This document shows, in pieces, positions 1 to 64,000 of a stretch of DNA of 64,000 bases; the first letter of the stretch is position 1; each line of letters begins with the position of its first letter. A program made the translations under genes and the position numbers. The notes beneath the pieces were generated by a model that saw only the letters and a list, made by a program, of their open reading frames with translations, was not told where the DNA came from and made no database searches. Source of the DNA: Aurantiochytrium sp. KH105 (lineage: Eukaryota; Sar; Bigyra; Thraustochytrida; Thraustochytriidae); assembly GCA_003116975.1 (NCBI GenBank), contig BGKB01000064.1, positions 186,001 to 250,000 of the forward strand, written 5' to 3'.

Positions 1-1015
1 CTAACGCCAGATACTTGAGGGTTTTCGTTTAGATCAAGCACTACGCTGAAATAGTTGCGAAAATTGGATTGCGCGTGGAGGCCGGCGCGTGTGAGCTTGA
101 TATCCTCGTCTGCAACGCCCTTCTTATAGGACGCGGAAAACCCCTCGATACGCACCGCGCCGCCGACATCGCTGCCTTCGTCCTTGACACTGTGCACAGC
201 AATCCATTTCACGTGAGATGTTGATCTTCATTTGTCTTTCCCAAGAGCTGCTCGGCCAGGACGAGGACTTACATGTTGATCTCGCCTTCATTGATGAGCA
301 CGTTGATGGCTCGTGCACCATGCAAGTTGGCAGGAAAGCGGGTTTCGAGAAGGGCTCCAAGCTTGCTTGGCGCAAATACAACTTCCGCACAGCCTTCGCG
401 CGAGCAATAGTTTATCAGATTGCCACGAAAGAGGTATGGCTTGTACGTGCTCTTGTGAAGACTGTAGATTGGATTTTTCAGTCCTTCGACTTCCGGTGCA
501 ACCAGAAACTGGCCGTAATCACCAATCCAAGGTGATGGTTGGTGCGTGCATCGGAATCCATAGAATGTGACCTGGTGTGGATCGTGGAACCAGCGCGCCC
601 GCAGATCTTTGGTGCTTGAGACGACCCAGTGTGAAATACCTTGAGGCGCACTCATGATGGGCAAGACGTTACCGCGGCTGAGCGCTCGTCCCAGTGGGAG
701 AACGCCACGCTGTATGTCGACAAACTTCTCCACAAGCTCCAACGCGGTGTCATCTTGCGCTAGACATTCATCAGCGTCAACCGAAGGGACGTCCTTGAAC
801 TTCGACGAAGCCGCCTGGCAAGCCACAGCACTCAAGCACAGTAGTATCGCCGCGCACAATCGCCACGCCAACGCCACGACTGATGTCCGCGTCAGGACAA
901 CGGTCCTTTGCGCCAGGGGGCGCTTCCGGTCAAGGCCGCACGAGAGCCCGCGCGGCTCTCTGCGTTGCGTGCCTGTCTGCCATTCTTGGCCCGTCGACGC
1001 AGGCCTTGGCGGCAT
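1..1015 (-). CDS. GH92-like secreted alpha-mannosidase family protein, partial
   Basis: Family: glycoside hydrolase 92, exo-acting alpha-mannosidases that act outside the cell or in the secretory pathway. Seen: two exons on the minus strand, 1015-273 and 189-1 (running off the window), joined across an 83-nt intron (272-190) with donor GTAAGT and acceptor GCACAG. The frame is kept across the junction. A hydrophobic stretch near residues 45-65 (ending SAVACQA) looks like a signal peptide or anchor. The motif THQPSPWIGDYGQF and the upstream RGNVLPIMSAPQGISHW segment are the reason for the GH92 call; both resemble the N-terminal domain of that family. The catalytic C-terminal domain lies outside the window. 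The first ATG (1015) gives a long basic leader, so the true start may be downstream or in another exon. Confidence 0.7.
190..272 (-). other. Spliceosomal intron, 83 nt
   Basis: Minus-strand intron of the GH92-like gene. The donor GTAAGT follows an exon ending in ATCAACAT, and the acceptor is GTGCACAG. Without splicing the frame stops inside the donor. With splicing it continues as a protein-like sequence to the window edge. Confidence 0.75.
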
Positions 1016-1246
1016 TTGCGTTTCGTTTTGCGGCTTGCAAGGAAGGCTTCAAAGGTCAACTCATGGTCAATGTCAAGGTGTTGGCAAGGGGTAGTAGCCC
1101 GACCTAACTGTAGGAATACGGAGGATCGCGGAAAAAACACGATCCGGACAAGCACGATTTCAGGGCTGGGCGGGCTCTTAGTAGTAAGAAAAAGGAGACC
1201 AAGAGCGGCAACTTTCTTTCGTATGTGTCAAAAAGTCAATGAAAGT

Positions 1247-3224
1247 CTATTGGTTGTTGGCGCTTGCCGTGGCCTTGTCATTTGTGGCCTTGTTACTCGC
1301 GGCCTCGTCCTCGGCCTTTTTCGTCTTCGCCTCTCCTTCAAGCCACTCGAGCGAGTATACCGGGATACCCCACTCTCGAGCCTTTGTACACTTTGGTCCC
1401 GTGAGGTCGAGCGAAATAAGAAGCGTGACTGCTGGATTCCGGCGCGTAAGACGATCCGTAAAGCGAGCGCCAAGTTCCTTGGCCAGCGTCTCAACGCGCA
1501 ATCGCTCAGTGCCCACGTACCGACTGACGCAGATCAGCGCTCGCGAATAGTCGAAGGAGAGCACCTTCTTTGGACGCAGCCGCAAAGGGCCAGTTCTCGC
1601 TCGAGCGAGCCGCGAAGAAGCGGACGACGAGGTCGTCGTTGCCGTCGTTGTCGTCGTTTTCGTTGTGGGGGCCAAAGGTGGAAGCGCAGCGTTTGCGGAC
1701 GCTTTTCGTGACAAGGCTGGTTGCGGGTCGTCTGATCCGTTTGCTTGCACCTTGGTCGCTCCCGCAAGGGAGTGCTCCCTCGCCCTGCGAATGTTAGCAT
1801 CACGGTTTTCACTCGAGGATGGCAAACGTTTGCCGCCTTGCTTTGAGTCGGTGACGTCTCCACATCGCCTTCGTTTGCGCGGCGGGACCACGCCATCCTG
1901 TAGGCTGGCCATTATATCCGTGGTGGTGATTTCCTCCAAATCGGGTTGCAGTCTACGAAGCATGTCGAGATAGTCTGCGTTGGGACGATCGCCGACGACG
2001 ACGTGCGTAGCCGTTGGGTTCCATTCCCAAAGCACGGTCGCCCCTGTGCGTGAAATGATGGCCTGCACAGTTCGCCAGCGTTTGGGGTCAAAACCATGCA
2101 AGAAGACAGAAAAGTGCGACAATAGCGTGAGCTGGGTGTCGGCACGTTCTGAGCGATCGAGTGCTTCGCGCTCAGAGGCCATCAGCGCCTCCAAAGCAGC
2201 CTGGCGTGCTTCTTCTTGCTCGCGTTCCTCGGCAATCTCGCGATCGCGTTTGTTCCGAAGCGCTTGCATTTTCTTTCGTTGCTGAGCGCGGCGGTCCTCA
2301 ATAACTTCTGACTTGACGCGATACTTGTCTTCAACGGGAAGGTATGCATCGGCGGCCACGCAGTCTCGAACCCAGGTGTCAGAGACGACGTCGATGTTCC
2401 CATAAGTGAGCGTCGCTTCGCATTTGGGCCCAACGAAGGACTCGGCGACGAGATGGGTCGTGGCTTCGGGCCGCATGGACGCAGCATAGTTTCCGCCATT
2501 AGTTGAGATGAGATCAATGATTTCATTCTTGACGCTAATTTTCTCGTTCCAGCCAGTCACAGAGAAACGAAGTTTGTGAAAGATTGGTGTCTCGTAGTTA
2601 TCGACATCGACCAGATCCTCTGCGCGAAAGCAGGCCTCTACCCAGGCCGCATCCACGACAGGCACGCCCCAGCGTTTGGCTGCAAAGTATCTGTGCAACA
2701 GCAACAACAGCAACACCGATAGTAACAACAATAACATCGAATAGTAGAATGGTTTGGTTGGTGTTCAAACAAGTCAGCTCGTCAGTTTTCTGCTCCGCTT
2801 TTCTTTTTCTACTCTACTCTACTCTACTCTGCTCTGCTCTGCTCTATATGGCCGTCCCGTCTTGGGAGACGCAATTGTCTGATAAAGCTTGCAACACTTA
2901 CTTTTCTGAACCTACGCCGCCTGCGATAAGTGCATGCATCGACCTGTCAAAGGTCCCGGACAGCTCACCGCCCATGAGCCTAACGACCTCTTCGAGTCGC
3001 GCTCGTTGCGTTGCATCAAGATGTGTTGCGCTAAGCACAATGCCTGTAAAGACTCCGCTGCGCTTCTTGGCCGGTTTGGTCGTCGAAGCAGCCCCACGCC
3101 GCTTCGCCTGGACATACTTGCGCTCGCTGCGCAAACCGTTCGACATCGCGGTCGACGGTGGTTGGGCGGTCTCCATCTTGGTTTTTCTCGTTTGCTCGCT
3201 AAACGCTCGCTCGCTCGCAAGCAA
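1247..3224 (-). CDS. Multi-BRCT checkpoint/replication scaffold, TopBP1/Dpb11/Rad4-like
   Basis: BRCT domains bind phosphopeptides. Multi-BRCT scaffolds of the TopBP1/Dpb11/Rad4 class link replication initiation to checkpoint signalling in the nucleus. Seen: exon 1 3224-2902 and exon 2 2690-1247, giving 588 aa. The 211-nt intron (2901-2691) has donor GTAAGT and acceptor TTGCACAG and splits the first BRCT domain in frame. Four BRCT-like units can be read at about residues 56-135, 148-240, 295-370 and 490-570, each with the typical late Trp (for example VVDAAWVEACF, DTWVRDC, YSLEWLEGEA). A charged coiled segment lies between units 2 and 3, and a basic Ser/Thr-rich stretch (PPRKRRR, probable nuclear localisation) between 3 and 4. 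A second in-frame ATG at 3176 is an alternative start. The BRCT assignment is firm; the orthology is an inference from domain number. Confidence 0.8.
2691..2901 (-). other. Intron with pentanucleotide repeat
   Basis: Intron of the BRCT gene. On the plus strand it contains a short run of CTACT units passing into CTGCT units (about 2809-2845). The splice sites are GTAAGT and TTGCACAG. Confidence 0.7.
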
Positions 3225-3813
3225 GGCTCTGCTTACTTCAGGATGTTAGCGCGCACGACGCCCTCGTCCTCACCGTCCACGGTTTGACGTCTGGCGTCCA
3301 GCCCGCGGCGGCGCTCGTGGCCCCGCGTTGTCTTTCCTGTCACTCTGCGCTGCGTTCGGGCTCTGCTGTGCTTGCATCCATGCAGTGCACAGGCATTTGC
3401 AGGCGTGCATGCCGTCCGTCTATGCCTGCACTGGCAGTCGTCGTTCCTTGTCTTTGCTTGTCCGTGCATGCGTGGTACGCTCGCCCGGTCTTCGTAGAAG
3501 CCCGAGCCAGAACATATCCACATGAATCGATTTTCTTGAAGACACTCATGACAAAGCTTTGGCCGAGGCTTTGGCGCAGACAGAGATTGCGAGCTTGTGG
3601 TTTGCTTGAGAAATTGTCGTTGTTTCGGTTGCGCGAAACCACCCGAAACGAATTTTCGAAATGCCGCGAGAAATGCAGCCATGGTGATGATAGCAGAACG
3701 AAGTCGTGCGAGCAGCGGCGGCAGCGCAAGGAAGAGGAAGAGCGACGCGGCGAGGCGACCAAGGGAGCAAGCGAGAGAGATAGAGAGGCTTCAAGGGAAA
3801 CGTACGCGAGATC
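3225..3813. promoter_or_regulatory. Shared upstream region between divergent BRCT and GEP4 genes
   Basis: 589 bp between two divergent start codons, so it should hold both promoters and 5' leaders. No gene, tRNA or strong core element was recognised. Open frames here look like antisense noise. Confidence 0.4.
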
Positions 3814-4452
3814 ATGGTGCAGAGCTGGAACTGGCCCGCAGTGCGCATGGCCTTGGTCCGCATACCCCTTGAGCCTTCGCTGCTGCGCCCGAACCTCGTT
3901 GCGCGCACGCTTGCAGAGATTGACTGGACAGCTTTGCGTAAGAATAATCCGCAGCTCACGCACGTGGTCTTTGATAAAGATAATACGCTTACGGCTCCTT
4001 ATGTGGAGACCTTGCATGAACGCGTGGAAGAGTCAACGCGACGCTGCATCGACCTTTTTGGCGCTGAGCGCGTCGCGATCCTCTCCAATTCCGCCGGTAC
4101 TCTTGACGACAAGGACTTGCAATGGAAGGAGGCCATTGAGCGAAACACCGGCATACGCGTCATTGTGCACAAACAAAAGAAACCTGCATGCTTGGCAGAG
4201 GTTCTCGGACATTTTGATGCCTCGTGCGAAAAAGATGGTGTGCTTGAACCTCTACAGCCCAACGCCGTACTCATGGTCGGAGACCGTCTTCTTACTGACA
4301 CTGTCTTTGGGAATGCCAGCGGAATGACCACGCTGCATCTGTCGGAGACCCTCGAGCTAAAGGGCGACAATAAGCTCGCTGTTGTTCTGCGCCGAATGGA
4401 AAATCTTCTTCTCCGCGCCATGGGCGTGGACGTCGCTGGCAAAGAAACGTGA
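3814..4452 (+). CDS. GEP4: Phosphatidylglycerophosphate phosphatase, GEP4 type
   Basis: Gep4 removes the phosphate from phosphatidylglycerophosphate to give phosphatidylglycerol, the step before cardiolipin synthesis at the mitochondrial inner membrane. It is a short HAD-superfamily phosphatase. Seen: 212 aa, the usual compact size. The HAD nucleophile motif FDKDNTLTAPY has Asp54/Asp56. It is followed by ILSNSAG (motif II), a Lys-containing HKQKKPACL segment (motif III) and GDRLLTDTVFGN (motif IV). The N-terminal NPxL-like segment before the motif (LLRPNLVARTL) also resembles yeast Gep4. No clear mitochondrial presequence is visible, although the first 20 residues are hydrophobic with one Arg. 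It is divergent from the BRCT gene and convergent with the glycosyltransferase gene. Confidence 0.88.
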   Translation: MVQSWNWPAVRMALVRIPLEPSLLRPNLVARTLAEIDWTALRKNNPQLTHVVFDKDNTLTAPYVETLHERVEESTRRCIDLFGAERVAILSNSAGTLDDKDLQWKEAIERNTGIRVIVHKQKKPACLAEVLGHFDASCEKDGVLEPLQPNAVLMVGDRLLTDTVFGNASGMTTLHLSETLELKGDNKLAVVLRRMENLLLRAMGVDVAGKET

Positions 4453-4528
4453 CGGTAAAGAACTGACTCGCGTTTCAAAGACCGTCTTCGTTCCGCGAAA
4501 GCAGAGATTTTTCAGATGTTTCTTTGCG

Positions 4529-6715
4529 CTATGAGTGCGAAGCGAGCGCGCGCATACAGTCGAGTCGAGAGAGTCCACGCTCCGCTGCAAGATAGGTCCA
4601 CAAGTCTGCATCATCGATCAGAGTCGCTAAGATCTTGATGCGATCGCTCGTCTCCGTGGTGATGCGTTCATCCGTTCTGCCGCTGCTGACGAGCTTTTCG
4701 AGAGCCTCGAGTGCGGCAATGAGGCTCTTTGCCGATGTAACATCCGGCGCCGACATTCCAAAAAGAAGAGCACGAAATGCGTCACTGCTCAAGTCTGCAG
4801 GAAGAAGGCGAGCGCGGACCCAAGCCTCACGTGCGGTCGCCATATGGATCTCGCGATGTTCCTCGACACCTTTACGACCCGAAACACTCGACGACGAAAT
4901 TCGCAATGCATGTAATACCTCGGGTACATTGTCTAGCTCATAGCCCGCCTCACTGCACCGTAACCACAAATGATAGTCCTCTGCCTTCACTTCTTCATTG
5001 TAGCCTCGCATGTGCAACAATACCTTTCGTCGCATGGCGACGGTTGGATGCACAATGTCACATGCAAAGAAGAGTCGCCAGCGGAGATATGCTGTTCCCG
5101 AGGGAGTCGAAGCAGTGCGCAACAAGGTCTGGTTGAGATTTTCAAAGGAGCACGCTTGCTGGACAGTCTCGTTTCGGACCAGAAAGGCGCCTGTGCCAAT
5201 GACGTCAAGCGACGGACGCGCTTGAAGGGCTGATAGCTGGAGGCGTAGACGCTGTGCGCTTGTCACGTCGTCAGCATCCATGCGCACAAGGTTCCTGCCA
5301 CGCGCCAAAGCTAGACCTGTGTTAAGAGCTGCCGCCACGCCGCGGCCTGACGACTGAATGATTCGCCAAGAGAAAGATGGCCCGAGGTCCAGGGAATTGA
5401 CGCGCTCTGACAATATTGTTCTTACCAGTTGCGCGCCATCGTCTTCGGAATGATCGTCGATGAGTAGGAGCTCGAGACGGATCGTTTCTTGACTGCTCTT
5501 TGACTTGACAGTGAGTAGACAGTCTTGACTGCAAATGCTTTCAAGAGCTAGTGCAATGTGGCCAGCAGCATTCCGAAAGGGTAAGAGAATCGTTGCGTCG
5601 CACCGTTCCTGCAAGGCAAAGAAACCAATGTGGACGCGATCGAATGTCTGGGCAGCGAAAGCCTCGAGAGCAAATTGATGACTTTCAAACAAAGGATTAA
5701 AATCCTGCATTGTCTCCTCTTCCGAGGTCGCATCCTCAATGACGTCGTTGCTCTTGTGGTTGTGCAAAAGACAACGTCCATCGTTCGTCGCTTCGTTGGA
5801 ATAGACTGCATTTGTGTAGAGATCTTGCACTCGATTGACGGTGACCACGACCATGATTTGCGGGCCTGCAAAACAAGCCGCGCGTCGGCCGTGTCCAAAA
5901 AAGGACGAAACTTGGCGCGCTCCATTCATTTCCAATAAGTTTGGATGACTACGTTCTTCCGGTGCAAGGGTGGAGAGCATGCGCAATACATCACTTCGGC
6001 GGTACATGGATCCGCACAGGTCCCAGGGGTAGCTCCAGTCTAAAGTTCCAACACCAAGTGGAAAGGTCCACACGACGCCGTTCTCTGCGCTTTTGAAATT
6101 CTCCTCGCCAGGTTCGCGCATTGGTCTGTTGGCAGGCTGGCAAAAGGTCATGCCTCGCGCAAGTTTGAGGTGGAAAGCTGCGACGGTAGGCTCGAGTTGT
6201 AGCGTGCGCCACGCTGCATCGAGTTGAAAGCCTCGAATAAAAAGAGCATCGTCCACGCCAAAGAGAATACAGCTGGCGCCCTCGGGGCGCACGATCTTGT
6301 CAAGGTCTTGGGCAAAGTCAGTCTCGCGCACAAAGTTGACCCACGCAAATTCGCTGGCGAGATTGACCTCGTATAGAGTCGCTAGCTCTTCGCTGGAAGC
6401 CGTCCATAATATATGTACGTCGAGCCCAATCTCACCACGCGCGAAAGTATGGAGGGAGCGCAAGTATTCGGCTAATTGAAATACGCGGTCCTTTGAGAAG
6501 CAAATCACGCGAATGGACTTGGTATTGTCTTTCTCTTCAAGCCTTTCCTCCTTGCAAGGAGTGCGGCGAAGCGCGTCAGCCAGGACTGAGTTTGTTGTGC
6601 GATCTCGGGCTGGGCTCGTCTTTTCTTGCGCCTGCGTCTGTGAAGGTGACGGCGCTGCCTTGGGCTGCGCTGGGCCTACGAAGGAGGCGATGAGGGCGCC
6701 GAGGTCGCGCTCCAT
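4529..6715 (-). CDS. Two-part protein with C-terminal family 2 glycosyltransferase
   Basis: 728 aa, no intron needed. The C-terminal half (about residues 370-620) is a GT2 (GT-A fold) domain that would transfer a sugar from a nucleotide sugar. It starts ATILLPFRNAAGHI, has the LLIDDHSEDD segment, the DXD-like MDADDV metal site, and an acceptor-side EDYHLWLRCSEAGYEL motif (the ED of GT2 enzymes). The N-terminal half (about 65-330) begins RVICFSKDRVFQLAEYLRSL and looks like a second glycosyltransferase-type Rossmann domain with an IDDALF-like FGVDDALF motif. Such N-terminal domains occur in bacterial two-domain transferases. No signal peptide is seen. The substrate is unknown. The GT2 core is reminiscent of B3GNTL1 proteins, but this is not proven. 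Confidence 0.75.
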   Translation of the reverse strand: MERDLGALIASFVGPAQPKAAPSPSQTQAQEKTSPARDRTTNSVLADALRRTPCKEERLEEKDNTKSIRVICFSKDRVFQLAEYLRSLHTFARGEIGLDVHILWTASSEELATLYEVNLASEFAWVNFVRETDFAQDLDKIVRPEGASCILFGVDDALFIRGFQLDAAWRTLQLEPTVAAFHLKLARGMTFCQPANRPMREPGEENFKSAENGVVWTFPLGVGTLDWSYPWDLCGSMYRRSDVLRMLSTLAPEERSHPNLLEMNGARQVSSFFGHGRRAACFAGPQIMVVVTVNRVQDLYTNAVYSNEATNDGRCLLHNHKSNDVIEDATSEEETMQDFNPLFESHQFALEAFAAQTFDRVHIGFFALQERCDATILLPFRNAAGHIALALESICSQDCLLTVKSKSSQETIRLELLLIDDHSEDDGAQLVRTILSERVNSLDLGPSFSWRIIQSSGRGVAAALNTGLALARGRNLVRMDADDVTSAQRLRLQLSALQARPSLDVIGTGAFLVRNETVQQACSFENLNQTLLRTASTPSGTAYLRWRLFFACDIVHPTVAMRRKVLLHMRGYNEEVKAEDYHLWLRCSEAGYELDNVPEVLHALRISSSSVSGRKGVEEHREIHMATAREAWVRARLLPADLSSDAFRALLFGMSAPDVTSAKSLIAALEALEKLVSSGRTDERITTETSDRIKILATLIDDADLWTYLAAERGLSRLDCMRALASHS

Positions 6716-7006
6716 CCTACCTGGCCTGGCAAGGTATTAAATGTGCTGCTACTGATGAGGTGATTATTGACTTGTTGACTCTGGGCTCACATCGTCAAGC
6801 CTGACTCTGTAGAAGGACGCAGAGGCGCTTGCAAGGAGCAAGATAAAATCAGGGAACGAGTACTTTACTGGGTCGTGAATTTGGCAAGCCTTCTTTCGTA
6901 CTACACCACTGAGGCAGGATGTCACTCGATTCTCGAAATGAATCGATTTGTGGATCACAATGTCTCTTTTGATCATCTTCTTTTCTCTGTCAACTTTTTT
7001 TTTTTT

Positions 7007-9283
7007 TTAAGGGGCCTGCGAGACAAGATTGATGGCAAAAAGCTTGATGGCGCGACCATCCCAAAGCGGCACCTGCTGATTACGGAGGAAAATGACGCCC
7101 CACGTGTACGTGGTGAACCAAAGCGTCGTATACTGATTTGCCTGATACCTGCGAATTACAATTGGGTGTGGAACCGGGAGAAGGCCGACGAGCGTGGTTT
7201 CGCGGAGAAAGTCGAGCACCTTGCGTTCGTCAAGCAATCCGATAGTCGAGGAAGAGGATGATGTCGACGACTCCCTGCCTTCGTCTGCAAGGGACTCGAT
7301 TTGAGGAACCAAAATGTCGATGGCGCGAAGCAAGGTATTGATGGGCATTTTAGCTTTCCACGAGGCGAACCATTCCGAGGTGGGCATGAAATGCGATGCA
7401 GACGCTTCAGCAGTCGTCGCATCGTGAGCGGATGCATCTCCGGACGTGGCTGCGGTGGTCGCTTCCGGAGAAAAGGTGAGGTTTGCAAGATCCGATATGG
7501 AATCCTGGCTGAGCACAAGCGTGTAGATGAGACGCGCGTTGCCCTCAAACTGGTACTGAATGACATTGTTGAAGAGGTCGAGCATGAAAAAGACGTATTG
7601 GTAGTTGTTCTCAGCGCGCCAGAGGAAGCGAGGCGAAGCGACTCGCTTGAAAAGACTTACAAGTCTCGTCGAGGCAACGTGGCTAAAGGACTTGATGTAC
7701 GGGGAAATGTTGCTGAGAATAGTGAAGAAGCAATTGTACAGCGATTGCAAACGCGCGTCACCATCTGCAATGACCTTGTGCAGCACCACGACCAAGAGGT
7801 CGGCATGACTAATGTTTGACATGCGAGGGCCCCCTTCTAGATATGGAATATCTTTGCACTCGTGGTTGAGCGCAACCCCAAAGCTGCGCTCACCGCTAAG
7901 CAGCAAGGCAACAAAGGTGCAGATATGAATAAGACCGACATCTGTCGCGCGCTTGCGGCCACGCCACAAGAAATAGGAAATGGGCTGCATGAGCTTGCCG
8001 ACATCCCCATGGCGCAGCACGTAATCGATGAATGCCTTGTTGCTGTCGAAAATCTTCCACAGCAGAACGAGCACCTCCTGATATGAGTCAATACCCTTTT
8101 GCGACCCAGGAAGGTAGGTGTTTTGCGCTCGGAGAACAGTATTGAGAAGACGAACAAGATTCTCGTACAAAAACGCAAATTCCCGCGGACTCGAAATGTC
8201 GCCCAGCAGCCGTCGGTACAAGTTCGCCCAGGAGTTCACCTCGAGGAAGATGAGTAGGTTGTGCAGGCAGAGGTCCGCAAAGCGATCGTCCTCCGCACCT
8301 GAAATAATCGCGTCTCTGTACGGAATTCCCCACACGCCCGAATTGTGGTCGCAGACAACGTTTATGAGAGAGCAAAAGAGTTCACACGCAAACGGCAAAC
8401 CTTCGCCCACGTCCGAGAGTGAGACGAACCTGATCCACGGGTCCTGCTCCGGCTCGCACTGAGAGGGAGTCGAATACAGGATACCGCTTTGACAAACGAG
8501 AAGGAGCTTTAGAACCTCGTGACGGTGTCTGTTGAGACCTCGAAAAACAACGCCACGGCCGGACTCCTGCGACTTGCCGATTCCAGCAGACCAGATAATG
8601 TTGCGCTGCATGTTGTCAAATAAACTTGCTTCGTCGTCAGTAGGCTCCGCGTTGACGGTCTCGTCGGGTTTTTGGACACTAGATGGGAGCGTAAAACCTG
8701 GAAAGAAGGCGAGACGTCCGATGCAGCGAAGAAGCCTTTGTGCAAGACTTTGCGACTCTCTTTTATTGGTGTCAAGGCTCATGGAATCGGTGGTCTGGTT
8801 GCCGGCGCCCTCGCCCTCGGCCTCAAACTTGGCAATGGATGCAGTTTCCGCTTGCTTTTCTTCAGTTTCCCCGCTGGCTTGGCCAAGCCCCGATGGAGAT
8901 CTCCAAAACATTGAATACACGTAAGGCTCGGCGAACCTTTCAAGAATAAAAGGGAGCACGCGCGTCACGACGCGGATCGCATTCAAGACCCGCGGATACA
9001 TAACTGTCGAGAGGCTGTCCTCACCAAGGGCTCGTTCGAGCTGCATAACCGCCTGATGCAAAAGCGTTTCGAGCCTTGCGAAGCCTTCTTTGCTATCCAT
9101 CATCTTGCGCACATCATCTGGCTGTATGAACTCGAAGACGTCGCGCTCCGACGACTCTACACTCCAGAACCGCTCCCAAAGCGGATGCTTTTCGCCCAGA
9201 GCGCCGGCCGAGGCGGCGTCGTCAATATCCAAGATCGTCTCCACCAAGCCGCGGAACTCAGCGCGGCTGTCGGAGTTGCCCAT
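7007..9283 (-). CDS. HID1: HID1 family protein of the Golgi/trans-Golgi
   Basis: HID1 (high-temperature-induced dauer formation 1, related to dymeclin) is an N-myristoylated peripheral protein of the medial/trans-Golgi. In animals it is needed for dense-core vesicle cargo sorting. Seen: 758 aa (human HID1 is of similar size), starting MGNSDSRAEFRGLV. The start at 9283 was chosen because Gly2 gives the expected myristoylation signal and the alignment with HID1 begins here; an open frame continues upstream but is not protein-like. The C-terminus carries the family signature GLLPVPHPIVIRRYQANQYT followed by WFTTYTWGVIFLRN. The protein is mainly helical with low-complexity inserts around residues 130-165 and 640-680. 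It is divergent from the PILS-type gene. Confidence 0.92.
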   Translation of the reverse strand: MGNSDSRAEFRGLVETILDIDDAASAGALGEKHPLWERFWSVESSERDVFEFIQPDDVRKMMDSKEGFARLETLLHQAVMQLERALGEDSLSTVMYPRVLNAIRVVTRVLPFILERFAEPYVYSMFWRSPSGLGQASGETEEKQAETASIAKFEAEGEGAGNQTTDSMSLDTNKRESQSLAQRLLRCIGRLAFFPGFTLPSSVQKPDETVNAEPTDDEASLFDNMQRNIIWSAGIGKSQESGRGVVFRGLNRHRHEVLKLLLVCQSGILYSTPSQCEPEQDPWIRFVSLSDVGEGLPFACELFCSLINVVCDHNSGVWGIPYRDAIISGAEDDRFADLCLHNLLIFLEVNSWANLYRRLLGDISSPREFAFLYENLVRLLNTVLRAQNTYLPGSQKGIDSYQEVLVLLWKIFDSNKAFIDYVLRHGDVGKLMQPISYFLWRGRKRATDVGLIHICTFVALLLSGERSFGVALNHECKDIPYLEGGPRMSNISHADLLVVVLHKVIADGDARLQSLYNCFFTILSNISPYIKSFSHVASTRLVSLFKRVASPRFLWRAENNYQYVFFMLDLFNNVIQYQFEGNARLIYTLVLSQDSISDLANLTFSPEATTAATSGDASAHDATTAEASASHFMPTSEWFASWKAKMPINTLLRAIDILVPQIESLADEGRESSTSSSSSTIGLLDERKVLDFLRETTLVGLLPVPHPIVIRRYQANQYTTLWFTTYTWGVIFLRNQQVPLWDGRAIKLFAINLVSQAP

Positions 9284-9671
9284 GGTGGCGTCTTCCTTGA
9301 CCTCACAGCCTCGACCCCGACCTCGGCCTCGCCTCGCCTCGCCGCAGCGGCCTCTGCTCGTGTCCGGCCCCGGCCCTGGTCTTCGCACGCCCGAAGCCAC
9401 GGAGGAGGAGCAGCGGCTCGAGGAAGAGGAAAGAGGTGTGTCGTTGCCGTTTTGGCGTCTGCTTTGCTTTGCTTCGCTTCGCTTTTTATTGTCGCACTTG
9501 TGTTTCCCATAATACTCTCCAGTGTTTGGGGTCTTTATAGTGCTTGCTTGTGCTTGCTTTGCAGCGCCTTTGCCGTGTGCCACGTCGCGCAGCGAGAGCT
9601 GTGCAGACCACGAGCTCGCTCGAGGCAAGCCCGCTCGAGGCAAGCCCGCTCGAGCGAGCAGCCCTCGCAGC
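9284..9671. promoter_or_regulatory. Shared upstream region of HID1 and the PIN/PILS-type gene
   Basis: 388 bp between divergent ATGs. It contains a directly repeated GCTCGAGGCAAGCCC unit (two copies, about 9619-9648) followed by GCTCGAGCGAG, close to the plus-strand gene. This may be a regulatory repeat or simple expansion. Confidence 0.35.
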
Positions 9672-11183
9672 ATGGCGAGCGTGGCGGACTTGCTGTGGAC
9701 CAGCGTCAAGGCGATTGCGCCGGTCTTCGTTGTGCTCGCCTCGGGAGCTTGGCTTGTGCGCCAGGGCCTGCTCGACGAGCGGGCTTCTGGGACACTCTCA
9801 TGGCTTGCCAAATGGGTGTACGCACCCGCGCTGCTCTTTGTGCGCCTTGGCGGGAGCGTGAATCGAGATCTCTTTGCGGAGGTATGGGTGCTCACGGTCA
9901 TGGGCGTGGTCATTCTTTCGCTCAACCTGCTCATGGGCATTTTGCTGCTGCCCATCGCGAAACCTGCACCGCAATTCCGAAAATGGTTTGTGTACTCGAT
10001 GACCTTTCCCAACATCATGTCGCTGCCGCTGGTCTTTACGACGGCAGTATGCGCGAGCGGCACCATTCGCAAACCTTTGTCGATGGATCAAAGTGGCGGC
10101 GAGTATTTGTCCCCTACCGAGTGCACGGAGCGCGGCGAGCTGTACCTCTTCATCTATGTAATTTTCCCCAATGTTCTCGTTTTCATGTCTGCAACAATTC
10201 TGTCTTCGTCTGAGCAGTCGCGCAACAGCAGCAGCAGCAGCAGCAGCAGCGGTAGTAGTAATAACGCTAGCGATAGCGGTAGCAGGAACAGCCACAGTAA
10301 TAACAGCAACAGTAGACATATCGCGGATCCATCTCAGGAACACGCATCAGCATCAGAGCCCCAAAGCGACAATCATGGCGAGCGGGAGCAAGCGATCGAA
10401 AATTCAGCAGAAACGGGTGGGCTTCAAAGCCTTGACGAGCTCGCTCTCCCCCCAGTCGAACCATCACACGAAGACGCTTCGGATAGACTCGAAGAAGCAA
10501 CATGTGCTCGTGTGCAGCCCGGCGGTGAGCTCGAACTTAGCGAAAGGCCGACCTCTTCTGCGCAGGTTCCCTTGGCGACCTCGGCAGAAAGATCCATAGA
10601 TGAGCCAATCGAGCAAGGGATTGACTGGAAACTGGTTCTTCGACGCACAATCATGCAGCCTGCGGTATCATCGCAGATTCTTGCCATCATTGTGGCCCTC
10701 ATCCCGCCATTACAGTCCTTTCTTTTCAGCGACAACTCTGTGGCGACGCCCTTTATAAGCGTTCTCCGAATCTTTGCACCAGGGCTGGTGTCAGTCATCA
10801 CCTTGGCACTTGCAACTTTGATCGGAACAAAATTGGTCAAAACGCGGTATGCGGATTTGTTCGGGGGCGATGAAGCAACGATGGGGATCTCGCGCCGGAC
10901 GTTACTCTTGTTTGTCCTCGGTCGCACAGTGATTATACCTGGGGTCCTCTTTTTCCTCATGTATCTCGCTCTCGATCTCTTTCCCAAGGACCAGCTTCTC
11001 TTGGTCATTCTCTTTTTCGAATGCTTTGTTCCAACAGCGAACATGTGTGCTCTTTGCGCGCCGCCAGCGCAAGGTCAAATTATCAGTCTTGGAATGGTCA
11101 ATCAATACTTGGTTGGTATTTTCACAATGACCATGTGGTGCTTCGTGGCGCTCTCGCTTAGCACGACTGCTATAGATGCGTAG
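9672..11183 (+). CDS. Auxin efflux carrier family (PIN/PILS-like) membrane transporter
   Basis: Membrane transport protein of the AEC/PILS superfamily; fungal and plant relatives sit in the ER or plasma membrane and move small organic anions. Seen: 503 aa from the ATG at 9672. Five hydrophobic segments precede a long hydrophilic Ser/Asn-rich loop (about residues 170-315, including a polymorphic AGC run), and five more follow. The loop between two 5-helix bundles is the typical layout. SMTFPNIMSLPLVFT and the later FVPTANMCALCA are the conserved mid-helix segments with Asn-Pro/Asn breaks. Upstream in-frame codons exist but would add a basic low-complexity leader. The substrate cannot be told from sequence. 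Confidence 0.85.
   Translation: MASVADLLWTSVKAIAPVFVVLASGAWLVRQGLLDERASGTLSWLAKWVYAPALLFVRLGGSVNRDLFAEVWVLTVMGVVILSLNLLMGILLLPIAKPAPQFRKWFVYSMTFPNIMSLPLVFTTAVCASGTIRKPLSMDQSGGEYLSPTECTERGELYLFIYVIFPNVLVFMSATILSSSEQSRNSSSSSSSSGSSNNASDSGSRNSHSNNSNSRHIADPSQEHASASEPQSDNHGEREQAIENSAETGGLQSLDELALPPVEPSHEDASDRLEEATCARVQPGGELELSERPTSSAQVPLATSAERSIDEPIEQGIDWKLVLRRTIMQPAVSSQILAIIVALIPPLQSFLFSDNSVATPFISVLRIFAPGLVSVITLALATLIGTKLVKTRYADLFGGDEATMGISRRTLLLFVLGRTVIIPGVLFFLMYLALDLFPKDQLLLVILFFECFVPTANMCALCAPPAQGQIISLGMVNQYLVGIFTMTMWCFVALSLSTTAIDA
10224..10250 (+). repeat. (AGC)n trinucleotide run inside the transporter loop
   Basis: About nine AGC units coding for Ser in the hydrophilic loop of the PIN/PILS-type carrier. 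Confidence 0.9.
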
Positions 11184-11374
11184 ATCTAAGGTCCGAAGTC
11201 TAAATCGATTGTCAATTCCTCTACGCGCACACAATGGCCGCGACTCCGAGTCTCATCAGCACGGGGCCGTCTCGTACAGTGCAAATTTCCTACAAGATAA
11301 TCTTCTTTCGATTCTAAGAATAGTGTTTTCGTGCTGCTCTTTTTTCTTTTTCTCTCCCCCCCCTCTCTTACTCC

Positions 11375-13504
11375 TCAAGACACACGCTGCGCGCGGCGAC
11401 GCGTCGTCGACCTTGCTGGTACGTTTACCTCGCCATCGACGGTGGCTCCACCTACGCTTGACCCATTCGCATCGCTCGTGTTGCTGCTTGGGACGGGACT
11501 TTCGCCATTGTGAGCTTCCATTTCGTCCGCGAGGTCAGCCTTGCTGCCGCTGCGCTGGCGTCGTGGGCGTTTACGCGGAGGCAGCACGTCAGCTTTGCTT
11601 TGAGAGCTCCCCGACGATGCGCCCTGGGCACTAGTTTTCTCAAGGCTAGCCGCAAGAAGCTCTTTCGCGTTACCGTTGCCATTCGCGAGCGCCAGAGCGT
11701 GAGCCAGTTGTATGCGTGTTTCATCAAGCTGAGCCTTGAGACGTGCTTGGACTTTGTGTTCCTCATCAACAGTCTTTTCGCGCGTTCGAAGATTTGCAAG
11801 AGTCTGCTTAAGCGTGCGTTGCAAATGTATGGCTTCAGTTCGAAGCCTGGTCATCTCGACGCGGTCAGCTTCCCAAGCATCCAAGGTTACGCGAGGAATA
11901 CCCGTGCCGGAGGGCGCCCAAGGTGTAGTGTCAACGCTGCCCCACGAAATTGGAATTGTCTCGAGGTCCTCGTCCCGCGTTCGTTGTCGCAGATCGAGAT
12001 CCGCGGCCTCAAACTCTTGCTCCTGAGCAAAGTCTCGAATCGCTGGCGTAGCAAGCAGATTGCGGCTACGATATAAGCGCGTGAGCGCTACTGGATCCAT
12101 TGGGGTCGCGGCAGGCAGCGCAAAGCTCGGATCATTACTCAGCGGGCTCAGATGAAGGGGCACCCCGCGCGGCGGACCATAAGCGGGTCGAGTATACATG
12201 ACAGGGCGATGATTCACGGGAACTGGCTCGCTCTGCTCAGTGAGGAGAGCCTCTAGGGAATCGCGAAGACAAGTATCGCGTTGCTCCAGGTGATCGAGAC
12301 TCGAGCGTGTGAGCGAGGTCGCCTGCATGAAGACTGTGGCCCCCCAGTCCAATTTGACAATGAGAAAACCATCTGGGCGAAGCGCATGCAAGATGCCTGG
12401 TCCGAATGGTGTGTGCACGCATCGCAAGTCTTCAATCTTTTGCACGGTTGTGAGGTTTCCGGCGTCCGAATATGCATCGGGGCCGCCCGCATGGCCATCA
12501 TTGGTCTCTTCATCAAGGTCCATGGCGTTTGACTTGGAGCGTTGGCGCGAGCGAGAACGCGGCGAGGTCTTTGGGGTGCCCGAAGAAGAGGCGTTGAGCT
12601 CGCGCTGCGCAAGCTCAGCGCGTTCCTTGTAGTACATGGCATGCTGCAGTACAGCATCGAGAAGCGGTCCCGTTTGGCGAATGCCCGCGTCCAAGGCGAG
12701 CACGCTCGAGAGTCGCTCCGCGTAAACCTTGTGCAAGGTGTCGAGGACGTCTTGCTGCTGCTCGCGCTTTTTGACTAGCATGGCCATCTTTTGCACAAAG
12801 GCGTTGCGAGATGACAGATACGTCTGCTCGTTTACAAAGTCGAGATAATCGTGCAACTCTTGCCATTCCTTCATCTTTTTGAATGGATAGTAAAAGTTTG
12901 TCGAGCCCATTCGCTTTGTCTGCGTGAACGCTCTTCGCACATCTGCAAGAGGCCGTGAGCGGCGCTTGGTGCTTCCTTTTTTGGTCGCTCCAGAGCCTTT
13001 CTGCGCTCCCTTCCCACTCGTTGCGCGCGAGGTCTTTGACGTCGAGCTTGCGCCGTTGGCGCTGGCAGCATTGCCAGCTTCGCTGCCGTCTTCGTTGTCG
13101 CCTTCGTCGACATCGAGATCGTCATCGGGAAATATCCCAGAGCGCGCATTCATTTCCGCAGACGTTGAGCCTCGGGTGGAGCTCTGGGCGACAAAGGTTG
13201 CCCATGATTCCTCGCCGTCGCAGCGCACGGACATGTCCTCAAGGATGTCGGGTTCCACGGTGCGAGCGATGAGCTTAAGATCCTTCTTGACCTGCGACTT
13301 GCTGAGACCTCGCATGTCGCCCTTTTCAGGGAGCGTGGGGATGGACCATCCTTTGCCAAAGGTGAGGACCGGGTCGAGTTCGCGTTTCTTGGACGTCACC
13401 GACTTGCCATCCTTGTTACGTCTGCGCAGGCCGTACTCGGGCGTCTCCTCGTCGTCCTCGTCGTCGCTGCTGCGAGGCGGGTCTGCCTTTGCACCGTCCT
13501 GCAT
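11375..13504 (-). CDS. Acidic/basic nuclear-looking protein of unknown function
   Basis: 709 aa from the ATG at 13504, not recognised. Visible features: an acidic start (SSDDEDDEETPEYGLRRR); an Ala/Ser/Gly/Lys-rich linker with Lys/Arg clusters (KKGSTKRRSRPLADVRR); a helical block around residues 190-280 (FYYPFKKMKEWQELHDYLDF); a small beta-type module VHTPFGPGILHALRPDGF followed by KLDWGATVFMQ; and a coiled coil with an Arg/Lys-rich C-terminus (PPRKRPRRQR). The VHTPFG...V.LDWG pattern recurs in stramenopile and alveolate proteins (family knowledge from memory, no name). A nuclear or chromatin role is only an inference from composition. An open frame continues upstream through the microsatellite but is not protein-like. 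Confidence 0.6.
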   Translation of the reverse strand: MQDGAKADPPRSSDDEDDEETPEYGLRRRNKDGKSVTSKKRELDPVLTFGKGWSIPTLPEKGDMRGLSKSQVKKDLKLIARTVEPDILEDMSVRCDGEESWATFVAQSSTRGSTSAEMNARSGIFPDDDLDVDEGDNEDGSEAGNAASANGASSTSKTSRATSGKGAQKGSGATKKGSTKRRSRPLADVRRAFTQTKRMGSTNFYYPFKKMKEWQELHDYLDFVNEQTYLSSRNAFVQKMAMLVKKREQQQDVLDTLHKVYAERLSSVLALDAGIRQTGPLLDAVLQHAMYYKERAELAQRELNASSSGTPKTSPRSRSRQRSKSNAMDLDEETNDGHAGGPDAYSDAGNLTTVQKIEDLRCVHTPFGPGILHALRPDGFLIVKLDWGATVFMQATSLTRSSLDHLEQRDTCLRDSLEALLTEQSEPVPVNHRPVMYTRPAYGPPRGVPLHLSPLSNDPSFALPAATPMDPVALTRLYRSRNLLATPAIRDFAQEQEFEAADLDLRQRTRDEDLETIPISWGSVDTTPWAPSGTGIPRVTLDAWEADRVEMTRLRTEAIHLQRTLKQTLANLRTREKTVDEEHKVQARLKAQLDETRIQLAHALALANGNGNAKELLAASLEKTSAQGASSGSSQSKADVLPPRKRPRRQRSGSKADLADEMEAHNGESPVPSSNTSDANGSSVGGATVDGEVNVPARSTTRRRAQRVS

Positions 13505-13764
13505 CCTGGCGTCTCGGCCACGGAGAACGAGGGCCAAGGTCTTGCCCTCCTGCCTCGCGATATATTTTCTAGCTCTTGCACGCGTCCTACCCCAGGCAGA
13601 CCTCCTCGCCGCCGTGTGCCGGAACGGCGCAGCTCGGGAGAGCAAGCGCGACGCCTCCCGGGCTGCTGCGCTGCCCCGCCGCGTCTGCCCTCCGCGCCTC
13701 GCGCGGGCGGGCGGCCAGGGCTCCTGGGCGCTCGCTGCCGGTCGCAACGGCGTCGCGCCTCGGG

Positions 13765-13802
<38 letters not shown>

Positions 13803-13980
13803 ATGTATGTATGTATGTATGATTGTCTGTATCTGTCTGTCTCTGACTGTCTGTCTGTATGTATGTATGTATGACTGTCTGTCTCTGTCTCTGTCTCTGT
13901 CTCTGTCTCTGTCTCTGTCTGTGTCTGTGTCTCTGTCTGTGTCTCTGTCTGTCTCTGTCTCTGTCTGTCTCTCTGTCTGC
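13765..13980. repeat. Compound microsatellite (GTCT)n, (GTAT)n, (GTCTCT)n
   Basis: About 215 bp of tetra- and hexanucleotide units, interrupted but clearly periodic. It lies upstream of the minus-strand gene ending at 11375. On the minus strand it yields long artificial Asp/Arg/Thr/Gln open frames. Confidence 0.95.
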
Positions 13981-14840
13981 CAGAGAGACTCGGGCACAGG
14001 CAGACCAGACGGCCGCCCCGCCTCGCGCGTGCAGAGCTCAAGCCCGGCTCGCGGCTCGGGGCGCGAGGACCGTCCCGGGGCCCGGCACGGCGGCGCGCGC
14101 GGTGACCGGCGCCGGAGCCAGCCCTGGCCTCGCGTCGCGTCGCGGCGCGGCGCGGCCTGCGTCGTCTCGCGCGGCGTCGGATGAAGGCGTAAGTTCGAGG
14201 AATGTATGAAAGGAAGGAATGCGATGAATGAACCTTGGTGGGCAAAATCAAGATGAGCCTAACATTGAGAGTGCCCCCTTTGCGAGACCCAAATTTGGGT
14301 AAATACGCGACTTGGGCTCTTTGGAGTAGGGCAGATTGTGTGTCTAGGCGCTAGGATTTCCCGAGGCTTTAGTTGGGAGATCCGCGTCGAGGGCTTGCTG
14401 CTGCTGCCTGCGTGCGTGCTTGCTGGATGAAGGGTTGCGAATGGTGCAGAGCCCCAGCAGCACGTAACGCTTCTCACACTTGTGTAAAATTCTTTGCCAC
14501 ACGAGAAGTCAAGTCGAAAGAAAAATATTTTTCCAAAAGTTCGCCGTTGAGGATAGCTTCGACTTTACGAATCTTTCCAGTTGGGAAGTGCTCTCCCTTC
14601 GCTAAGGCTGGTGCGAGAAGGAAAGGAGAAGTCCAGGGCCATGAGTCAAGTTTATAAATTTATGCGCAAATTTAATCTTGGAGAGATTTGTGTGCCGCGC
14701 AGAGAAGAAACCTTGATCTCATCCAAATCCTGTGCGTCTGCGGGAAAACATGCAAATCTTTGTCCGGTGAAACGCCGGCGCGTCAATAACGGTCGTAACG
14801 GCTTAAAAGACGTTTCACTCTTACGCCCTGACAGAGAAGC

Positions 14841-14880
14841 GCCCTCGCCTCAACATACATGCCCTCGCCTCAACATACAT
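14841..14880. repeat. 20-bp perfect tandem duplication
   Basis: GCCCTCGCCTCAACATACAT occurs twice in direct succession, followed by a partial third unit (ACCCTCGCG). Confidence 0.9.
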
Positions 14881-15033
14881 ACCCTCGCGAAGTTTCACTT
14901 TGAACGAAGTCGCCCGAGCAGCGGGGTGGGCCCTGACACGGGAGGCGGGGCAAAGAGGGAGGGGCGCAGCGCTGACAGCGAGCGCGCCTGTGCTCCCCAC
15001 CTCGAGCAGGTTCTTGGATAGCCTTCGCAAAGA

Positions 15034-15519
15034 ATGACTCCAGACGTGCGAACTCTAACGTGCATGGGCCTTCCCACTGCACAACGTTGTGGACGCGGCC
15101 GCGAGCGCGAGCGCGAGCACAAGCACAAGCGCAAGCACGCAGGGCTTGCGCTACTGCTTGTTGTTCTCATCCTAGCCACGCTTGGCATACATGTTGTGGC
15201 ACAAGATGCTGCACCCGATGAGGACGCACGCTGCGAGGCCGAAATCGGGGATCGTGCGAGTTCTCTTCAGCAGGATGCTGGGACGCAAGACAATGATGTC
15301 AAGCACACCCCTCTTGATCGAATAGATGACACAAATGCGGACGCAAATGCCTTGGATTCGGGAATGGCCGTTCTCGAGGACGACGTCACTACGGATCCCG
15401 ATTTGACAGAGCTGGAGTTTGTAGACATCCCGGACGAAGCCTTGCAAGAGTCGGCTGAGGAAGAGGTTGTGCATGTAAACCACCACAATCAAGCCTCAGA
15501 AGCGAGCGATACACAAGCG

Positions 15520-15550
<31 letters not shown>

Positions 15551-17502
15551 CTTCTTCTTCTCCAGAGGTCCTTCACATGATTCTCGAGTCCCTTACGCTT
15601 GAGCTTGCCGAGACTCGCGCAGTCATTGCGGCGCACGAGCGACGTCTGCTTGCACTCGAGGCCGCACGCAATGCGTTGCATGAACACGAAGGTGCTCATC
15701 TCAGTGCCACGCAAATGGCAGACTTGCTCAACAAGATTGAGCCCGTTGGCACGACAGTCCACGTGAATCGAGGAAGCCAAGATCATAAGTTCACGTTTGC
15801 AGACTCTGGCTCAGCAAGCTCGACGCCTGCGACCCCGTTGGCCGAAGGAGAGGCACACGAGTTTTTTGAATCGTATTTTATGGAGCGCCTCAAGATCCCG
15901 ACACCTCGAGCTCTCTCCACAGAAATCTTGGTGATTACTGCCAAGGGTGCCAAAACGAAAATATTGACAAATGCGGGGTATCAAGGCCGCGTCTTCCTCT
16001 TGTTGACACTCGATGACGCAGGGGTATTGTCCGCCATCGACACGGCCACTGGCGATGTCGTCTTCAAGGAGCGCCTTCCCAAGCCGGAGGGGAGCGACAG
16101 GCCCTTCCGTGTATTGGCGATTCCAGGGCCACAGCCCTTCGTCTACCTTGTACACGAAGACGGGCATGCCGTCGCGTTTAATGTGAGTGTGAGCTGTCAA
16201 ATGCAGCGCATCGCGGGCTCGCAAAAAGTGTCACCGGCACAGACATCAAGCACGGGTCTCGGCATTGCTTTCGAGCTAAAGGAGACATTCAACCTGTGCG
16301 CCGGGAGCGAGAATCATCCGTCAGGGTGCGATGGCCTCGCGTTTGCTGGAATCTATGGCTCGCGTAAGACACCTGTGCTTGTCGTAGGTGGGTCAAACGG
16401 ACTTGCGCGAAGCTACAAGCGCGACGGTACGCTTGGCGGAGAACTGTTGCACGATGGCGCAAATGCTTTACAGATTGCGAATTCAAATGGCAACCAATTA
16501 GCTCTTTCCGACGGTGACCATCTGACGCTTGCAAATACAATGACGTTAATCCCCTCGCGAAAAGTATGCGAGGGGATTCGTGGCGCTACCATCGTAGATC
16601 TGGCGTATGACACGCTTTCTCCGGTCCTCTTGTACGCAGGCACAGCGGAGGGCGAGGTGCTCGTGTACAATACGCGCATGCGCCCACGCGAGGGCGACAA
16701 GACCTCGACGGGAGCTACATGCAAGCTGACTGCAAAGATTCCAGTCTTCCAGCACGCTGTGGCCTTTGCGCAGTCTCAAGGTGGAAAAGTGAAAGCCCCA
16801 GATCGGGGCCCAGTTCGTATCGCCACCGTTACCGGCTACCTGCTCGCACGTGTGGGCGATGTGCTATGCGTTTTCAATGCGACGCACACGCTGCGCCGCC
16901 CAGCAAAGTTTCTCCTCGCGCATGCACTCATGGAATCAGGAGACGCGAAAGCGGGGCTTTCTGAGACGTTGTCAGCTGCAATGACGGGGCTCATGGCAAT
17001 GAGCCAGACGGATGCCCCGCGCGAGACGCAGTACTTGGTCTTTGCGGGCGTCTCCGGCCCCGAAGCGAGCATGCAGGTCTTTGAGAGCATGCTGCCGTAC
17101 GAGGAACCTTCCAAGGACTTTGGCTGGGTACGCGGGCCTCTCATTGTCGGCACGGTCGTCGCAGTCTTCTTTTTTCAGTTTTCTCGCGCCAAGAAGGATT
17201 CACGCTCGCGTTCAACATTTCCAGGAAACTTTCCTGGAATGATGGGCGGCCCTGGCGGTGGCGATTTCGGCGATCTCGATGCTGATCTTCGTAAATTTAT
17301 GTCGCGTCCTGGAGGTGGTGGAATCGGTGGTCGGCCCGGATCCTTGGGTCAAGCTGGTGGTCGAGGTAACTTTGGCTCTCGGGCCACAGGTGGCGGCAGC
17401 TGGGGTGATGGTTTCGATGGTAGCTTTGGATCCGGAGGTCGTCTCGGTGGTGGCGGCGGCGGCGGTGGTGGTGCCTTTGGCCGGGAGTTCGGCGACGAGT
17501 AA
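15034..17502 (+). CDS. Single-pass secretory-pathway membrane protein with beta-propeller-like luminal domain
   Basis: 822 aa, family not recognised. Visible: a basic N-terminus (KHKHKRKH) followed by a strong hydrophobic segment LALLLVVLILATLGIHVVA (signal peptide or signal anchor; the alternative ATG is 15064); an acidic region; a poly-Ser run (about residues 165-178); a short coiled coil; and a luminal domain of about 400 residues with repeated hydrophobic beta patterns suggestive of a propeller (VLAIPGPQPFVYLVHEDG, LALSDGDHLTLAN). A second hydrophobic segment GPLIVGTVVAVFFFQFS lies near residue 705, and the cytosolic tail is very Gly-rich (from about residue 725). The topology suggests a type I ER or plasma-membrane protein. 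It is convergent with the ALDH gene. Confidence 0.6.
15523..15560 (+). repeat. (TCT)n run coding poly-Ser
   Basis: About twelve TCT units in the luminal domain coding region of the 822-aa membrane protein. Confidence 0.9.
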
Positions 17503-17751
17503 GCTGGTGGCATTTTGTACACTCAGGTTCAAGGTCTCTGGTATGGGAATGGAAATTCGTGCGCACCATGTGTATTCCACGTGTCTGAACACACAGAAAA
17601 ATAAACAATAGTTCGGGTCAACCAGAGTATAGGACAAGTATTCGTGTCTGCAAGTATCATTTCATTCTTTTTGGCTTTCAGTTGGCTTGCGGCAGCGAAA
17701 AAGGGAGCAGCTAAGGGTCAGACGAATGGAGCCAGGCGATGCGACAACAAA

Positions 17752-19269
17752 TCAGCAGTACCAGCCGAGAGGGGCGTCAGACTTGTACTGCACCACCTGC
17801 TTTGGCTCAAGGTAGTTGGAGAGGCCGTACTCGCCGAGGTCCCGGCCAACGCCACTAAGCTTGCGGCCGCCCCAGGGCAACTGGCAAAAGCAAGGCTGCG
17901 AGCAGTTGTTCCAGACAATGCCCGCCTTGAGCCCGCGCGTAGCACGGTCAAGCTTGGCCTCATCTGAAGAAAAGACGGCACCGGCTAGACCATACTTGGA
18001 GTCGTTGGCGAGCTCGATTGCCTCTTCTTCAGACGCAAAGGTCTGCACCACAAGCACCGGGCCAAAGATCTCGTCCGTCCATGCCACATTGGATCTGTCC
18101 CCGGACGCGAGGCGAAGAATGGTGGGGGGAATGAAGAAGCCTTTTCCTGACGCAGGCTTTTCACCGAAAATGCGTTCCGCGCCTTCGGCCACGGCGCGGT
18201 CAACGAGACCAAGGACGTGAGCTTGCTGCTTGCGGGAAATGACGGGCCCAAGCTTGGTCTCCTTGTCCATGGGATCCCCCATGCGAATTTTCTCGCCAAT
18301 AGCCTTGAGCTTGGCGATAAAGTCGTCTGCGATGGATTCGTCGATGAGCAGACGCGTCGTGGAACTGCAAATTTGGCCATTAGTCCACCACGAGCCAAAG
18401 CACACCCACTCAGCAGCCTTGTCCAGCGCTGCGTCGGCGTGAACAATGGCGGCACTGTGGCCACCAAGTTCGAGACCCATCTTTTTCAGACGCCTGGCGG
18501 CCTCGCTGCCCGCACTGGCGCCAGCGGCAGGGGAGCCCGTGAGCGAGAGCACGTCAATCTGCGGCGAAGCAACCATGGCAGCGCCCGTGGGCCCACTGCC
18601 TGTGACAATGTTGACAACGCCAGGAGGAAGACCAACCTTTTGCAAGGTGCGTCCGAGCGCCAGGACAGTGAGCGGCGTGTACTCGCTGGGCTTGACAACA
18701 CAAGTGCAGCCCGCAGCGATTGCGGGGCATACTTTCCAGCAAAAGAGAAGCAGCGGGTAGTTAAAGGCCAACACGAGACCCGCCACACCCGCGGACTCTT
18801 GGCGAATCGTGCAGGCATAGTCTGCATCGCCGACATCCACAGTTTTGCACCCTCTGTCGCCGTCGAGCTCTTCTGCGAGAGAAGCATAGTAGTTGAAGCA
18901 TGCGGCACAATCGTCGAGGTCCCACTCGGCTTCGGGAAAGGGTTTACCATTGTTGAGGGTCTCGAGCTCACTGAGTTCGGCCTTGCGTTCGACCAGGTCC
19001 TTTGCGATCGCGCGCATGTACTCGGCCCTTTTCGCGCCGCCAAGCTTGGCCCAGGCGGCCTGCGCCTTTTGCGCCGCAGCCGCGGCCGCCTCGACGTCCT
19101 CGGCGCTCGCTTCAGGCGCCTTGGCGAGGACCTTTTCCGAAAAAGGGTTGATCACCTCACGGTACGTCAGGCTCGCGGCCTCTACGAAATCTCCGTTGAT
19201 GAAGAGCTTGAGGGCGCCGGAGGCGGTGACCATGTCGGCGTCCACGCCCTTGAGTTGCTGTGCGCTCAT
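17752..19269 (-). CDS. Betaine-aldehyde dehydrogenase-like aldehyde dehydrogenase (ALDH10 type)
   Basis: NAD(P)-dependent oxidation of an aldehyde to the acid. ALDH10/BADH enzymes make glycine betaine from betaine aldehyde and oxidise aminoaldehydes, which would suit osmoprotection in a marine cell. Seen: 505 aa, full family length. Cofactor and catalytic motifs are present: FNYPLLLFCWK, PSEYTPLT, the Glu of LELGG and the Cys of NGQICSSTTR, plus EIFGPVL. The C-terminus YKSDAPLGWY matches the plant BADH ending, which supports ALDH10 over other ALDH classes. One oddity is LELGGHSAAIV, where most ALDHs have Lys after Gly-Gly. No peroxisomal SKL ending is seen. It is divergent from RPL12. Confidence 0.88.
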   Translation of the reverse strand: MSAQQLKGVDADMVTASGALKLFINGDFVEAASLTYREVINPFSEKVLAKAPEASAEDVEAAAAAAQKAQAAWAKLGGAKRAEYMRAIAKDLVERKAELSELETLNNGKPFPEAEWDLDDCAACFNYYASLAEELDGDRGCKTVDVGDADYACTIRQESAGVAGLVLAFNYPLLLFCWKVCPAIAAGCTCVVKPSEYTPLTVLALGRTLQKVGLPPGVVNIVTGSGPTGAAMVASPQIDVLSLTGSPAAGASAGSEAARRLKKMGLELGGHSAAIVHADAALDKAAEWVCFGSWWTNGQICSSTTRLLIDESIADDFIAKLKAIGEKIRMGDPMDKETKLGPVISRKQQAHVLGLVDRAVAEGAERIFGEKPASGKGFFIPPTILRLASGDRSNVAWTDEIFGPVLVVQTFASEEEAIELANDSKYGLAGAVFSSDEAKLDRATRGLKAGIVWNNCSQPCFCQLPWGGRKLSGVGRDLGEYGLSNYLEPKQVVQYKSDAPLGWYC

Positions 19270-19911
19270 GGCGCTTGCTTTGCGTCTCGTTCTTTCCCTC
19301 TCGCTCTCTTGCGGGCAAGCGGCGGTCGCTGTCGGCAGCGGTACTGGACGTGTTCGGATTTTGCGCGTGCTCGGACTTGCAGCCCCCTCAAGTTCTTCTT
19401 CGTCCTCTATTTTATTGACTAGGCCTACATCGCGGAGAAGATCTTTTCTCCACCTGCAGCTGCGCTGCAGACTGTGACAGTGTGAGCATTGGCACGTGCC
19501 ATCAAATCAGTAGGAGACGCGAGTCCCGGTCCCGCGGTCCCACGGAACTGTACCGGCGCGGCCCCTGTTTCCCACGTGGATTCCCGTGTTCGCAGCGACG
19601 TTTAGGCAACTTGCGAACCTCCAATTCCCCACTTGCGCGGTGGCGCCATTCCCGACTTGCGGACACGGGCCCAGCCCAGGGTTCGCCGGACCTCGGCGCA
19701 GGCAGGCGCCGAAGTATCCGTGGTGAATGGCACGAGCGTCGCGTTCGCGCGCGTTCTCCCAGGCGAGAAGGGGGGCGCCCCTGCTTCGCGCTAGAAAAGC
19801 GGAATTGATGGGCGGCGCAAGCAGAGTGGCAGCGAGAGGTTGGCAGTCAGGCATCCATCGCGCCCCAGGAGCAGCAGCAGCAGCAGCGACGCTCGCGGAG
19901 ACGTAGAGACC
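19270..19911. promoter_or_regulatory. Shared upstream region of ALDH10-type gene and RPL12
   Basis: 642 bp between divergent genes, expected to hold a strong ribosomal-protein promoter on the plus strand. No named element was recognised. A short GCAGCAGCAGCAGCAGC run lies about 25 bp before the RPL12 ATG. Confidence 0.4.
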
Positions 19912-20670
19912 ATGGGCCCTCCCCCCGCCGTAAGTGCCGCCGCGGCCGCACCCGTGGACGCCGCGCGCCTCGCCGCGACGAGGCGCGCGGGATGGAGATG
20001 AGAGATGACGAGCACGGACCAGACGGATGGAATGTCTCGAGGCCTTTTCTGTGCCTGCGCGAGAGACCCGCACCAGGCGCGGTGCCTCGTGACGTGCAGA
20101 GGACGCGCTGGAGGAGAGGAGATTGAAGGAAAGAGACTGAGAGACTGACGCGACGATTGCACACGCTTTGCGGACGATTTGGATGCACAGGACGATGTTA
20201 AAATTGTGACGATGCGCGCCATTGGTGGCGAGGTCGGCGCGGCCTCAGCATTGGCCCCCAAGGTCGGCCCCCTCGGCCTCTCCCCCAAGAAGGTTGGTGA
20301 GGACATCAAGGCCGCCACCCTCGACTGGAAGGGCCTCAAGGTCACGGTCAAGCTCGTGATCCAGAACCGCCAGGCCAAGGTGGAGCTCGTGCCAAGTGCC
20401 TCCTCGATGGTCATTAAGGCCCTCAAGGAGCCCGTGCGCGACCGCAAGAACGGCCCCAAGAACGTGGCCCACAACGGCAACGTCGACCTGGATGAGATTA
20501 TTGAAATTGCCCGCGTCATGCGACCGCGCTCCATGGCCCGCAAGCTCGCTGGCACCGTCAAGGAGATCCTCGGCACCGCCCACTCTGTTGGCTGCACCGT
20601 CAACGGCGAGCACCCCACCGACATCATGGCAAAGATCGACGAGGGTGAGCTTGAGATTCCGGAAAAGTAA
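19912..20670 (+). CDS. RPL12: 60S ribosomal protein L12 (uL11)
   Basis: uL11 forms the base of the GTPase-associated stalk of the large ribosomal subunit with 28S rRNA. Seen: exon 1 is only 18 nt (19912-19929, coding MGPPPA), and exon 2 is 20191-20670. The intron of 261 nt has GTAAGT at 19930 and ends in TGCACAG at 20190. The spliced product is 165 aa, exactly the usual eukaryotic length. It begins [20 protein letters not shown], in place of the MPPKFDPNEIK start of animals. The signature [20 protein letters not shown] and the C-terminal [20 protein letters not shown] block are intact. Starting at the ATG at 20179 would miss the canonical N-terminus. It is convergent with the exchanger gene. 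Confidence 0.95.
19930..20190 (+). other. RPL12 intron, 261 nt
   Basis: Donor GTAAGT right after the sixth codon, acceptor GGATGCACAG. A first intron very close to the start codon is common in ribosomal protein genes. Confidence 0.8.
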
Positions 20671-21274
20671 ATTGTGCTAATCGCGTTCGTAGACACTTGA
20701 TTTATCATTGGCGTACCTCTTGTCTCCGATCTCTTTTAGAAGCGGGGATTCGGGTCGGGGTCACGTTTCTTGTTTTCCTCGGGACTCTCGAGACTTGGCG
20801 TCCTTTCCATTGAGACCGCTTCGTCGCTTTTTCCGAAGCCTTTGCAAGCTTTTGGGGGACTACATGGCGGCAAAAGGATGCTCACGCAGGTCCAAGCTTG
20901 AGGTTTCCATTTAGGAACTTGCCAAGACAAGCGGGTCCGCCCCTTCCTTCTCAGTGCTCTTTGTTCTTGGACACAAGGACGAGCACGAGAGGTGTATGGC
21001 CTGCATCCTGTTGATGAAGACAGACACGCTGGTACACCTAGGTATAAGTCTAAGTTCTCATTTTCTAACTTGTTGGAAAGAATTTCATAACAAGGTCGAC
21101 CCAGCATCTTATTTTCTTCGAAGGGTTCCAACAGTACCTTTTCATAGAAATGCTATGGGGCGGCACTTATTGGCGTGCGAATACGCATTGATTGTGGAAT
21201 GACACAACTGCATTAGCACTTTACGGATTGCGAACAGTTGCATGAATTTTTAAAAATTGAAATCAATTTGATTG
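20671..21274. other. Convergent intergenic region RPL12 / exchanger
   Basis: 604 bp of 3' flanks. No ORF of protein-like composition and no tRNA or snoRNA boxes that could be supported. AT-rich near 21230-21290, next to the exchanger stop. Confidence 0.4.
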
Positions 21275-23104
21275 TTAGAAAGCATACAGCGCATATGTCG
21301 CAAGAATGAAAAAATACATGGCCAGGGCGCAGGCCCCCTTTTTCTTCGTGAGACGTGCTTTTGCCTGGCGGTATATGATGACCGGAACGAAAAGAAGACC
21401 GGAAAGCAGCGCGACATTGCAAAGCTGAAGGTATGCAGCCAAAAGAAGACGATCCGCATCTGCGACGACAACTTTGTAGCCGCTCAAGAGGGTAAGCGTG
21501 TATGGAAGGCCCAAACCAATACAAATGTTACAAATCTGCGAGCCCAAAGCATTGCTTACCGCCATGGAACCGTAGCCACGACGCGCTACGGTCACAGATT
21601 GAATGGTGTCGGGTACCTCGGCGCCAATGGAAATAAGAAAGAATCCGAAAAACGCCAAGGGCACCTGGGTCAGCTCTCCCCATCGCTCAACAACAGTACT
21701 AATGACAAAGCTGAAGAAAGCAACCCAGGTGAAGGAGACCAAAAAGGTCAAGGGATAGCGCCACTCTGTGGCGGATCCGCGCTCGCACGAAGGACAGGCC
21801 ACGTGGAGGAGCACGCGCAACGGCATCGATATGGCGGCAACCACACGCGTCACAGCATGACCGACGGGACCAAGCTCCTCGAGAGCTGATTCCACGCTGG
21901 AAATGCTCAATCGAGGCGAGCCATGTAAGAAGGGCTCGCGCGCAGAGTCATCGATAAAGGTTACCCGCTCTGTTCCGTTTCGCGGGACTGCCTGGTACGA
22001 GACAACATTGGCGCTGCCACCGTTGGCACTCGCTCCACTTCCTTGCAAAATCGTCGACTCCGCGAGGCTGTTTGAAGCGGCCCCTGGACCACTGAGCAGA
22101 GCAGCGTGCTCGTTTCGCGCGCTGGAGTAGTTGAGATGATTATTGGGCCCAAGGGTATCCTCCGTCTCGCTCTCACCGCGAGCCTCAAGGTCAAGGCCAA
22201 TAGCCTCATCATCATTGTCATCATCGCCGAGCTCGTCATCCTCTTCGTCGAATGCTGAAAGACCCTTGGCAAGCCCCGTCGAATCCGTACCCCCTGTCGC
22301 AGACGTGAGTGAGGTGGCCGAGGTCCCTGCGGTATTAAGACTGGTGGAAGACCCGTTGCGTGCAGCCTTGCGCTTGGAGCGGCGACGGCGTTGCTGCTCG
22401 ACTCGAGCTTCTTCATTACGCAAAACAAAAGAATCTTGCTGTTTCAGCTCACCATGCATTCGCGTGTGGTAGCACGATCGTACCGAGGGCGAGAAGAAAA
22501 CGACAAGGCCGTAGGCTGCATAGAGCCCAAGGAGAGATGAGCTTTCGGCGAGAGTAATTTTGTGATCATAGAATGCCCCAACCAAGAGCACGAGTGCAGC
22601 GGTGTAGACGAGGACGTCACGAAGCAAGGGGCGGCGTTTGAGCTCCAGGACCTCAACAAGCGGGCCGGAGAAGAGAGCGCAGCAGCCAGGAATTACGGAG
22701 AACGCAATGACAGAGCTGCCGAGTATGGCACCCAGACCAAGATTGATGGACTCTGGACTTGCGTTGGCCGCCTTGAGAGTACTGATGGCGTTGACGATGA
22801 TTTCTGGTGCCGCACTGCCAAAGGCCATGAACGAGGCGCCGGCCACATCCTCGCGGACGTTCCATCGCACGCAGAGAATTTCGAGGCTCGGAACCAGGTA
22901 ATCGTCGCAGACGATTGCGAGGCCAAAGAAACAATAGATGAAGACAACCGCTTCGATGCCGACACCCCACCATTTGTCGTCGATGGCGTCAAAGTAAAGC
23001 TCTACCGCAGAGCCAGCGTGAGAAACCTCGCCCAAGGCGCTTGCCGCTGACATCACTACAGTTTGGGCGACCGTGTCTACAGTATCTACGGTGCTTGCGT
23101 TCAT
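21275..23104 (-). CDS. K+-dependent Na+/Ca2+ exchanger (NCKX, SLC24-like)
   Basis: Cation/Ca2+ exchanger superfamily: uses Na+ (and K+) gradients to expel Ca2+ across a membrane. Seen: 609 aa. The alpha-1 repeat is GASFMAFGSAAPEIIVNAIS with LGLGAILGSSVIAFSVIPG. The alpha-2 repeat is ISIGAEVPDTIQSVTVARRG followed by VSNALGSQICNICIGLGLP. The Glu of the first repeat and the Asp/Glu pair of the second, which coordinate the cations, are present. Hydrophobic segments cluster in two halves separated by a long acidic, Ser/Asn-rich cytosolic loop (about residues 210-400, including DEEDDELGDDDNDDEAIG), as in NCKX proteins. A weak N-terminal signal sequence is possible. Confidence 0.88.
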   Translation of the reverse strand: MNASTVDTVDTVAQTVVMSAASALGEVSHAGSAVELYFDAIDDKWWGVGIEAVVFIYCFFGLAIVCDDYLVPSLEILCVRWNVREDVAGASFMAFGSAAPEIIVNAISTLKAANASPESINLGLGAILGSSVIAFSVIPGCCALFSGPLVEVLELKRRPLLRDVLVYTAALVLLVGAFYDHKITLAESSSLLGLYAAYGLVVFFSPSVRSCYHTRMHGELKQQDSFVLRNEEARVEQQRRRRSKRKAARNGSSTSLNTAGTSATSLTSATGGTDSTGLAKGLSAFDEEDDELGDDDNDDEAIGLDLEARGESETEDTLGPNNHLNYSSARNEHAALLSGPGAASNSLAESTILQGSGASANGGSANVVSYQAVPRNGTERVTFIDDSAREPFLHGSPRLSISSVESALEELGPVGHAVTRVVAAISMPLRVLLHVACPSCERGSATEWRYPLTFLVSFTWVAFFSFVISTVVERWGELTQVPLAFFGFFLISIGAEVPDTIQSVTVARRGYGSMAVSNALGSQICNICIGLGLPYTLTLLSGYKVVVADADRLLLAAYLQLCNVALLSGLLFVPVIIYRQAKARLTKKKGACALAMYFFILATYALYAF

Positions 23105-25724
23105 CGTCCTTTGTCGTCCTTCTCTCCTGCTCGGTCGTTGTTGAGGTCAAGGTACTGGGTAAAGGCGTCCGTCCTCCGCGGGGACAGCAAGCTGGCCACC
23201 TCGCTCGCCGTCCTGCAGATGCTGGCAGCCTGCTGCAACGCTCCTGACTGACTGACCTGACTGACCTGACTACTCTTGCGCACAAAGCGCCGCGAAGACC
23301 TCTCGTTCCCGTCCAGCGAGCGGCCAGCCGCAGAAGAGTCCCGAAAGAGGTCCGTCCGCGTCGAAGCCTGCGCCCGGCCAGGCAGCTGGCCGGCGACCGG
23401 CCTCGCCGCGTGATCGTGTCTGCTGCTGCTTCCCTCTTGCTTGCCAAGTCCCGAGGGCGAGAAAGTTGGATTTTGTCTCCTCCTTCATCACAGCACAGCT
23501 GACTTTGACATGCGAGAGAGAGGGTTCATGGCATGTACGAAATGGATGCGTTATCGTGGGCGAGGCTGCTGCGCATAATCACTCATGAAGGCGCGTAGAG
23601 AGTCTTCACCACCCACATGGATGAGGCGAGGTTGAGAGCGCTGGCCAATGTGTTATCCATGTATCGCCGCCTACTACTACAGCCGCCACTGCCAGCCATA
23701 ACTGGCCAGCGGCCTCCTAGAAGATGAAGACTTGGTTGATGGCGAGGCTCTTCACTACGGCGCGGCGTTGCGCGGCGTCGCTGGCCAGCAAGGCAGGCAG
23801 GCGTCATGGCAGCCAGACATGCGTCGTCGCGATTTGGTTTCAACGCTACGACCTACGTGGTGCTGGTGTGGCTGGTGGCTGAAATGAACTGCTGGATGGT
23901 GGCTGGCAATTTGAGCCTCGTGTCGCCGAGAATGACTCTACTGATTTTGCGTGCGACGTGCTACGTAGTACTAGGCCTATACACGTATACTACGCACTAC
24001 ACGGGGCAGCATGCCTTTCATGTTCTTTATGCGAAAATGTAATGAGTAGAAAAGGCGTCCCAGCCAGGCTGTCCCGCCACCACCGCCGACCACGACTCCG
24101 GCGAGGACCACGAGATTTCCTTCATCTGGACCATTGGCCCTGCCACACGAATTTCACTGGTCGAACTCCTTCTCACTCACTCTCTCGCGCGCGCGTGGTC
24201 TACGTATGGACGTAGCAGCAGACGTATGCACGCGGTGCAGCTCGCAACACACGAAAACACACAGTCTCGACGCTCGCCGCCACTCGTCGAGGCTCGTCGA
24301 GACCCCGGTCGTGGGCCGAAGTCGCCGCCACGCCACCAGCGATGGTCCACGCGCTTTGCGCATCCCAATTGAAATGTAGCACCGGACCACGAGACATGTT
24401 TCATACATTGACGCTAAGGATGTCGATGAATCCGCTGGGCCCTGCATCCCCGACGGGGAGGAAGCGCGTCACTCTACACGATCCAGAAGCATTGTCGATA
24501 TTTAAGATTTATGATTGGCGGGGTCGCGTAGGAAGTGTCTCCGATTGCGAGCGCGGACCCTCAAAGCGACGGGCAGAGGTGGACTCCGAACTCTGGGCAG
24601 GCAGAAGCAAAGAAAGAAAGAAAGAAAGAGGTCTGGGCGAGAGTGAAGCCAACGAGAGCGGTCGCGACAAAAGGCTAACGAGCCGCGATCTGCCTGCCAC
24701 TTCGTCTCGAGCTTGGAACGGAAGCTGGCGATCGAGGACACTCAACCAATCAAGGCCGCGATTGCACGCGCATTCAGGGCGACTTCGAGTTCCACACATC
24801 TGGTTGAACTTGTTTGCTTTGCTTGGTGTCGACTGGCAAGTTCGAGCGTGAGGACGTACGCGTGGGCGCGGAGCTCTCGGGCACGAGACTGGACACTCTT
24901 CCGACAAATGCTGTCATCATCGCTGCCCACGACACTGCATTCCCCATCTCCAATATTCGTGGTGGAGTCTTCACAGCCGGGCAGGGCTTCAGCACTGGAC
25001 TGTGCTGCTCTTGACGCAAACGAGGTCGAAGCCGAGCTCGCGGGCATCTTTAGCGCGGACGTCGACGAAGAAGACTTTGTGGACCTAATGTGCCCTGCAC
25101 GTCCCAGCAATCCTTTGGCAAGAGTGCTGGATGAGCGCTCATGACGCACGCACATTGTCATGGACAAAGGGCGAGTTTCCATTCTACACTTCCCTTTTGA
25201 TAAATTATCGATGCCATTGGGTGCCGCGCGGGAAAACGTGGCGCTCGTGACATGAGAAGGAGGCGTGCGTGGGAGAGGGCTCCTGCCTGCCGCCTTTACT
25301 CTGCATTTTTTTTTAAAGTACAAGTATTAGAGCTTTCCAACTCAGTTACGGGCAGTCTAATTGCCATCAAATTCGGGGAGGGCTAGCTCCAGCTCGGTAT
25401 CGTTATAAACCATGTATCTCTGTGTGTGATGGTCTTTTCTTCTCATCAATTATTTCTTGTTTGCCTGTCTTCGATGAGATCTTGCAATTTTGGTCTGCGT
25501 CCTCTTCCCCTTTGATTGCGAGAACAAGAAAAGAAAAAAAAAATGATTTCTGTAGTTGAGTTTGTGTTTGCGTAAATCATATTGCTTGCCATGAATTTCG
25601 AATAGTGTGCGAGAAAAGCTGGCTGGCTGGAAAATTATGCATACGCGAGCCATTGTCTTTTCCCAGACATGGGACGCATGCTTTAGACGGCCCCTTTACA
25701 CCCGACACATGCGAAAGACAGCTC
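23105..25724. other. Gene-poor stretch, 2.6 kb
   Basis: Upstream region of the exchanger gene plus further spacer. It contains short GCTGGC/GGCCAG-rich sequence around 23640-23920, a (GAAA)n run at about 24608-24630, and one weak candidate ORF (24713-25144). No recognisable exon, tRNA or transposon signature was seen. Confidence 0.4.
24713..25144 (+). CDS. Doubtful small ORF with acidic C-terminus
   Basis: 143 codons; the first codon may not be the true start. Only the last third looks protein-like: ANEVEAELAGIFSADVDEED followed by FVDLMCPARP. Nothing in it is recognised. It could be the last exon of a spliced gene, or noise. Confidence 0.2.
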   Translation: MERKLAIEDTQPIKAAIARAFRATSSSTHLVELVCFAWCRLASSSVRTYAWARSSRARDWTLFRQMLSSSLPTTLHSPSPIFVVESSQPGRASALDCAALDANEVEAELAGIFSADVDEEDFVDLMCPARPSNPLARVLDERS

Positions 25725-26551
25725 TCACGGATGCGAAGCGACAGGGGTGGGGCCAGAAGTCTCCGGGACAGCCCGGTAAGCACCAGAAGGATCAAGCATT
25801 CCACCATGACCCATCTTGGCAGTAGATGCCATCGACTCGAGGTAGCGCTGGCGCTGAATGACCTGCAAGGCAACTTGCGCACGGGCTTTTTCGACCTCGG
25901 CATGAATGGCATCTGCAGAAACGCTGACCGCCGGAGCACGAGACGGCTGCTCCCGCTCGGCACCCGGTGCCAGCTTGCGCGGCTCCTGGCGATTCGGATG
26001 CGCAGAGTCGTATTCCTCGAGAGCAATGCCGGCCAGGGTCGCGAGCAGGCTCAGCACATTCTCCGTGCTCGGAGCCACCGCCGCAACCACGTTCTTAGCG
26101 CCGCCACCCGACGCTGCCGGCGTAGAAGCAGCAGTAGTCGCAGAAGAAGAAGACGACGACGACGACGAAGAGGACGAAGCGAGAGCAGAGGTCTCTCCCG
26201 TCGCCGTATCTGCATCAGATACAGAAGACGTCTGCGCCGGAGGCTTTTGCGAGGAGGACTGCGAACTCTGCGACGGCGTCGGCGACGGCGTCGATGAAGG
26301 TGGAACTGATGCAGTGCCACCCGATTGCTGGCGCTTCATCTTGCCCGACTTTGTCTGCGAGGCCCCTACGGAGGAGGATGCCTGCAGAGCAGCAGCGTCC
26401 TCGGGTACGCCATTGTTGTTACCTGGCGCAGAAGTAGAACGCGCGAGCGGTCGATCCGGCTTGGACATTGCTCCCTTGGGATGCAACTGCTCGAGCAATG
26501 TGAGGGCAGGCGCGGAATTCGCGGGCGCCTGAACCGCGGAAGAAGAGGCGG
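25725..26551 (-). CDS. Ser/Pro/Ala-rich protein of unknown function, cut by assembly gap
   Basis: C-terminal 275 codons of a minus-strand gene that enters the N-gap at 26552. Composition is Ser/Thr/Pro/Gln rich with a poly-Ser run. A more ordered helical segment SADAIHAEVEKARAQVALQV followed by IQRQRYLESM lies near the end. The C-terminus is GAYRAVPETSGPTPVASHP. Such composition is common in transcription regulators and RNA-binding scaffolds, but no domain is visible. The N-terminal part is unknown because of the gap. Sequence beyond the gap (27380 on) does not look like its coding start. Confidence 0.5.
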
Positions 26552-27379
26552 NNNNNNNNNNNNNNNNNNNNNNNNNNNNNNNNNNNNNNNNNNNNNNNNN
26601 NNNNNNNNNNNNNNNNNNNNNNNNNNNNNNNNNNNNNNNNNNNNNNNNNNNNNNNNNNNNNNNNNNNNNNNNNNNNNNNNNNNNNNNNNNNNNNNNNNNN
26701 NNNNNNNNNNNNNNNNNNNNNNNNNNNNNNNNNNNNNNNNNNNNNNNNNNNNNNNNNNNNNNNNNNNNNNNNNNNNNNNNNNNNNNNNNNNNNNNNNNNN
26801 NNNNNNNNNNNNNNNNNNNNNNNNNNNNNNNNNNNNNNNNNNNNNNNNNNNNNNNNNNNNNNNNNNNNNNNNNNNNNNNNNNNNNNNNNNNNNNNNNNNN
26901 NNNNNNNNNNNNNNNNNNNNNNNNNNNNNNNNNNNNNNNNNNNNNNNNNNNNNNNNNNNNNNNNNNNNNNNNNNNNNNNNNNNNNNNNNNNNNNNNNNNN
27001 NNNNNNNNNNNNNNNNNNNNNNNNNNNNNNNNNNNNNNNNNNNNNNNNNNNNNNNNNNNNNNNNNNNNNNNNNNNNNNNNNNNNNNNNNNNNNNNNNNNN
27101 NNNNNNNNNNNNNNNNNNNNNNNNNNNNNNNNNNNNNNNNNNNNNNNNNNNNNNNNNNNNNNNNNNNNNNNNNNNNNNNNNNNNNNNNNNNNNNNNNNNN
27201 NNNNNNNNNNNNNNNNNNNNNNNNNNNNNNNNNNNNNNNNNNNNNNNNNNNNNNNNNNNNNNNNNNNNNNNNNNNNNNNNNNNNNNNNNNNNNNNNNNNN
27301 NNNNNNNNNNNNNNNNNNNNNNNNNNNNNNNNNNNNNNNNNNNNNNNNNNNNNNNNNNNNNNNNNNNNNNNNNNNNNNN
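26552..27379. other. Assembly gap (828 N)
   Basis: Run of N. It is bordered on the right by a (GCCT)n repeat, which suggests that a repetitive or very G+C-rich tract stopped the assembly. Confidence 1.
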
Positions 27380-27406
27380 GCCTGCCTGCCTGCCTGCCTG
27401 CCTGCC
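27380..27406. repeat. (GCCT)n tetranucleotide repeat at gap edge
   Basis: About six GCCT units directly following the gap. The true length is unknown because the gap cuts it. Confidence 0.9.
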
Positions 27407-28296
27407 GGCGGGCGCCGAGGCCTCGCGCGCAACGTCGCTCGGGCGCTCCCGCTCGCCGTGCCTGCCGCTTTTGGTTTTCCCGTTTCCCGTTTTGAGTCAC
27501 CGCGCCCGCACGCCGCGGCGGCCCCTTGCGGCGCGCGGCGGCAACAGCGGCAACGGCGGCCGCAAGTGAAGAATGCCGCGCGCACACACACGCACACTGC
27601 CGCGGCGGAGCGACTGACTGACTGGCTGGCCGGGCAGGCCCGGTGGCGGAGCGAGCGAGGGGCGCAACACGCGCAAACCGCGGAAACCCGAGTGGCGCGC
27701 GCGCATTCGCCACTTGCGCGCGGCGGCCGTTGCAGTGTATCAGGGGCAGCCAGCCACTGGCCAGCCGCGGGTGGGTGGGTGGGTGGGTGGTGGAGGTCGA
27801 GAGCGACGAGGGAGGGAGGGCCTGCCCGGGTTGGTGGCTGCGGCTCGTGCATGAGGAACGGAGCTTGGGCAGGGGATATGGGATGTTTGGTGGCCGGGGA
27901 TGGGTCGTAAGGGGGGAGGGGAGGAAAGGATGTCATGTTAGCATCATGGTCGAAAGTACCCGAGAGGCCATTCGTTGCGCATGATGGCAGTGGCAAGGAT
28001 GACGACAATTTACAAATGCTGCTTCCCTTTGGTATTGTGGATTTGGGAAAGCAAAAAGAAAATCTCAGAGTTCGCCTCCTTTTTGGCTTTCACAGGCCCA
28101 AGCTCGAGCTCAGCTTCTCTTTCATTGGCCGCCGGAAGCTATGTCTCTTTTTCTTTTCACCTTTTCCTAGCTCTCTTGTGCTTGGAGGATGATGATCATG
28201 GTGATGAGAGGGATCCGAGGGATCATTGCTCTCGCTGCTGCTTCTTTGCGCTCGGTAGTGGGTTGAAGCTGTAGCAACGCACACAAAAATCGAAAA
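27407..28296. other. G+C-rich spacer before the accessory island
   Basis: Contains a short (GGGT)n run near 27770-27790 and a GA/G-rich stretch near 27900. Probably the promoter of the minus-strand Ser-rich gene. No coding sequence supported. Confidence 0.4.
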
Positions 28297-30788
28297 TTGA
28301 ACTTCGAAGGCTCTTGCTCTTGCTTCGTCTTCACATGCGAATTGTCTCAAGTCGACTACGAGAGCGAGGCTGTTCATTTCAAAAAGGAGGCGTTTGAGGA
28401 GGAGACAGTCGTCTTTTTCCTGCGCGCCATCAAGGAACTCCGCGACGAGGTACTCAGCGGAGAGGCCGCCCAAGGCGTTGAGCTGTATGTGGCCAAGCGC
28501 GACCTCTCGGACAAAGTCCAAGAAGGCGCCACCATCCAGGTCCTGCGCACGAAGCCCGATGGCAAGTTACAGGGCTTCGTGCCCTACGTCGGCAGACCCA
28601 TCACCTTTGAACCCGGAAAGGACGCCGATCCTAAGCTACGCCAAGACTGGAGCACAGAAGACGTTGCCGAGTACGTCGTTCTCGCCTTGACCAACAAATC
28701 TCCCCAGGCGCAGTTCTATCTCGATCATATCAACGAAGAGGACATTAGTCCAGACTTTCAAGGCACTTTCGTGAGCCAGGCGCGCAAGTGCCGCTTTCGG
28801 GACCTCGTCGCGGCGCTCGAGGACCATTTCGGCCAAGACGCCGACGCGGCCTTTGTCTGGCTCGACCTCTTTTGCGCGAACCAGCCTCTGCTGACCAGCG
28901 TAGACAAAGATCTGCCTCCAAAAGTGATTGCCGCACGGAACCAGTATCTGACGCACGGCTTGCACCGGGCAATTGGACGCTTCGGAAGCGCGGTCATCTT
29001 CTTTGACCGCTGGGACGTGCCGGCGCCGCTGCAACGGGCCTGGTGCGTATGGGAGATCATGGGCGCCATTGCGCAGGCGCAAAACTTCGAGGTCGTCATT
29101 ACGCCAGGACAAGGGCTTATTCTCGGCGCTCCACATCCCCGACCTGCGCTGGATCGCGGCCACCGAGGAGACCCTCCGGCGCATGAAGCCCATGCTCGAT
29201 CCCGACTTCCGCGCCGCCGAGGGTCTGCTGGGCTCCCGCGCCTACCGCGTCGCCGCCCGGGAGGAGTGGAATGCCACCCGGGCCTCATTCTCGCCACACG
29301 CGGGCGTCGCCGATGGACCGGACGTCGCTCTCCCCTCGCACCAGCGGACGCTCCAGCAGCTTTGCTCGCCCGACGAGGACGACGACATTCTCATCATGCC
29401 CGACCCGGACGCACACAACGCCGGGGACGTCTTCGACTTCCTCTGCATGCTGCGCGGGGGCTCGGAGTGGGCCCGGCCGCCCGGGCCCAGACAGGAGCGA
29501 GGAGCTGGCCGCGGTTATCCTGCACGTGACGGCGCTCTGCTCGCGGGGGCACGCGCCTGGTACGAGGTTCCTCGCGCGAGAGCTGCTCTTCCACCAGACC
29601 GACCCGCAGCGCCCCACCCCCTCGGGCGAAGTGCTAACGGCGGCGCTGCAGCGCACGCTGCGAGACGCGGAAGACTGGGCGCGAGACAACACGTGGCGCA
29701 ACGCGCCTCTGCCCTCATGGCTGGAGGCCCTCGACGCCTCGGGTCGCGCGCGGATACTCGCCGCCGTGCGCGACGCCGCCGCCTCCTGGCCCGCCCGCGG
29801 CGAAACCATCCTGCATGGCGCCGGCCGCGCGCCCTTGCTGCGTCGCCGGTGGAAGGAGCGGGTGCTGCCCGCGCCCGTGGCGCGCAGGGTGCCCGAGGCG
29901 GCCCTCGATATCCTCGCGGCGAGACCCGGCGATCGCGATCGCGCCCGCGTCTGCTTGACAGTGAATTTCATCTTACTCGAGAAAGAGCACCGCGTCCTCG
30001 ACGGAGACCTCGAGGCTTTATTCCGCAATAACTTTGCACCGCGGCACGAGGACGCGGGCATGGTCACGATGGCCATGTGCGAGGCCGCCGCCGGGCTCAA
30101 TAAACGCGCGTCGCGCGATTGGCTCGCGTTCGCCATCGGCGCGACGCGCGACGGCGTCTGGGACGACGAGGACAGGTACAAGGAGACCGCAGAGGCCGCT
30201 GCCGCGCTCCTCGGCCGACCGATATCCTACGGACTGACACAGGCGGTGACTGTCACGATCCGCTGCGCGCTGCCGGACGCCCGCCCGCCACAGCCCCTTC
30301 CGCCGCCCCGAGCGGCCGCCCCTCGCACCGGGTTCCCGACCGTGCAACAGGGCAGGGCTTTTGCCACGGCGGTGCAAAGCTTCGCGGCGGAGCACGCGAC
30401 CGTGGTCACGCTGGACGCCATACACCGCCGAAGTGAATGCTGCGAAAAGGGCGACGCGCTTTTGCTCGCGCACGCGGAACCCGATAACCCGTTGAGGATC
30501 GAGGACATTTGCGCCTCGCCGATCTCCCCCTCCCCGGATGAGACCCTCCGGCACTGGCCCTGCTTCGCCGTCGGCAGCGACAAGGCCCCGGAATTGGGCG
30601 TGCTCCTTGCCCACGGCCTCCTGGCATTTTGCGTCGAGTTCGGCATGCCGGGGGTCTGCCACCCGCTCACGGCGCTGGCAGCATGGGCGACGCGTGCCGA
30701 GGCCTGGGGCATCCCCGCGCGCGCACTGCTCGCCAATGACGCGATCCGGGAAAGCGCGCTACATGTGATCGCCGGCGCCCATACATGA
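28297..30788 (+). pseudogene. Broken gene: Crinkler-header-like start, stramenopile module, helical C-terminal part
   Basis: Coding signal runs through this span in more than one frame (about two breaks, which could be real or assembly errors), and no ATG opens the first part. First part: a stretch AVHFKKEAFEEETVVFFLRA followed by an AIKxE-like helix and LYVAKRD resembles the ubiquitin-like header of Crinkler proteins. Next, a module with FVSQARKCRFRDLVAALEDHF, AFVWLDLFCANQ and RAWCVWEIMG is of a type common in oomycete and dinoflagellate proteins (there usually F.SHAW.., W.D.F..NQ, RAWC.WE), often next to TPR repeats. The second half is helical, rich in Ala/Arg, and unrecognised. Another reading is two adjacent genes. 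The role is unknown. Confidence 0.45.
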
Positions 30789-30831
30789 CCAACGCGCCGC
30801 CGCACCATGAGCCAAGCGCAACATAGCCCCG

Positions 30832-31572
30832 ATGCAGCAGCATACCGACGAGGAGGACGAAGCCCCGCGCCGGAGCCTCTGCTCCGGCTTCATGCAATAC
30901 TTATTCCCCGACCCCGCAGGCGACGTGCAGGGGGAGCTGGAGCGCATCGACGCCACGCTCCGCCGCCTCCACGCCGAGGCCGCCAAGAACGAAGCCGCCA
31001 AGCGCACCCTGCGCGACTCTCTCCGGCGCCTCCGGGACCCCAAGACGCGGTTCGACGACGAGAGCATGACGCGCGACGCCGCCAACACCTCTTACAATCT
31101 GCGACTCGTCGGCCACCTGCGGGCCTCCAATGTGCTGGTGCAGCAGATCAAGTTCTTCGAGCGCACACGCGCCACGCTCCTCAACTCGCAGCTGGCGGAG
31201 CAAATGGCCGCCAATATCTCGGACCTGCGCGCGCGGGCCGGGACCCTCCGCATCGCCAACCCGGAGCAGCTCGCGCAGGAATTGTCTGAGATCGAGGACG
31301 TCAACGCCGACATGCGGGAGCTCAACGACCACATGGCCGACGCCATGCAGGTGAGCTCCTTCGCCGGCGTTGATTCGCACGAAGACGCGCGTCTCCTGGC
31401 CGAGTTCATGGCCGAGGTCGAGGAGGAGGGCGAGACGGAAGACGTCGCACAAGAACCCCCCCGCGCGCAGCACCGAGCAGCCGCCCCCAAGAACGCCCGC
31501 GTCCCGGAGACACGCGCCACAGCCCGCCACGAACCCGCAGGCGAGGAACCCGTTGGCATGCACGTGTACTAG
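30832..31572 (+). CDS. ESCRT-III (Snf7/CHMP4-like) protein
   Basis: ESCRT-III subunits polymerise into membrane-remodelling filaments that drive budding and scission. Seen: 246 aa. Hydrophobic start (CSGFMQYLFPDP) like the membrane-inserting N-terminus of Snf7. Basic helical hairpin about residues 30-110 (GELERIDATLRRLHAEAAKN; YNLRLVGHLRASN). Then the conserved-type stretch ELSEIEDVNADMRELNDHMA and an acidic helix DARLLAEFMAEVEEEGE like the autoinhibitory/MIM C-terminal segment of CHMP4. The Ala/Arg/Pro-rich tail is unusual. It starts 43 bp after the preceding gene. Homology is judged by pattern and order of helices; identity to host Snf7 is low by eye. It looks whole. Confidence 0.65.
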   Translation: MQQHTDEEDEAPRRSLCSGFMQYLFPDPAGDVQGELERIDATLRRLHAEAAKNEAAKRTLRDSLRRLRDPKTRFDDESMTRDAANTSYNLRLVGHLRASNVLVQQIKFFERTRATLLNSQLAEQMAANISDLRARAGTLRIANPEQLAQELSEIEDVNADMRELNDHMADAMQVSSFAGVDSHEDARLLAEFMAEVEEEGETEDVAQEPPRAQHRAAAPKNARVPETRATARHEPAGEEPVGMHVY

Positions 31573-31720
31573 CGGGCGTGCTCGCCGGGGAACCCCATCT
31601 CTCGTTTCACTTACAAAAGTCCCACAAGCCTCTCTTCTCTTTCTCTTTTTTTTTCTTGTGCAAACAAAAACAATCTTTTTACTCAACAAAAAAGGATAAT
31701 TCCCTATCGCACCCGGGCGG

Positions 31721-32137
31721 CTACTGTTGCCCTTGCTGCTGCGGAGCCGGCTGCGGGACTGCCTGCTCAATTTGAGACTTGTACATATTCAAAAGCCTCT
31801 GGTTATGCAAGTAAATCTGAATGAGCGGGTGATTGTCAGGAATGAGGTCAAACGTCTGTCCGTGCTCAAACCTCCAGGCCGCCGCTTCGCCCATGACATT
31901 GACGAGACTGTATTGTTCCTGCCCTTCCTCTCTGACCACGGGCCACAGCGTTTTCACGCGGATGTCGCCGATAGAGCGGCCATACATAGCCATGCGGTAC
32001 TCCGGGCCACCTGTGGTTCGGGCACGCTTCGCACCGGGCCGATCTCCAGGGTTGTCATCACCATGGCCTCGCTTGTCACCGGTTACCTGGTTCAGTAAGT
32101 TAATCACGAAACTACCGGCGCCGCCTAAAAAGCTCAT
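31721..32137 (-). CDS. Small island protein with hydrophobic N-terminus, unknown
   Basis: 138 aa from the ATG at 32137 (an upstream in-frame ATG at 32158 would add seven residues). MSFLGGAGSFVINLLNQVTG is amphipathic/hydrophobic, followed by a charged linker (GAKRARTTGG), a compact central part ending WRFEHGQTFDLIPDNHPLI, and a Gln/Pro-rich tail. Not recognised. It is convergent with the ESCRT-III-like gene, separated by 148 bp with T-rich and A-rich runs that may hold 3' processing signals. Confidence 0.5.
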   Translation of the reverse strand: MSFLGGAGSFVINLLNQVTGDKRGHGDDNPGDRPGAKRARTTGGPEYRMAMYGRSIGDIRVKTLWPVVREEGQEQYSLVNVMGEAAAWRFEHGQTFDLIPDNHPLIQIYLHNQRLLNMYKSQIEQAVPQPAPQQQGQQ

Positions 32138-32188
32138 CGTCGGAGAAGGATAACGCACGAACCGCGTCTTTCTTATTCACTGCCACCT

Positions 32189-32944
32189 TCACTCGCCCAG
32201 GCGACGCCGTCTCCACAAATATTGGGCTGAGTGCAACACCAGCATCTGGGTTAGCGTCGCCAATGATGACGACAGCGCATCTCCCACTTCGTCCGTCGTC
32301 ACACCAGATCCCATCGTACCAGCTGCCACCACACGCGCCGTAGGCGCTGCGATCATAACGGCTCGGACGAGATGACCAGCCGCGGGAGACGCGGCCCTGA
32401 CCCGGGACGCGTGATCACCAAATGCTTCAAGGAAAGTGCGCACTCTACCCCTGCGCCGTCCCCCATCGCCATTGCCATCCGCGCCCTGCTGCTGCGCTTC
32501 GTCGGCAGCCGCGTCCTGCTGCTGCCCTCCGTTGGCATCAGCATGGCCATGCGGCTGCTGATCTCCGTTGCCATCCGCGCCATGCTGCTGCGCTTCGTTG
32601 GCAGCAGCTGCATGCGGCTGCTGCGCTTCGTTGGCATCAGCATGGCCATGCGGCTGCGCTTCGTTGGCAGCAGCTGCATGCGGCTGCTGCGCTTCGTTGG
32701 CATCAGCATGGCCATGCGGCTGCGCTGCGTTGGCAGCAGCTGCATGCGGCCCCCCAGCTGCCGGGCCGGCCTGTGCAGGCGGCCGTTCATACACCTCGTT
32801 AAGTCTCGCACGCCCGCCCTTGAGGACGGCGTCGAAGCGCTTTGCAGAGTTCCCGGCACTCTCTGGAACAAGGGTTTTCAATTTCACATGGGTTTTCGCG
32901 TTCTCGATGTTCGTCCGTAAATTGTCCTTGTAATACTTAGACAT
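32189..32944 (-). CDS. Island protein with 22-residue Ala/His/Asn repeats
   Basis: 251 aa from the ATG at 32944 (MSKYYKDNLRTNIENAKTHV). A short basic N-terminal domain of about 55 residues is followed by near-perfect repeats of about 22 residues (AAAANEAQPHGHADANEAQQ), visible as 66-bp DNA repeats at about 32570-32750. The C-terminal part has hydrophobic stretches (LVRAVMIAAPTARVVAAGTM; LATLTQMLVLHSAQYL) and ends RRRRLGE, so it may associate with a membrane. Function unknown. Confidence 0.5.
   Translation of the reverse strand: MSKYYKDNLRTNIENAKTHVKLKTLVPESAGNSAKRFDAVLKGGRARLNEVYERPPAQAGPAAGGPHAAAANAAQPHGHADANEAQQPHAAAANEAQPHGHADANEAQQPHAAAANEAQQHGADGNGDQQPHGHADANGGQQQDAAADEAQQQGADGNGDGGRRRGRVRTFLEAFGDHASRVRAASPAAGHLVRAVMIAAPTARVVAAGTMGSGVTTDEVGDALSSSLATLTQMLVLHSAQYLWRRRRLGE
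32570..32750. repeat. 66-bp tandem repeats in coding sequence
   Basis: Direct repeats of the CATGCGGCTGCTGCGCTTCG type with GTTGGCATCAGCATGGCC between them. They encode the Ala/His/Asn repeats of the overlapping minus-strand gene. Confidence 0.85.
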
Positions 32945-33115
32945 AGCGGCAGTGCGAGATAATGTAATTCGAGACGCCCGTCTGCACACGCTAGATGTGC
33001 ACGCGGTGGCACTGGTTAGCAGTTTGTCTGCATTTATGAATACCCGCGTTGAGAGTTATTGAAAAAAAAAACAAGTGGACAGGGCTCTAAATAACAGAGA
33101 AAGGAGCAATTGTCA

Positions 33116-33868
33116 CTATTGGTCTCCTTCGTCACCGCTTCCATTATCAGATGGAACGTACGAATCGCCCGATTCATCCCCACCCTCTTCTCCGCTATCA
33201 TCGATAAATTCATCATCTGAAGCGTTCGGGTGCTCGTCTACCGATCTCGCCTCCGAGTGGAGGGATTCGCCCTCCTCGTCACTCGTCTCAGCGTCGCCCG
33301 GCAGGTTGGGATCAACGGCGACGCCGGCGGCTTCTCCCTCATCGACATTGTCGTTCCCCGCCTGATTGGCCTCAGGCGCCGCACCTGCGGCATTGTTGTT
33401 CTCCGCCTGATTGACCTCAGGCGCTGCACCTGCGACATTGTTGTTCTCCGCCTGATTGACCGCAGGCGCTGCACCTGCGGCATTGTTTACTTCCTGGCGG
33501 GCCTCCGGCGCTGCGTCGACGGCTTGCGGCTGCGCCCCGCCTGGAGCGTTGGCATTGTTTAACACCCCGGCGAGTGGCGGCGGGCCCGCCGGAGGACGAG
33601 GCGCACGCCTCGGCTGGATAAAAAGATGGCGGTTGTTGCCATCACAGCCACTCGCTGGGCGGGTTCGGGCCTCTGACATGGCATCCAAGAAGCGAGCGGC
33701 GTCGTCCATGATTTCCCGAAAGACGGCGACGTCTTCGGTTACATTTCCCACTCGGCGCATCTCCCGACGATTTGTGACACCTACGAGAGGACGACCAAGA
33801 CCGGGCTGGGACAAGACCAAGGAAGGGGTTCCACCGTCGATGGTTGCAGTGTTGATAATTACGACCAT
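33116..33868 (-). CDS. Island tail protein 1: shared N-terminal domain plus acidic repeat tail
   Basis: 250 aa from the ATG at 33868. Residues 1-80 form a folded-looking domain (MVVIINTATIDGGTPSLVLS ... VGNVTEDVAVFREIMDDAAR) that is paralogous to the start of the gene at 33984-35699. Both share the VGNVT motif, the FLxAM helix and an ARxRP.(S/A)G end. After a Pro-rich linker come three 15-residue repeats (AGAAPEVNQAENNNA) and a strongly acidic C-terminus (DDEFIDDSGEEGGDESGD). Function unknown. The domain-plus-disordered-tail layout is typical of structural or tegument-like proteins of large DNA viruses, but this is only an analogy. Confidence 0.5.
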   Translation of the reverse strand: MVVIINTATIDGGTPSLVLSQPGLGRPLVGVTNRREMRRVGNVTEDVAVFREIMDDAARFLDAMSEARTRPASGCDGNNRHLFIQPRRAPRPPAGPPPLAGVLNNANAPGGAQPQAVDAAPEARQEVNNAAGAAPAVNQAENNNVAGAAPEVNQAENNNAAGAAPEANQAGNDNVDEGEAAGVAVDPNLPGDAETSDEEGESLHSEARSVDEHPNASDDEFIDDSGEEGGDESGDSYVPSDNGSGDEGDQ

Positions 33869-33983
33869 CGTGAAAACGCCGGGAAAAAAAAAGAGAATAC
33901 AAGGCAACAACAACCCCCGCCCTGCGGCGCGTTGAAGTTAATAAATGGTTTACAATTGGATGTTGTTTCCGAGTGCGTACCGA

Positions 33984-35699
33984 TCAGGGATACCCGGGGG
34001 GCGGCGGGGCATCATCGGCCCACGAGGGAGGAGCAGGCGGCAGGGCCGATGCATGTCCTCCCGCCGGTGGCAAGGCCGGCGGCGCAGGGGTTGCCGGCTG
34101 CGGTGCAGGTTCCGTCGCTTGAGCCACCCGTGGCGATCCCTGTGCAGTCGCATGTGACGCATTTCCTTCCACCCGAGCCGCCGGTGGCAAGGCCGGCGGC
34201 GCAGGAGGGGCTGGCTGTGGGGCAGCTTGTGATGCCCGCGGTGCAGGTACCGCCGATTGAGCCGCCGGTGGCAGGGCCGGCGGTTCGTTCGAAGGGGCCA
34301 CTGGCGCTGCGGGCAGGGAAAGTTGATCAAAGCCTCTAATACCCCTGACAGCACCATGTGCGAGGCCGGGGTTGTCCGCGCTCGCGACGGCAAGCACCCG
34401 GAGGAAGGCGATGATGCTGCGAATATCCGCTGTGAGTTCATCGTCGTCATGAACCTTAGCCGTCGGGTCCGACAATCCCAAAGCACTTTCCAAGAAATTA
34501 GCCCTCACTCCCGCGAACGTACGCATTCGATTGAGTTGTACAGAATTCGACTCGCCCATCAGACGCACAAGCTCGTCAGAAAGCGCTCTCCGACGGTTGT
34601 CGAAGTACTGATGATACGAGGAGATAACGCGAGATTCAAGTCTATCTCGAAGAAGCGGAACGAGGAAACCATCCAGTGCAAGCTCTATGCACATATCGCC
34701 TATGAAGAACCCGCGCCAGTAGGCCTTTTTTCGAGCGGTCGTATTGAAGAGTTGGCCTATCTGCTTGCTCAGCTGGAGCATGTCCATGTTTCTCTTAAAA
34801 AATGTGGAGAACTCCCCTTTCATAAGGGTTTGCATTCCGTGAGTCGTTGGCGGTGATGCCTCTGCGTTTTCCCGTTCAGCACCTTGTTCTTGTTTGACGG
34901 GCGTTTTTCTCTGACCCTCTAACCGCTCCAATGCAGCATTGATATTCGTAATGGGTGATCGTCCCTTCTTCTTCCCCGTATCCGGATTCTGCGCTGCGGG
35001 GGACGTCCGCTGGACACCGAGATGCAGCCCCGAACGGGTCTGACGTGGGCCCGATGATGCGGGCTCGGGTCGTGGCTGCTGTACCGGCCCACTGCTTCGC
35101 GTATGCATTGCAGACCCCCTGCGCCAGCGGGGTTGCGGGGTGCGGAATGTGACGGTCTGCGTTTTTCTCTTGGTGGCAGTGGTCGCGCTGTCACCGACAG
35201 TAGTACTCGTGCTGCTCGAGGAGGAGGCATTGGAGCGGCGAGACTCCCCACCAACAGTGCTCGCGTCGGGCGCGCTGACACTCGTGCTGCCCGAGGAGGA
35301 GGCATTTGAGCGACGAGACTCCCCACCAACAGTGCTCGCGCCGGTATCACTCGTCACACCGCCCCCATGGACTGTCGCACCGCGTGCGACCGCGCCTGTT
35401 CCTGGCGCCGGGTGGCTGCGCGGAGGAGGACCGCCGCCCCCGCCACCGGGAAACCCCCCTCCACCCGCGAGAGGCCGGCCCCGGGCATCATCCATCGCCC
35501 GCAGGAAGGCATCAATATCGGCCTCGCAGGCCTGTAGAAGACCCGCCGTCACGTTTCCTACCACGTCGACGACTTGAATCTGCGAGAAAAAGCCGCTGTT
35601 CGCCCAGTCGGGCGCATTATCTAAGCCCCGTGCTTCGAGTAGAATAGACTCCTGCCCGGACCGATTGATATTTATCTTGTTGACCCCAATCGAAGCCAT
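33984..35699 (-). CDS. Island tail protein 2: shared N-terminal domain, helical core, Pro-rich tail ending in PPxY
   Basis: 571 aa from the ATG at 35699. Residues 1-80 (MASIGVNKININRSGQESIL ... VVGNVTAGLL ... FLRAMDDARGRPLAGG) match the N-terminal domain of the neighbouring 33116-33868 gene. Then follow Gly/Pro-rich and Ser-rich linkers, a helical core at about residues 290-430 (MLQLSKQIGQLFNTTARKKA; YWRGFFIGDMCIELALDGFL; later NRMRTFAGVRANFLESALGL), and a long Ala/Pro tail ending WADDAPPPPGYP. PPGY is a PPxY motif, known to bind WW domains of NEDD4-type ligases and used as a budding motif by several enveloped viruses. No named family. Confidence 0.5.
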   Translation of the reverse strand: MASIGVNKININRSGQESILLEARGLDNAPDWANSGFFSQIQVVDVVGNVTAGLLQACEADIDAFLRAMDDARGRPLAGGGGFPGGGGGGPPPRSHPAPGTGAVARGATVHGGGVTSDTGASTVGGESRRSNASSSGSTSVSAPDASTVGGESRRSNASSSSSTSTTVGDSATTATKRKTQTVTFRTPQPRWRRGSAMHTRSSGPVQQPRPEPASSGPRQTRSGLHLGVQRTSPAAQNPDTGKKKGRSPITNINAALERLEGQRKTPVKQEQGAERENAEASPPTTHGMQTLMKGEFSTFFKRNMDMLQLSKQIGQLFNTTARKKAYWRGFFIGDMCIELALDGFLVPLLRDRLESRVISSYHQYFDNRRRALSDELVRLMGESNSVQLNRMRTFAGVRANFLESALGLSDPTAKVHDDDELTADIRSIIAFLRVLAVASADNPGLAHGAVRGIRGFDQLSLPAAPVAPSNEPPALPPAAQSAVPAPRASQAAPQPAPPAPPALPPAARVEGNASHATAQGSPRVAQATEPAPQPATPAPPALPPAGGHASALPPAPPSWADDAPPPPGYP

Positions 35700-35834
35700 G
35701 GTCTCGAAGTTCACAGGCGCTTCGACAAACTACACATACATGGGACAGGTATACATTACCGACGAGCAAAGGCGCCCCTGTCTCCCCCAGGCTACCAGTC
35801 GGCGAGGATACGAGGAGCGGCACTGTGTTGCAAA

Positions 35835-36470
35835 ATGAACGGCGAGGACCTGCAGCAGGAGGAGGCGAAGCGGCGGCGGCTCGCCGCCGAGCTGAGGGTC
35901 GCCGCCGCGGCCCACGACGCGGCCGGCACCTTCGACGAAGACACGGACATGGGAGACGACGGCGAGAACGACGGCGCGGCGGTGATGCTCCCCATGACGT
36001 ACGAACAGCTGACGGAGGTCAAGTTCAAGGAGACCTGCTTCGCGTGCAAGTACATCAACGCCGGTTCGATGCGCGAGAACCCGGAGTTCGTGACGCTCAT
36101 GAAGCTGTACACGGAGAACGCCGAGGCGGTGAGCCAGCCGGCGCTGTTCCGCCTGGTCAAGGCTCACTTCGACCGCCACTGCCGCCCCATCGTGCGGGAG
36201 GAGTGGACGCTGCCGTGCATCGAGGAGCACTTCACCGTGCACACCAACTACCCCACGGACGAGATCCTCAAGCAGCTCAAGGTGCTCACGTCGATCCGCA
36301 ACAACATGATCTCCACGGCGCTGCTGCGCAACGTGCGCAACAACGCGGTCGAGCCGCTCAACAACAACATCAAGAACCTGGTCATCATCCAAAAGGAGAT
36401 CCGCGAGCTGATGCTGGCCAAGAAGAAAATCAGCACCATGCTGGGCTACAGCGAGATCCTCGACTACTGA
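35835..36470 (+). CDS. Island Cys/His protein, possible zinc-binding regulator
   Basis: 211 aa, not recognised. The charged N-terminus is followed by an acidic patch (residues 33-47), then a possible zinc site: C68-x2-C71 (KETCFACKY) and H111/H115/C116 (KAHFDRHCRP). A helical C-terminal half follows (residues 135-205: DEILKQLKVLTSIRNNMIST; NNNIKNLVIIQKEIRELMLA) and ends LGYSEILDY. It is divergent from the PPxY-tail gene (135 bp between ATGs) and convergent with the nuclease-kinase gene. A DNA- or RNA-binding role would be a guess. Confidence 0.5.
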   Translation: MNGEDLQQEEAKRRRLAAELRVAAAAHDAAGTFDEDTDMGDDGENDGAAVMLPMTYEQLTEVKFKETCFACKYINAGSMRENPEFVTLMKLYTENAEAVSQPALFRLVKAHFDRHCRPIVREEWTLPCIEEHFTVHTNYPTDEILKQLKVLTSIRNNMISTALLRNVRNNAVEPLNNNIKNLVIIQKEIRELMLAKKKISTMLGYSEILDY

Positions 36471-36635
36471 CAACGTTGCGCACAAGAGAGCGGCGAAAGG
36501 CGATGAGGGAGGCCCGGTCGCATGGAAAAACAAAACAACAAAAGAATAAATGTCAATCGATTTGGGTCGTTTTGATCTCCGCCTCGAACCTTCTTCCACC
36601 CCCCCCCTTGGTCGTAATTCCACAGCATCCTTCCT

Positions 36636-38852
36636 CTATGCCAGGTCGCGGGAGCTCGAAGAAGCCTGCTGCTGAGACTGAAACTGCGAGGAGGCGTCCG
36701 CCGGCGGTAGCCCGAGACATTCCCGGAGCTCGGCCACCTCGGCCGCGGCGGCGCGTTTCGCCCCAGAGGACTTTGCCCGCACGAGCTCGGCGCGAGCAAA
36801 GTCGATCACACGCACGGCGCCCGTGTCGGGGCAGAGCACAAAGTTGCGCAGCGCCACGTCGCCGTGCAGACAGCCGGCCGCGTGCACGCGAGCGAGGGCC
36901 GCGAGGGCCCGGGCCTGCACCTCCTTGTCGAGCGGCGCCTCGAGCTGGTCCAAGCTCGTGCCCACATCCAAGGTGATGACCGCGTGCCAGCCGCCGTCGT
37001 CCTCGCTCATGAGCGCGCCGCCGTAGACCAGAGGCGGCACCGTCGACCCTTGCAGAGCAAAGAGCGCCGCGTAGACGTTCGTCTCGCGAGCCACCGCATC
37101 GACAGCCTCGGCGGCGGTGAGGCCGTCCGACGTGCCCGCCACGGGCGTCTTGATGATAAAGTCGAGCCCGTCGGGTCGTCGCAGCCGCAGCACGCTCGAG
37201 GCCGCAGACTCCCGCACGCGCTCGTAGGCCTTGTCGTACGGCACCGGCAGCAGGTCCGCCATGGCAGAGCGGTGGAGCGGGAGCAGACCGCCCGGCCCGC
37301 CGGACGCCGCGTTACCGCGCTTGATGTTGGCAAAGTAATCATAGGTATCCCGCTCGTAGGGCGTCCCCGCGCCGCGCTCCAGATTCGTGGCGCCCAGCTG
37401 GGCGCGCCACTTGTTGCTGACGTGCTGCCCCAGCGGGGAATCGTGCGCGGGGAATTGGTCCCGCGCGGCGTCTCCCGCCCGCAAGGCGTGCAGGAGCGCG
37501 GTCAAGTAGCCAATGTGTACGGATTCCATGTCACCAGCCGTGCTCTCATAGGGCCTCGACACCAGCAGCCCGGCGGGTTGCTCCGCGCCCGGGCGATCAT
37601 CGTCGTCGCGCTTGAGAAACCACGTGAACTCCGTCGTGCTAATGGCGCCGTAGCGCAGCCCGAGGGCGATCATGTACCCGTAAGCCTGCTCCAGGACCTT
37701 TCTCACGCCCAACTGGCTGTTCCCAGTGACCCATACGGACGTTCGCCCGGCGATGGGACCAATCCTGCCGGGAAACACCGCGGGGCTCTTGTGCTCATGC
37801 ACGAGCAGGGGCTGCCTTTCGTCATCCTCGCCCACGAGCCAGAGCTGGTCGGGCCGAGCGCCCACGACCGTGATGTACTCGAACTTTAGCGATACCTTGA
37901 CGTCGTCGAAGGGCTTGCTGCGGTGCCAAAAGACGTTTCGCAGTAGAGGGTCGCCCGAGCGCGCGTACATGAGCATGGCACAGCCCGCCTCGCTCTCCGA
38001 GGCGTCCAGTTCGCCTTCCGTGAGAAAGGCGCCCGCGTCAATTGACAGCTTGTGGCCGATTAAACCGCCAATTTCTTCCTCGCTCATGGCGAAATCCGCC
38101 CAATGGCCGAGGCGCTGAATTGCCAGTTGCCATGTGCGGCCCCGGTCGGACGCCGACGCGGCCTGGTTCACGACCTTAACGCACATGGCGCGCCCAAGAA
38201 CTTCAATCCACGGCAGCTCATTTCGTCGCATTAGGTCTCTTGTCTCCTTCATTTCACGCCGCAGTTCATCCCCGGGGCTGGTCCCTACGGTGCTACCACT
38301 TGCCGCGGAGCCCGCGCGGCTCCGCCGTCTCGTCCTTGCCCGCAACCAGCCCCTTGCATCGAGGCTATTTTCAATGACGTCAATTTCGGCCAGAATTGCC
38401 TCACGCTTCGCTTCTTTTCCGGCAAGTTTGCGCGCTCGTTCGCCGGCCGATAGGCCAGGGTCCTCGCGGATAGCATCTATGTCACCTTGCAAGGAAACGA
38501 AATTCTGCAGCGCTTCGGCGTGTTCACCAGTCATCCTTTTATACTCCCGATTCTCCGCCTTCAACTCATCATACTTCCCCTCCAGCACTGCTGTCGCCTT
38601 GTCGCGGGCGATGCGTTGGTCCCTGCTGGCTAAAAAGGCCTTATTGGAAAAGGCCCGTTCGGTATCAGCGCCAACGAGTCCGCTCAAGGTTGTCTCCCGG
38701 TTTTTTATTAAGTACAGATTGAATTCTTGCACGCTTTCATCGCTAAAGAAATTGACATGCCCGGGCTCGAGCGCTCTGAAGACCGAGTCCGGCCACTTCG
38801 CGTAGTCGGTCTCGTCCATGGGCAAGGTGACCAAGGGCGTCTCGGTCGACAT
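36636..38852 (-). CDS. PD-(D/E)XK nuclease-like plus protein kinase-like protein (Crinkler architecture)
   Basis: 738 aa, looks whole. Residues 60-170 are charged and coiled. Residues about 310-415 resemble a restriction-endonuclease fold: Asp335 in ARPDQLWLV, then Glu353-x-Lys355 in LLVHEHKSP, and QAYGYMIALGLRYGAISTTE. Residues about 540-710 are kinase-like: Lys568 (FIIKTP), Glu590, the loop HGDVALRN (Asp665, Asn670) and VIDFARAE with Asp684 in the DFG position; the usual Gly is Ala. This nuclease-then-kinase order is known from Crinkler-type proteins, which occur as secreted effectors in oomycetes and as endogenous genes in many protists. No signal peptide is seen here, so an intracellular role is likely. 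Low-complexity Gln/Ser C-terminus. Confidence 0.65.
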   Translation of the reverse strand: MSTETPLVTLPMDETDYAKWPDSVFRALEPGHVNFFSDESVQEFNLYLIKNRETTLSGLVGADTERAFSNKAFLASRDQRIARDKATAVLEGKYDELKAENREYKRMTGEHAEALQNFVSLQGDIDAIREDPGLSAGERARKLAGKEAKREAILAEIDVIENSLDARGWLRARTRRRSRAGSAASGSTVGTSPGDELRREMKETRDLMRRNELPWIEVLGRAMCVKVVNQAASASDRGRTWQLAIQRLGHWADFAMSEEEIGGLIGHKLSIDAGAFLTEGELDASESEAGCAMLMYARSGDPLLRNVFWHRSKPFDDVKVSLKFEYITVVGARPDQLWLVGEDDERQPLLVHEHKSPAVFPGRIGPIAGRTSVWVTGNSQLGVRKVLEQAYGYMIALGLRYGAISTTEFTWFLKRDDDDRPGAEQPAGLLVSRPYESTAGDMESVHIGYLTALLHALRAGDAARDQFPAHDSPLGQHVSNKWRAQLGATNLERGAGTPYERDTYDYFANIKRGNAASGGPGGLLPLHRSAMADLLPVPYDKAYERVRESAASSVLRLRRPDGLDFIIKTPVAGTSDGLTAAEAVDAVARETNVYAALFALQGSTVPPLVYGGALMSEDDGGWHAVITLDVGTSLDQLEAPLDKEVQARALAALARVHAAGCLHGDVALRNFVLCPDTGAVRVIDFARAELVRAKSSGAKRAAAAEVAELRECLGLPPADASSQFQSQQQASSSSRDLA

Positions 38853-39321
38853 GATTGATCACAATCGAGCGCAGCCCCGCGGCCCGCCACTCGCTGGTAG
38901 GGTAGGGCGGCAGAGCGGTCGCAGCCAAGCGCGGCCCCGTCGCGCCCCGCTCGTTGCAGTACTGCCTGCCTGCACGCTGTGGCAGCTGCAGCCCGCGAGC
39001 GAGCTTCGGCACAAGAGAGCAGCACATGGATTAAAAAAAAAGAACAAGGGCCATCGACCTATTCTACAGCCCTACTCATCGCATCATCCAGGTAAAGTTC
39101 GCACACGTGCGTCGATGCACACGTTAAATTCAAGCAAACAAGACCACGAAAGTCCCTAACATTCATTACAGTAACCTTAACTCTTTGTCTTGTGGGAAAA
39201 AAAAAGCACACGAACCCAAGAGGAAGGTATTGTGCGAGAACTCCACAAGAATAAAGAAAACAAACAGAAGAAAGAATATTTACATTGGATCTCGATCTCG
39301 TAGAGTGGCACCACCCTGCCA
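38853..39321. other. Island spacer
   Basis: 469 bp between the nuclease-kinase start and the stop of the second ESCRT-III-like gene. AT-rich, A-run-containing sequence at about 39030-39290 probably holds the 3' end of the latter. No gene supported. Confidence 0.4.
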
Positions 39322-39954
39322 TCACGCGCGGCGCGCGCTCCTGTCCCGCGAGCCGGATGGCGCCATCGGCAGCAGGATGCCGGCCGGGTCGCTCGCCATG
39401 GCCTTCTGCGCGCACAGCTGGTCGAGGAAGGCGTCGGCCTCGGCCTCGATGCGCGCCGCGTCCATCCCGGCGGTGCCCTGGGCGCCCATGGCGTCGCGCG
39501 CGGCGCCGGTGTCGCAGCTGGCGTCCAGGAGCCGCGCGTCGATCTCGGCGACGCGCTCCGCGTCGGGGCGCATCGCGTCGAGCGCGCAGAGCAGCTCGCC
39601 CACGTTCTCCACGATGCGGCCAGTCTCGGCGGCCTCGTCCACGGTCACGCTCAGCTGCTCCAGGCGGCGGGCGAACTTGAACTGACGCTGCGACTGGTGC
39701 TTGAGGGAGACGGCCTGCCGCGCCACGAGGCGGCCGCGCTCCAGCTCGCCGCGCTCCACCGCCGCGGCCGCCGACCGCTCCGCCTTGCGCTGGGCGCGCC
39801 GGTGACAGCCGCGTCGGCTGCGCGCATCGCGGTCGTCCGAGGCGACCATGAGCCGCATCTGCAGTGGCCGCTGCTCCCGCAGTCGCTCGCACTCGGCCTC
39901 TCTCCTCTCCCGCCGCAGCTGCTCCTCGGACGGGCCAAACAGCCTGCCCAGCAT
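39322..39954 (-). CDS. ESCRT-III (Vps2/CHMP2-like) protein
   Basis: 210 aa, looks whole. The start MLGRLFGPSEEQLRRERREA resembles the N-terminus of Vps2/CHMP2 (LFG followed by a basic helix). After a basic hairpin comes the Vps2-type stretch LVARQAVSLKHQSQRQFKFA (compare the LV.TR.Y..KF segment) and a long amphipathic region. The acidic C-terminus has EAEADAFLDQLCAQ, in the place of the SQVLDELGL MIM helix. It is distinct from the CHMP4-like protein at 30832-31572, so the island encodes two different ESCRT-III subclasses. It has many Arg codons and high G+C. Pattern-based call without a database search. Confidence 0.6.
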   Translation of the reverse strand: MLGRLFGPSEEQLRRERREAECERLREQRPLQMRLMVASDDRDARSRRGCHRRAQRKAERSAAAAVERGELERGRLVARQAVSLKHQSQRQFKFARRLEQLSVTVDEAAETGRIVENVGELLCALDAMRPDAERVAEIDARLLDASCDTGAARDAMGAQGTAGMDAARIEAEADAFLDQLCAQKAMASDPAGILLPMAPSGSRDRSARRA

Positions 39955-40039
39955 CCTCTTTTTCTTGTTGCGTTATCCGCCCGACGCGGGCCGTGCCGCA
40001 TGTATGCTGGGGAGGGGGTTGATCCGCGAGCCCCCCCAC

Positions 40040-40379
40040 TCACCCCAGCAGGTGCAGCTGGCTCAGCGGGAAGCGCCCGCGCCGGACGCTTTCGGCGATG
40101 CAGGGGTCGAGGCGAGCGGCAAGTGCCAGGCGGCGCACAGCGCCCCGCAGCACTGCTGGCGGCGGCGGCTCGTTGCGCGTACACACGCCGGACGAGGTCA
40201 GCGAGGCGCAGGTGCCGCACGAGCATCTCCAGACGCGCAGGATCGTCCCACAGGTAGTGACTCAGCAAAAAGTTGCAGCGCTCGTCGTCGAAGAATGCGG
40301 GCAGCGCCTCCAGAAAGCGCTCGTAGACTCCCTCGTCGTCCTCGACGCGCGCCAATGCCAGCCCTCCCCCCTCACGCAT
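40040..40379 (-). pseudogene. Small island gene, apparently with one break
   Basis: About 110 codons on the minus strand with protein-like composition (VYERFLEALPAFFDDERCNF in the first part; AESVRRGRFPLSQLHLLG in the last). The reading frame appears interrupted once; a sequencing error is equally possible. Unrecognised. Confidence 0.3.
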
Positions 40380-40574
40380 CGCATCGGAAGCGGCGACCAT
40401 CCCAACCTGACCGTGCCGAAAACTGCCAATCCCCCCCCCCCTCAGTCGCCACACGCTGACGCGCGCAGTGCACACGTATATGGGAATTTCGCATAAGAGG
40501 GGCGAAAAGGGGGCAGCAACCGACGGGAGCACGGCCCTAGCTCGCACGACCGCCCCTTCTCGTACTGCAGAAAA

Positions 40575-41858
40575 ATGGCCCCGCCGCGACCGCTGCTGCG
40601 TCTCACGGCGCTCGCCGCGACGCTGGCGCTGGCAGCCGCCGCGCGGTCGTGCGGAACACACCTCGCGGCGGATCTCTCTGCGCGCAACCGCTTCATCGCC
40701 AGCGCGGACGAAGCCTGCATCTACGAGATGGACGAAGCCGCCGTCGCCGGCAAGGTCTGCATCGATACACCCAGCGGCGCGACGCCCACACACGCCGTGC
40801 TCAACGACAGAGTCGCCTTTCTTCTGCTCGAACGCGACGACGGGTCGTCCCAGGTGGTCGCCTACAACGAGCAGGAGGATGGCAGTTACGCCGAGGGCGC
40901 AGTGGCCTGGGAGACGGAGGGCAGCCGCGAGGCGAGCATGGCACTGGCCGAGACTCTCCTCGTCGTCATCGGAGACCAGTCCGGCGACTGCGTCGTTCGC
41001 GCGATCCCCTACAACAGCAGCGACGGCGGGACCGACGCGGCCGCGGACATCATCCTCGCGGAGAACAGCACGTGCGGGGAGGCGTCGATGGGCGTCGCCG
41101 TCGACGTCGACGGCACCGCCATCCTCGCGCTCGACGGCGCGGCCGGCAACGAAAGCGCCGCCTTCGTGCTCAGCCGCGTCGACGAGCTCGACTGGGAGCT
41201 CGGCGGATACTACTACTACGACCAGGACGAGGCCAGCGTGCTGCACGCCGAAGTGCTGTCCCCGGAGCTGTTCGCGCTGGCAGAGGAGGATGCCCTGAGC
41301 GTCCTGGCTCCCGCAAACCGGACCCAGCAGCAGCAACCGGAGGCCCTGCAGGTGGAGGCGACCGTCGACCTCGAAGAAGCGCCCACCTTCCTCGCCGCCG
41401 CCGACGACGGGACCCTGGTGCTCTGCGGGAGCGACACCTGCTCGCGCTACGAGCTCGCGGCGGGCGCCCTCGCCGCCTCCAGCGCCTTCGCGCCCGCGGG
41501 CGGCCTCGGCTGCAGCGCCGCCTACAAGCGCCAGGGCTCATTCTTCGTCGCAATCACGGCCGCCGGCGACGAGATCTTCTTCGAGGACGCCGCCGGCGCC
41601 CAGGCGACCATCCCCGCCCCGTCGGCGACCACCGCGCCCACCACCGCGGAGCCCACTCCCGCGCCCACCCCGGCGGCGGAGCCGGCCATCAAGCCGAGGC
41701 GGGATGCCGGGCCCTCTGCCCTCGTATGGACGCTGACCTGCGCCGCCGCGGCAGCCCTCGTCGCGCTGCTTCTCGTTTTCGCATGGCACCGGCGCCAGCG
41801 CTACCAGCAGCACCAAAAGGTCTCCACCGTGGAGCTGGCGGCCCAGCGGGCATATTGA
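40575..41858 (+). CDS. Type I membrane (glyco)protein of the island
   Basis: 427 aa, looks whole. Cleavable-type signal peptide MAPPRPLLRLTALAATLALA followed by AAARSCG. The ectodomain of about 320 residues has four N-x-S/T sites (for example NSSDG, ENSTCG, ANRTQ) and several Cys residues that could pair. Acidic, beta-rich sequence pattern. Then a Thr/Pro/Ala stalk (TTAPTTAEPTPAPTPAAEP), one membrane segment ALVWTLTCAAAAALVALLLV, and a short basic tail (HRRQRYQQHQ) ending QRAY. Receptor-like or envelope-like topology; no family recognised. A 561-codon open frame on the opposite strand here is not protein-like. Confidence 0.6.
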   Translation: MAPPRPLLRLTALAATLALAAAARSCGTHLAADLSARNRFIASADEACIYEMDEAAVAGKVCIDTPSGATPTHAVLNDRVAFLLLERDDGSSQVVAYNEQEDGSYAEGAVAWETEGSREASMALAETLLVVIGDQSGDCVVRAIPYNSSDGGTDAAADIILAENSTCGEASMGVAVDVDGTAILALDGAAGNESAAFVLSRVDELDWELGGYYYYDQDEASVLHAEVLSPELFALAEEDALSVLAPANRTQQQQPEALQVEATVDLEEAPTFLAAADDGTLVLCGSDTCSRYELAAGALAASSAFAPAGGLGCSAAYKRQGSFFVAITAAGDEIFFEDAAGAQATIPAPSATTAPTTAEPTPAPTPAAEPAIKPRRDAGPSALVWTLTCAAAAALVALLLVFAWHRRQRYQQHQKVSTVELAAQRAY

Positions 41859-41994
41859 GCGCGACTCGCCCGCGCAGCGCGCTCATCGTCCACCATCATC
41901 CCGCCGGCAGTCATAAATGCAAATCGGTAAAAAAAGTTCGTGAGAGCCCCTTCCGCCTTCAATCGCCACACGCGGGAGGAGGAGAGGTGGCACC

Positions 41995-44716
41995 ATGCCC
42001 AGCTTTTTCGGAATCAGCAAGAGCCGAGCGCCGCCGGCCACTGCGCCATTTCAGATCCTAACGAAAAATGAGGCCGTCGCCAAGCAAGCCATCCACTGCC
42101 TCGACTGGATCATTGTCATCACGACGATTATCGCGACCAGCCCAAGGGCGATCGCCGCGGGTCCGGTTGGCGTCGGCTGCGAAAGTGCCCTCGCCGAGCA
42201 CATGACTACCCTGAATAAGCTCAAAAACAAGGCGCGTGGCATCGACAAGGAGCTGCAGTTGACGGTTGCCACTGATGCTTCATTTCGCGACAGCCTGCGG
42301 ATGCGAAAGAAGTCGGTGACAAAGTCCGCCCGTCGCGCATCGCAATCGCAATCCAACTTCTTCGGGTTGCGTAAGGACGCGAAAAAGGCCGACGAGCTTG
42401 TCGACAACGCGCTCGCAGCAGTCCTCGCAGCACAGGAGGCCAAGGCGTCCTCGTCGCCTTTTTACAGGGTGAAGACGCGGATGATGGCAGTAGCGCTGTA
42501 AAATTGCTGAAGAACGTGTTGCAGTACTGCGAACAGGCGTATGAAGCCGCAAGGGCCGTGCGCAATATTTTCAACAACGAGTCCAAAACATTCGCAAAGG
42601 GGGATTTGAGGCCGACACAGCGCGTTGCCCATGCCATCGCCGTGGCTAGGGACGCACAAGATCTGCGGCGGAGTATCAACAGCATCGGCCCCGGCGCGCA
42701 GGAAATTTACCGTGAGATCATGACCAAGGAATCAGACACAGTTAAGCTTACTAAGCTAGACATCCCGGGTGCACTGACTCGACTCTCTGACATCGGGACC
42801 GCGCTCGCAACTCTCCCATACCATTTGTATCTGAGCGAGGTCGGTGCAAAACTCCTTAAAGCGGAGAAGGTCGCGCTCGAACGGCTCCAAAAACTGACTT
42901 TCTCAAGCCTTAAGGCGGATGCGTCGAGTAATGTGAAAATCAGCCAGCTGGGCCGCTCGTTTGACGCCGAGCGCCTCTTCAAGTACGTGCACACGAAGCA
43001 GACGGGCCTCATAATGGCCGAACAATTCAAAAGCAAGGACGTGCTTGAGCTGATTCGGTGGAATGAACAGGATATCAAGACGCATTCCGCCCTGTCCAGC
43101 AGCGCCGCCGCCGCCGCGACGCACTTTCTAACGGTTGGCACCGCAATGGACGTTGCGCTGCTTCACGATAAAAGCCGCAAACCCCTGGAGGAGATTCTTC
43201 GCCGAGATACTAAATTCGAGTCCGAGGACGAGGTCAAAGACGCCTTTGACCAGGTGGAGGAAATTTTACACGGCAACGATCACAAGTCAGGTCTCGTGAA
43301 TCATTTCAACAATATCCTCGAATTCAATGTAGAGACCAATGAGAGCAGGCTTTTGTCCAGGCACTGCTTGAGAATGTAAACGGATTGGCCAAGATCATGG
43401 CCGATAACAACAACATGCGCAATGCAGAGTTCTGGAAGAAAGAAGACAAGGAGATGATTGACAACGCAATCGAAGCGACCGTGGAAGGTGGCTATGTGAC
43501 ACTGATCAAAGAGGTCAATCGACGCGTGCACGCATGGCGGCTGAAAATGGCGCGAGATGTAGTATTGGAAGCTCGGAGTGGTGATGGCGATGCTCTTGAG
43601 CTTGCTAAGATTCTTTTGTCCACTGGTTTGCTATTGAACAGCCAGGGCGAGTACATTAAACCTTTGCAGATGCTCGAGGAAGCGCTGTCGATTCGCAAGG
43701 AAAGTCTTGGCGACCGGCATCCCGATGTGGCTCAAACGCTCCACAACATCGCCAATGTGTACCATTCACAAGGCAGCTACAAGGAGGCCTTGGCGTACTA
43801 CAAGGAAACGCTGTCGATGCGCAAGAAAAGTCTTGGCGACCGGCATTCCGATGTGGCGAGCACGCTCATTGGCATCGCCAATGTGTATGGCGATCAAGGC
43901 CGTTACGAGAAGGCCTTGGCGGTCTACGAGGAAGCGCTGTCGATAAAGAAGACAAGTCGTGGCGAGCGGCATCCCGATGCGGCGGACACGCTCAACAACA
44001 TCGCCATTGTGTACAGAGCACAAGGCCGCTACGAGGAGGCCTTGGCGTTTTACGAGGAAGCACTGTCGATTCGCAAGGAAAAACTTGGCAACCGGCACCC
44101 CGATGTGGCGAGCACGCTTACCGGCATCGCCAATGTGTATTATTCACAAGGCCGCTACGAGGAGGCCTTGGCGTACTATGAGGAAGCGCTGTCGATTCGC
44201 AAGGAAAGTCTTGGCGACCGGCATCTCGATGTGGCTCAAACGCTCAACAACATCGCTAATGTGTACTATTCACAAGGCCGCTACGAGGAGGCCTTGGCGT
44301 ACAACGAGGAAGCGCTGTCGATTCACAAGGAAAGTCTTGGCGACCGGCATCCCTCAGTGGCGACCACGCTCAACAACATCGCCGCCGTGTACCAACAACA
44401 AAGCCGCTACGAGGAGGCCTTGGCGTACTACGAGGAAGCGCTGTCGATTCGCATAGAAAGTCTTGGCGACCGGCATCCCGATGTGGCTCAAACGCTCAAC
44501 AACATCGCCATTGTGTATGAAAGACAAGGCCGCTACGAGGAGGCCTTGGCGTACTACGAGGAAGCGCTGTCGATTCGCAAGGAAAGACTTGGCGACCGGC
44601 ATTTCTTGGTGGCGAAAACGCAAAGGAATATCGAACGCACTCGCAGAACGATTCGGGCAAAGACAGAGCGTCGATCTTCGCTGCAAAAACTTGCATTCGT
44701 CAGTGGTAGAAAGTAA
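41995..44716 (+). pseudogene. TPR (kinesin-light-chain-type) repeat protein, reading frame interrupted
   Basis: Tetratricopeptide scaffold. The first part begins MPSFFGISKSRAPPATAPFQ, has one hydrophobic stretch (WIIVITTIIATSPRAIAA) and a long helical region. The second part is helical (LPYHLYLSEVGAKLLKAEKV). The last part carries about eight 42-residue TPR units of the kinesin-light-chain type (RYEEALAYYEEALSIRKES, LGDRHPDVAQTLNNIANVYY), which are very alike in DNA. Coding signal occupies successive frames with about two breaks, real or from assembly. It is probably a host accessory gene at the island edge and not part of a viral core. TPR partners unknown. Confidence 0.5.
43671..44600 (+). 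repeat. 126-bp tandem repeats coding TPR units
   Basis: About seven units of 126 bp with almost identical cores (GAGGAGGCCTTGGCGTACTA; AAGTCTTGGCGACCGGCATC). The high likeness points to recent expansion or conversion. Confidence 0.9.
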
Positions 44717-45764
44717 CAATCTCAGAATTATTGTAAAAGAACACGAACAGACAACCAAACAATTGTTTTGTTCCTTTGTGAAGATGACTCACTTTCATGG
44801 TTATTTCCTCTCCTCTGAAAACAAATTGAAATTCATATCAGACGACGTGGGTGAACTTGTGGGTCATGCGCAGGACTATTGACAGAGCTCTCAAGGCTAG
44901 GCTGTATAACGTCGGGTCCAGTAAGAGCACCTTTGATTCATCGAAGGGCTCAGACCGAGCATGCGTAGCAGTATGAAGTCTTTTGAGGAGGCGAAGTCCT
45001 TCGTGAAAAAGAGTGACTTCGGGGGTGCCTTTTCGCTATCCATCATTTTGACTTAACTCAATGTGTCCAATAACCATGGTACATTTGCACGCTGGATCAA
45101 GGTCGTGTCGCGGTTGCGTCAAATTGCCGGGAATTCATTCGTGGAGTGACCGCGCCAACGGTTGCGGAGTGGAGGCTGCTGCTTTTTCTCCGGGAATGGA
45201 GGAAAGCGAAAGCTCGAGAGCAATCGAAGAGACGAAGAAAAAAAAGGGACCGACCGGCACAAGCTCTGCAAAAAGAATCCGAATTCTAAACTCAGCTGAC
45301 AATCGACGCCGTCTTTTTAGCACTTTGGATTCGCTATCGTCCCTGACATGTTTCGAGTCGTGTAATAGTACAAGCCCCAAAACGGTGGAGATAAGCGGTG
45401 AGCGATTCAGAGCAAGTCCCGTGCAGAGCTGACGTAAACGAGAACTTCAAGATGGAGCAGGAGGACAACGTGTAAGATCACAACTTCGTCTTCATATAAT
45501 CTGTCCCTACCTCGTTGATGACTCCGACGCCATGCTGCTCGGCAGGCCACTGAGGAGCAGATTCTTCCAGTGCGTCCGAACTCTACCAAAAAATGCGGAC
45601 TTGAGCGGTATCGAGTTCGTCGTAGGATGATGCCGCCTAATCGCCATTCTAACATCAACAACGACAACTTCGACGAGCAAAGGAAGGTGGCTGCTAAGAA
45701 ATTATACATATGAAATTGTGGCGCGGAATGAGTGTCTTTTCAGATTGTATGTTGCACAGGCAGC
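44717..45764. other. Spacer right of the island
   Basis: 1.05 kb with lower G+C than the island. It holds the 3' flanks of the TPR gene and of the permease gene. Open frames are short and not protein-like. No inverted or direct terminal repeat matching the left edge was noticed. Confidence 0.4.
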
Positions 45765-47495
45765 TCACAAGGGCGTCCCAAAGAGTTTCCGTCTTGGCGC
45801 CGGCGAGAAAATGTCCTCAGCGAGTGGATTGTGAAGATGTTTCAGATATATTTCCAGAAAGGAGCTCGTCAGTCCGATGAGGAGCGGACCGTAGAGGAAG
45901 CCAAGAGCGCCAAAAGCATAGAGACCGGCGACAATGGAAAGACCGACAAAGTGGCGATCGCCCGGAATAAATGCCGTGATACGGGCGTCAATAACGAACA
46001 TCATAATAAGCTCGACCGCGCATACCAGAATGGCGGCGCCCCGGTCATTTCGCGCCCAGAGGAGCATCGCCACGGGAACAAAAACGACCTGGGTCCCGAG
46101 CAACGGTAAAGAAGCCATTGCACCGCAGAGAAAAGAAGGAATCGCAACGATTCCAAAGCCAGAGAGCGAGAGAATGGTATACATGAGAATGCCGTGTGCA
46201 AGACCAATGCACGTCGAGCACAGCAAGATGCGCTCCGTTGACACTTTCATGCTCTCAAAAAGCTCCGCATTGTCCTGTGGACTCAGCGGTGAAAGCTTGT
46301 TGAAAAAGGGCCAAGGACTTTCATTGCTCAATAGGTAAAAGAGCGTGGTGGAGAACGTCGTGAATGCCCACATGACGTTGCTGAGGTTGGTGACGAGGTT
46401 GAGCAGGTTGACAGAGAAGTGCTCCAAGTTGGCGCCCACAAGCGCCGCGCCTCGGCGAATGTTGGCCTTGATGTCTTCCTTGAACGCGGTGCCCGAAAGA
46501 TCAATAGGCATCGCACCTTCTCCGAACATGGCGGTCACTTGTGCATGGATTGCAATGTACACGTTGGAAGTCATGACTGAATCCACGAGTGTACGAAGTG
46601 CGTCATCGTCGTCAATGAGCTGTAACAGATACGTCGTGAGAGTCTCAACTTCGCGAAGACACTGCCGCAGTGCGAAAAACAACGGTAGACACACTGCGCA
46701 AATCACCACGATCGTCAGCAACGCTGCTGTCAGCGAACGCGCATCCATGAGAGCGACCATCAGACCAAAGGTCCCAAATAGCGTTATCGGCCATCCGCCC
46801 CCGGGCATGTCAACATCTTGCAAAAGCAAAAGAGCGCCCGACAGTGTAATGGCCGTCAGAACAGCGAGCACTGACTTCTGCTGACTTAGCTCTTGTGCCC
46901 GTTCAAGTCGATCAACAATCGGATCCTTCACGCGGCTCAAGACCGCAGCAAGAAGGATGGCCATGGCCACGGCGTTCAGGTGAGGTGCTAGCATAAGGTA
47001 ATTACCGTAAAAGATCCCTGCCAAAAGAAGAGCGAAAACAAAAGAAGATAAGGCATGGATCATTTTTCGGAGGTTCTTGTCTTTGGCCTTGATCGTCCCT
47101 TGATCGCTCAGTTCCTCCACTTTCGAGGCGAGACCCTGAAACTCTTTTTTGAGCTTGCGAATATTAGTCCTGCTCACGCGATCCGTCGCTGGTGCCGCAA
47201 TATGTCTTTCCACGGAGAGAAGTTCATTCGACGCGCCCAGAGCAAATCGTTGCTTAGTGTTATCCAGACCGCTCTCATTCTCTGCGTCATTAGCGTCTTG
47301 CGCTTGATCAAAGCGGAAGCGCACCGTGCTATTCGTTGGGTCTGCATCGTTTCCCTTGCGCAAAATACTCTTTCTCATTCGCATTTGCTTTGGCGTCCTT
47401 TCTCGCAATGCTGCATCTCGAGGTGTCCTTGAACGAAATTCCGTCGATCCAAGCGGCGTCTCCATGGTTGTGTTTGGTCTTGCGTCTTGACGCAA
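45765..47495 (-). CDS. TMEM245 / AI-2E transporter family membrane protein
   Basis: Multi-pass protein of the AI-2E exporter/PerM superfamily, which in eukaryotes includes TMEM245; the eukaryotic role is poorly known. Seen: 576 aa with a basic hydrophilic N-terminus of about 130 residues, then seven to eight hydrophobic segments. The family-like layout has a soluble helical insert between the early and late segments (MTSNVYIAIHAQVTAMFGEG) and a late pair (AFGALGFLYGPLLIGLTSSF) matching the G..GPLL motif of the superfamily. A second ATG at 47468 is possible. It is divergent from the centriolin-like gene. Confidence 0.75.
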   Translation of the reverse strand: MRQDARPNTTMETPLGSTEFRSRTPRDAALRERTPKQMRMRKSILRKGNDADPTNSTVRFRFDQAQDANDAENESGLDNTKQRFALGASNELLSVERHIAAPATDRVSRTNIRKLKKEFQGLASKVEELSDQGTIKAKDKNLRKMIHALSSFVFALLLAGIFYGNYLMLAPHLNAVAMAILLAAVLSRVKDPIVDRLERAQELSQQKSVLAVLTAITLSGALLLLQDVDMPGGGWPITLFGTFGLMVALMDARSLTAALLTIVVICAVCLPLFFALRQCLREVETLTTYLLQLIDDDDALRTLVDSVMTSNVYIAIHAQVTAMFGEGAMPIDLSGTAFKEDIKANIRRGAALVGANLEHFSVNLLNLVTNLSNVMWAFTTFSTTLFYLLSNESPWPFFNKLSPLSPQDNAELFESMKVSTERILLCSTCIGLAHGILMYTILSLSGFGIVAIPSFLCGAMASLPLLGTQVVFVPVAMLLWARNDRGAAILVCAVELIMMFVIDARITAFIPGDRHFVGLSIVAGLYAFGALGFLYGPLLIGLTSSFLEIYLKHLHNPLAEDIFSPAPRRKLFGTPL

Positions 47496-47989
47496 CGCGA
47501 TAGAAAGGAAGGGAGACTACTTTGATGATTCGCAGTGCTCTTGAAACGAGCCCGACCACGACGTCCGTGTTGTTCCCTTCCTCTTTCACGACCTCTTGAA
47601 CTTGAAGACGGTATTTCTTTGCTCTTTCGAACAAAAGTCTTGCACACTCGCGACTCTTCGAGGTTTCGACGGTCTTCCACTCGCAATTTCTGCTAAATCC
47701 TCGCCACGTCAGCTCGGGGACTTGTCTCCCCACTTGCTACTCGCTTGCGGCTCGCGTGCTGTGCTGCGCTGGGTTTGGCTGGGCTGAGCTACGTCTTGGC
47801 GGTTTTGCAATTTGCTTCTTGGTTCGCAAAACCTCAAACACAGTTGGCTCAAAGAACGACGAGCGGCTGAGCTCAACCTGCCAGGAGAGCGGCCCGGGCG
47901 GGCCGCGGTTGGCCGCTCCTTCGCCTGGAGGGGGCTAAGGCGCGCCGCGGGAGTAAGAGCGACCTCGTTCTCTGCGCGTCCGCGCCGCC
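47496..47989. promoter_or_regulatory. Shared upstream region of the TMEM245-like and centriolin-like genes
   Basis: 494 bp between divergent ATGs. No named promoter element or small gene recognised. Confidence 0.4.
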
Positions 47990-50900
47990 ATGTCCAGGCT
48001 GCGGCACCAGAACTTCTGGGACGACAAGAGCCGCAACCACGACAAAGGAGAAAGTGACGATGGCGGCGGAAAGAAAAGCCCAGCGGCGCGTTTTCTCACA
48101 CCGGATCTTGTGCGACGATGTAAGTAAAGCTAGCTTGATCGCAAGCGAAGAACAGGAAATAAAAGCGAACGAGTTAATGATGGATGGCACACTGACAAAA
48201 GGGACAGTGGCCGGCGTGGAACCCGGGGGCTCGCTCGCACGTGTTCGCTCACTCAACCTCCATCTCCCACGGGGCAGCGGAAAAATTCGCGACATCGAAA
48301 ACCTCGAGGCCCTTGAGCAGCTCGAGGAGCTCGACTTAAGCTTTAACGAGATCAGTATTGCACGCAACCTCGGGGCGCTTACACAGCTGCGAATTCTAAA
48401 TCTTGCGCAAAACCGCATCGTCAAGCTCGATGGCTGCTTCGAATGGCTCGACAAACTTGAAAACCTCAATTTGAGTGGCAATCTACTCGAATCTATTCCT
48501 CCCGTGCTTGGCAAACTCAAGGCTTTGCGAACCTTGCGTCTTGCGCGAAACAAAATCGAGCGCGCAGCGGATCTTGAACGACTTCGTCCTCTCGATAGAC
48601 TCTCGAGCCTTACGCTCGTTGGAAACCCATGCGCCGTAGAGACGGCAACAAGGGATCTAGCCATCTTTACCATCCGTTCACTCGACGTCCTTGACGGCGA
48701 GGCCGTCAAAATTGCCCAGCGCGAGGCTGCGCGCGCGCGCTTTGAAGATACAGAAGCCGAACAATTGCGCGCTGCCCTAAAACAAGCGCGAGTCGAGGCA
48801 ACACGTCGCGCATCACAGCAACAAAAAACCGAGGCCGAGCTAGCGAGCGTTAGGGCCGCGTGCAATGAAGCTGCGCAGCGCGCCACGACGGCTTTGCGCG
48901 AAAAGGAAGCGCTACGCTCAGAACTCGATGCGAAGACGCAAATGCTCGACCACAAGGCAAATTTTGCATCAGATGTTGCCAACGAACTTTCCGACATCAA
49001 ACAGCATCTTCTTTTTGCGCGAATCGACGGCGCACGGCCAGAACCTTTAGTGATTGATACGGGTAAAACGCTTTCGCTTCCAAGCCAGCATCAAACTGAG
49101 CGCAGTGCAACCTCGCCACGAATGCTGGGCAATCTTCGCAATCTCAAGGAGCGCATTCGCCTTATGCAGGAGGAAGAGCTTGGCCTTGCCATGCACGTGG
49201 GCCGTCTTCAAAAGTCGCGAGAGGCGGCACAAGACGTTTTGGAGTCGGCGCAAACAGAATTTGCACATATTCGCGCCTTGATCCTACAATGGCCGACTCA
49301 TATATCAGCGGGTCTGAGCGATTCACCTCGCGCTTTAAGATCTGACACTACCTCACTCGAGGAACTCGAGTCAGTAGCATTGGCGCATCAATCGAGAGTT
49401 AAAGAGCTTGAAGCTACGCTTGAGGGGCTTCAACGTCGAGATCAGTTCTCCCCGCTGTCCCATGGTAATATCGCATCAAACGACAATGCAACAAGGCTTG
49501 ACGAGCTTGTCATTGCTGCTGTCACACTTGGCCAGGAACATATTGGGTATGCGCAGGCCGTCGAAGAGCTAGCGCGCGCTTGCATTAGCAAAAGGCCAGC
49601 CGAGGACGGTCGTTTGCAAGAAGCGCGCGATAAGCTGCAATCTGCCAAGGATTGTCTGCGCCGGGCAGTGGCAGCCCAGCGAAAGGCCATCAGCGATATT
49701 GACGAACTTTCTGTGCAGCATCGCCTCGATTGCGAAGCGATGCTGGTTCGACGAGCTGAGCTCGCGCAGGAGCTTCGGAAAATGAGGGATAGTCCAGAAC
49801 TTGACGCCAAGTTTGCGCCTGCTGTCGCCAAAATCGAAGCCACCGTTGCCTCAGCCAGTGCGCTCAAAGATCTTGCTGTTCGAGTTGGCGCTAATCCTAT
49901 GCTTTCCTTACCGTCGCCAGGAGTCCTCGTCACCACCGTAGATGGCGCCTCTGTCGCGCAAAAGACGCGCCAAGACGTATCGCCTAGGGCCAGTCGAACA
50001 ATCGCAGCGCTTCGTGCAGAGCTGGAGCGTGAACGACAACGATTCCGTGCGCTGAAACACGCTCATGCGCGTGGACAACAAGATCGTGCAGAAGCTGCAA
50101 CAACAGAAACTATTGCATCCGTTCGCGCCAAAGAACGTGAAGAGCGCGTTTCGTTAGAGAGGGAACTCGGCCAGCTCGTCGCCGAGTCGCAACGCGAAAA
50201 AGACCAAGCACTCGAACGCGAACGCAAGGCTCTCGAGCGTGCGCTAGAAAGCGAAGCCACGGTAGAATCTCTCAAAAAAGAAGCCAAGGCCGCAAAATCA
50301 GATCAAGACCGTTTGTCAGGCGAGCTCTCCGTCGCTCGGAACGAACTCGAAGAGCAGACGCATGCGACGGGTGCAAGCAAAAGAGAAATAGCAAATCTCA
50401 AGGCTAGTCTAGAAGAGGCCTCTGCAAAGCTTGAAGCCGAACAAAAGCTCACTGCGCGCCTCCATCGTCAAGCACAAGACACCACTGACTTGCGCGGAGA
50501 AATCACGAGGCTTGAAAAGGAGAACTCAGAACTTGACGTTCTTGCAGACGCATTCTCGAAGACGCTTGGTGTCCTTGCGCAGGCCTTGGAGAGCAAGGAA
50601 TCCTCGTTTGATGCAACGGCTGCAGTGAACCAGATCCTTGACGGGTTCTCGCCATCGACACCGACGGCGAATTCATTGCAGCGTTTCGGAGCCGCCGTGC
50701 AGGCTTGCACGGTTCACCTTGAGCGTGCTCGTGAGGAAACAGCCAAGATCGACACACAGCTGCTTTCGGCCAAGGAGCAGCAGGTTCGCTACGATCGAAT
50801 CAAGGAAAGCTTGCCCAAGCTCAAAGAAGAATTATGCGACGCAGAGTCGAGGGCCAAAACGTGCTCGAGCATGGCGACAAAGGAAGAGGAGCGTCTGCGT

Positions 50901-52619
50901 TCGCTTTCTCTGCAGACGGAGGAAATGCAAAATCGCTTGACGGATCTTCGTGGCAAAGTTGTCGACGCACGAAACAAGCTTGCAGATGCAGATGCGCAGG
51001 CAAGCGCTGCTGCATCGCAAAGTAGAACTCTTGCTCGTGAAGTGGAAAGCCTGCGTGCTCAAAAGGCAAGTCTCGAGCTGCAACAAGCCACACTTGAAGA
51101 GACCTGCGCAGCTAGTCGCGTAGATCAAGCACGCATCGCGAGCGAAGCTCGCAAAGAGCAAGATAGGATCAATGATTTGCGTCAGCAAGGGCGCGCTCTC
51201 GAGATGCGGCTGGAGATTCTACGCACCGAGCGTGACGATGCTGCGCAACAAATCAAAAGCCTTTCGGCTCAGAACGAAGAGGCTTCGAGAGCTAATGCCG
51301 AGGCCGCCGCCAAACAACGGGAGCACATTCGCGAGGCCGCAGACCAAGAACGCGCCTTTGATCGGCTTTCTTCGCAAGTTCAAGATCTGACGCAAAAGGT
51401 CCGCGAGCTCACCAAGCGGCAGGCAAGCTCGCAAAAGGCCGTCGAGGAAGCGGAGCGCCGTCGCGAAAAAGCTGCTCGCGATCTTGCTGACCTGCAACGT
51501 CAGGCACGTGAATATCCAGAAATTATGGAGATCAGCGAAGCGCGGCAGGCACTCGCAGACTTACACGCGCAGAGAGTCGAGCAAGAGCGCCGTCTACAGG
51601 TTCTTGAATTGTACCAGCTCACAGAAATGGGCCAAGCGGGCGGCTCAGACGCGCCACCGACGCCACTTGGCGAGCTCGGGGAGGCTGCACAGGTCTTGGA
51701 TGCCTTGAAGCAAGTATACGTGGAAGGTCTTCGTCAAGTCCAAGAAGCATTTCTGCTCAAGGAGCAGCGACTTAAGCAAGCCTTGCGGCATGCACGGGAG
51801 GAGCTCAATCTGGCACGTCGAAAGCACGAAGAACAACTAGTGGCCGTTAATGACGCGCTCGCCTCGGAGGGCCACCAACGACTTCTTGCCGTTGCACAAG
51901 ACTTGCGCGAAAGTGTGGTGCGTCTCGCAGCGCATCGCGATGTGGATTTCCGTGTCAAAGATGCGCAGACTGCTCTCGCGGAGAAAGATGCCAAGCTTGT
52001 TTTTCTCTCTGGTCAAATCGAAGCCTTGCAAAAGGAGATGCACATTCGAGAGGACGATCTTCGCGCTCGCAACGATCGCTTGCAAGCCATGTTAGAGAAA
52101 GCGCTTGAGCACATTGATTTTGAAGACACCGTTTCGAATGCCGATGCGCGCTCTCCAGCACATCATCCATCGGCTCCGACAACGACGACGGCAGGATCAC
52201 ATCGTGCTGGGCGTCGTCGCTCGTTGTCCACGCCACGCCCGACGAGCCCGTCGCCTTCTCCAGCATATGTGTCCCGATCCCCCCCCGCCGAAGAGGGACC
52301 GGTGAATTCTGGCAACGTTTCGGCGCCTGAAGTGCGAGCAAATCGAACATCGCTCTCTAAGTTCACCCGAGTTCGGGCTCGGCGCGCACATATCCACATG
52401 CAAGAAGATGGCCGCGTGGGTATCGACCTTGTACAGTCGCAACGCTCAGCTGCTCTGACGCTGCCCGTCAATCTTGCGCCAAATGTCAGTCTCCATACGA
52501 TGGTGTACAATCGACCGGAGCGCGAACAGATTGACCTCCAAGCCGTGCGATCGCCATTGACTGACAAGGTCCGAGAACTGCGTCTCGAGCTAGAGGCTAT
52601 GAAGCAACAGCGTTTTTGA
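47990..52619 (+). CDS. Centriolin-like LRR and coiled-coil protein
   Basis: Centriolin (CNTRL/CEP110) sits at the mother-centriole appendages and the midbody. Seen: exon 1 47990-48119 and exon 2 48202-52619, 1515 aa, with an 82-nt intron (GTAAGT donor; the CAAAAG acceptor is weak, so this site is tentative). The start was chosen because exon 1 reads ARFLTPDLVRR, the counterpart of the ITEALIRKLT segment before the LRRs of centriolin; the unspliced ATG at 48054 loses it. LRRs at about residues 60-190 are of the SDS22/centriolin type (LARVRSLNLHLPRGSGKI; ENLNLSGNLLESIPPVLG), capped by AIFTIRSLDVLDGEAVK. A coiled coil spans about 220-1360, then a disordered Pro/Ser region and a short conserved-looking end. 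It suggests the cells build centrioles or flagella. Confidence 0.75.
48120..48201 (+). other. Probable intron of the centriolin-like gene, 82 nt
   Basis: Donor GTAAGT at 48120 is strong. Acceptor AAAAG at 48201 keeps the frame and gives a length close to the 83-nt intron at 190-272. An alternative acceptor upstream (48165) also keeps the frame. The region is also open when unspliced. Confidence 0.5.
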
Positions 52620-52690
52620 GCAATTGACACGTTGGGTTAAAAAGTTATGTTTGCCATTGTACAAACGTTGCTACCGCACAACGTTTTAGA

Positions 52691-55273
52691 TTAGGGAAAA
52701 GACTCGATGAGGGACGTCAAATGAGTGAACAGAGCTTGTTCCACGCGCACGTTGAGACCGTGCAGTGCGCTGAAGCGAGCAGCCACTTTGCGCAAATCAT
52801 CATTTTCGTACACGGGAATACGGTGCACATGTTTGCGTACCTGGACGTCAGCGTAGAAGAGCAGCTCGTCGCTCTCCCCAGATTGAGCGCTACACACTGA
52901 CATGGTCTCGTTCTCCTCTGTCGAATTTTCTTCATCGGCATTGGTGGCGAGAGCGTGTGATTTCTCTTGCTTAAACGATGGCTCCTGCGGCTTCGCAGTA
53001 GGTACCCAGTGTGGTTTGTTATACTTTTTCTGCCTTTCAGCCGCCATGGATGAATATGTAAAGGGACGGGCCATCTGTTGGCTTGCAAGACCTTTCGTGT
53101 CGACAGGTCGACGCGAGGCCCCGGAGGTTCTACTCCGAATAGACCGCCTGTCGAAGTCGCTTTCCGTCTTCGACTCGACATCATCCTCTTCGGTCTCATC
53201 GCTGTCCTCGTGATGATGGTGGAGGTGATGATGATGCTGTCTCTGACAAAGACGGTGCGCCCGTGGCAGCGGAACGGGATAGTGAGGATTGTGCGGGCTG
53301 ATCTTGGGACGAAAGGTACACTCCTTGTCCTCCGCAGCAGAAGCAAGCGAGGCCTTGCGCTTTTCTTCGATGGCGCGTTGCACCTTGTCTGTGCGCTGCA
53401 GAAGATCCTGCTCGCGCGTAAGTGCGGCAGCATCACGTGATTTCCGGCGATCATCGAGCTCGCGAGAGTGCGGGCAGAGAGATGGGGCAAAAGATGGTCT
53501 CACGGCTGCAGCAGCCTCTGCATTCGCCTTTTGCCGGAGTGCCTGCGCGAATTTGCGCTGCGCCATGAGTCGTAGGCGAAAATCACGAAGTACTTCCTCG
53601 GCCGGGTCGAGGCGCTTAAGAGATCGCGTTGCAACAGGGTCATGCAAGGCCACCGCGCGAGCAAATTGAGTAAAACTCGGCTCGTCAATTTCCTTTGCCC
53701 CTCCGCCATTCGAGATGATCCCCAGGACACTCTCGATGAGATCCTGGTCCGCCTTTGTGCGCTGCTGCGCCGCAGGTACGAGACCTATAAGACTTTCCAA
53801 AAACGACTTGGTTTGCGCACGACTTAAAGTGTCTCCTCTGTCATTTCCTGCTGCGATACATGACTTGACGAAAGCATCACGAAGCTCAAGCGTCAATTTC
53901 CGAGCAAAGACGCGCTTGGTCCGATTTGAAGCCTTGGGCGCCGCCGCCAAACGCTTGTGCGCAATCACTGTAGCGCGCTCGCGCGCGGCTTTTCGTGCCT
54001 GTTGGCTTGTTGCTTCTGCGTGAAGTTTTTCAAATCGGTTTCTCCATTCTCCGTGCTCGCTATCGCATTCGTCTCCAATGCTGTTGCGATGGGAACGATG
54101 TATGGCCTCGTCTTTTTCATCCATGTGATCCGCGGCAACAAAGGGCGTCGAGGCCACTCCTCCACGCACGGGCGGTTTACTCACCAGTCGTGGCTTGAAG
54201 AATGCTTGACCTGTTTTCTCGTCGACGAGACCCATGGCCTGATACTTGTCGCGACGCTTATCAAAGTGCTTTTTTCTTGACTCGTGCAGTCTCGTCGCAA
54301 TTTCTGCTTGTTCAGAGGCAGAGGAGGCGTCCGTCTGAGCGCTTACTTGCCGAGGTGCTGCTGCACGGCGCATCTGTGCGAGTTTGCGCTCGCGTTCAAG
54401 CTTGTCTTGTTCCATGCGAGCGAGGAACTTGGCCATCTTGCCACAAGGACGACTTGTTCTGCTTGCTTGTCTGGGCTTGGGCGCAGCCTCTGCGCGATGA
54501 CTGAGCTTCTGAGCTGCTGTGTGCGACGGATATGCACATTTGTCGCTGTTCTCTTCCTGCGAAACTTGCTCTTTCGCAATGAAAGAAAATTGAGAGATTG
54601 TCGAGGAGACCATTCCGCTCGAGCATGTGGCGAACGAATGGCTCTGTTGAAGACCGTCGTCAGACGCTTCATCTGCAGGCGGAGGCGGCGGTGGCATTCG
54701 AGGGACAGGAATGTCTTGGGATTCGTTGGCCGTGGGCTCGTCCGACAATGGCAACTCCACGGTGGCACTTTGTTGTGATCGTGCAATGATCGCTCGTGCA
54801 CGGGGAGAGAGGATAACTGGCGTTTTCTGGATGCTTCCTGTGGATGTGAGACAGCGCGTTTCTTGATCAAGTTGCAACATGATCAGCTCAGCTGTTTGTT
54901 CGGGCGTGAGACCTGAGAAAGCAATCATTGCAAGTCTGCCAAGGCATTCCACAAAGGTGTCAAACAGAAGTCCAGAATGATGGGCCCTTTCCATGGAGCC
55001 ACGATCAAGGCAAACTTCAACACAGCGCAAGACATCCATGTTGCTCATGTACTTGGGAGCTAGTTTGCTTTGCATGGCAAGTCGCAGGAAACCATTTGAG
55101 CCGACTCGCGCGACGCCATCGGACCCTTTCGTGGCAAAGGTGTCAAAGAGGTTCCTTGCGCCAGCTGCAAACCTTTCGCCTTTGAGCACGCCAGCAACTT
55201 CGGTAAAGCTGAAAACCACCTCCATGTGAGCGAGCTCTGCGTCTGTCTGCGCATTATTGGCTACGGCCATCAT
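52691..55273 (-). CDS. Probable cytoskeletal/flagellar protein of unknown function
   Basis: 860 aa from the ATG at 55273; an ORF start 87 bp upstream lies in a GA repeat. Unrecognised, but it shows features common in protist axonemal or basal-body proteins: an EF-hand-like helical N-terminus (about residues 15-130); many charged coiled segments; the signature KECTFRPKISPHNP seen in many stramenopile flagellar proteins; a His-rich stretch (HHHHLHHHH-like); an acidic linker; and a C-terminal small domain FYADVQVRKHVHRIPVYEND with LRKVAARFSALHGL, a ubiquitin-like fold pattern found at the C-terminus of such proteins. It is convergent with the centriolin-like gene (71 bp apart). The role is inferred only from these patterns. 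Confidence 0.6.
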   Translation of the reverse strand: MMAVANNAQTDAELAHMEVVFSFTEVAGVLKGERFAAGARNLFDTFATKGSDGVARVGSNGFLRLAMQSKLAPKYMSNMDVLRCVEVCLDRGSMERAHHSGLLFDTFVECLGRLAMIAFSGLTPEQTAELIMLQLDQETRCLTSTGSIQKTPVILSPRARAIIARSQQSATVELPLSDEPTANESQDIPVPRMPPPPPPADEASDDGLQQSHSFATCSSGMVSSTISQFSFIAKEQVSQEENSDKCAYPSHTAAQKLSHRAEAAPKPRQASRTSRPCGKMAKFLARMEQDKLERERKLAQMRRAAAPRQVSAQTDASSASEQAEIATRLHESRKKHFDKRRDKYQAMGLVDEKTGQAFFKPRLVSKPPVRGGVASTPFVAADHMDEKDEAIHRSHRNSIGDECDSEHGEWRNRFEKLHAEATSQQARKAARERATVIAHKRLAAAPKASNRTKRVFARKLTLELRDAFVKSCIAAGNDRGDTLSRAQTKSFLESLIGLVPAAQQRTKADQDLIESVLGIISNGGGAKEIDEPSFTQFARAVALHDPVATRSLKRLDPAEEVLRDFRLRLMAQRKFAQALRQKANAEAAAAVRPSFAPSLCPHSRELDDRRKSRDAAALTREQDLLQRTDKVQRAIEEKRKASLASAAEDKECTFRPKISPHNPHYPVPLPRAHRLCQRQHHHHLHHHHEDSDETEEDDVESKTESDFDRRSIRSRTSGASRRPVDTKGLASQQMARPFTYSSMAAERQKKYNKPHWVPTAKPQEPSFKQEKSHALATNADEENSTEENETMSVCSAQSGESDELLFYADVQVRKHVHRIPVYENDDLRKVAARFSALHGLNVRVEQALFTHLTSLIESFP

Positions 55274-56019
55274 TTTCGCGAGGCAGACGCCTTTCGCGCA
55301 CCACGAGTTGGAAAAAGTCAGGATGAGAGGAGAGAGAGAGAGAGAGAGAGCGAGAAGCAAGTTGTTTTCTGAGGCCCTCTTTGCGGCTTTGCTTGCTGTC
55401 TTTCTTGGCGTGCGGCCTTGGCGGTGTTCTGCCTCGCCTCTCCACTCGCTCGACTCTCCCTCGCCCTTGCCCTTGCCCTTGTCCTTGCCTTTTCCCTCTC
55501 CTTCTCTCCCTCCTTCCCTCGCTCGCTGGAGTCCTTGCTTCCTGTCGTGACTTCCTTCCTTTGGTTTGCCGCCGATATCGGCACGCGCGAGGTTGGGAGC
55601 AATATTGCCGCGCCTTGCCTCGCCTTGCTTCGCCTCGCCTCGCGACGTCCTGCTTCACCCCACCCCGACACAAAGTAGACGTTGAGGTGCAGCGGGGCTT
55701 GCGCGTGCGTTCCCACGCAAGTATGTATGCCTGCCGCGCGTCCCCCGAAGGTCCCTCGAAAGCTCGCTCGCTCGTAAAGTGATCCAAGAGGAAATCGGTG
55801 ATCATCGTATCCGGCGGCAACGGCTAGGTCTGAGAACGCAAGGGTGTGTATGCATGTCAGAATGAGATTTGGGAACACTGGCACGAGGCATCCACAAAAA
55901 AGAAAAAAAAATGCGCATCGCATCCGATGCGATGATCTAATGTCAAAGCAGACAAGCAAGGGGTGCGCAGTCTGGCCGCAAACTCCGACGGACCGTGGCG
56001 ACGAGACACTTGCGGAGCG
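55274..56019. promoter_or_regulatory. Shared upstream region with GA repeat
   Basis: 746 bp between divergent genes. It contains a (GA)n run (about 55329-55350) next to the minus-strand start and a CTTGCC/CTCGC-rich stretch around 55450-55640. No gene supported. Confidence 0.4.
55329..55350. repeat. (GA)n dinucleotide repeat
   Basis: About eleven GA units just upstream of the ATG at 55273. Confidence 0.9.
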
Positions 56020-57282
56020 ATGGTGGTCGTACGCACGATCACGGCGTCGCTGACGCTTCACAAGGGCGACTGCGAGGACGAGAATGTTTTGGACACCAAG
56101 ATGAAGAAGGTCGTGGGCTTCCTCGCGCGTGCCCAGCAAACTCTGCTCGAAGCGGGTGAGGCCAAGGTAGAGGCGGTACAAACCGTGCGTGTTTCATGCA
56201 ACCCAGTAGAGGAGTTTGTGGACTTTGACGAGGGGGACGAAAAAGCTGTTCTTGCCCAAATTGCGAGACTTGCCGCTGTCGCAGCCAAGCATGAAGTGGG
56301 ATTCCTCAGCCTGGGCCCCATGCGCAGCAGCAAACACCTGGCATTGATTCCCAAGATTCTCGCACTCGCGCCGCATGTGAATATGTCTGCATCTGCTGTG
56401 CAGAATAAAGACGACGCGCCCGACTTTGGACGGGCGCTTCAACTTGCAGATGTAACCAAGCAAGTGGCTCTTCTCGGCGAGGATGGCCAAGGTAGCTTTC
56501 GCTTTTGTGTGAGCTCAGAGGTGCCCGCCGGAACACCGTTCTTCCCAGCGTCGCATTTTGCTGCAAACGACGAGAACGTATGCTTTGCGATTGGTCTCGA
56601 GACGAGCTCTGTCTTGGTTCAAGCATGGGAGGTTGCTGCAAGTGCGGAAGGGGACGAAATCGCAGCTGTGCATGCCAAGTGTCAATTCGAGCTGACGACT
56701 CGCATGGCAGATCTGCTGCGGCCTCTTGGAGAAGCGTGCGCCACGCTTGCAAATCACGAGGGTGCTACCTTTCTTGGAATTGACGCGTCCATGAATCCCA
56801 GTTTGTCTGACCCTGGCATTGGACACGCCTTTGGAACGGTGCTGAAGCGCATTGGGGAGGTGTCCCCTGGATCTGCTCTTTTCGGCTCTACAGGAACACT
56901 GTCGCTGTGCTTATTGCTGACCAAGAGCATTCGCGATGCTGGTAAAGCAGCTGGGGTGACCTTGTGTGGATACTCGGGTCTCATGCTGCCACAGATGGAA
57001 GACAAAGGAATTGCCGCGGCCGCGGCGGCGGGCGCCTTTACTGTTCAGGACCTGCTCCTCTTTTCCTCAGTATGTGGCGTCGGTATCGATACGGTCCCGA
57101 TTCCCGGAGAAACAAGTCGCGAGAAGCTAGCACTCTTGTTTATGGACATGTGGGCGCTCTCGACCAAATGGAGCAAACCTCTTTCTTGCAGGGTCCTTCC
57201 CGTGGCTGGGAAGAAGGCAGGAGAAGAGACGAATACGTCAAATCCTTTCTTGTGCAACTCGGTTGTCTTGGGTTTGCCTTAA
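56020..57282 (+). CDS. DUF711 (UPF0210/PFL-type) family protein
   Basis: Members of this family are widespread in bacteria and archaea and scattered in eukaryotes; a relation to glycyl-radical-like folds has been discussed, but no activity is established. Seen: 420 aa from MVVVRTITASLTLHKGD (the upstream in-frame codon at 55963 was rejected as it adds a non-conserved leader). Family motifs in order: FLGIDASMNPSLSDPGIGHA, GSTGTLSLCLLLTKSIRDAG, TLCGYSGLMLPQMEDKGIAA, and LFSSVCGVGIDTVPIPGE, with the conserved Cys-Gly pairs. No signal peptide; likely cytosolic. Convergent with the fibronectin-III membrane protein gene. Confidence 0.85.
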   Translation: MVVVRTITASLTLHKGDCEDENVLDTKMKKVVGFLARAQQTLLEAGEAKVEAVQTVRVSCNPVEEFVDFDEGDEKAVLAQIARLAAVAAKHEVGFLSLGPMRSSKHLALIPKILALAPHVNMSASAVQNKDDAPDFGRALQLADVTKQVALLGEDGQGSFRFCVSSEVPAGTPFFPASHFAANDENVCFAIGLETSSVLVQAWEVAASAEGDEIAAVHAKCQFELTTRMADLLRPLGEACATLANHEGATFLGIDASMNPSLSDPGIGHAFGTVLKRIGEVSPGSALFGSTGTLSLCLLLTKSIRDAGKAAGVTLCGYSGLMLPQMEDKGIAAAAAAGAFTVQDLLLFSSVCGVGIDTVPIPGETSREKLALLFMDMWALSTKWSKPLSCRVLPVAGKKAGEETNTSNPFLCNSVVLGLP

Positions 57283-57298
57283 TAGCCTCCTCCTCTAC

Positions 57299-57681
57299 GT
57301 CAAAGTCTCTCCTCCGAGGGCAAGGTCGAAGCGCCGTTCTTGCAAATCACTACCAAAGAAATAAAGTCATAAAATGCTTTAGCGATACACGAGACCTTGG
57401 TTCGTGCCCAAGAGATCCGTGCAGGGCACGCGCTGTCATGAATACCATAAGGATAGGAAGCAACATGAGACTGAGCCATAAAAGATACCAGGTCAAAGTC
57501 TCTCCTCCGAGGGCAAGGTCGAAGCGTCGTTATTGCAAATCACTACCAAAGAAATAAAGTCATAAAATGCTTTAGCGATACACGAGACCTTGCTTCTTGC
57601 CAAGAGATCCGTGCAAGGCACGCGTAGTCATGGATACCATGAGGATAGAAAGCAGCATGAGACTGAGCCATAAAAGATACA
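57299..57681. repeat. 193-bp tandem duplication covering a gene 3' end
   Basis: Copy 1 (57299-57491) and copy 2 (57492-57681) begin GTCAAAGTCTCTCCTCCGAG and end GCCATAAAAGATAC. Copy 2 holds the last 36 codons, the stop and the AATAAAGTCATAAA stretch of the minus-strand gene 57572-58714. Copy 1 is a decayed second copy of the same end, with scattered substitutions and a small length difference that shifts its frame near the old stop. Confidence 0.95.
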
Positions 57682-58714
57682 TGATCAAGCCCACCGTCTG
57701 CGGACTCGACTCGCGATGAAAATGCGCGGCCACCCATGGCCGCGAAAGGCGCCAGAACACCCCCGAGAAGAAACTTGTGGCAACAAAGAATCCTGGCGCA
57801 CTTTCAAAGAGCCAAAAGTCAAAGCGAGAACAGTGCCACCAGAGCAGGCTGACGGCAGTTCCCGCACTTCCAAGCACAGCAACAGTCGAAATGACACTTG
57901 GAATACCTTCCACTATGGGCGCCATGTGCTGAGTAGAGCCGGAAACCCGTTCCAACGCCGCGACGACAACAATGGCAAGCGAGACGCGGAAAAAAACAGT
58001 GAGCTTGGCCATGGAAAACACTTGGTCCAGACCCTGCACAATGGGCACATATGACTCTGTAACGAGGACCACAAAGCCAGCAAGAACACCTACAAGGCCG
58101 AGGTGTACCGTTTGCACCGACACGTGAAACGTCCTGCGGACAAAGCTCCATGCTTTGACGCGGAGGTCTCGGAAAAACCCGGAGAAGTCAATCGGGGAGC
58201 GACGGTTGCGGCTTCGATGGCGATGGCGCGGAGGCGGTTCCGCGTAGATTTGCTTTGATGGCGCACTGAAAGGCCCCCACGCCCCGCCTTCTCCGGGTCT
58301 TTCCATATCGGTCACCCAGTGTCGCACCCTGAATGTGTACGCTTGGCCGTGCTCGAGACCCTCGACCTTGTGTTTGTGGACGCTGTGTCCAGGCTCGAAC
58401 TCCACCACGCCGCCATTGACGATTTGCCACGAAACTTGCGGTTTCGTCTGATGACGTTTTGAGATGGGTATATGTTTCTGCATCTCGAGTTGATATTTGC
58501 ACGTGCCGGCAAAGCAGCCCGCGATGGGGGCATTCCACAGCAAGGTGAGGCTGTCTGCCGCTGCATCTCCCAGGAGATCAGGGCTCGTTGGCGCCTCGAG
58601 ATCCGGGGCAAAGATCGTGCCCGCGAGGCCCACGAGCAGGGCCAGGAGCATGAGCACCTCACAGACGCCGATCTTGGCGCATACTGTCGCTGACTCCGTT
58701 GCAGACGCCTGCAT
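57572..58714 (-). CDS. Membrane protein with fibronectin type III domain
   Basis: 380 aa from the ATG at 58714. The N-terminal hydrophobic segment (VLMLLALLVGLAGTIFA) is a signal peptide or anchor. A fibronectin-III-like domain at about residues 40-165 begins APTSPDLLGDAAADSLTLLW, with the YTFRVRHWVTD strand. A basic linker (RHRHRSRNRRS) follows. The C-terminal half has at least four hydrophobic segments (LGLVGVLAGFVVLVTESYVP; FFRVSLAIVVVAALERV; TVGLIMYLLWLSLMLLSILM). The Fn3 domain should face the lumen or outside. No family name recognised. Divergent from the TTL gene; its 3' end is tandemly duplicated. Confidence 0.7.
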   Translation of the reverse strand: MQASATESATVCAKIGVCEVLMLLALLVGLAGTIFAPDLEAPTSPDLLGDAAADSLTLLWNAPIAGCFAGTCKYQLEMQKHIPISKRHQTKPQVSWQIVNGGVVEFEPGHSVHKHKVEGLEHGQAYTFRVRHWVTDMERPGEGGAWGPFSAPSKQIYAEPPPRHRHRSRNRRSPIDFSGFFRDLRVKAWSFVRRTFHVSVQTVHLGLVGVLAGFVVLVTESYVPIVQGLDQVFSMAKLTVFFRVSLAIVVVAALERVSGSTQHMAPIVEGIPSVISTVAVLGSAGTAVSLLWWHCSRFDFWLFESAPGFFVATSFFSGVFWRLSRPWVAAHFHRESSPQTVGLIMYLLWLSLMLLSILMVSMTTRALHGSLGKKQGLVYR

Positions 58715-59321
58715 CTTCCCGCTTGCGTCCGCGCCCCCGCGTTGGCGACGCTCGCCTCTGCAGCTCGCGCGCAGCCTCGCGAGACGGTTTTTGCCGCGAG
58801 GCCAAACTCGATGATTCCCGTCGCCCGCCGCCACGAAGGTCTCCGAGCGCTGTCTCCGTCGGGCAAGCGGGGGCAGGGCGAGCGAGCGAGCAAGGGCCGC
58901 TCGCGCAGAGGCTTCGCTGGCGCGCACGAGGCCTGAGCGCGCGCAGGCCGTCTGCGAGTTCGGGTCTGTGCGCAAGGCGCCGGCCAGAAACAACCAAGGC
59001 GAGGCAGCAAGCAAGCCCGTGCCCGCCAAACGCAGAACCAAGCTCGCTCGGCGCCTCTCCGACGCTCGCCCTCGCCTGGCGCCTGATCGCGCGCAGCTCG
59101 ACGTAGCGCGGGCGCGGACGCTTGCGCTGCTGCAGAGGCCTCGAGCGAGCGAGCGAGCGCGCGCGCGCCTTGCGGACGAGGACGGGGACGAGGAGAAGGA
59201 CCCGACCGATAGCGTCTCGAGTTCACAGCAACCAGTCGTCGACTTGAAGGTCTCTGCACGCGCGCGGCAGAGCGCGACGAGCAGCGAGCGAACAAGCGAG
59301 CAAGCGAGCGAGCAAGGGGGG
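58715..59321. promoter_or_regulatory. Shared upstream region of Fn3 membrane protein and TTL-family genes
   Basis: 607 bp between divergent ATGs, rich in CTCGC/GCGAG words. A GCGAGCAAGCGAGCGAGCAA repeat precedes the TTL start. Long open frames on both strands are compositional. Confidence 0.4.
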
Positions 59322-60794
59322 ATGGAGAAGAACAACGGCGGCGAGGACATGGCGCTCAGCGCAGATGCCATGTCCGCGCTGCAGGATTTCCTCGGCGAAA
59401 ACGGGGGTGACGGCGACGAGCTCGCGGCCATGCTCATGTTCAGGCGCCAAAATGACTCGGATTCGGACTCGGACGATGACGAAGAAGAGGAAGAAGAAGG
59501 CGAGAAAATTGACCACGCAGCATACTACAGGGAAAGGTTTCCCGAACGCTATGGCCTTGAAGCCGCAGCAACGGCGGCTAGCGGTGAGCAGACCACTGTA
59601 AGCCAGCCGTCGAGGCGAGAAGACCCTGTTGCGCTCGTAACACTCGAAGATGACTACGTGCAAGATTTGCTGTTGTCTGCATTTGAGTCGAGGCCACATT
59701 GGCGCGTCTCAACAGCGGTCCCTGACGAGGATGCCGGGCCAGATGCCGAGGTCCCCTTTGACTTGCACTGGGGCGAATACGAGCACTTGCAATGGTTTGG
59801 AAAGCAATTTTTAAGTGGACGCTCCCTCGTGAGCTGCTACTACAATCGCAAAGGTCTCATTCGCAAGGGCCACTTGGCATACATTTTGGAAAAGTGGCGA
59901 GCCAAACACACAGACCGGCTGCCGCTGGCGCCCAAGTCGTACATTCTTACCCTCGATGCCGAGGCTTCGGGCGAGGACCCCTTGGAGGCCATTGTACAGC
60001 GGGCCGTGGAGAAATCGGGATTCCCAGGATTCGAAGGCAAACCATGGATTCTCAAACCAAGCGTCACAAATCAAGCTAACGGTATCGCCGTGATCGACTC
60101 CGGTGATGGACTTAACACGGTCATGGAGAAGGCCGACGAGATGCAGCGCGCCGGAGACTTTGTATTGCAGGACTACCTGCCGCCTCTCCTTCTCGATAGG
60201 CGCAAGTTCCATCTGCGCGTTTTCATGCTCCTGAACGGAAATCTGACCGCGTACGTGTCGCCCGAGTTTTTGGCCATCTTTTCTCTCGAGCCGTATGAGA
60301 ACGCGCCCCTTGAGCACACGCGCGCACACTTGACCAACATTGCGCATCAAGAGGTACTGTCAGAGGATGATCAGCACCGATGCATGCGTCTCTTTGAGGA
60401 AACGATTCCGGACATGGTTGCATGCGGCGCAGTAAAGGACGAAGAGGAGGGCAGGGCTCGCTTCGAAGCTGTGCGGAAACGCGTTTTCGACATGTGCGCC
60501 GAGCTCGTCGAGGCGGTATCCTCGGAGCTCACCTTTCAGCCTCGTGCCAATTGTTTCGAGCTCTTTGGGCTTGACTTTATGATTGACCCAGACTGGCACG
60601 TCTGGCTTTTGGAGGCCAATGCCGAGCCTGATCTCAGCAAGGCCGGCGACCGGCTGCAGCCCGTCATTGACGGCATTCTTCGCGATACGCTGTCCATTGT
60701 TGTTGATCGCGACCCGCGCTTTGCTGTCGTCGACGCGGAGCCCGCACCCGTCAAGCTGCACAAGGTCTTTGAGCGCGCGCCGCGACCCTTTTGA
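59322..60794 (+). CDS. Tubulin-tyrosine-ligase-like (TTL domain) protein
   Basis: TTL-fold ATP-grasp ligases add amino acids to protein C-termini or side chains, often tubulin. Seen: 490 aa from MEKNNGGEDMALSADAMSAL. The acidic N-terminus (DSDSDSDDDEEEEEEGE) is followed by the TTL domain at about residues 125-470, with PWILKPSVTNQANGIAV (ATP-grasp Lys), FVLQDYLPPLLLDRRKFHLR, TAYVSPEFLAIFS, the LTNIAHQ segment and FELFGLDFMIDPDWHVWLLE with NAEPDLS (metal and ATP ligands). All core residues appear intact. The compact single-domain form resembles the Pby1/plant-type branch more than animal polyglutamylases, so tubulin as substrate is not certain. Followed head-to-tail by the PH-domain gene. Confidence 0.82.
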   Translation: MEKNNGGEDMALSADAMSALQDFLGENGGDGDELAAMLMFRRQNDSDSDSDDDEEEEEEGEKIDHAAYYRERFPERYGLEAAATAASGEQTTVSQPSRREDPVALVTLEDDYVQDLLLSAFESRPHWRVSTAVPDEDAGPDAEVPFDLHWGEYEHLQWFGKQFLSGRSLVSCYYNRKGLIRKGHLAYILEKWRAKHTDRLPLAPKSYILTLDAEASGEDPLEAIVQRAVEKSGFPGFEGKPWILKPSVTNQANGIAVIDSGDGLNTVMEKADEMQRAGDFVLQDYLPPLLLDRRKFHLRVFMLLNGNLTAYVSPEFLAIFSLEPYENAPLEHTRAHLTNIAHQEVLSEDDQHRCMRLFEETIPDMVACGAVKDEEEGRARFEAVRKRVFDMCAELVEAVSSELTFQPRANCFELFGLDFMIDPDWHVWLLEANAEPDLSKAGDRLQPVIDGILRDTLSIVVDRDPRFAVVDAEPAPVKLHKVFERAPRPF

Positions 60795-60977
60795 TCGAGT
60801 GACTGATTGATTGATGATTTTTCTCCCTCTTCTTGTCCTCCACTACTCGGCGCATTATTCGACGACCGGATTGACTTCTCACGAGGCAAAAACCAAACAA
60901 GAGCGAATCGGACACAGTGCACGCGGAGAGCTCGCGTTTTGCCCTGCACCGGCGGCCCCTTTCCCGCCTCGCCAAGA

Positions 60978-61502
60978 ATGCTCGCGCCCGAAGACGCGCA
61001 GCGCTTGCCGGACGCGCTGCCCGAGGATGGGCACAATGGCAAGTCGGGTATCCTCATGAAGCGCGGGCTCCGATACCAGAGCGTGCCGTGCTTTGGGACG
61101 GAATTCAAGCGCAGGTACGTGGTGCTGCGCGGCAAGTATATGTACAGGTTCAAGTCGGAGAACCACAAGCGTGTCAAAGGTGTTCCTTTGGACCTCGAAG
61201 AGTTCCAGCTCGAGGTGGCGGACTATGAAGTGGACGATGACGGCGAGGTCTTGCCATTTGCCTTCAAGTTGTCTTCGGTCCGTAAAGTTTATCTTTTTGC
61301 AGCATCTTCGGCTCGCGAGCGCCAGGAGTGGCTGCAAGCCTTGGCTGCGGCGCGCAGCCATGCGATCAAGCAACGCCTCGGACATGCAGAGCGTCAAGCA
61401 TGGGAAACCCGGAACAACAATCTAGGCGCATCTCTGCAGCGACAGCATGACCGCATGAGAGATTTGCAGCGCCAAGAGGATCAGGCGAGACTTGCCTTTT
61501 GA
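60978..61502 (+). CDS. Small PH-domain protein
   Basis: 174 aa from MLAPEDAQRL. One pleckstrin-homology domain at about residues 25-130: KSGILMKRG start, RRYVVLRGKYMYRFKSE central strands, and the C-terminal helix with its invariant Trp in SSARERQEWLQALAAARSHA. Such domains bind phosphoinositides or proteins and bring the host protein to membranes. A charged helical tail follows (RDLQRQEDQARLAF). It lies 183 bp after the TTL gene on the same strand and is convergent with the LRR-NEL gene (103 bp). No other domain. Confidence 0.85.
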   Translation: MLAPEDAQRLPDALPEDGHNGKSGILMKRGLRYQSVPCFGTEFKRRYVVLRGKYMYRFKSENHKRVKGVPLDLEEFQLEVADYEVDDDGEVLPFAFKLSSVRKVYLFAASSARERQEWLQALAAARSHAIKQRLGHAERQAWETRNNNLGASLQRQHDRMRDLQRQEDQARLAF

Positions 61503-61605
61503 TTTTCTTTGAGTACATAGGCTTTTGGGTGTGCTTGTAAAAAGTTTAAATGATTTATTTCATCCACAAACAGCGTTTCTCTCGAATCGATCGCCTGTTT
61601 CGTTT

Positions 61606-63231
61606 TCACTCACATGTCGCGTGATCGTTGACACGGCGCAGGGCATTCTCAAAATTTTCGACAGACCGCGCCATGTTGGAAAAGTCGCGACCTGTGGCTA
61701 CCCAATGCTCAATCATGTCATCCAACTCAAAAGGGGCCTGCGCGGCGTCAACAAAGCAGGCAGGATGGCGGGCCAAGTCGCCATAGAGATCATATACTTG
61801 AGACACCTCGACATCACTCATTGGGGAAAGGGATGCCCACTCGATCAAAGCACTCGCCTCGTATCGGTCTTGTCGCTGCCACTCATCCCATCCTGAAAAC
61901 CAGGCCTGGATGTCCGCGTCCGATGCACGTAGAGCGGCTTCCTTAGCGTCGCGAAAATCCGCTTCTGGTACACTGACGAGTGACGGGTAGAGCATCTGCG
62001 TTGCGGAAACAGGCAAGTCGAGGTCTTCACGTAGCGCAATCTCGAATCGCAGATACACCTCCACGTCCTCTCCAGCGCGAGTAGCCACGGCAGCGCGCTG
62101 AGCAATGCGCTGCGCATGTTCATGAACAATGCCAAGTCGCATGATTCGGATTCCTAGCGCGCGAAGCGCTTCACGGTCCCCACGCGCGTGAGCAATGTGA
62201 TGCCATACCACAATCTGATTTAAGGCCCACACAATCATGTCTCCGCATGTATCGATGCTGCTTGCTATCTGGACAAGCAGCTGCGGCCGACTCAATTCAT
62301 CGTCGACGATAAGTTCTAGGGCCTCCCAAGCACGCTGCGCAAGTGCTGGACGTAATGCCTCAACTCGAAACTCTTTGGTACTGCGAAGCTTGTGCAAGAA
62401 ACGAGTGAGGGCACCCAAGTCTGCTGAATCGTTGATGGTGTTTTCAAGACCATGAGCAAGCACAGTGGAAGGCCCGCTTGGTTTTACGTCACCCATATCT
62501 CTCTTCACATTGTCTGGCAACGCGATCCACCAAAAGTTCACCGCGTCGGCAAGACTTGCAAAAGGTTCGGGTTCTTGGAAAGAGAGAAAGATTCGCAGTG
62601 CCGGATGCGCGAGGCCTCGGAGACGCTCAGCTTCCTCTTCGTCGACTCCGGTGTCGCGTAGTCGCACATCGCCTCTCGACTCGATCATCGAAAGCGGCAA
62701 GCTTGTGACCGCGGCACAGTTCTCGATGATGATGTCGCCATCGACACTGACTCCGTCGGGGAGAGTTTGCAAGACTTCACAGCGCAAGAGGTAGAGGTCG
62801 CGGTGAACACGTAGATATTGAGGAAGTGAGACGAGGGTGCAAAGCTCGTCGAGCATCAAGAGACCCTCGATCTCCATGGCGGACGGAAGCGTGTCAAGTC
62901 TTGGCAGGCGCTCGAGCTGCAAATCTCCTTTGAGGAGCAGGGTTTCGGGAAGCTCTCGAAAAGAGGTGCAGTCCGCAATGCGTAGACTTTGCGTGATCAG
63001 ATCTGCTGGCAAGTCGACCAAGAGTGGCAAATTGCACAGCTCGAGCTCACACAGCACTTGAAGCTGGCTTGGAAGCGAAGCAAGGCTCACCAGTCCATCC
63101 ACACGTAGGTTCCGTGCGACCATTGCGGTTGTTAGTTCTGCTTCGCCTCTCTGTTCATATTGAGCGTACTTTTCCTCCGTGTCTTCCTCTTCAAGTGCTC
63201 CACGATTGTCGCGTACGAGCACGTCTTGCAT
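61606..63231 (-). CDS. LRR protein with NEL (IpaH/SspH-type) E3 ubiquitin-ligase domain
   Basis: NEL domains are single-Cys E3 ligases known mainly from bacterial effectors (Shigella IpaH, Salmonella SspH/SlrP), where N-terminal LRRs choose the substrate. Seen: 541 aa. About six bacterial-style LP-type LRRs at residues 42-195 (LRELPETLLLKGDLQLERLP; LVSLPQYLRVHRDLYLLRC). NEL at about 215-480: LTRFLHKLRSTKEFR; catalytic Cys329-Gly-Asp331 in SSIDTCGDM (CxD motif); LGIRIMRLGIVHEHAQ; EDVEVYLRFEIALREDLDL; WFSGWDEWQRQ. A C-terminal extension of about 60 residues follows. The start at 63231 is tentative because the frame is open further upstream. No secretion signal. It lies among host genes next to RAD50. 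The domain call is by pattern from memory of the family. Confidence 0.82.
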   Translation of the reverse strand: MQDVLVRDNRGALEEEDTEEKYAQYEQRGEAELTTAMVARNLRVDGLVSLASLPSQLQVLCELELCNLPLLVDLPADLITQSLRIADCTSFRELPETLLLKGDLQLERLPRLDTLPSAMEIEGLLMLDELCTLVSLPQYLRVHRDLYLLRCEVLQTLPDGVSVDGDIIIENCAAVTSLPLSMIESRGDVRLRDTGVDEEEAERLRGLAHPALRIFLSFQEPEPFASLADAVNFWWIALPDNVKRDMGDVKPSGPSTVLAHGLENTINDSADLGALTRFLHKLRSTKEFRVEALRPALAQRAWEALELIVDDELSRPQLLVQIASSIDTCGDMIVWALNQIVVWHHIAHARGDREALRALGIRIMRLGIVHEHAQRIAQRAAVATRAGEDVEVYLRFEIALREDLDLPVSATQMLYPSLVSVPEADFRDAKEAALRASDADIQAWFSGWDEWQRQDRYEASALIEWASLSPMSDVEVSQVYDLYGDLARHPACFVDAAQAPFELDDMIEHWVATGRDFSNMARSVENFENALRRVNDHATCE

Positions 63232-63765
63232 CTCTGGCGTCCTCCCCGTTGTCCTCGTCGTCGTCGAGGGCGCCGTCCCTCTTTGCGATGATCGTCCTCG
63301 AAGAAGCCACATTCTCACTCTCTGGCCTTGTCCGCAACGCGTGGTGCGCGCACGGCACGTCACGTCTCGCGGAGCTTCGCAGCCCAGCGTCGCCCCTCCG
63401 CCGGGCCGGGGCCGCGTCCGTCTCGTTCGCCGTCTTCTGCGAAATCTCGCGAGCCGGAAAACGCGTTCCGCCAAAACGGGTTCTGCAAATACTACGTTCA
63501 AAACGTAGAGTGGAGTAGATAGAGTAGAATAGAGTATAGCGCCGGAAGTGGGTTTTCCGACTTGCGGGCGGGGATAGCCGACTTGACGCGCCCACCTAAC
63601 CACCGGCGTATCCTCCGCCGCGTTCTTGGCTGCTCGCAGTCGCTGCTCCTGCGACGAGTCGAGCAGAAGAAGAACCGCGCGTACGTGCCGCGCGTGCGTG
63701 CGAGCGCGGGCTGGGCAGGGCGGGGCGGCGCACCGCGGCGCGGCGCGGGGGAGGAGGAGGAGAAC
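63232..63765. promoter_or_regulatory. Shared upstream region of LRR-NEL and RAD50 genes
   Basis: 534 bp between divergent ATGs. It contains a short AGTAGATAGAGTAGAATAGAG repeat-like stretch near 63512-63535. No other gene seen. Confidence 0.4.
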
Positions 63766-64000
63766 ATGGAGGCGGAAGACAGCGCCAACACGTCGGCGCC
63801 CCGCGGCGCGACGCTGTCGCGATTAGCGATCCGTGGGGTTCGCAGCTTTGGCCCCGACGAGGAGCAGGTGATCCGCTTCGACAAGCCGCTGACGGTGATC
63901 TCGGGGCAGAATGGCGCCGGCAAGACGACGGTCTTGGAGTGCCTCAAGTATGCCACGACGGGCCAGCTTCCTCCTGGAGCGAACAATGGACAGGGATTTG
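63766..64000 (+). CDS. RAD50: RAD50, N-terminal part
   Basis: RAD50 is the SMC-like ATPase of the MRE11-RAD50-NBS1 complex in double-strand-break repair and telomere upkeep. Seen: 78 codons to the window edge. After a short leader of about 17 residues comes the family start LSRLAIRGVRSFGPDEEQVI, then FDKPLTVISGQNGAGKTT with the Walker A motif GQNGAGKTT, and VLECLKYATTGQLPPGA, the RAD50 hallmark after Walker A. No signal for an intron in this part. Divergent from the LRR-NEL gene. Confidence 0.92.
   Translation, partial: MEAEDSANTSAPRGATLSRLAIRGVRSFGPDEEQVIRFDKPLTVISGQNGAGKTTVLECLKYATTGQLPPGANNGQGF

Follow-up and report, generated by a model that had tools for sequence, protein, structure and literature searches.

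The window analysed here is a stretch of 64,000 nucleotides of a contig of the thraustochytrid Aurantiochytrium sp. KH105, in which a gene for a NEL-type ubiquitin ligase occupies positions 61606..63312 of the minus strand as a single open frame of 568 codons plus a stop. In the original prediction the gene spanned 61606..63231 (541 amino acids); its end was placed correctly, whereas its start was set 27 codons too late, and the ATG at 63312 is the likely start because a 47%-identical relative, P0003, opens with MWLF... where the 568-residue protein opens with MWLL.... Two residue numberings are hence used, that of the 541-residue reading from 63231 (C329, D331) and that of the 568-residue protein (C356, D358). 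On one side lie genes for a PH-domain protein (60807..61502, plus strand; PF00169, E 3.3e-11) and a tubulin-tyrosine-ligase family protein (58968..60794, plus strand; PF03133, E 1.8e-39), and on the other side the N-terminal part of a divergent RAD50-type gene, cut by the end of the window (63562..63999, plus strand). This neighbour had been called RAD50; the AAA_23 match of the fragment (PF13476, E 6.7e-20) fits that name but leaves it unproven. The placement of the NEL gene among host-type genes, between the PH-domain and RAD50-type genes, and its host-like base composition were both borne out, its GC content matching that of the surroundings. Elsewhere in the window, GC drops to 0.39-0.43 at positions 25001-28000, compared to about 0.55 nearby, next to stretches of 0.70 (29001-31000 and 40001-42000), possibly because of an insertion.

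A profile search with the Pfam NEL model, set beforehand as a check, gave a match far above the curated cut-off (PF14496; 95.3 bits versus 24, E 4.6e-27, residues 267-453 of the 541-residue reading), and NEL was the one Pfam domain found in the protein. The catalytic core corresponds to residues 294-480 of the 568-residue protein (61873..62433, minus strand; 95.1 bits). Cys329 and Asp331 of the shorter reading do make up a CxD motif, SIDTCGDMIVWA (C356-G357-D358, 62239..62247, minus strand, from the translation and the family alignment), whose roles in ubiquitin transfer are taken from the available portion of PMC9320238, and the proposed EVYL and W..W blocks line up with those of the family. 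Among PDB sequences, the top phmmer match was IpaH9.8 (E 1.2e-11), which covers query residues 41-454, from the leucine-rich repeats (LRRs) to the W..W block. This block (W475..W478, 61879..61890, minus strand) is the last part common to the bacterial NELs in the alignment with the Pseudomonas rows; the match to NEL ligases, previously described as running along the whole length of the domain, holds up to this point, whereas the last approximately 60 residues are unlike bacterial NELs. The NEL domain of the window gene is genuine, and the chromosome that carries it is eukaryotic.

The predicted LP-type LRRs were recovered at approximately residues 64-219 (62656..63123, minus strand), based on an LP spacing of 20-21 residues, the strands of the structural model and fold matches to the LRRs of IpaH and SspH1. 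No LRR family was listed in the Pfam scan of the protein, and the assignment rests on spacing and fold. An AlphaFold2 model of the protein (mean pLDDT 82.5, pTM 0.59; 27 rows) had NEL ligases as its first seven Foldseek rows against the PDB (E 3.9e-11 to 1.1e-6), a structural comparison with IpaH/SspH2 having been proposed as a check; the overall rmsd is large (12-19). The LRR part superposes on the SspH1 and IpaH repeats at approximately 3 Å, and equally well on those of hormone receptors.

The gene has many relatives in the same genome. Profile searching of the 76-Mb, 367-contig assembly revealed 32 NEL places, all over the cut-off, which rules out a lone transferred gene. They are interpreted as about 16 genes in two haplotypes. 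Ten pairs were established by codon alignment and six were deduced from scores and positions; the 26 places read (of 32) comprise both members of the former and one member of each of the latter. NEL was present in each of the 13 representatives scanned with Pfam, no RING or IBR family was found in such scans of the window protein and the representatives, and the window gene is 29-41% identical to the other 15 representatives over NEL plus tail. Domain composition varies among the paralogues: SPRY is added in L011 and L024 (58 and 48 bits, cut-off 26), and an Armadillo-type segment of L015 reached 18.5 bits, short of the 20.6 cut-off, in a scan that gave this paralogue no LRR match; the L015 relatives P0004, P0014 and P0017 have precomputed Arm calls. 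Pfam LRR families were detected only in some paralogues, and the LP repeats of the others, like those of the window gene, were found by eye and by spacing. The N-termini of 7 of the 16 representatives are incomplete, since their frames extend beyond the edge of the locus. Two of the 16 (L009 and L013) have N-terminal hydrophobic segments of transmembrane strength and are possibly membrane-bound NEL ligases. Each haplotype contains a pair of oppositely oriented NEL genes about 4 kb from each other (G000:C31:323992-329179 and G000:C93:135042-140343), and L013/L014 represent a NEL gene at the very start (first 1.7 kb) of both haplotype contigs (G000:C4 and C55), in whose first 600 bases no TTAGGG-type array was found.

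Several lines of evidence bear on whether these proteins are active enzymes. The CxD motif is kept in all 26 genome places read and in all 30 proteins P0001-P0030 (26 by pattern and four by eye). Codon-aligned haplotype pairs had a dS of 0.05-0.15 and, with frames that include some upstream sequence, a dN/dS of 0.11-0.44 in 10 of 10 cases; as this ratio is well below 1, every allele pair tested is under purifying selection. The window gene stands out from the family in its catalytic block as well as in its tail. Its catalytic block reads CGDMIVWAL, whereas most family genes have CxDKPIWAL, and the position of IpaH9.8 Asp397, described as the second acid of the catalytic site in the accessible part of PMC9320238, is Glu in the window gene and mostly Asp in the paralogues (phmmer alignment with hand-derived numbering). 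These two substitutions would suit a catalytically dead scaffold whose NEL core serves as a binding platform, but the invariance of C and D in every copy read and the low dN/dS argue against such a non-ligase role, which we regard as quite improbable.

Beyond the W..W block, the protist and bacterial proteins part. In SspH1, according to the portion of PMC12506513 available to us, residues 623-697 follow the catalytic region and form a helical thumb that binds E2-ubiquitin, and in the Pseudomonas NEL rows the segment at this position likewise looks helical on visual inspection. The protist sequences diverge at this point into another conserved module of approximately 60 residues, with a consensus of roughly G....DPV..(n)..WSL.DLL.HWV.TG.D..N...S, which was observed in all 56 rows (26 frames and 30 proteins, with the window gene in both; 51 by pattern and five by eye). 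Among the positions that correspond to E2 contacts of U-boxes, most rows have a hydrophobic residue seven before the DPV-type motif, the pattern having taken the wrong PV in several rows. In the window protein the module comprises residues 506-562 (61627..61797, minus strand), at the thumb position of bacterial NELs, and its description as U-box-like is based on the family alignment, the predicted fold of the tail of paralogue L026 and profile comparison. Foldseek comparison of the L026 tail named a U-box protein in 21 of 50 rows (best probability 0.99), with the U-boxes of Prp19 and E4B on top, at weak E-values (0.026 at best). The tail profile scored 24.2 against the organism's own U-boxes, with no decoy as high among 400 and 200; the bacterial thumb profile scored 13.1 against the U-box and 10.5 against the protist tail (decoy level). 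A viral fold library queried with the tail yielded weak rows only (best E 0.49), several of which are RING or U-box proteins. The protist module is therefore predicted to adopt a U-box-like fold, and the helical E2-ubiquitin thumb of bacterial IpaH/SspH proteins is absent from the protist proteins as judged by alignment, profile score and predicted tail fold. Where the original prediction spoke of a NEL ligase copied whole, the window protein lacks the bacterial E2-binding thumb and has a U-box-like module in its place; it is therefore not a complete copy, and the apparent swap of the tail suggests that the NEL enzyme was redesigned in a eukaryote.

It is also conceivable, though unlikely, that the tail of an otherwise endogenous NEL ligase is a degenerate structural cap devoid of E2 binding, with E2-ubiquitin recruited by the NEL core or another surface. 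Consistent with this, the loop-2 proline of U-boxes, one of their E2-contact positions, is replaced in most tail rows; the window gene has HPA where the family has DPV, the tails of L017 and L027 are degenerate, and the Pfam U-box model (PF04564) matched none of 16 family tails and nothing in the window protein. Against such a cap is the occurrence of the module in all 56 rows, at the very place where bacterial NELs bind E2-ubiquitin.

Outside the assembly, the closest protein among the scored candidates was FCC1311_016312 of Hondaea fermentalgiana (98% identity, 93% of the query), encoded on a 1.1-Mb contig; presence in related thraustochytrid genomes had been proposed as a check. Protein searches with the NEL part returned four proteins for the window gene and 26 for L022, amounting to 29 distinct proteins with the Hondaea search, all with a precomputed NEL call; scoring in the Hondaea and window-NEL searches was confined to the candidates with most words in common. 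The NEL-part searches with the window gene and L022 returned no bacterial proteins, which the word filter may explain. Seven of the relatives are assigned by name to Hondaea, in some cases with an automatic label like 'Disease resistance protein TAO1', and P0021 is the product of a transcript set. P0004, filed under the dinoflagellate Durusdinium trenchii, combines Armadillo, NEL, a U-box-like tail and a PDCD5-type domain (PF01984), and indicates either NEL in dinoflagellates or a contaminated record. In P0029 (Hondaea; cf. L009), a NEL protein is fused to tubulin (PF00091) and the product is named tubulin, probably two neighbouring genes merged. Among prokaryotes, a search of 84,980 species for two conserved patterns yielded 85 stretches, and the five loci that were confirmed are all in Pseudomonas and 23-26% identical; NEL was detected in 9 of 398 genomes drawn from the phylum of these loci, centre genome included. 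Bacterial NEL matches often fall within very long frames (approximately 1,300-2,400 amino acids), with three to seven in some genomes, unlike short LRR-NEL effectors. None of 14 control genomes had NEL; these controls are uninformative on eukaryotes, since they appear to be prokaryotic, with a U-box in none. A scan of viral contigs for a NEL carrier gave seven pattern matches, none of which was confirmed.

A tree of the NEL core was built from 49 rows (44 eukaryotic-type rows and five closely related Pseudomonas rows) and 204 columns, with no root and without P0024, which does have the CxD motif. The Pseudomonas and eukaryotic-type rows are 8.3 changes per column apart. Of the 46 inner branches, 20 are starred and 15 are open, and many end branches are long, so the deep branching order is unsure. 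P0002 and P0003 group with the window gene in a starred clade, and 7 of the organism's 16 genes (the window gene, L013, L015, L022, L024, L033 and L034) have a starred non-Hondaea partner; therefore, these duplications are old and preceded the split from the partners' species. The suggestion of an old transfer from bacteria does not follow from this tree, as neither direction nor age can be read from an unrooted topology in which five Pseudomonas rows are the sole bacteria. A recent injection of a bacterial gene, a bacterial contaminant or an assembly chimera might be considered, since the accessible text of PMC9320238 treats NEL as a domain of bacteria, but these explanations are ruled out for practical purposes by the presence of the gene in two haplotypes, the Hondaea protein on its 1.1-Mb contig, the eukaryotic neighbours, the host-like GC content and the spread of the family over many large contigs.

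Our favoured interpretation, which we consider reasonably probable, is that thraustochytrids possess an endogenous family of cysteine-relay E3 enzymes whose NEL core is fed by an E2 through the U-box-like tail, in an RBR-like manner. A role as an endogenous ligase, which the original prediction had put forward, is probable given the intact CxD and the purifying selection. According to this model, the U-box-like module would dock the E2-ubiquitin conjugate, ubiquitin would move from the E2 onto C356 of the NEL core, and D358 would aid its transfer to a substrate lysine. The choice of substrate may lie with the LRR, SPRY or Arm part, and the LRR may hold the core back until substrate binds, as in bacterial NELs; the repeat arrays could read proteins of the cell itself or of invaders as substrates. 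A RING-type docking site and a catalytic-cysteine domain would thereby reproduce RBR-type logic from other parts. A broader proposal, which we find attractive but would not yet favour, is that U-box-docked NEL ligases constitute a separate thraustochytrid E3 class in which the RBR principle was invented independently and the repeat arrays of approximately 16 paralogues serve as a recognition repertoire; it is even possible that NEL originated in a eukaryote of this kind and was acquired by bacteria, where a thumb replaced the U-box. A eukaryotic origin is conceivable because NEL needs ubiquitin to make sense. Papers describe NEL ligases as injected bacterial weapons, and here a protist chromosome carries its own expanded family; with a eukaryotic multigene family under purifying selection at hand, the origin of NEL, as a bacterial weapon or a borrowed eukaryotic enzyme, becomes testable.

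With regard to previous knowledge, databases already flag the NEL domain in Hondaea automatically. A literature search, with subscription journals mostly outside it, found no NEL/U-box combination and no endogenous eukaryotic NEL ligase family other than a claim for Klebsormidium, and none is described in the accessible parts of PMC7029713, PMC11354881 and PMC12221091. The Klebsormidium claim, which preceded this one in placing NEL-like sequence in a eukaryote, concerns NLR proteins, in which, in the portion of PMC7145615 available, an LRR-type domain (ODAL, SSF52075) is called NEL-homologous with no catalytic core described.

Comparison with known systems places the protist proteins between several ligase types. 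In RBR ligases, RING-type E2 docking is coupled to a separate catalytic cysteine; the protist enzymes resemble them in proposed logic only, as they have no RING1-IBR-RING2 arrangement and their catalytic domain is unrelated. Their C-terminal module resembles U-box ligases (Prp19, UBE4A/B and Ufd2; PF04564) in predicted fold and, remotely, in sequence profile, but it is below Pfam detection, has a changed loop-2 position and is fused to a catalytic-cysteine domain. LP-type LRRs, the predicted NEL core fold and CxD are shared with bacterial NEL ligases (IpaH, SspH1/2 and SlrP; PF14496), from which the protist proteins differ in having a U-box-like tail instead of the helical thumb and, in some members, SPRY or Armadillo-type parts. 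Moreover, IpaH/SspH-type ligases are bacterial and type III-secreted, whereas the protist NELs form a multigene family in a eukaryotic chromosome. Because the thumb was not found, the protist NEL is classified as a variant that shares the NEL core and lies outside the IpaH/SspH type; if true, the pairing of a NEL core with a U-box-like docking module would be an E3 architecture of a new kind and a natural point of comparison for the E2 loading of NEL enzymes.
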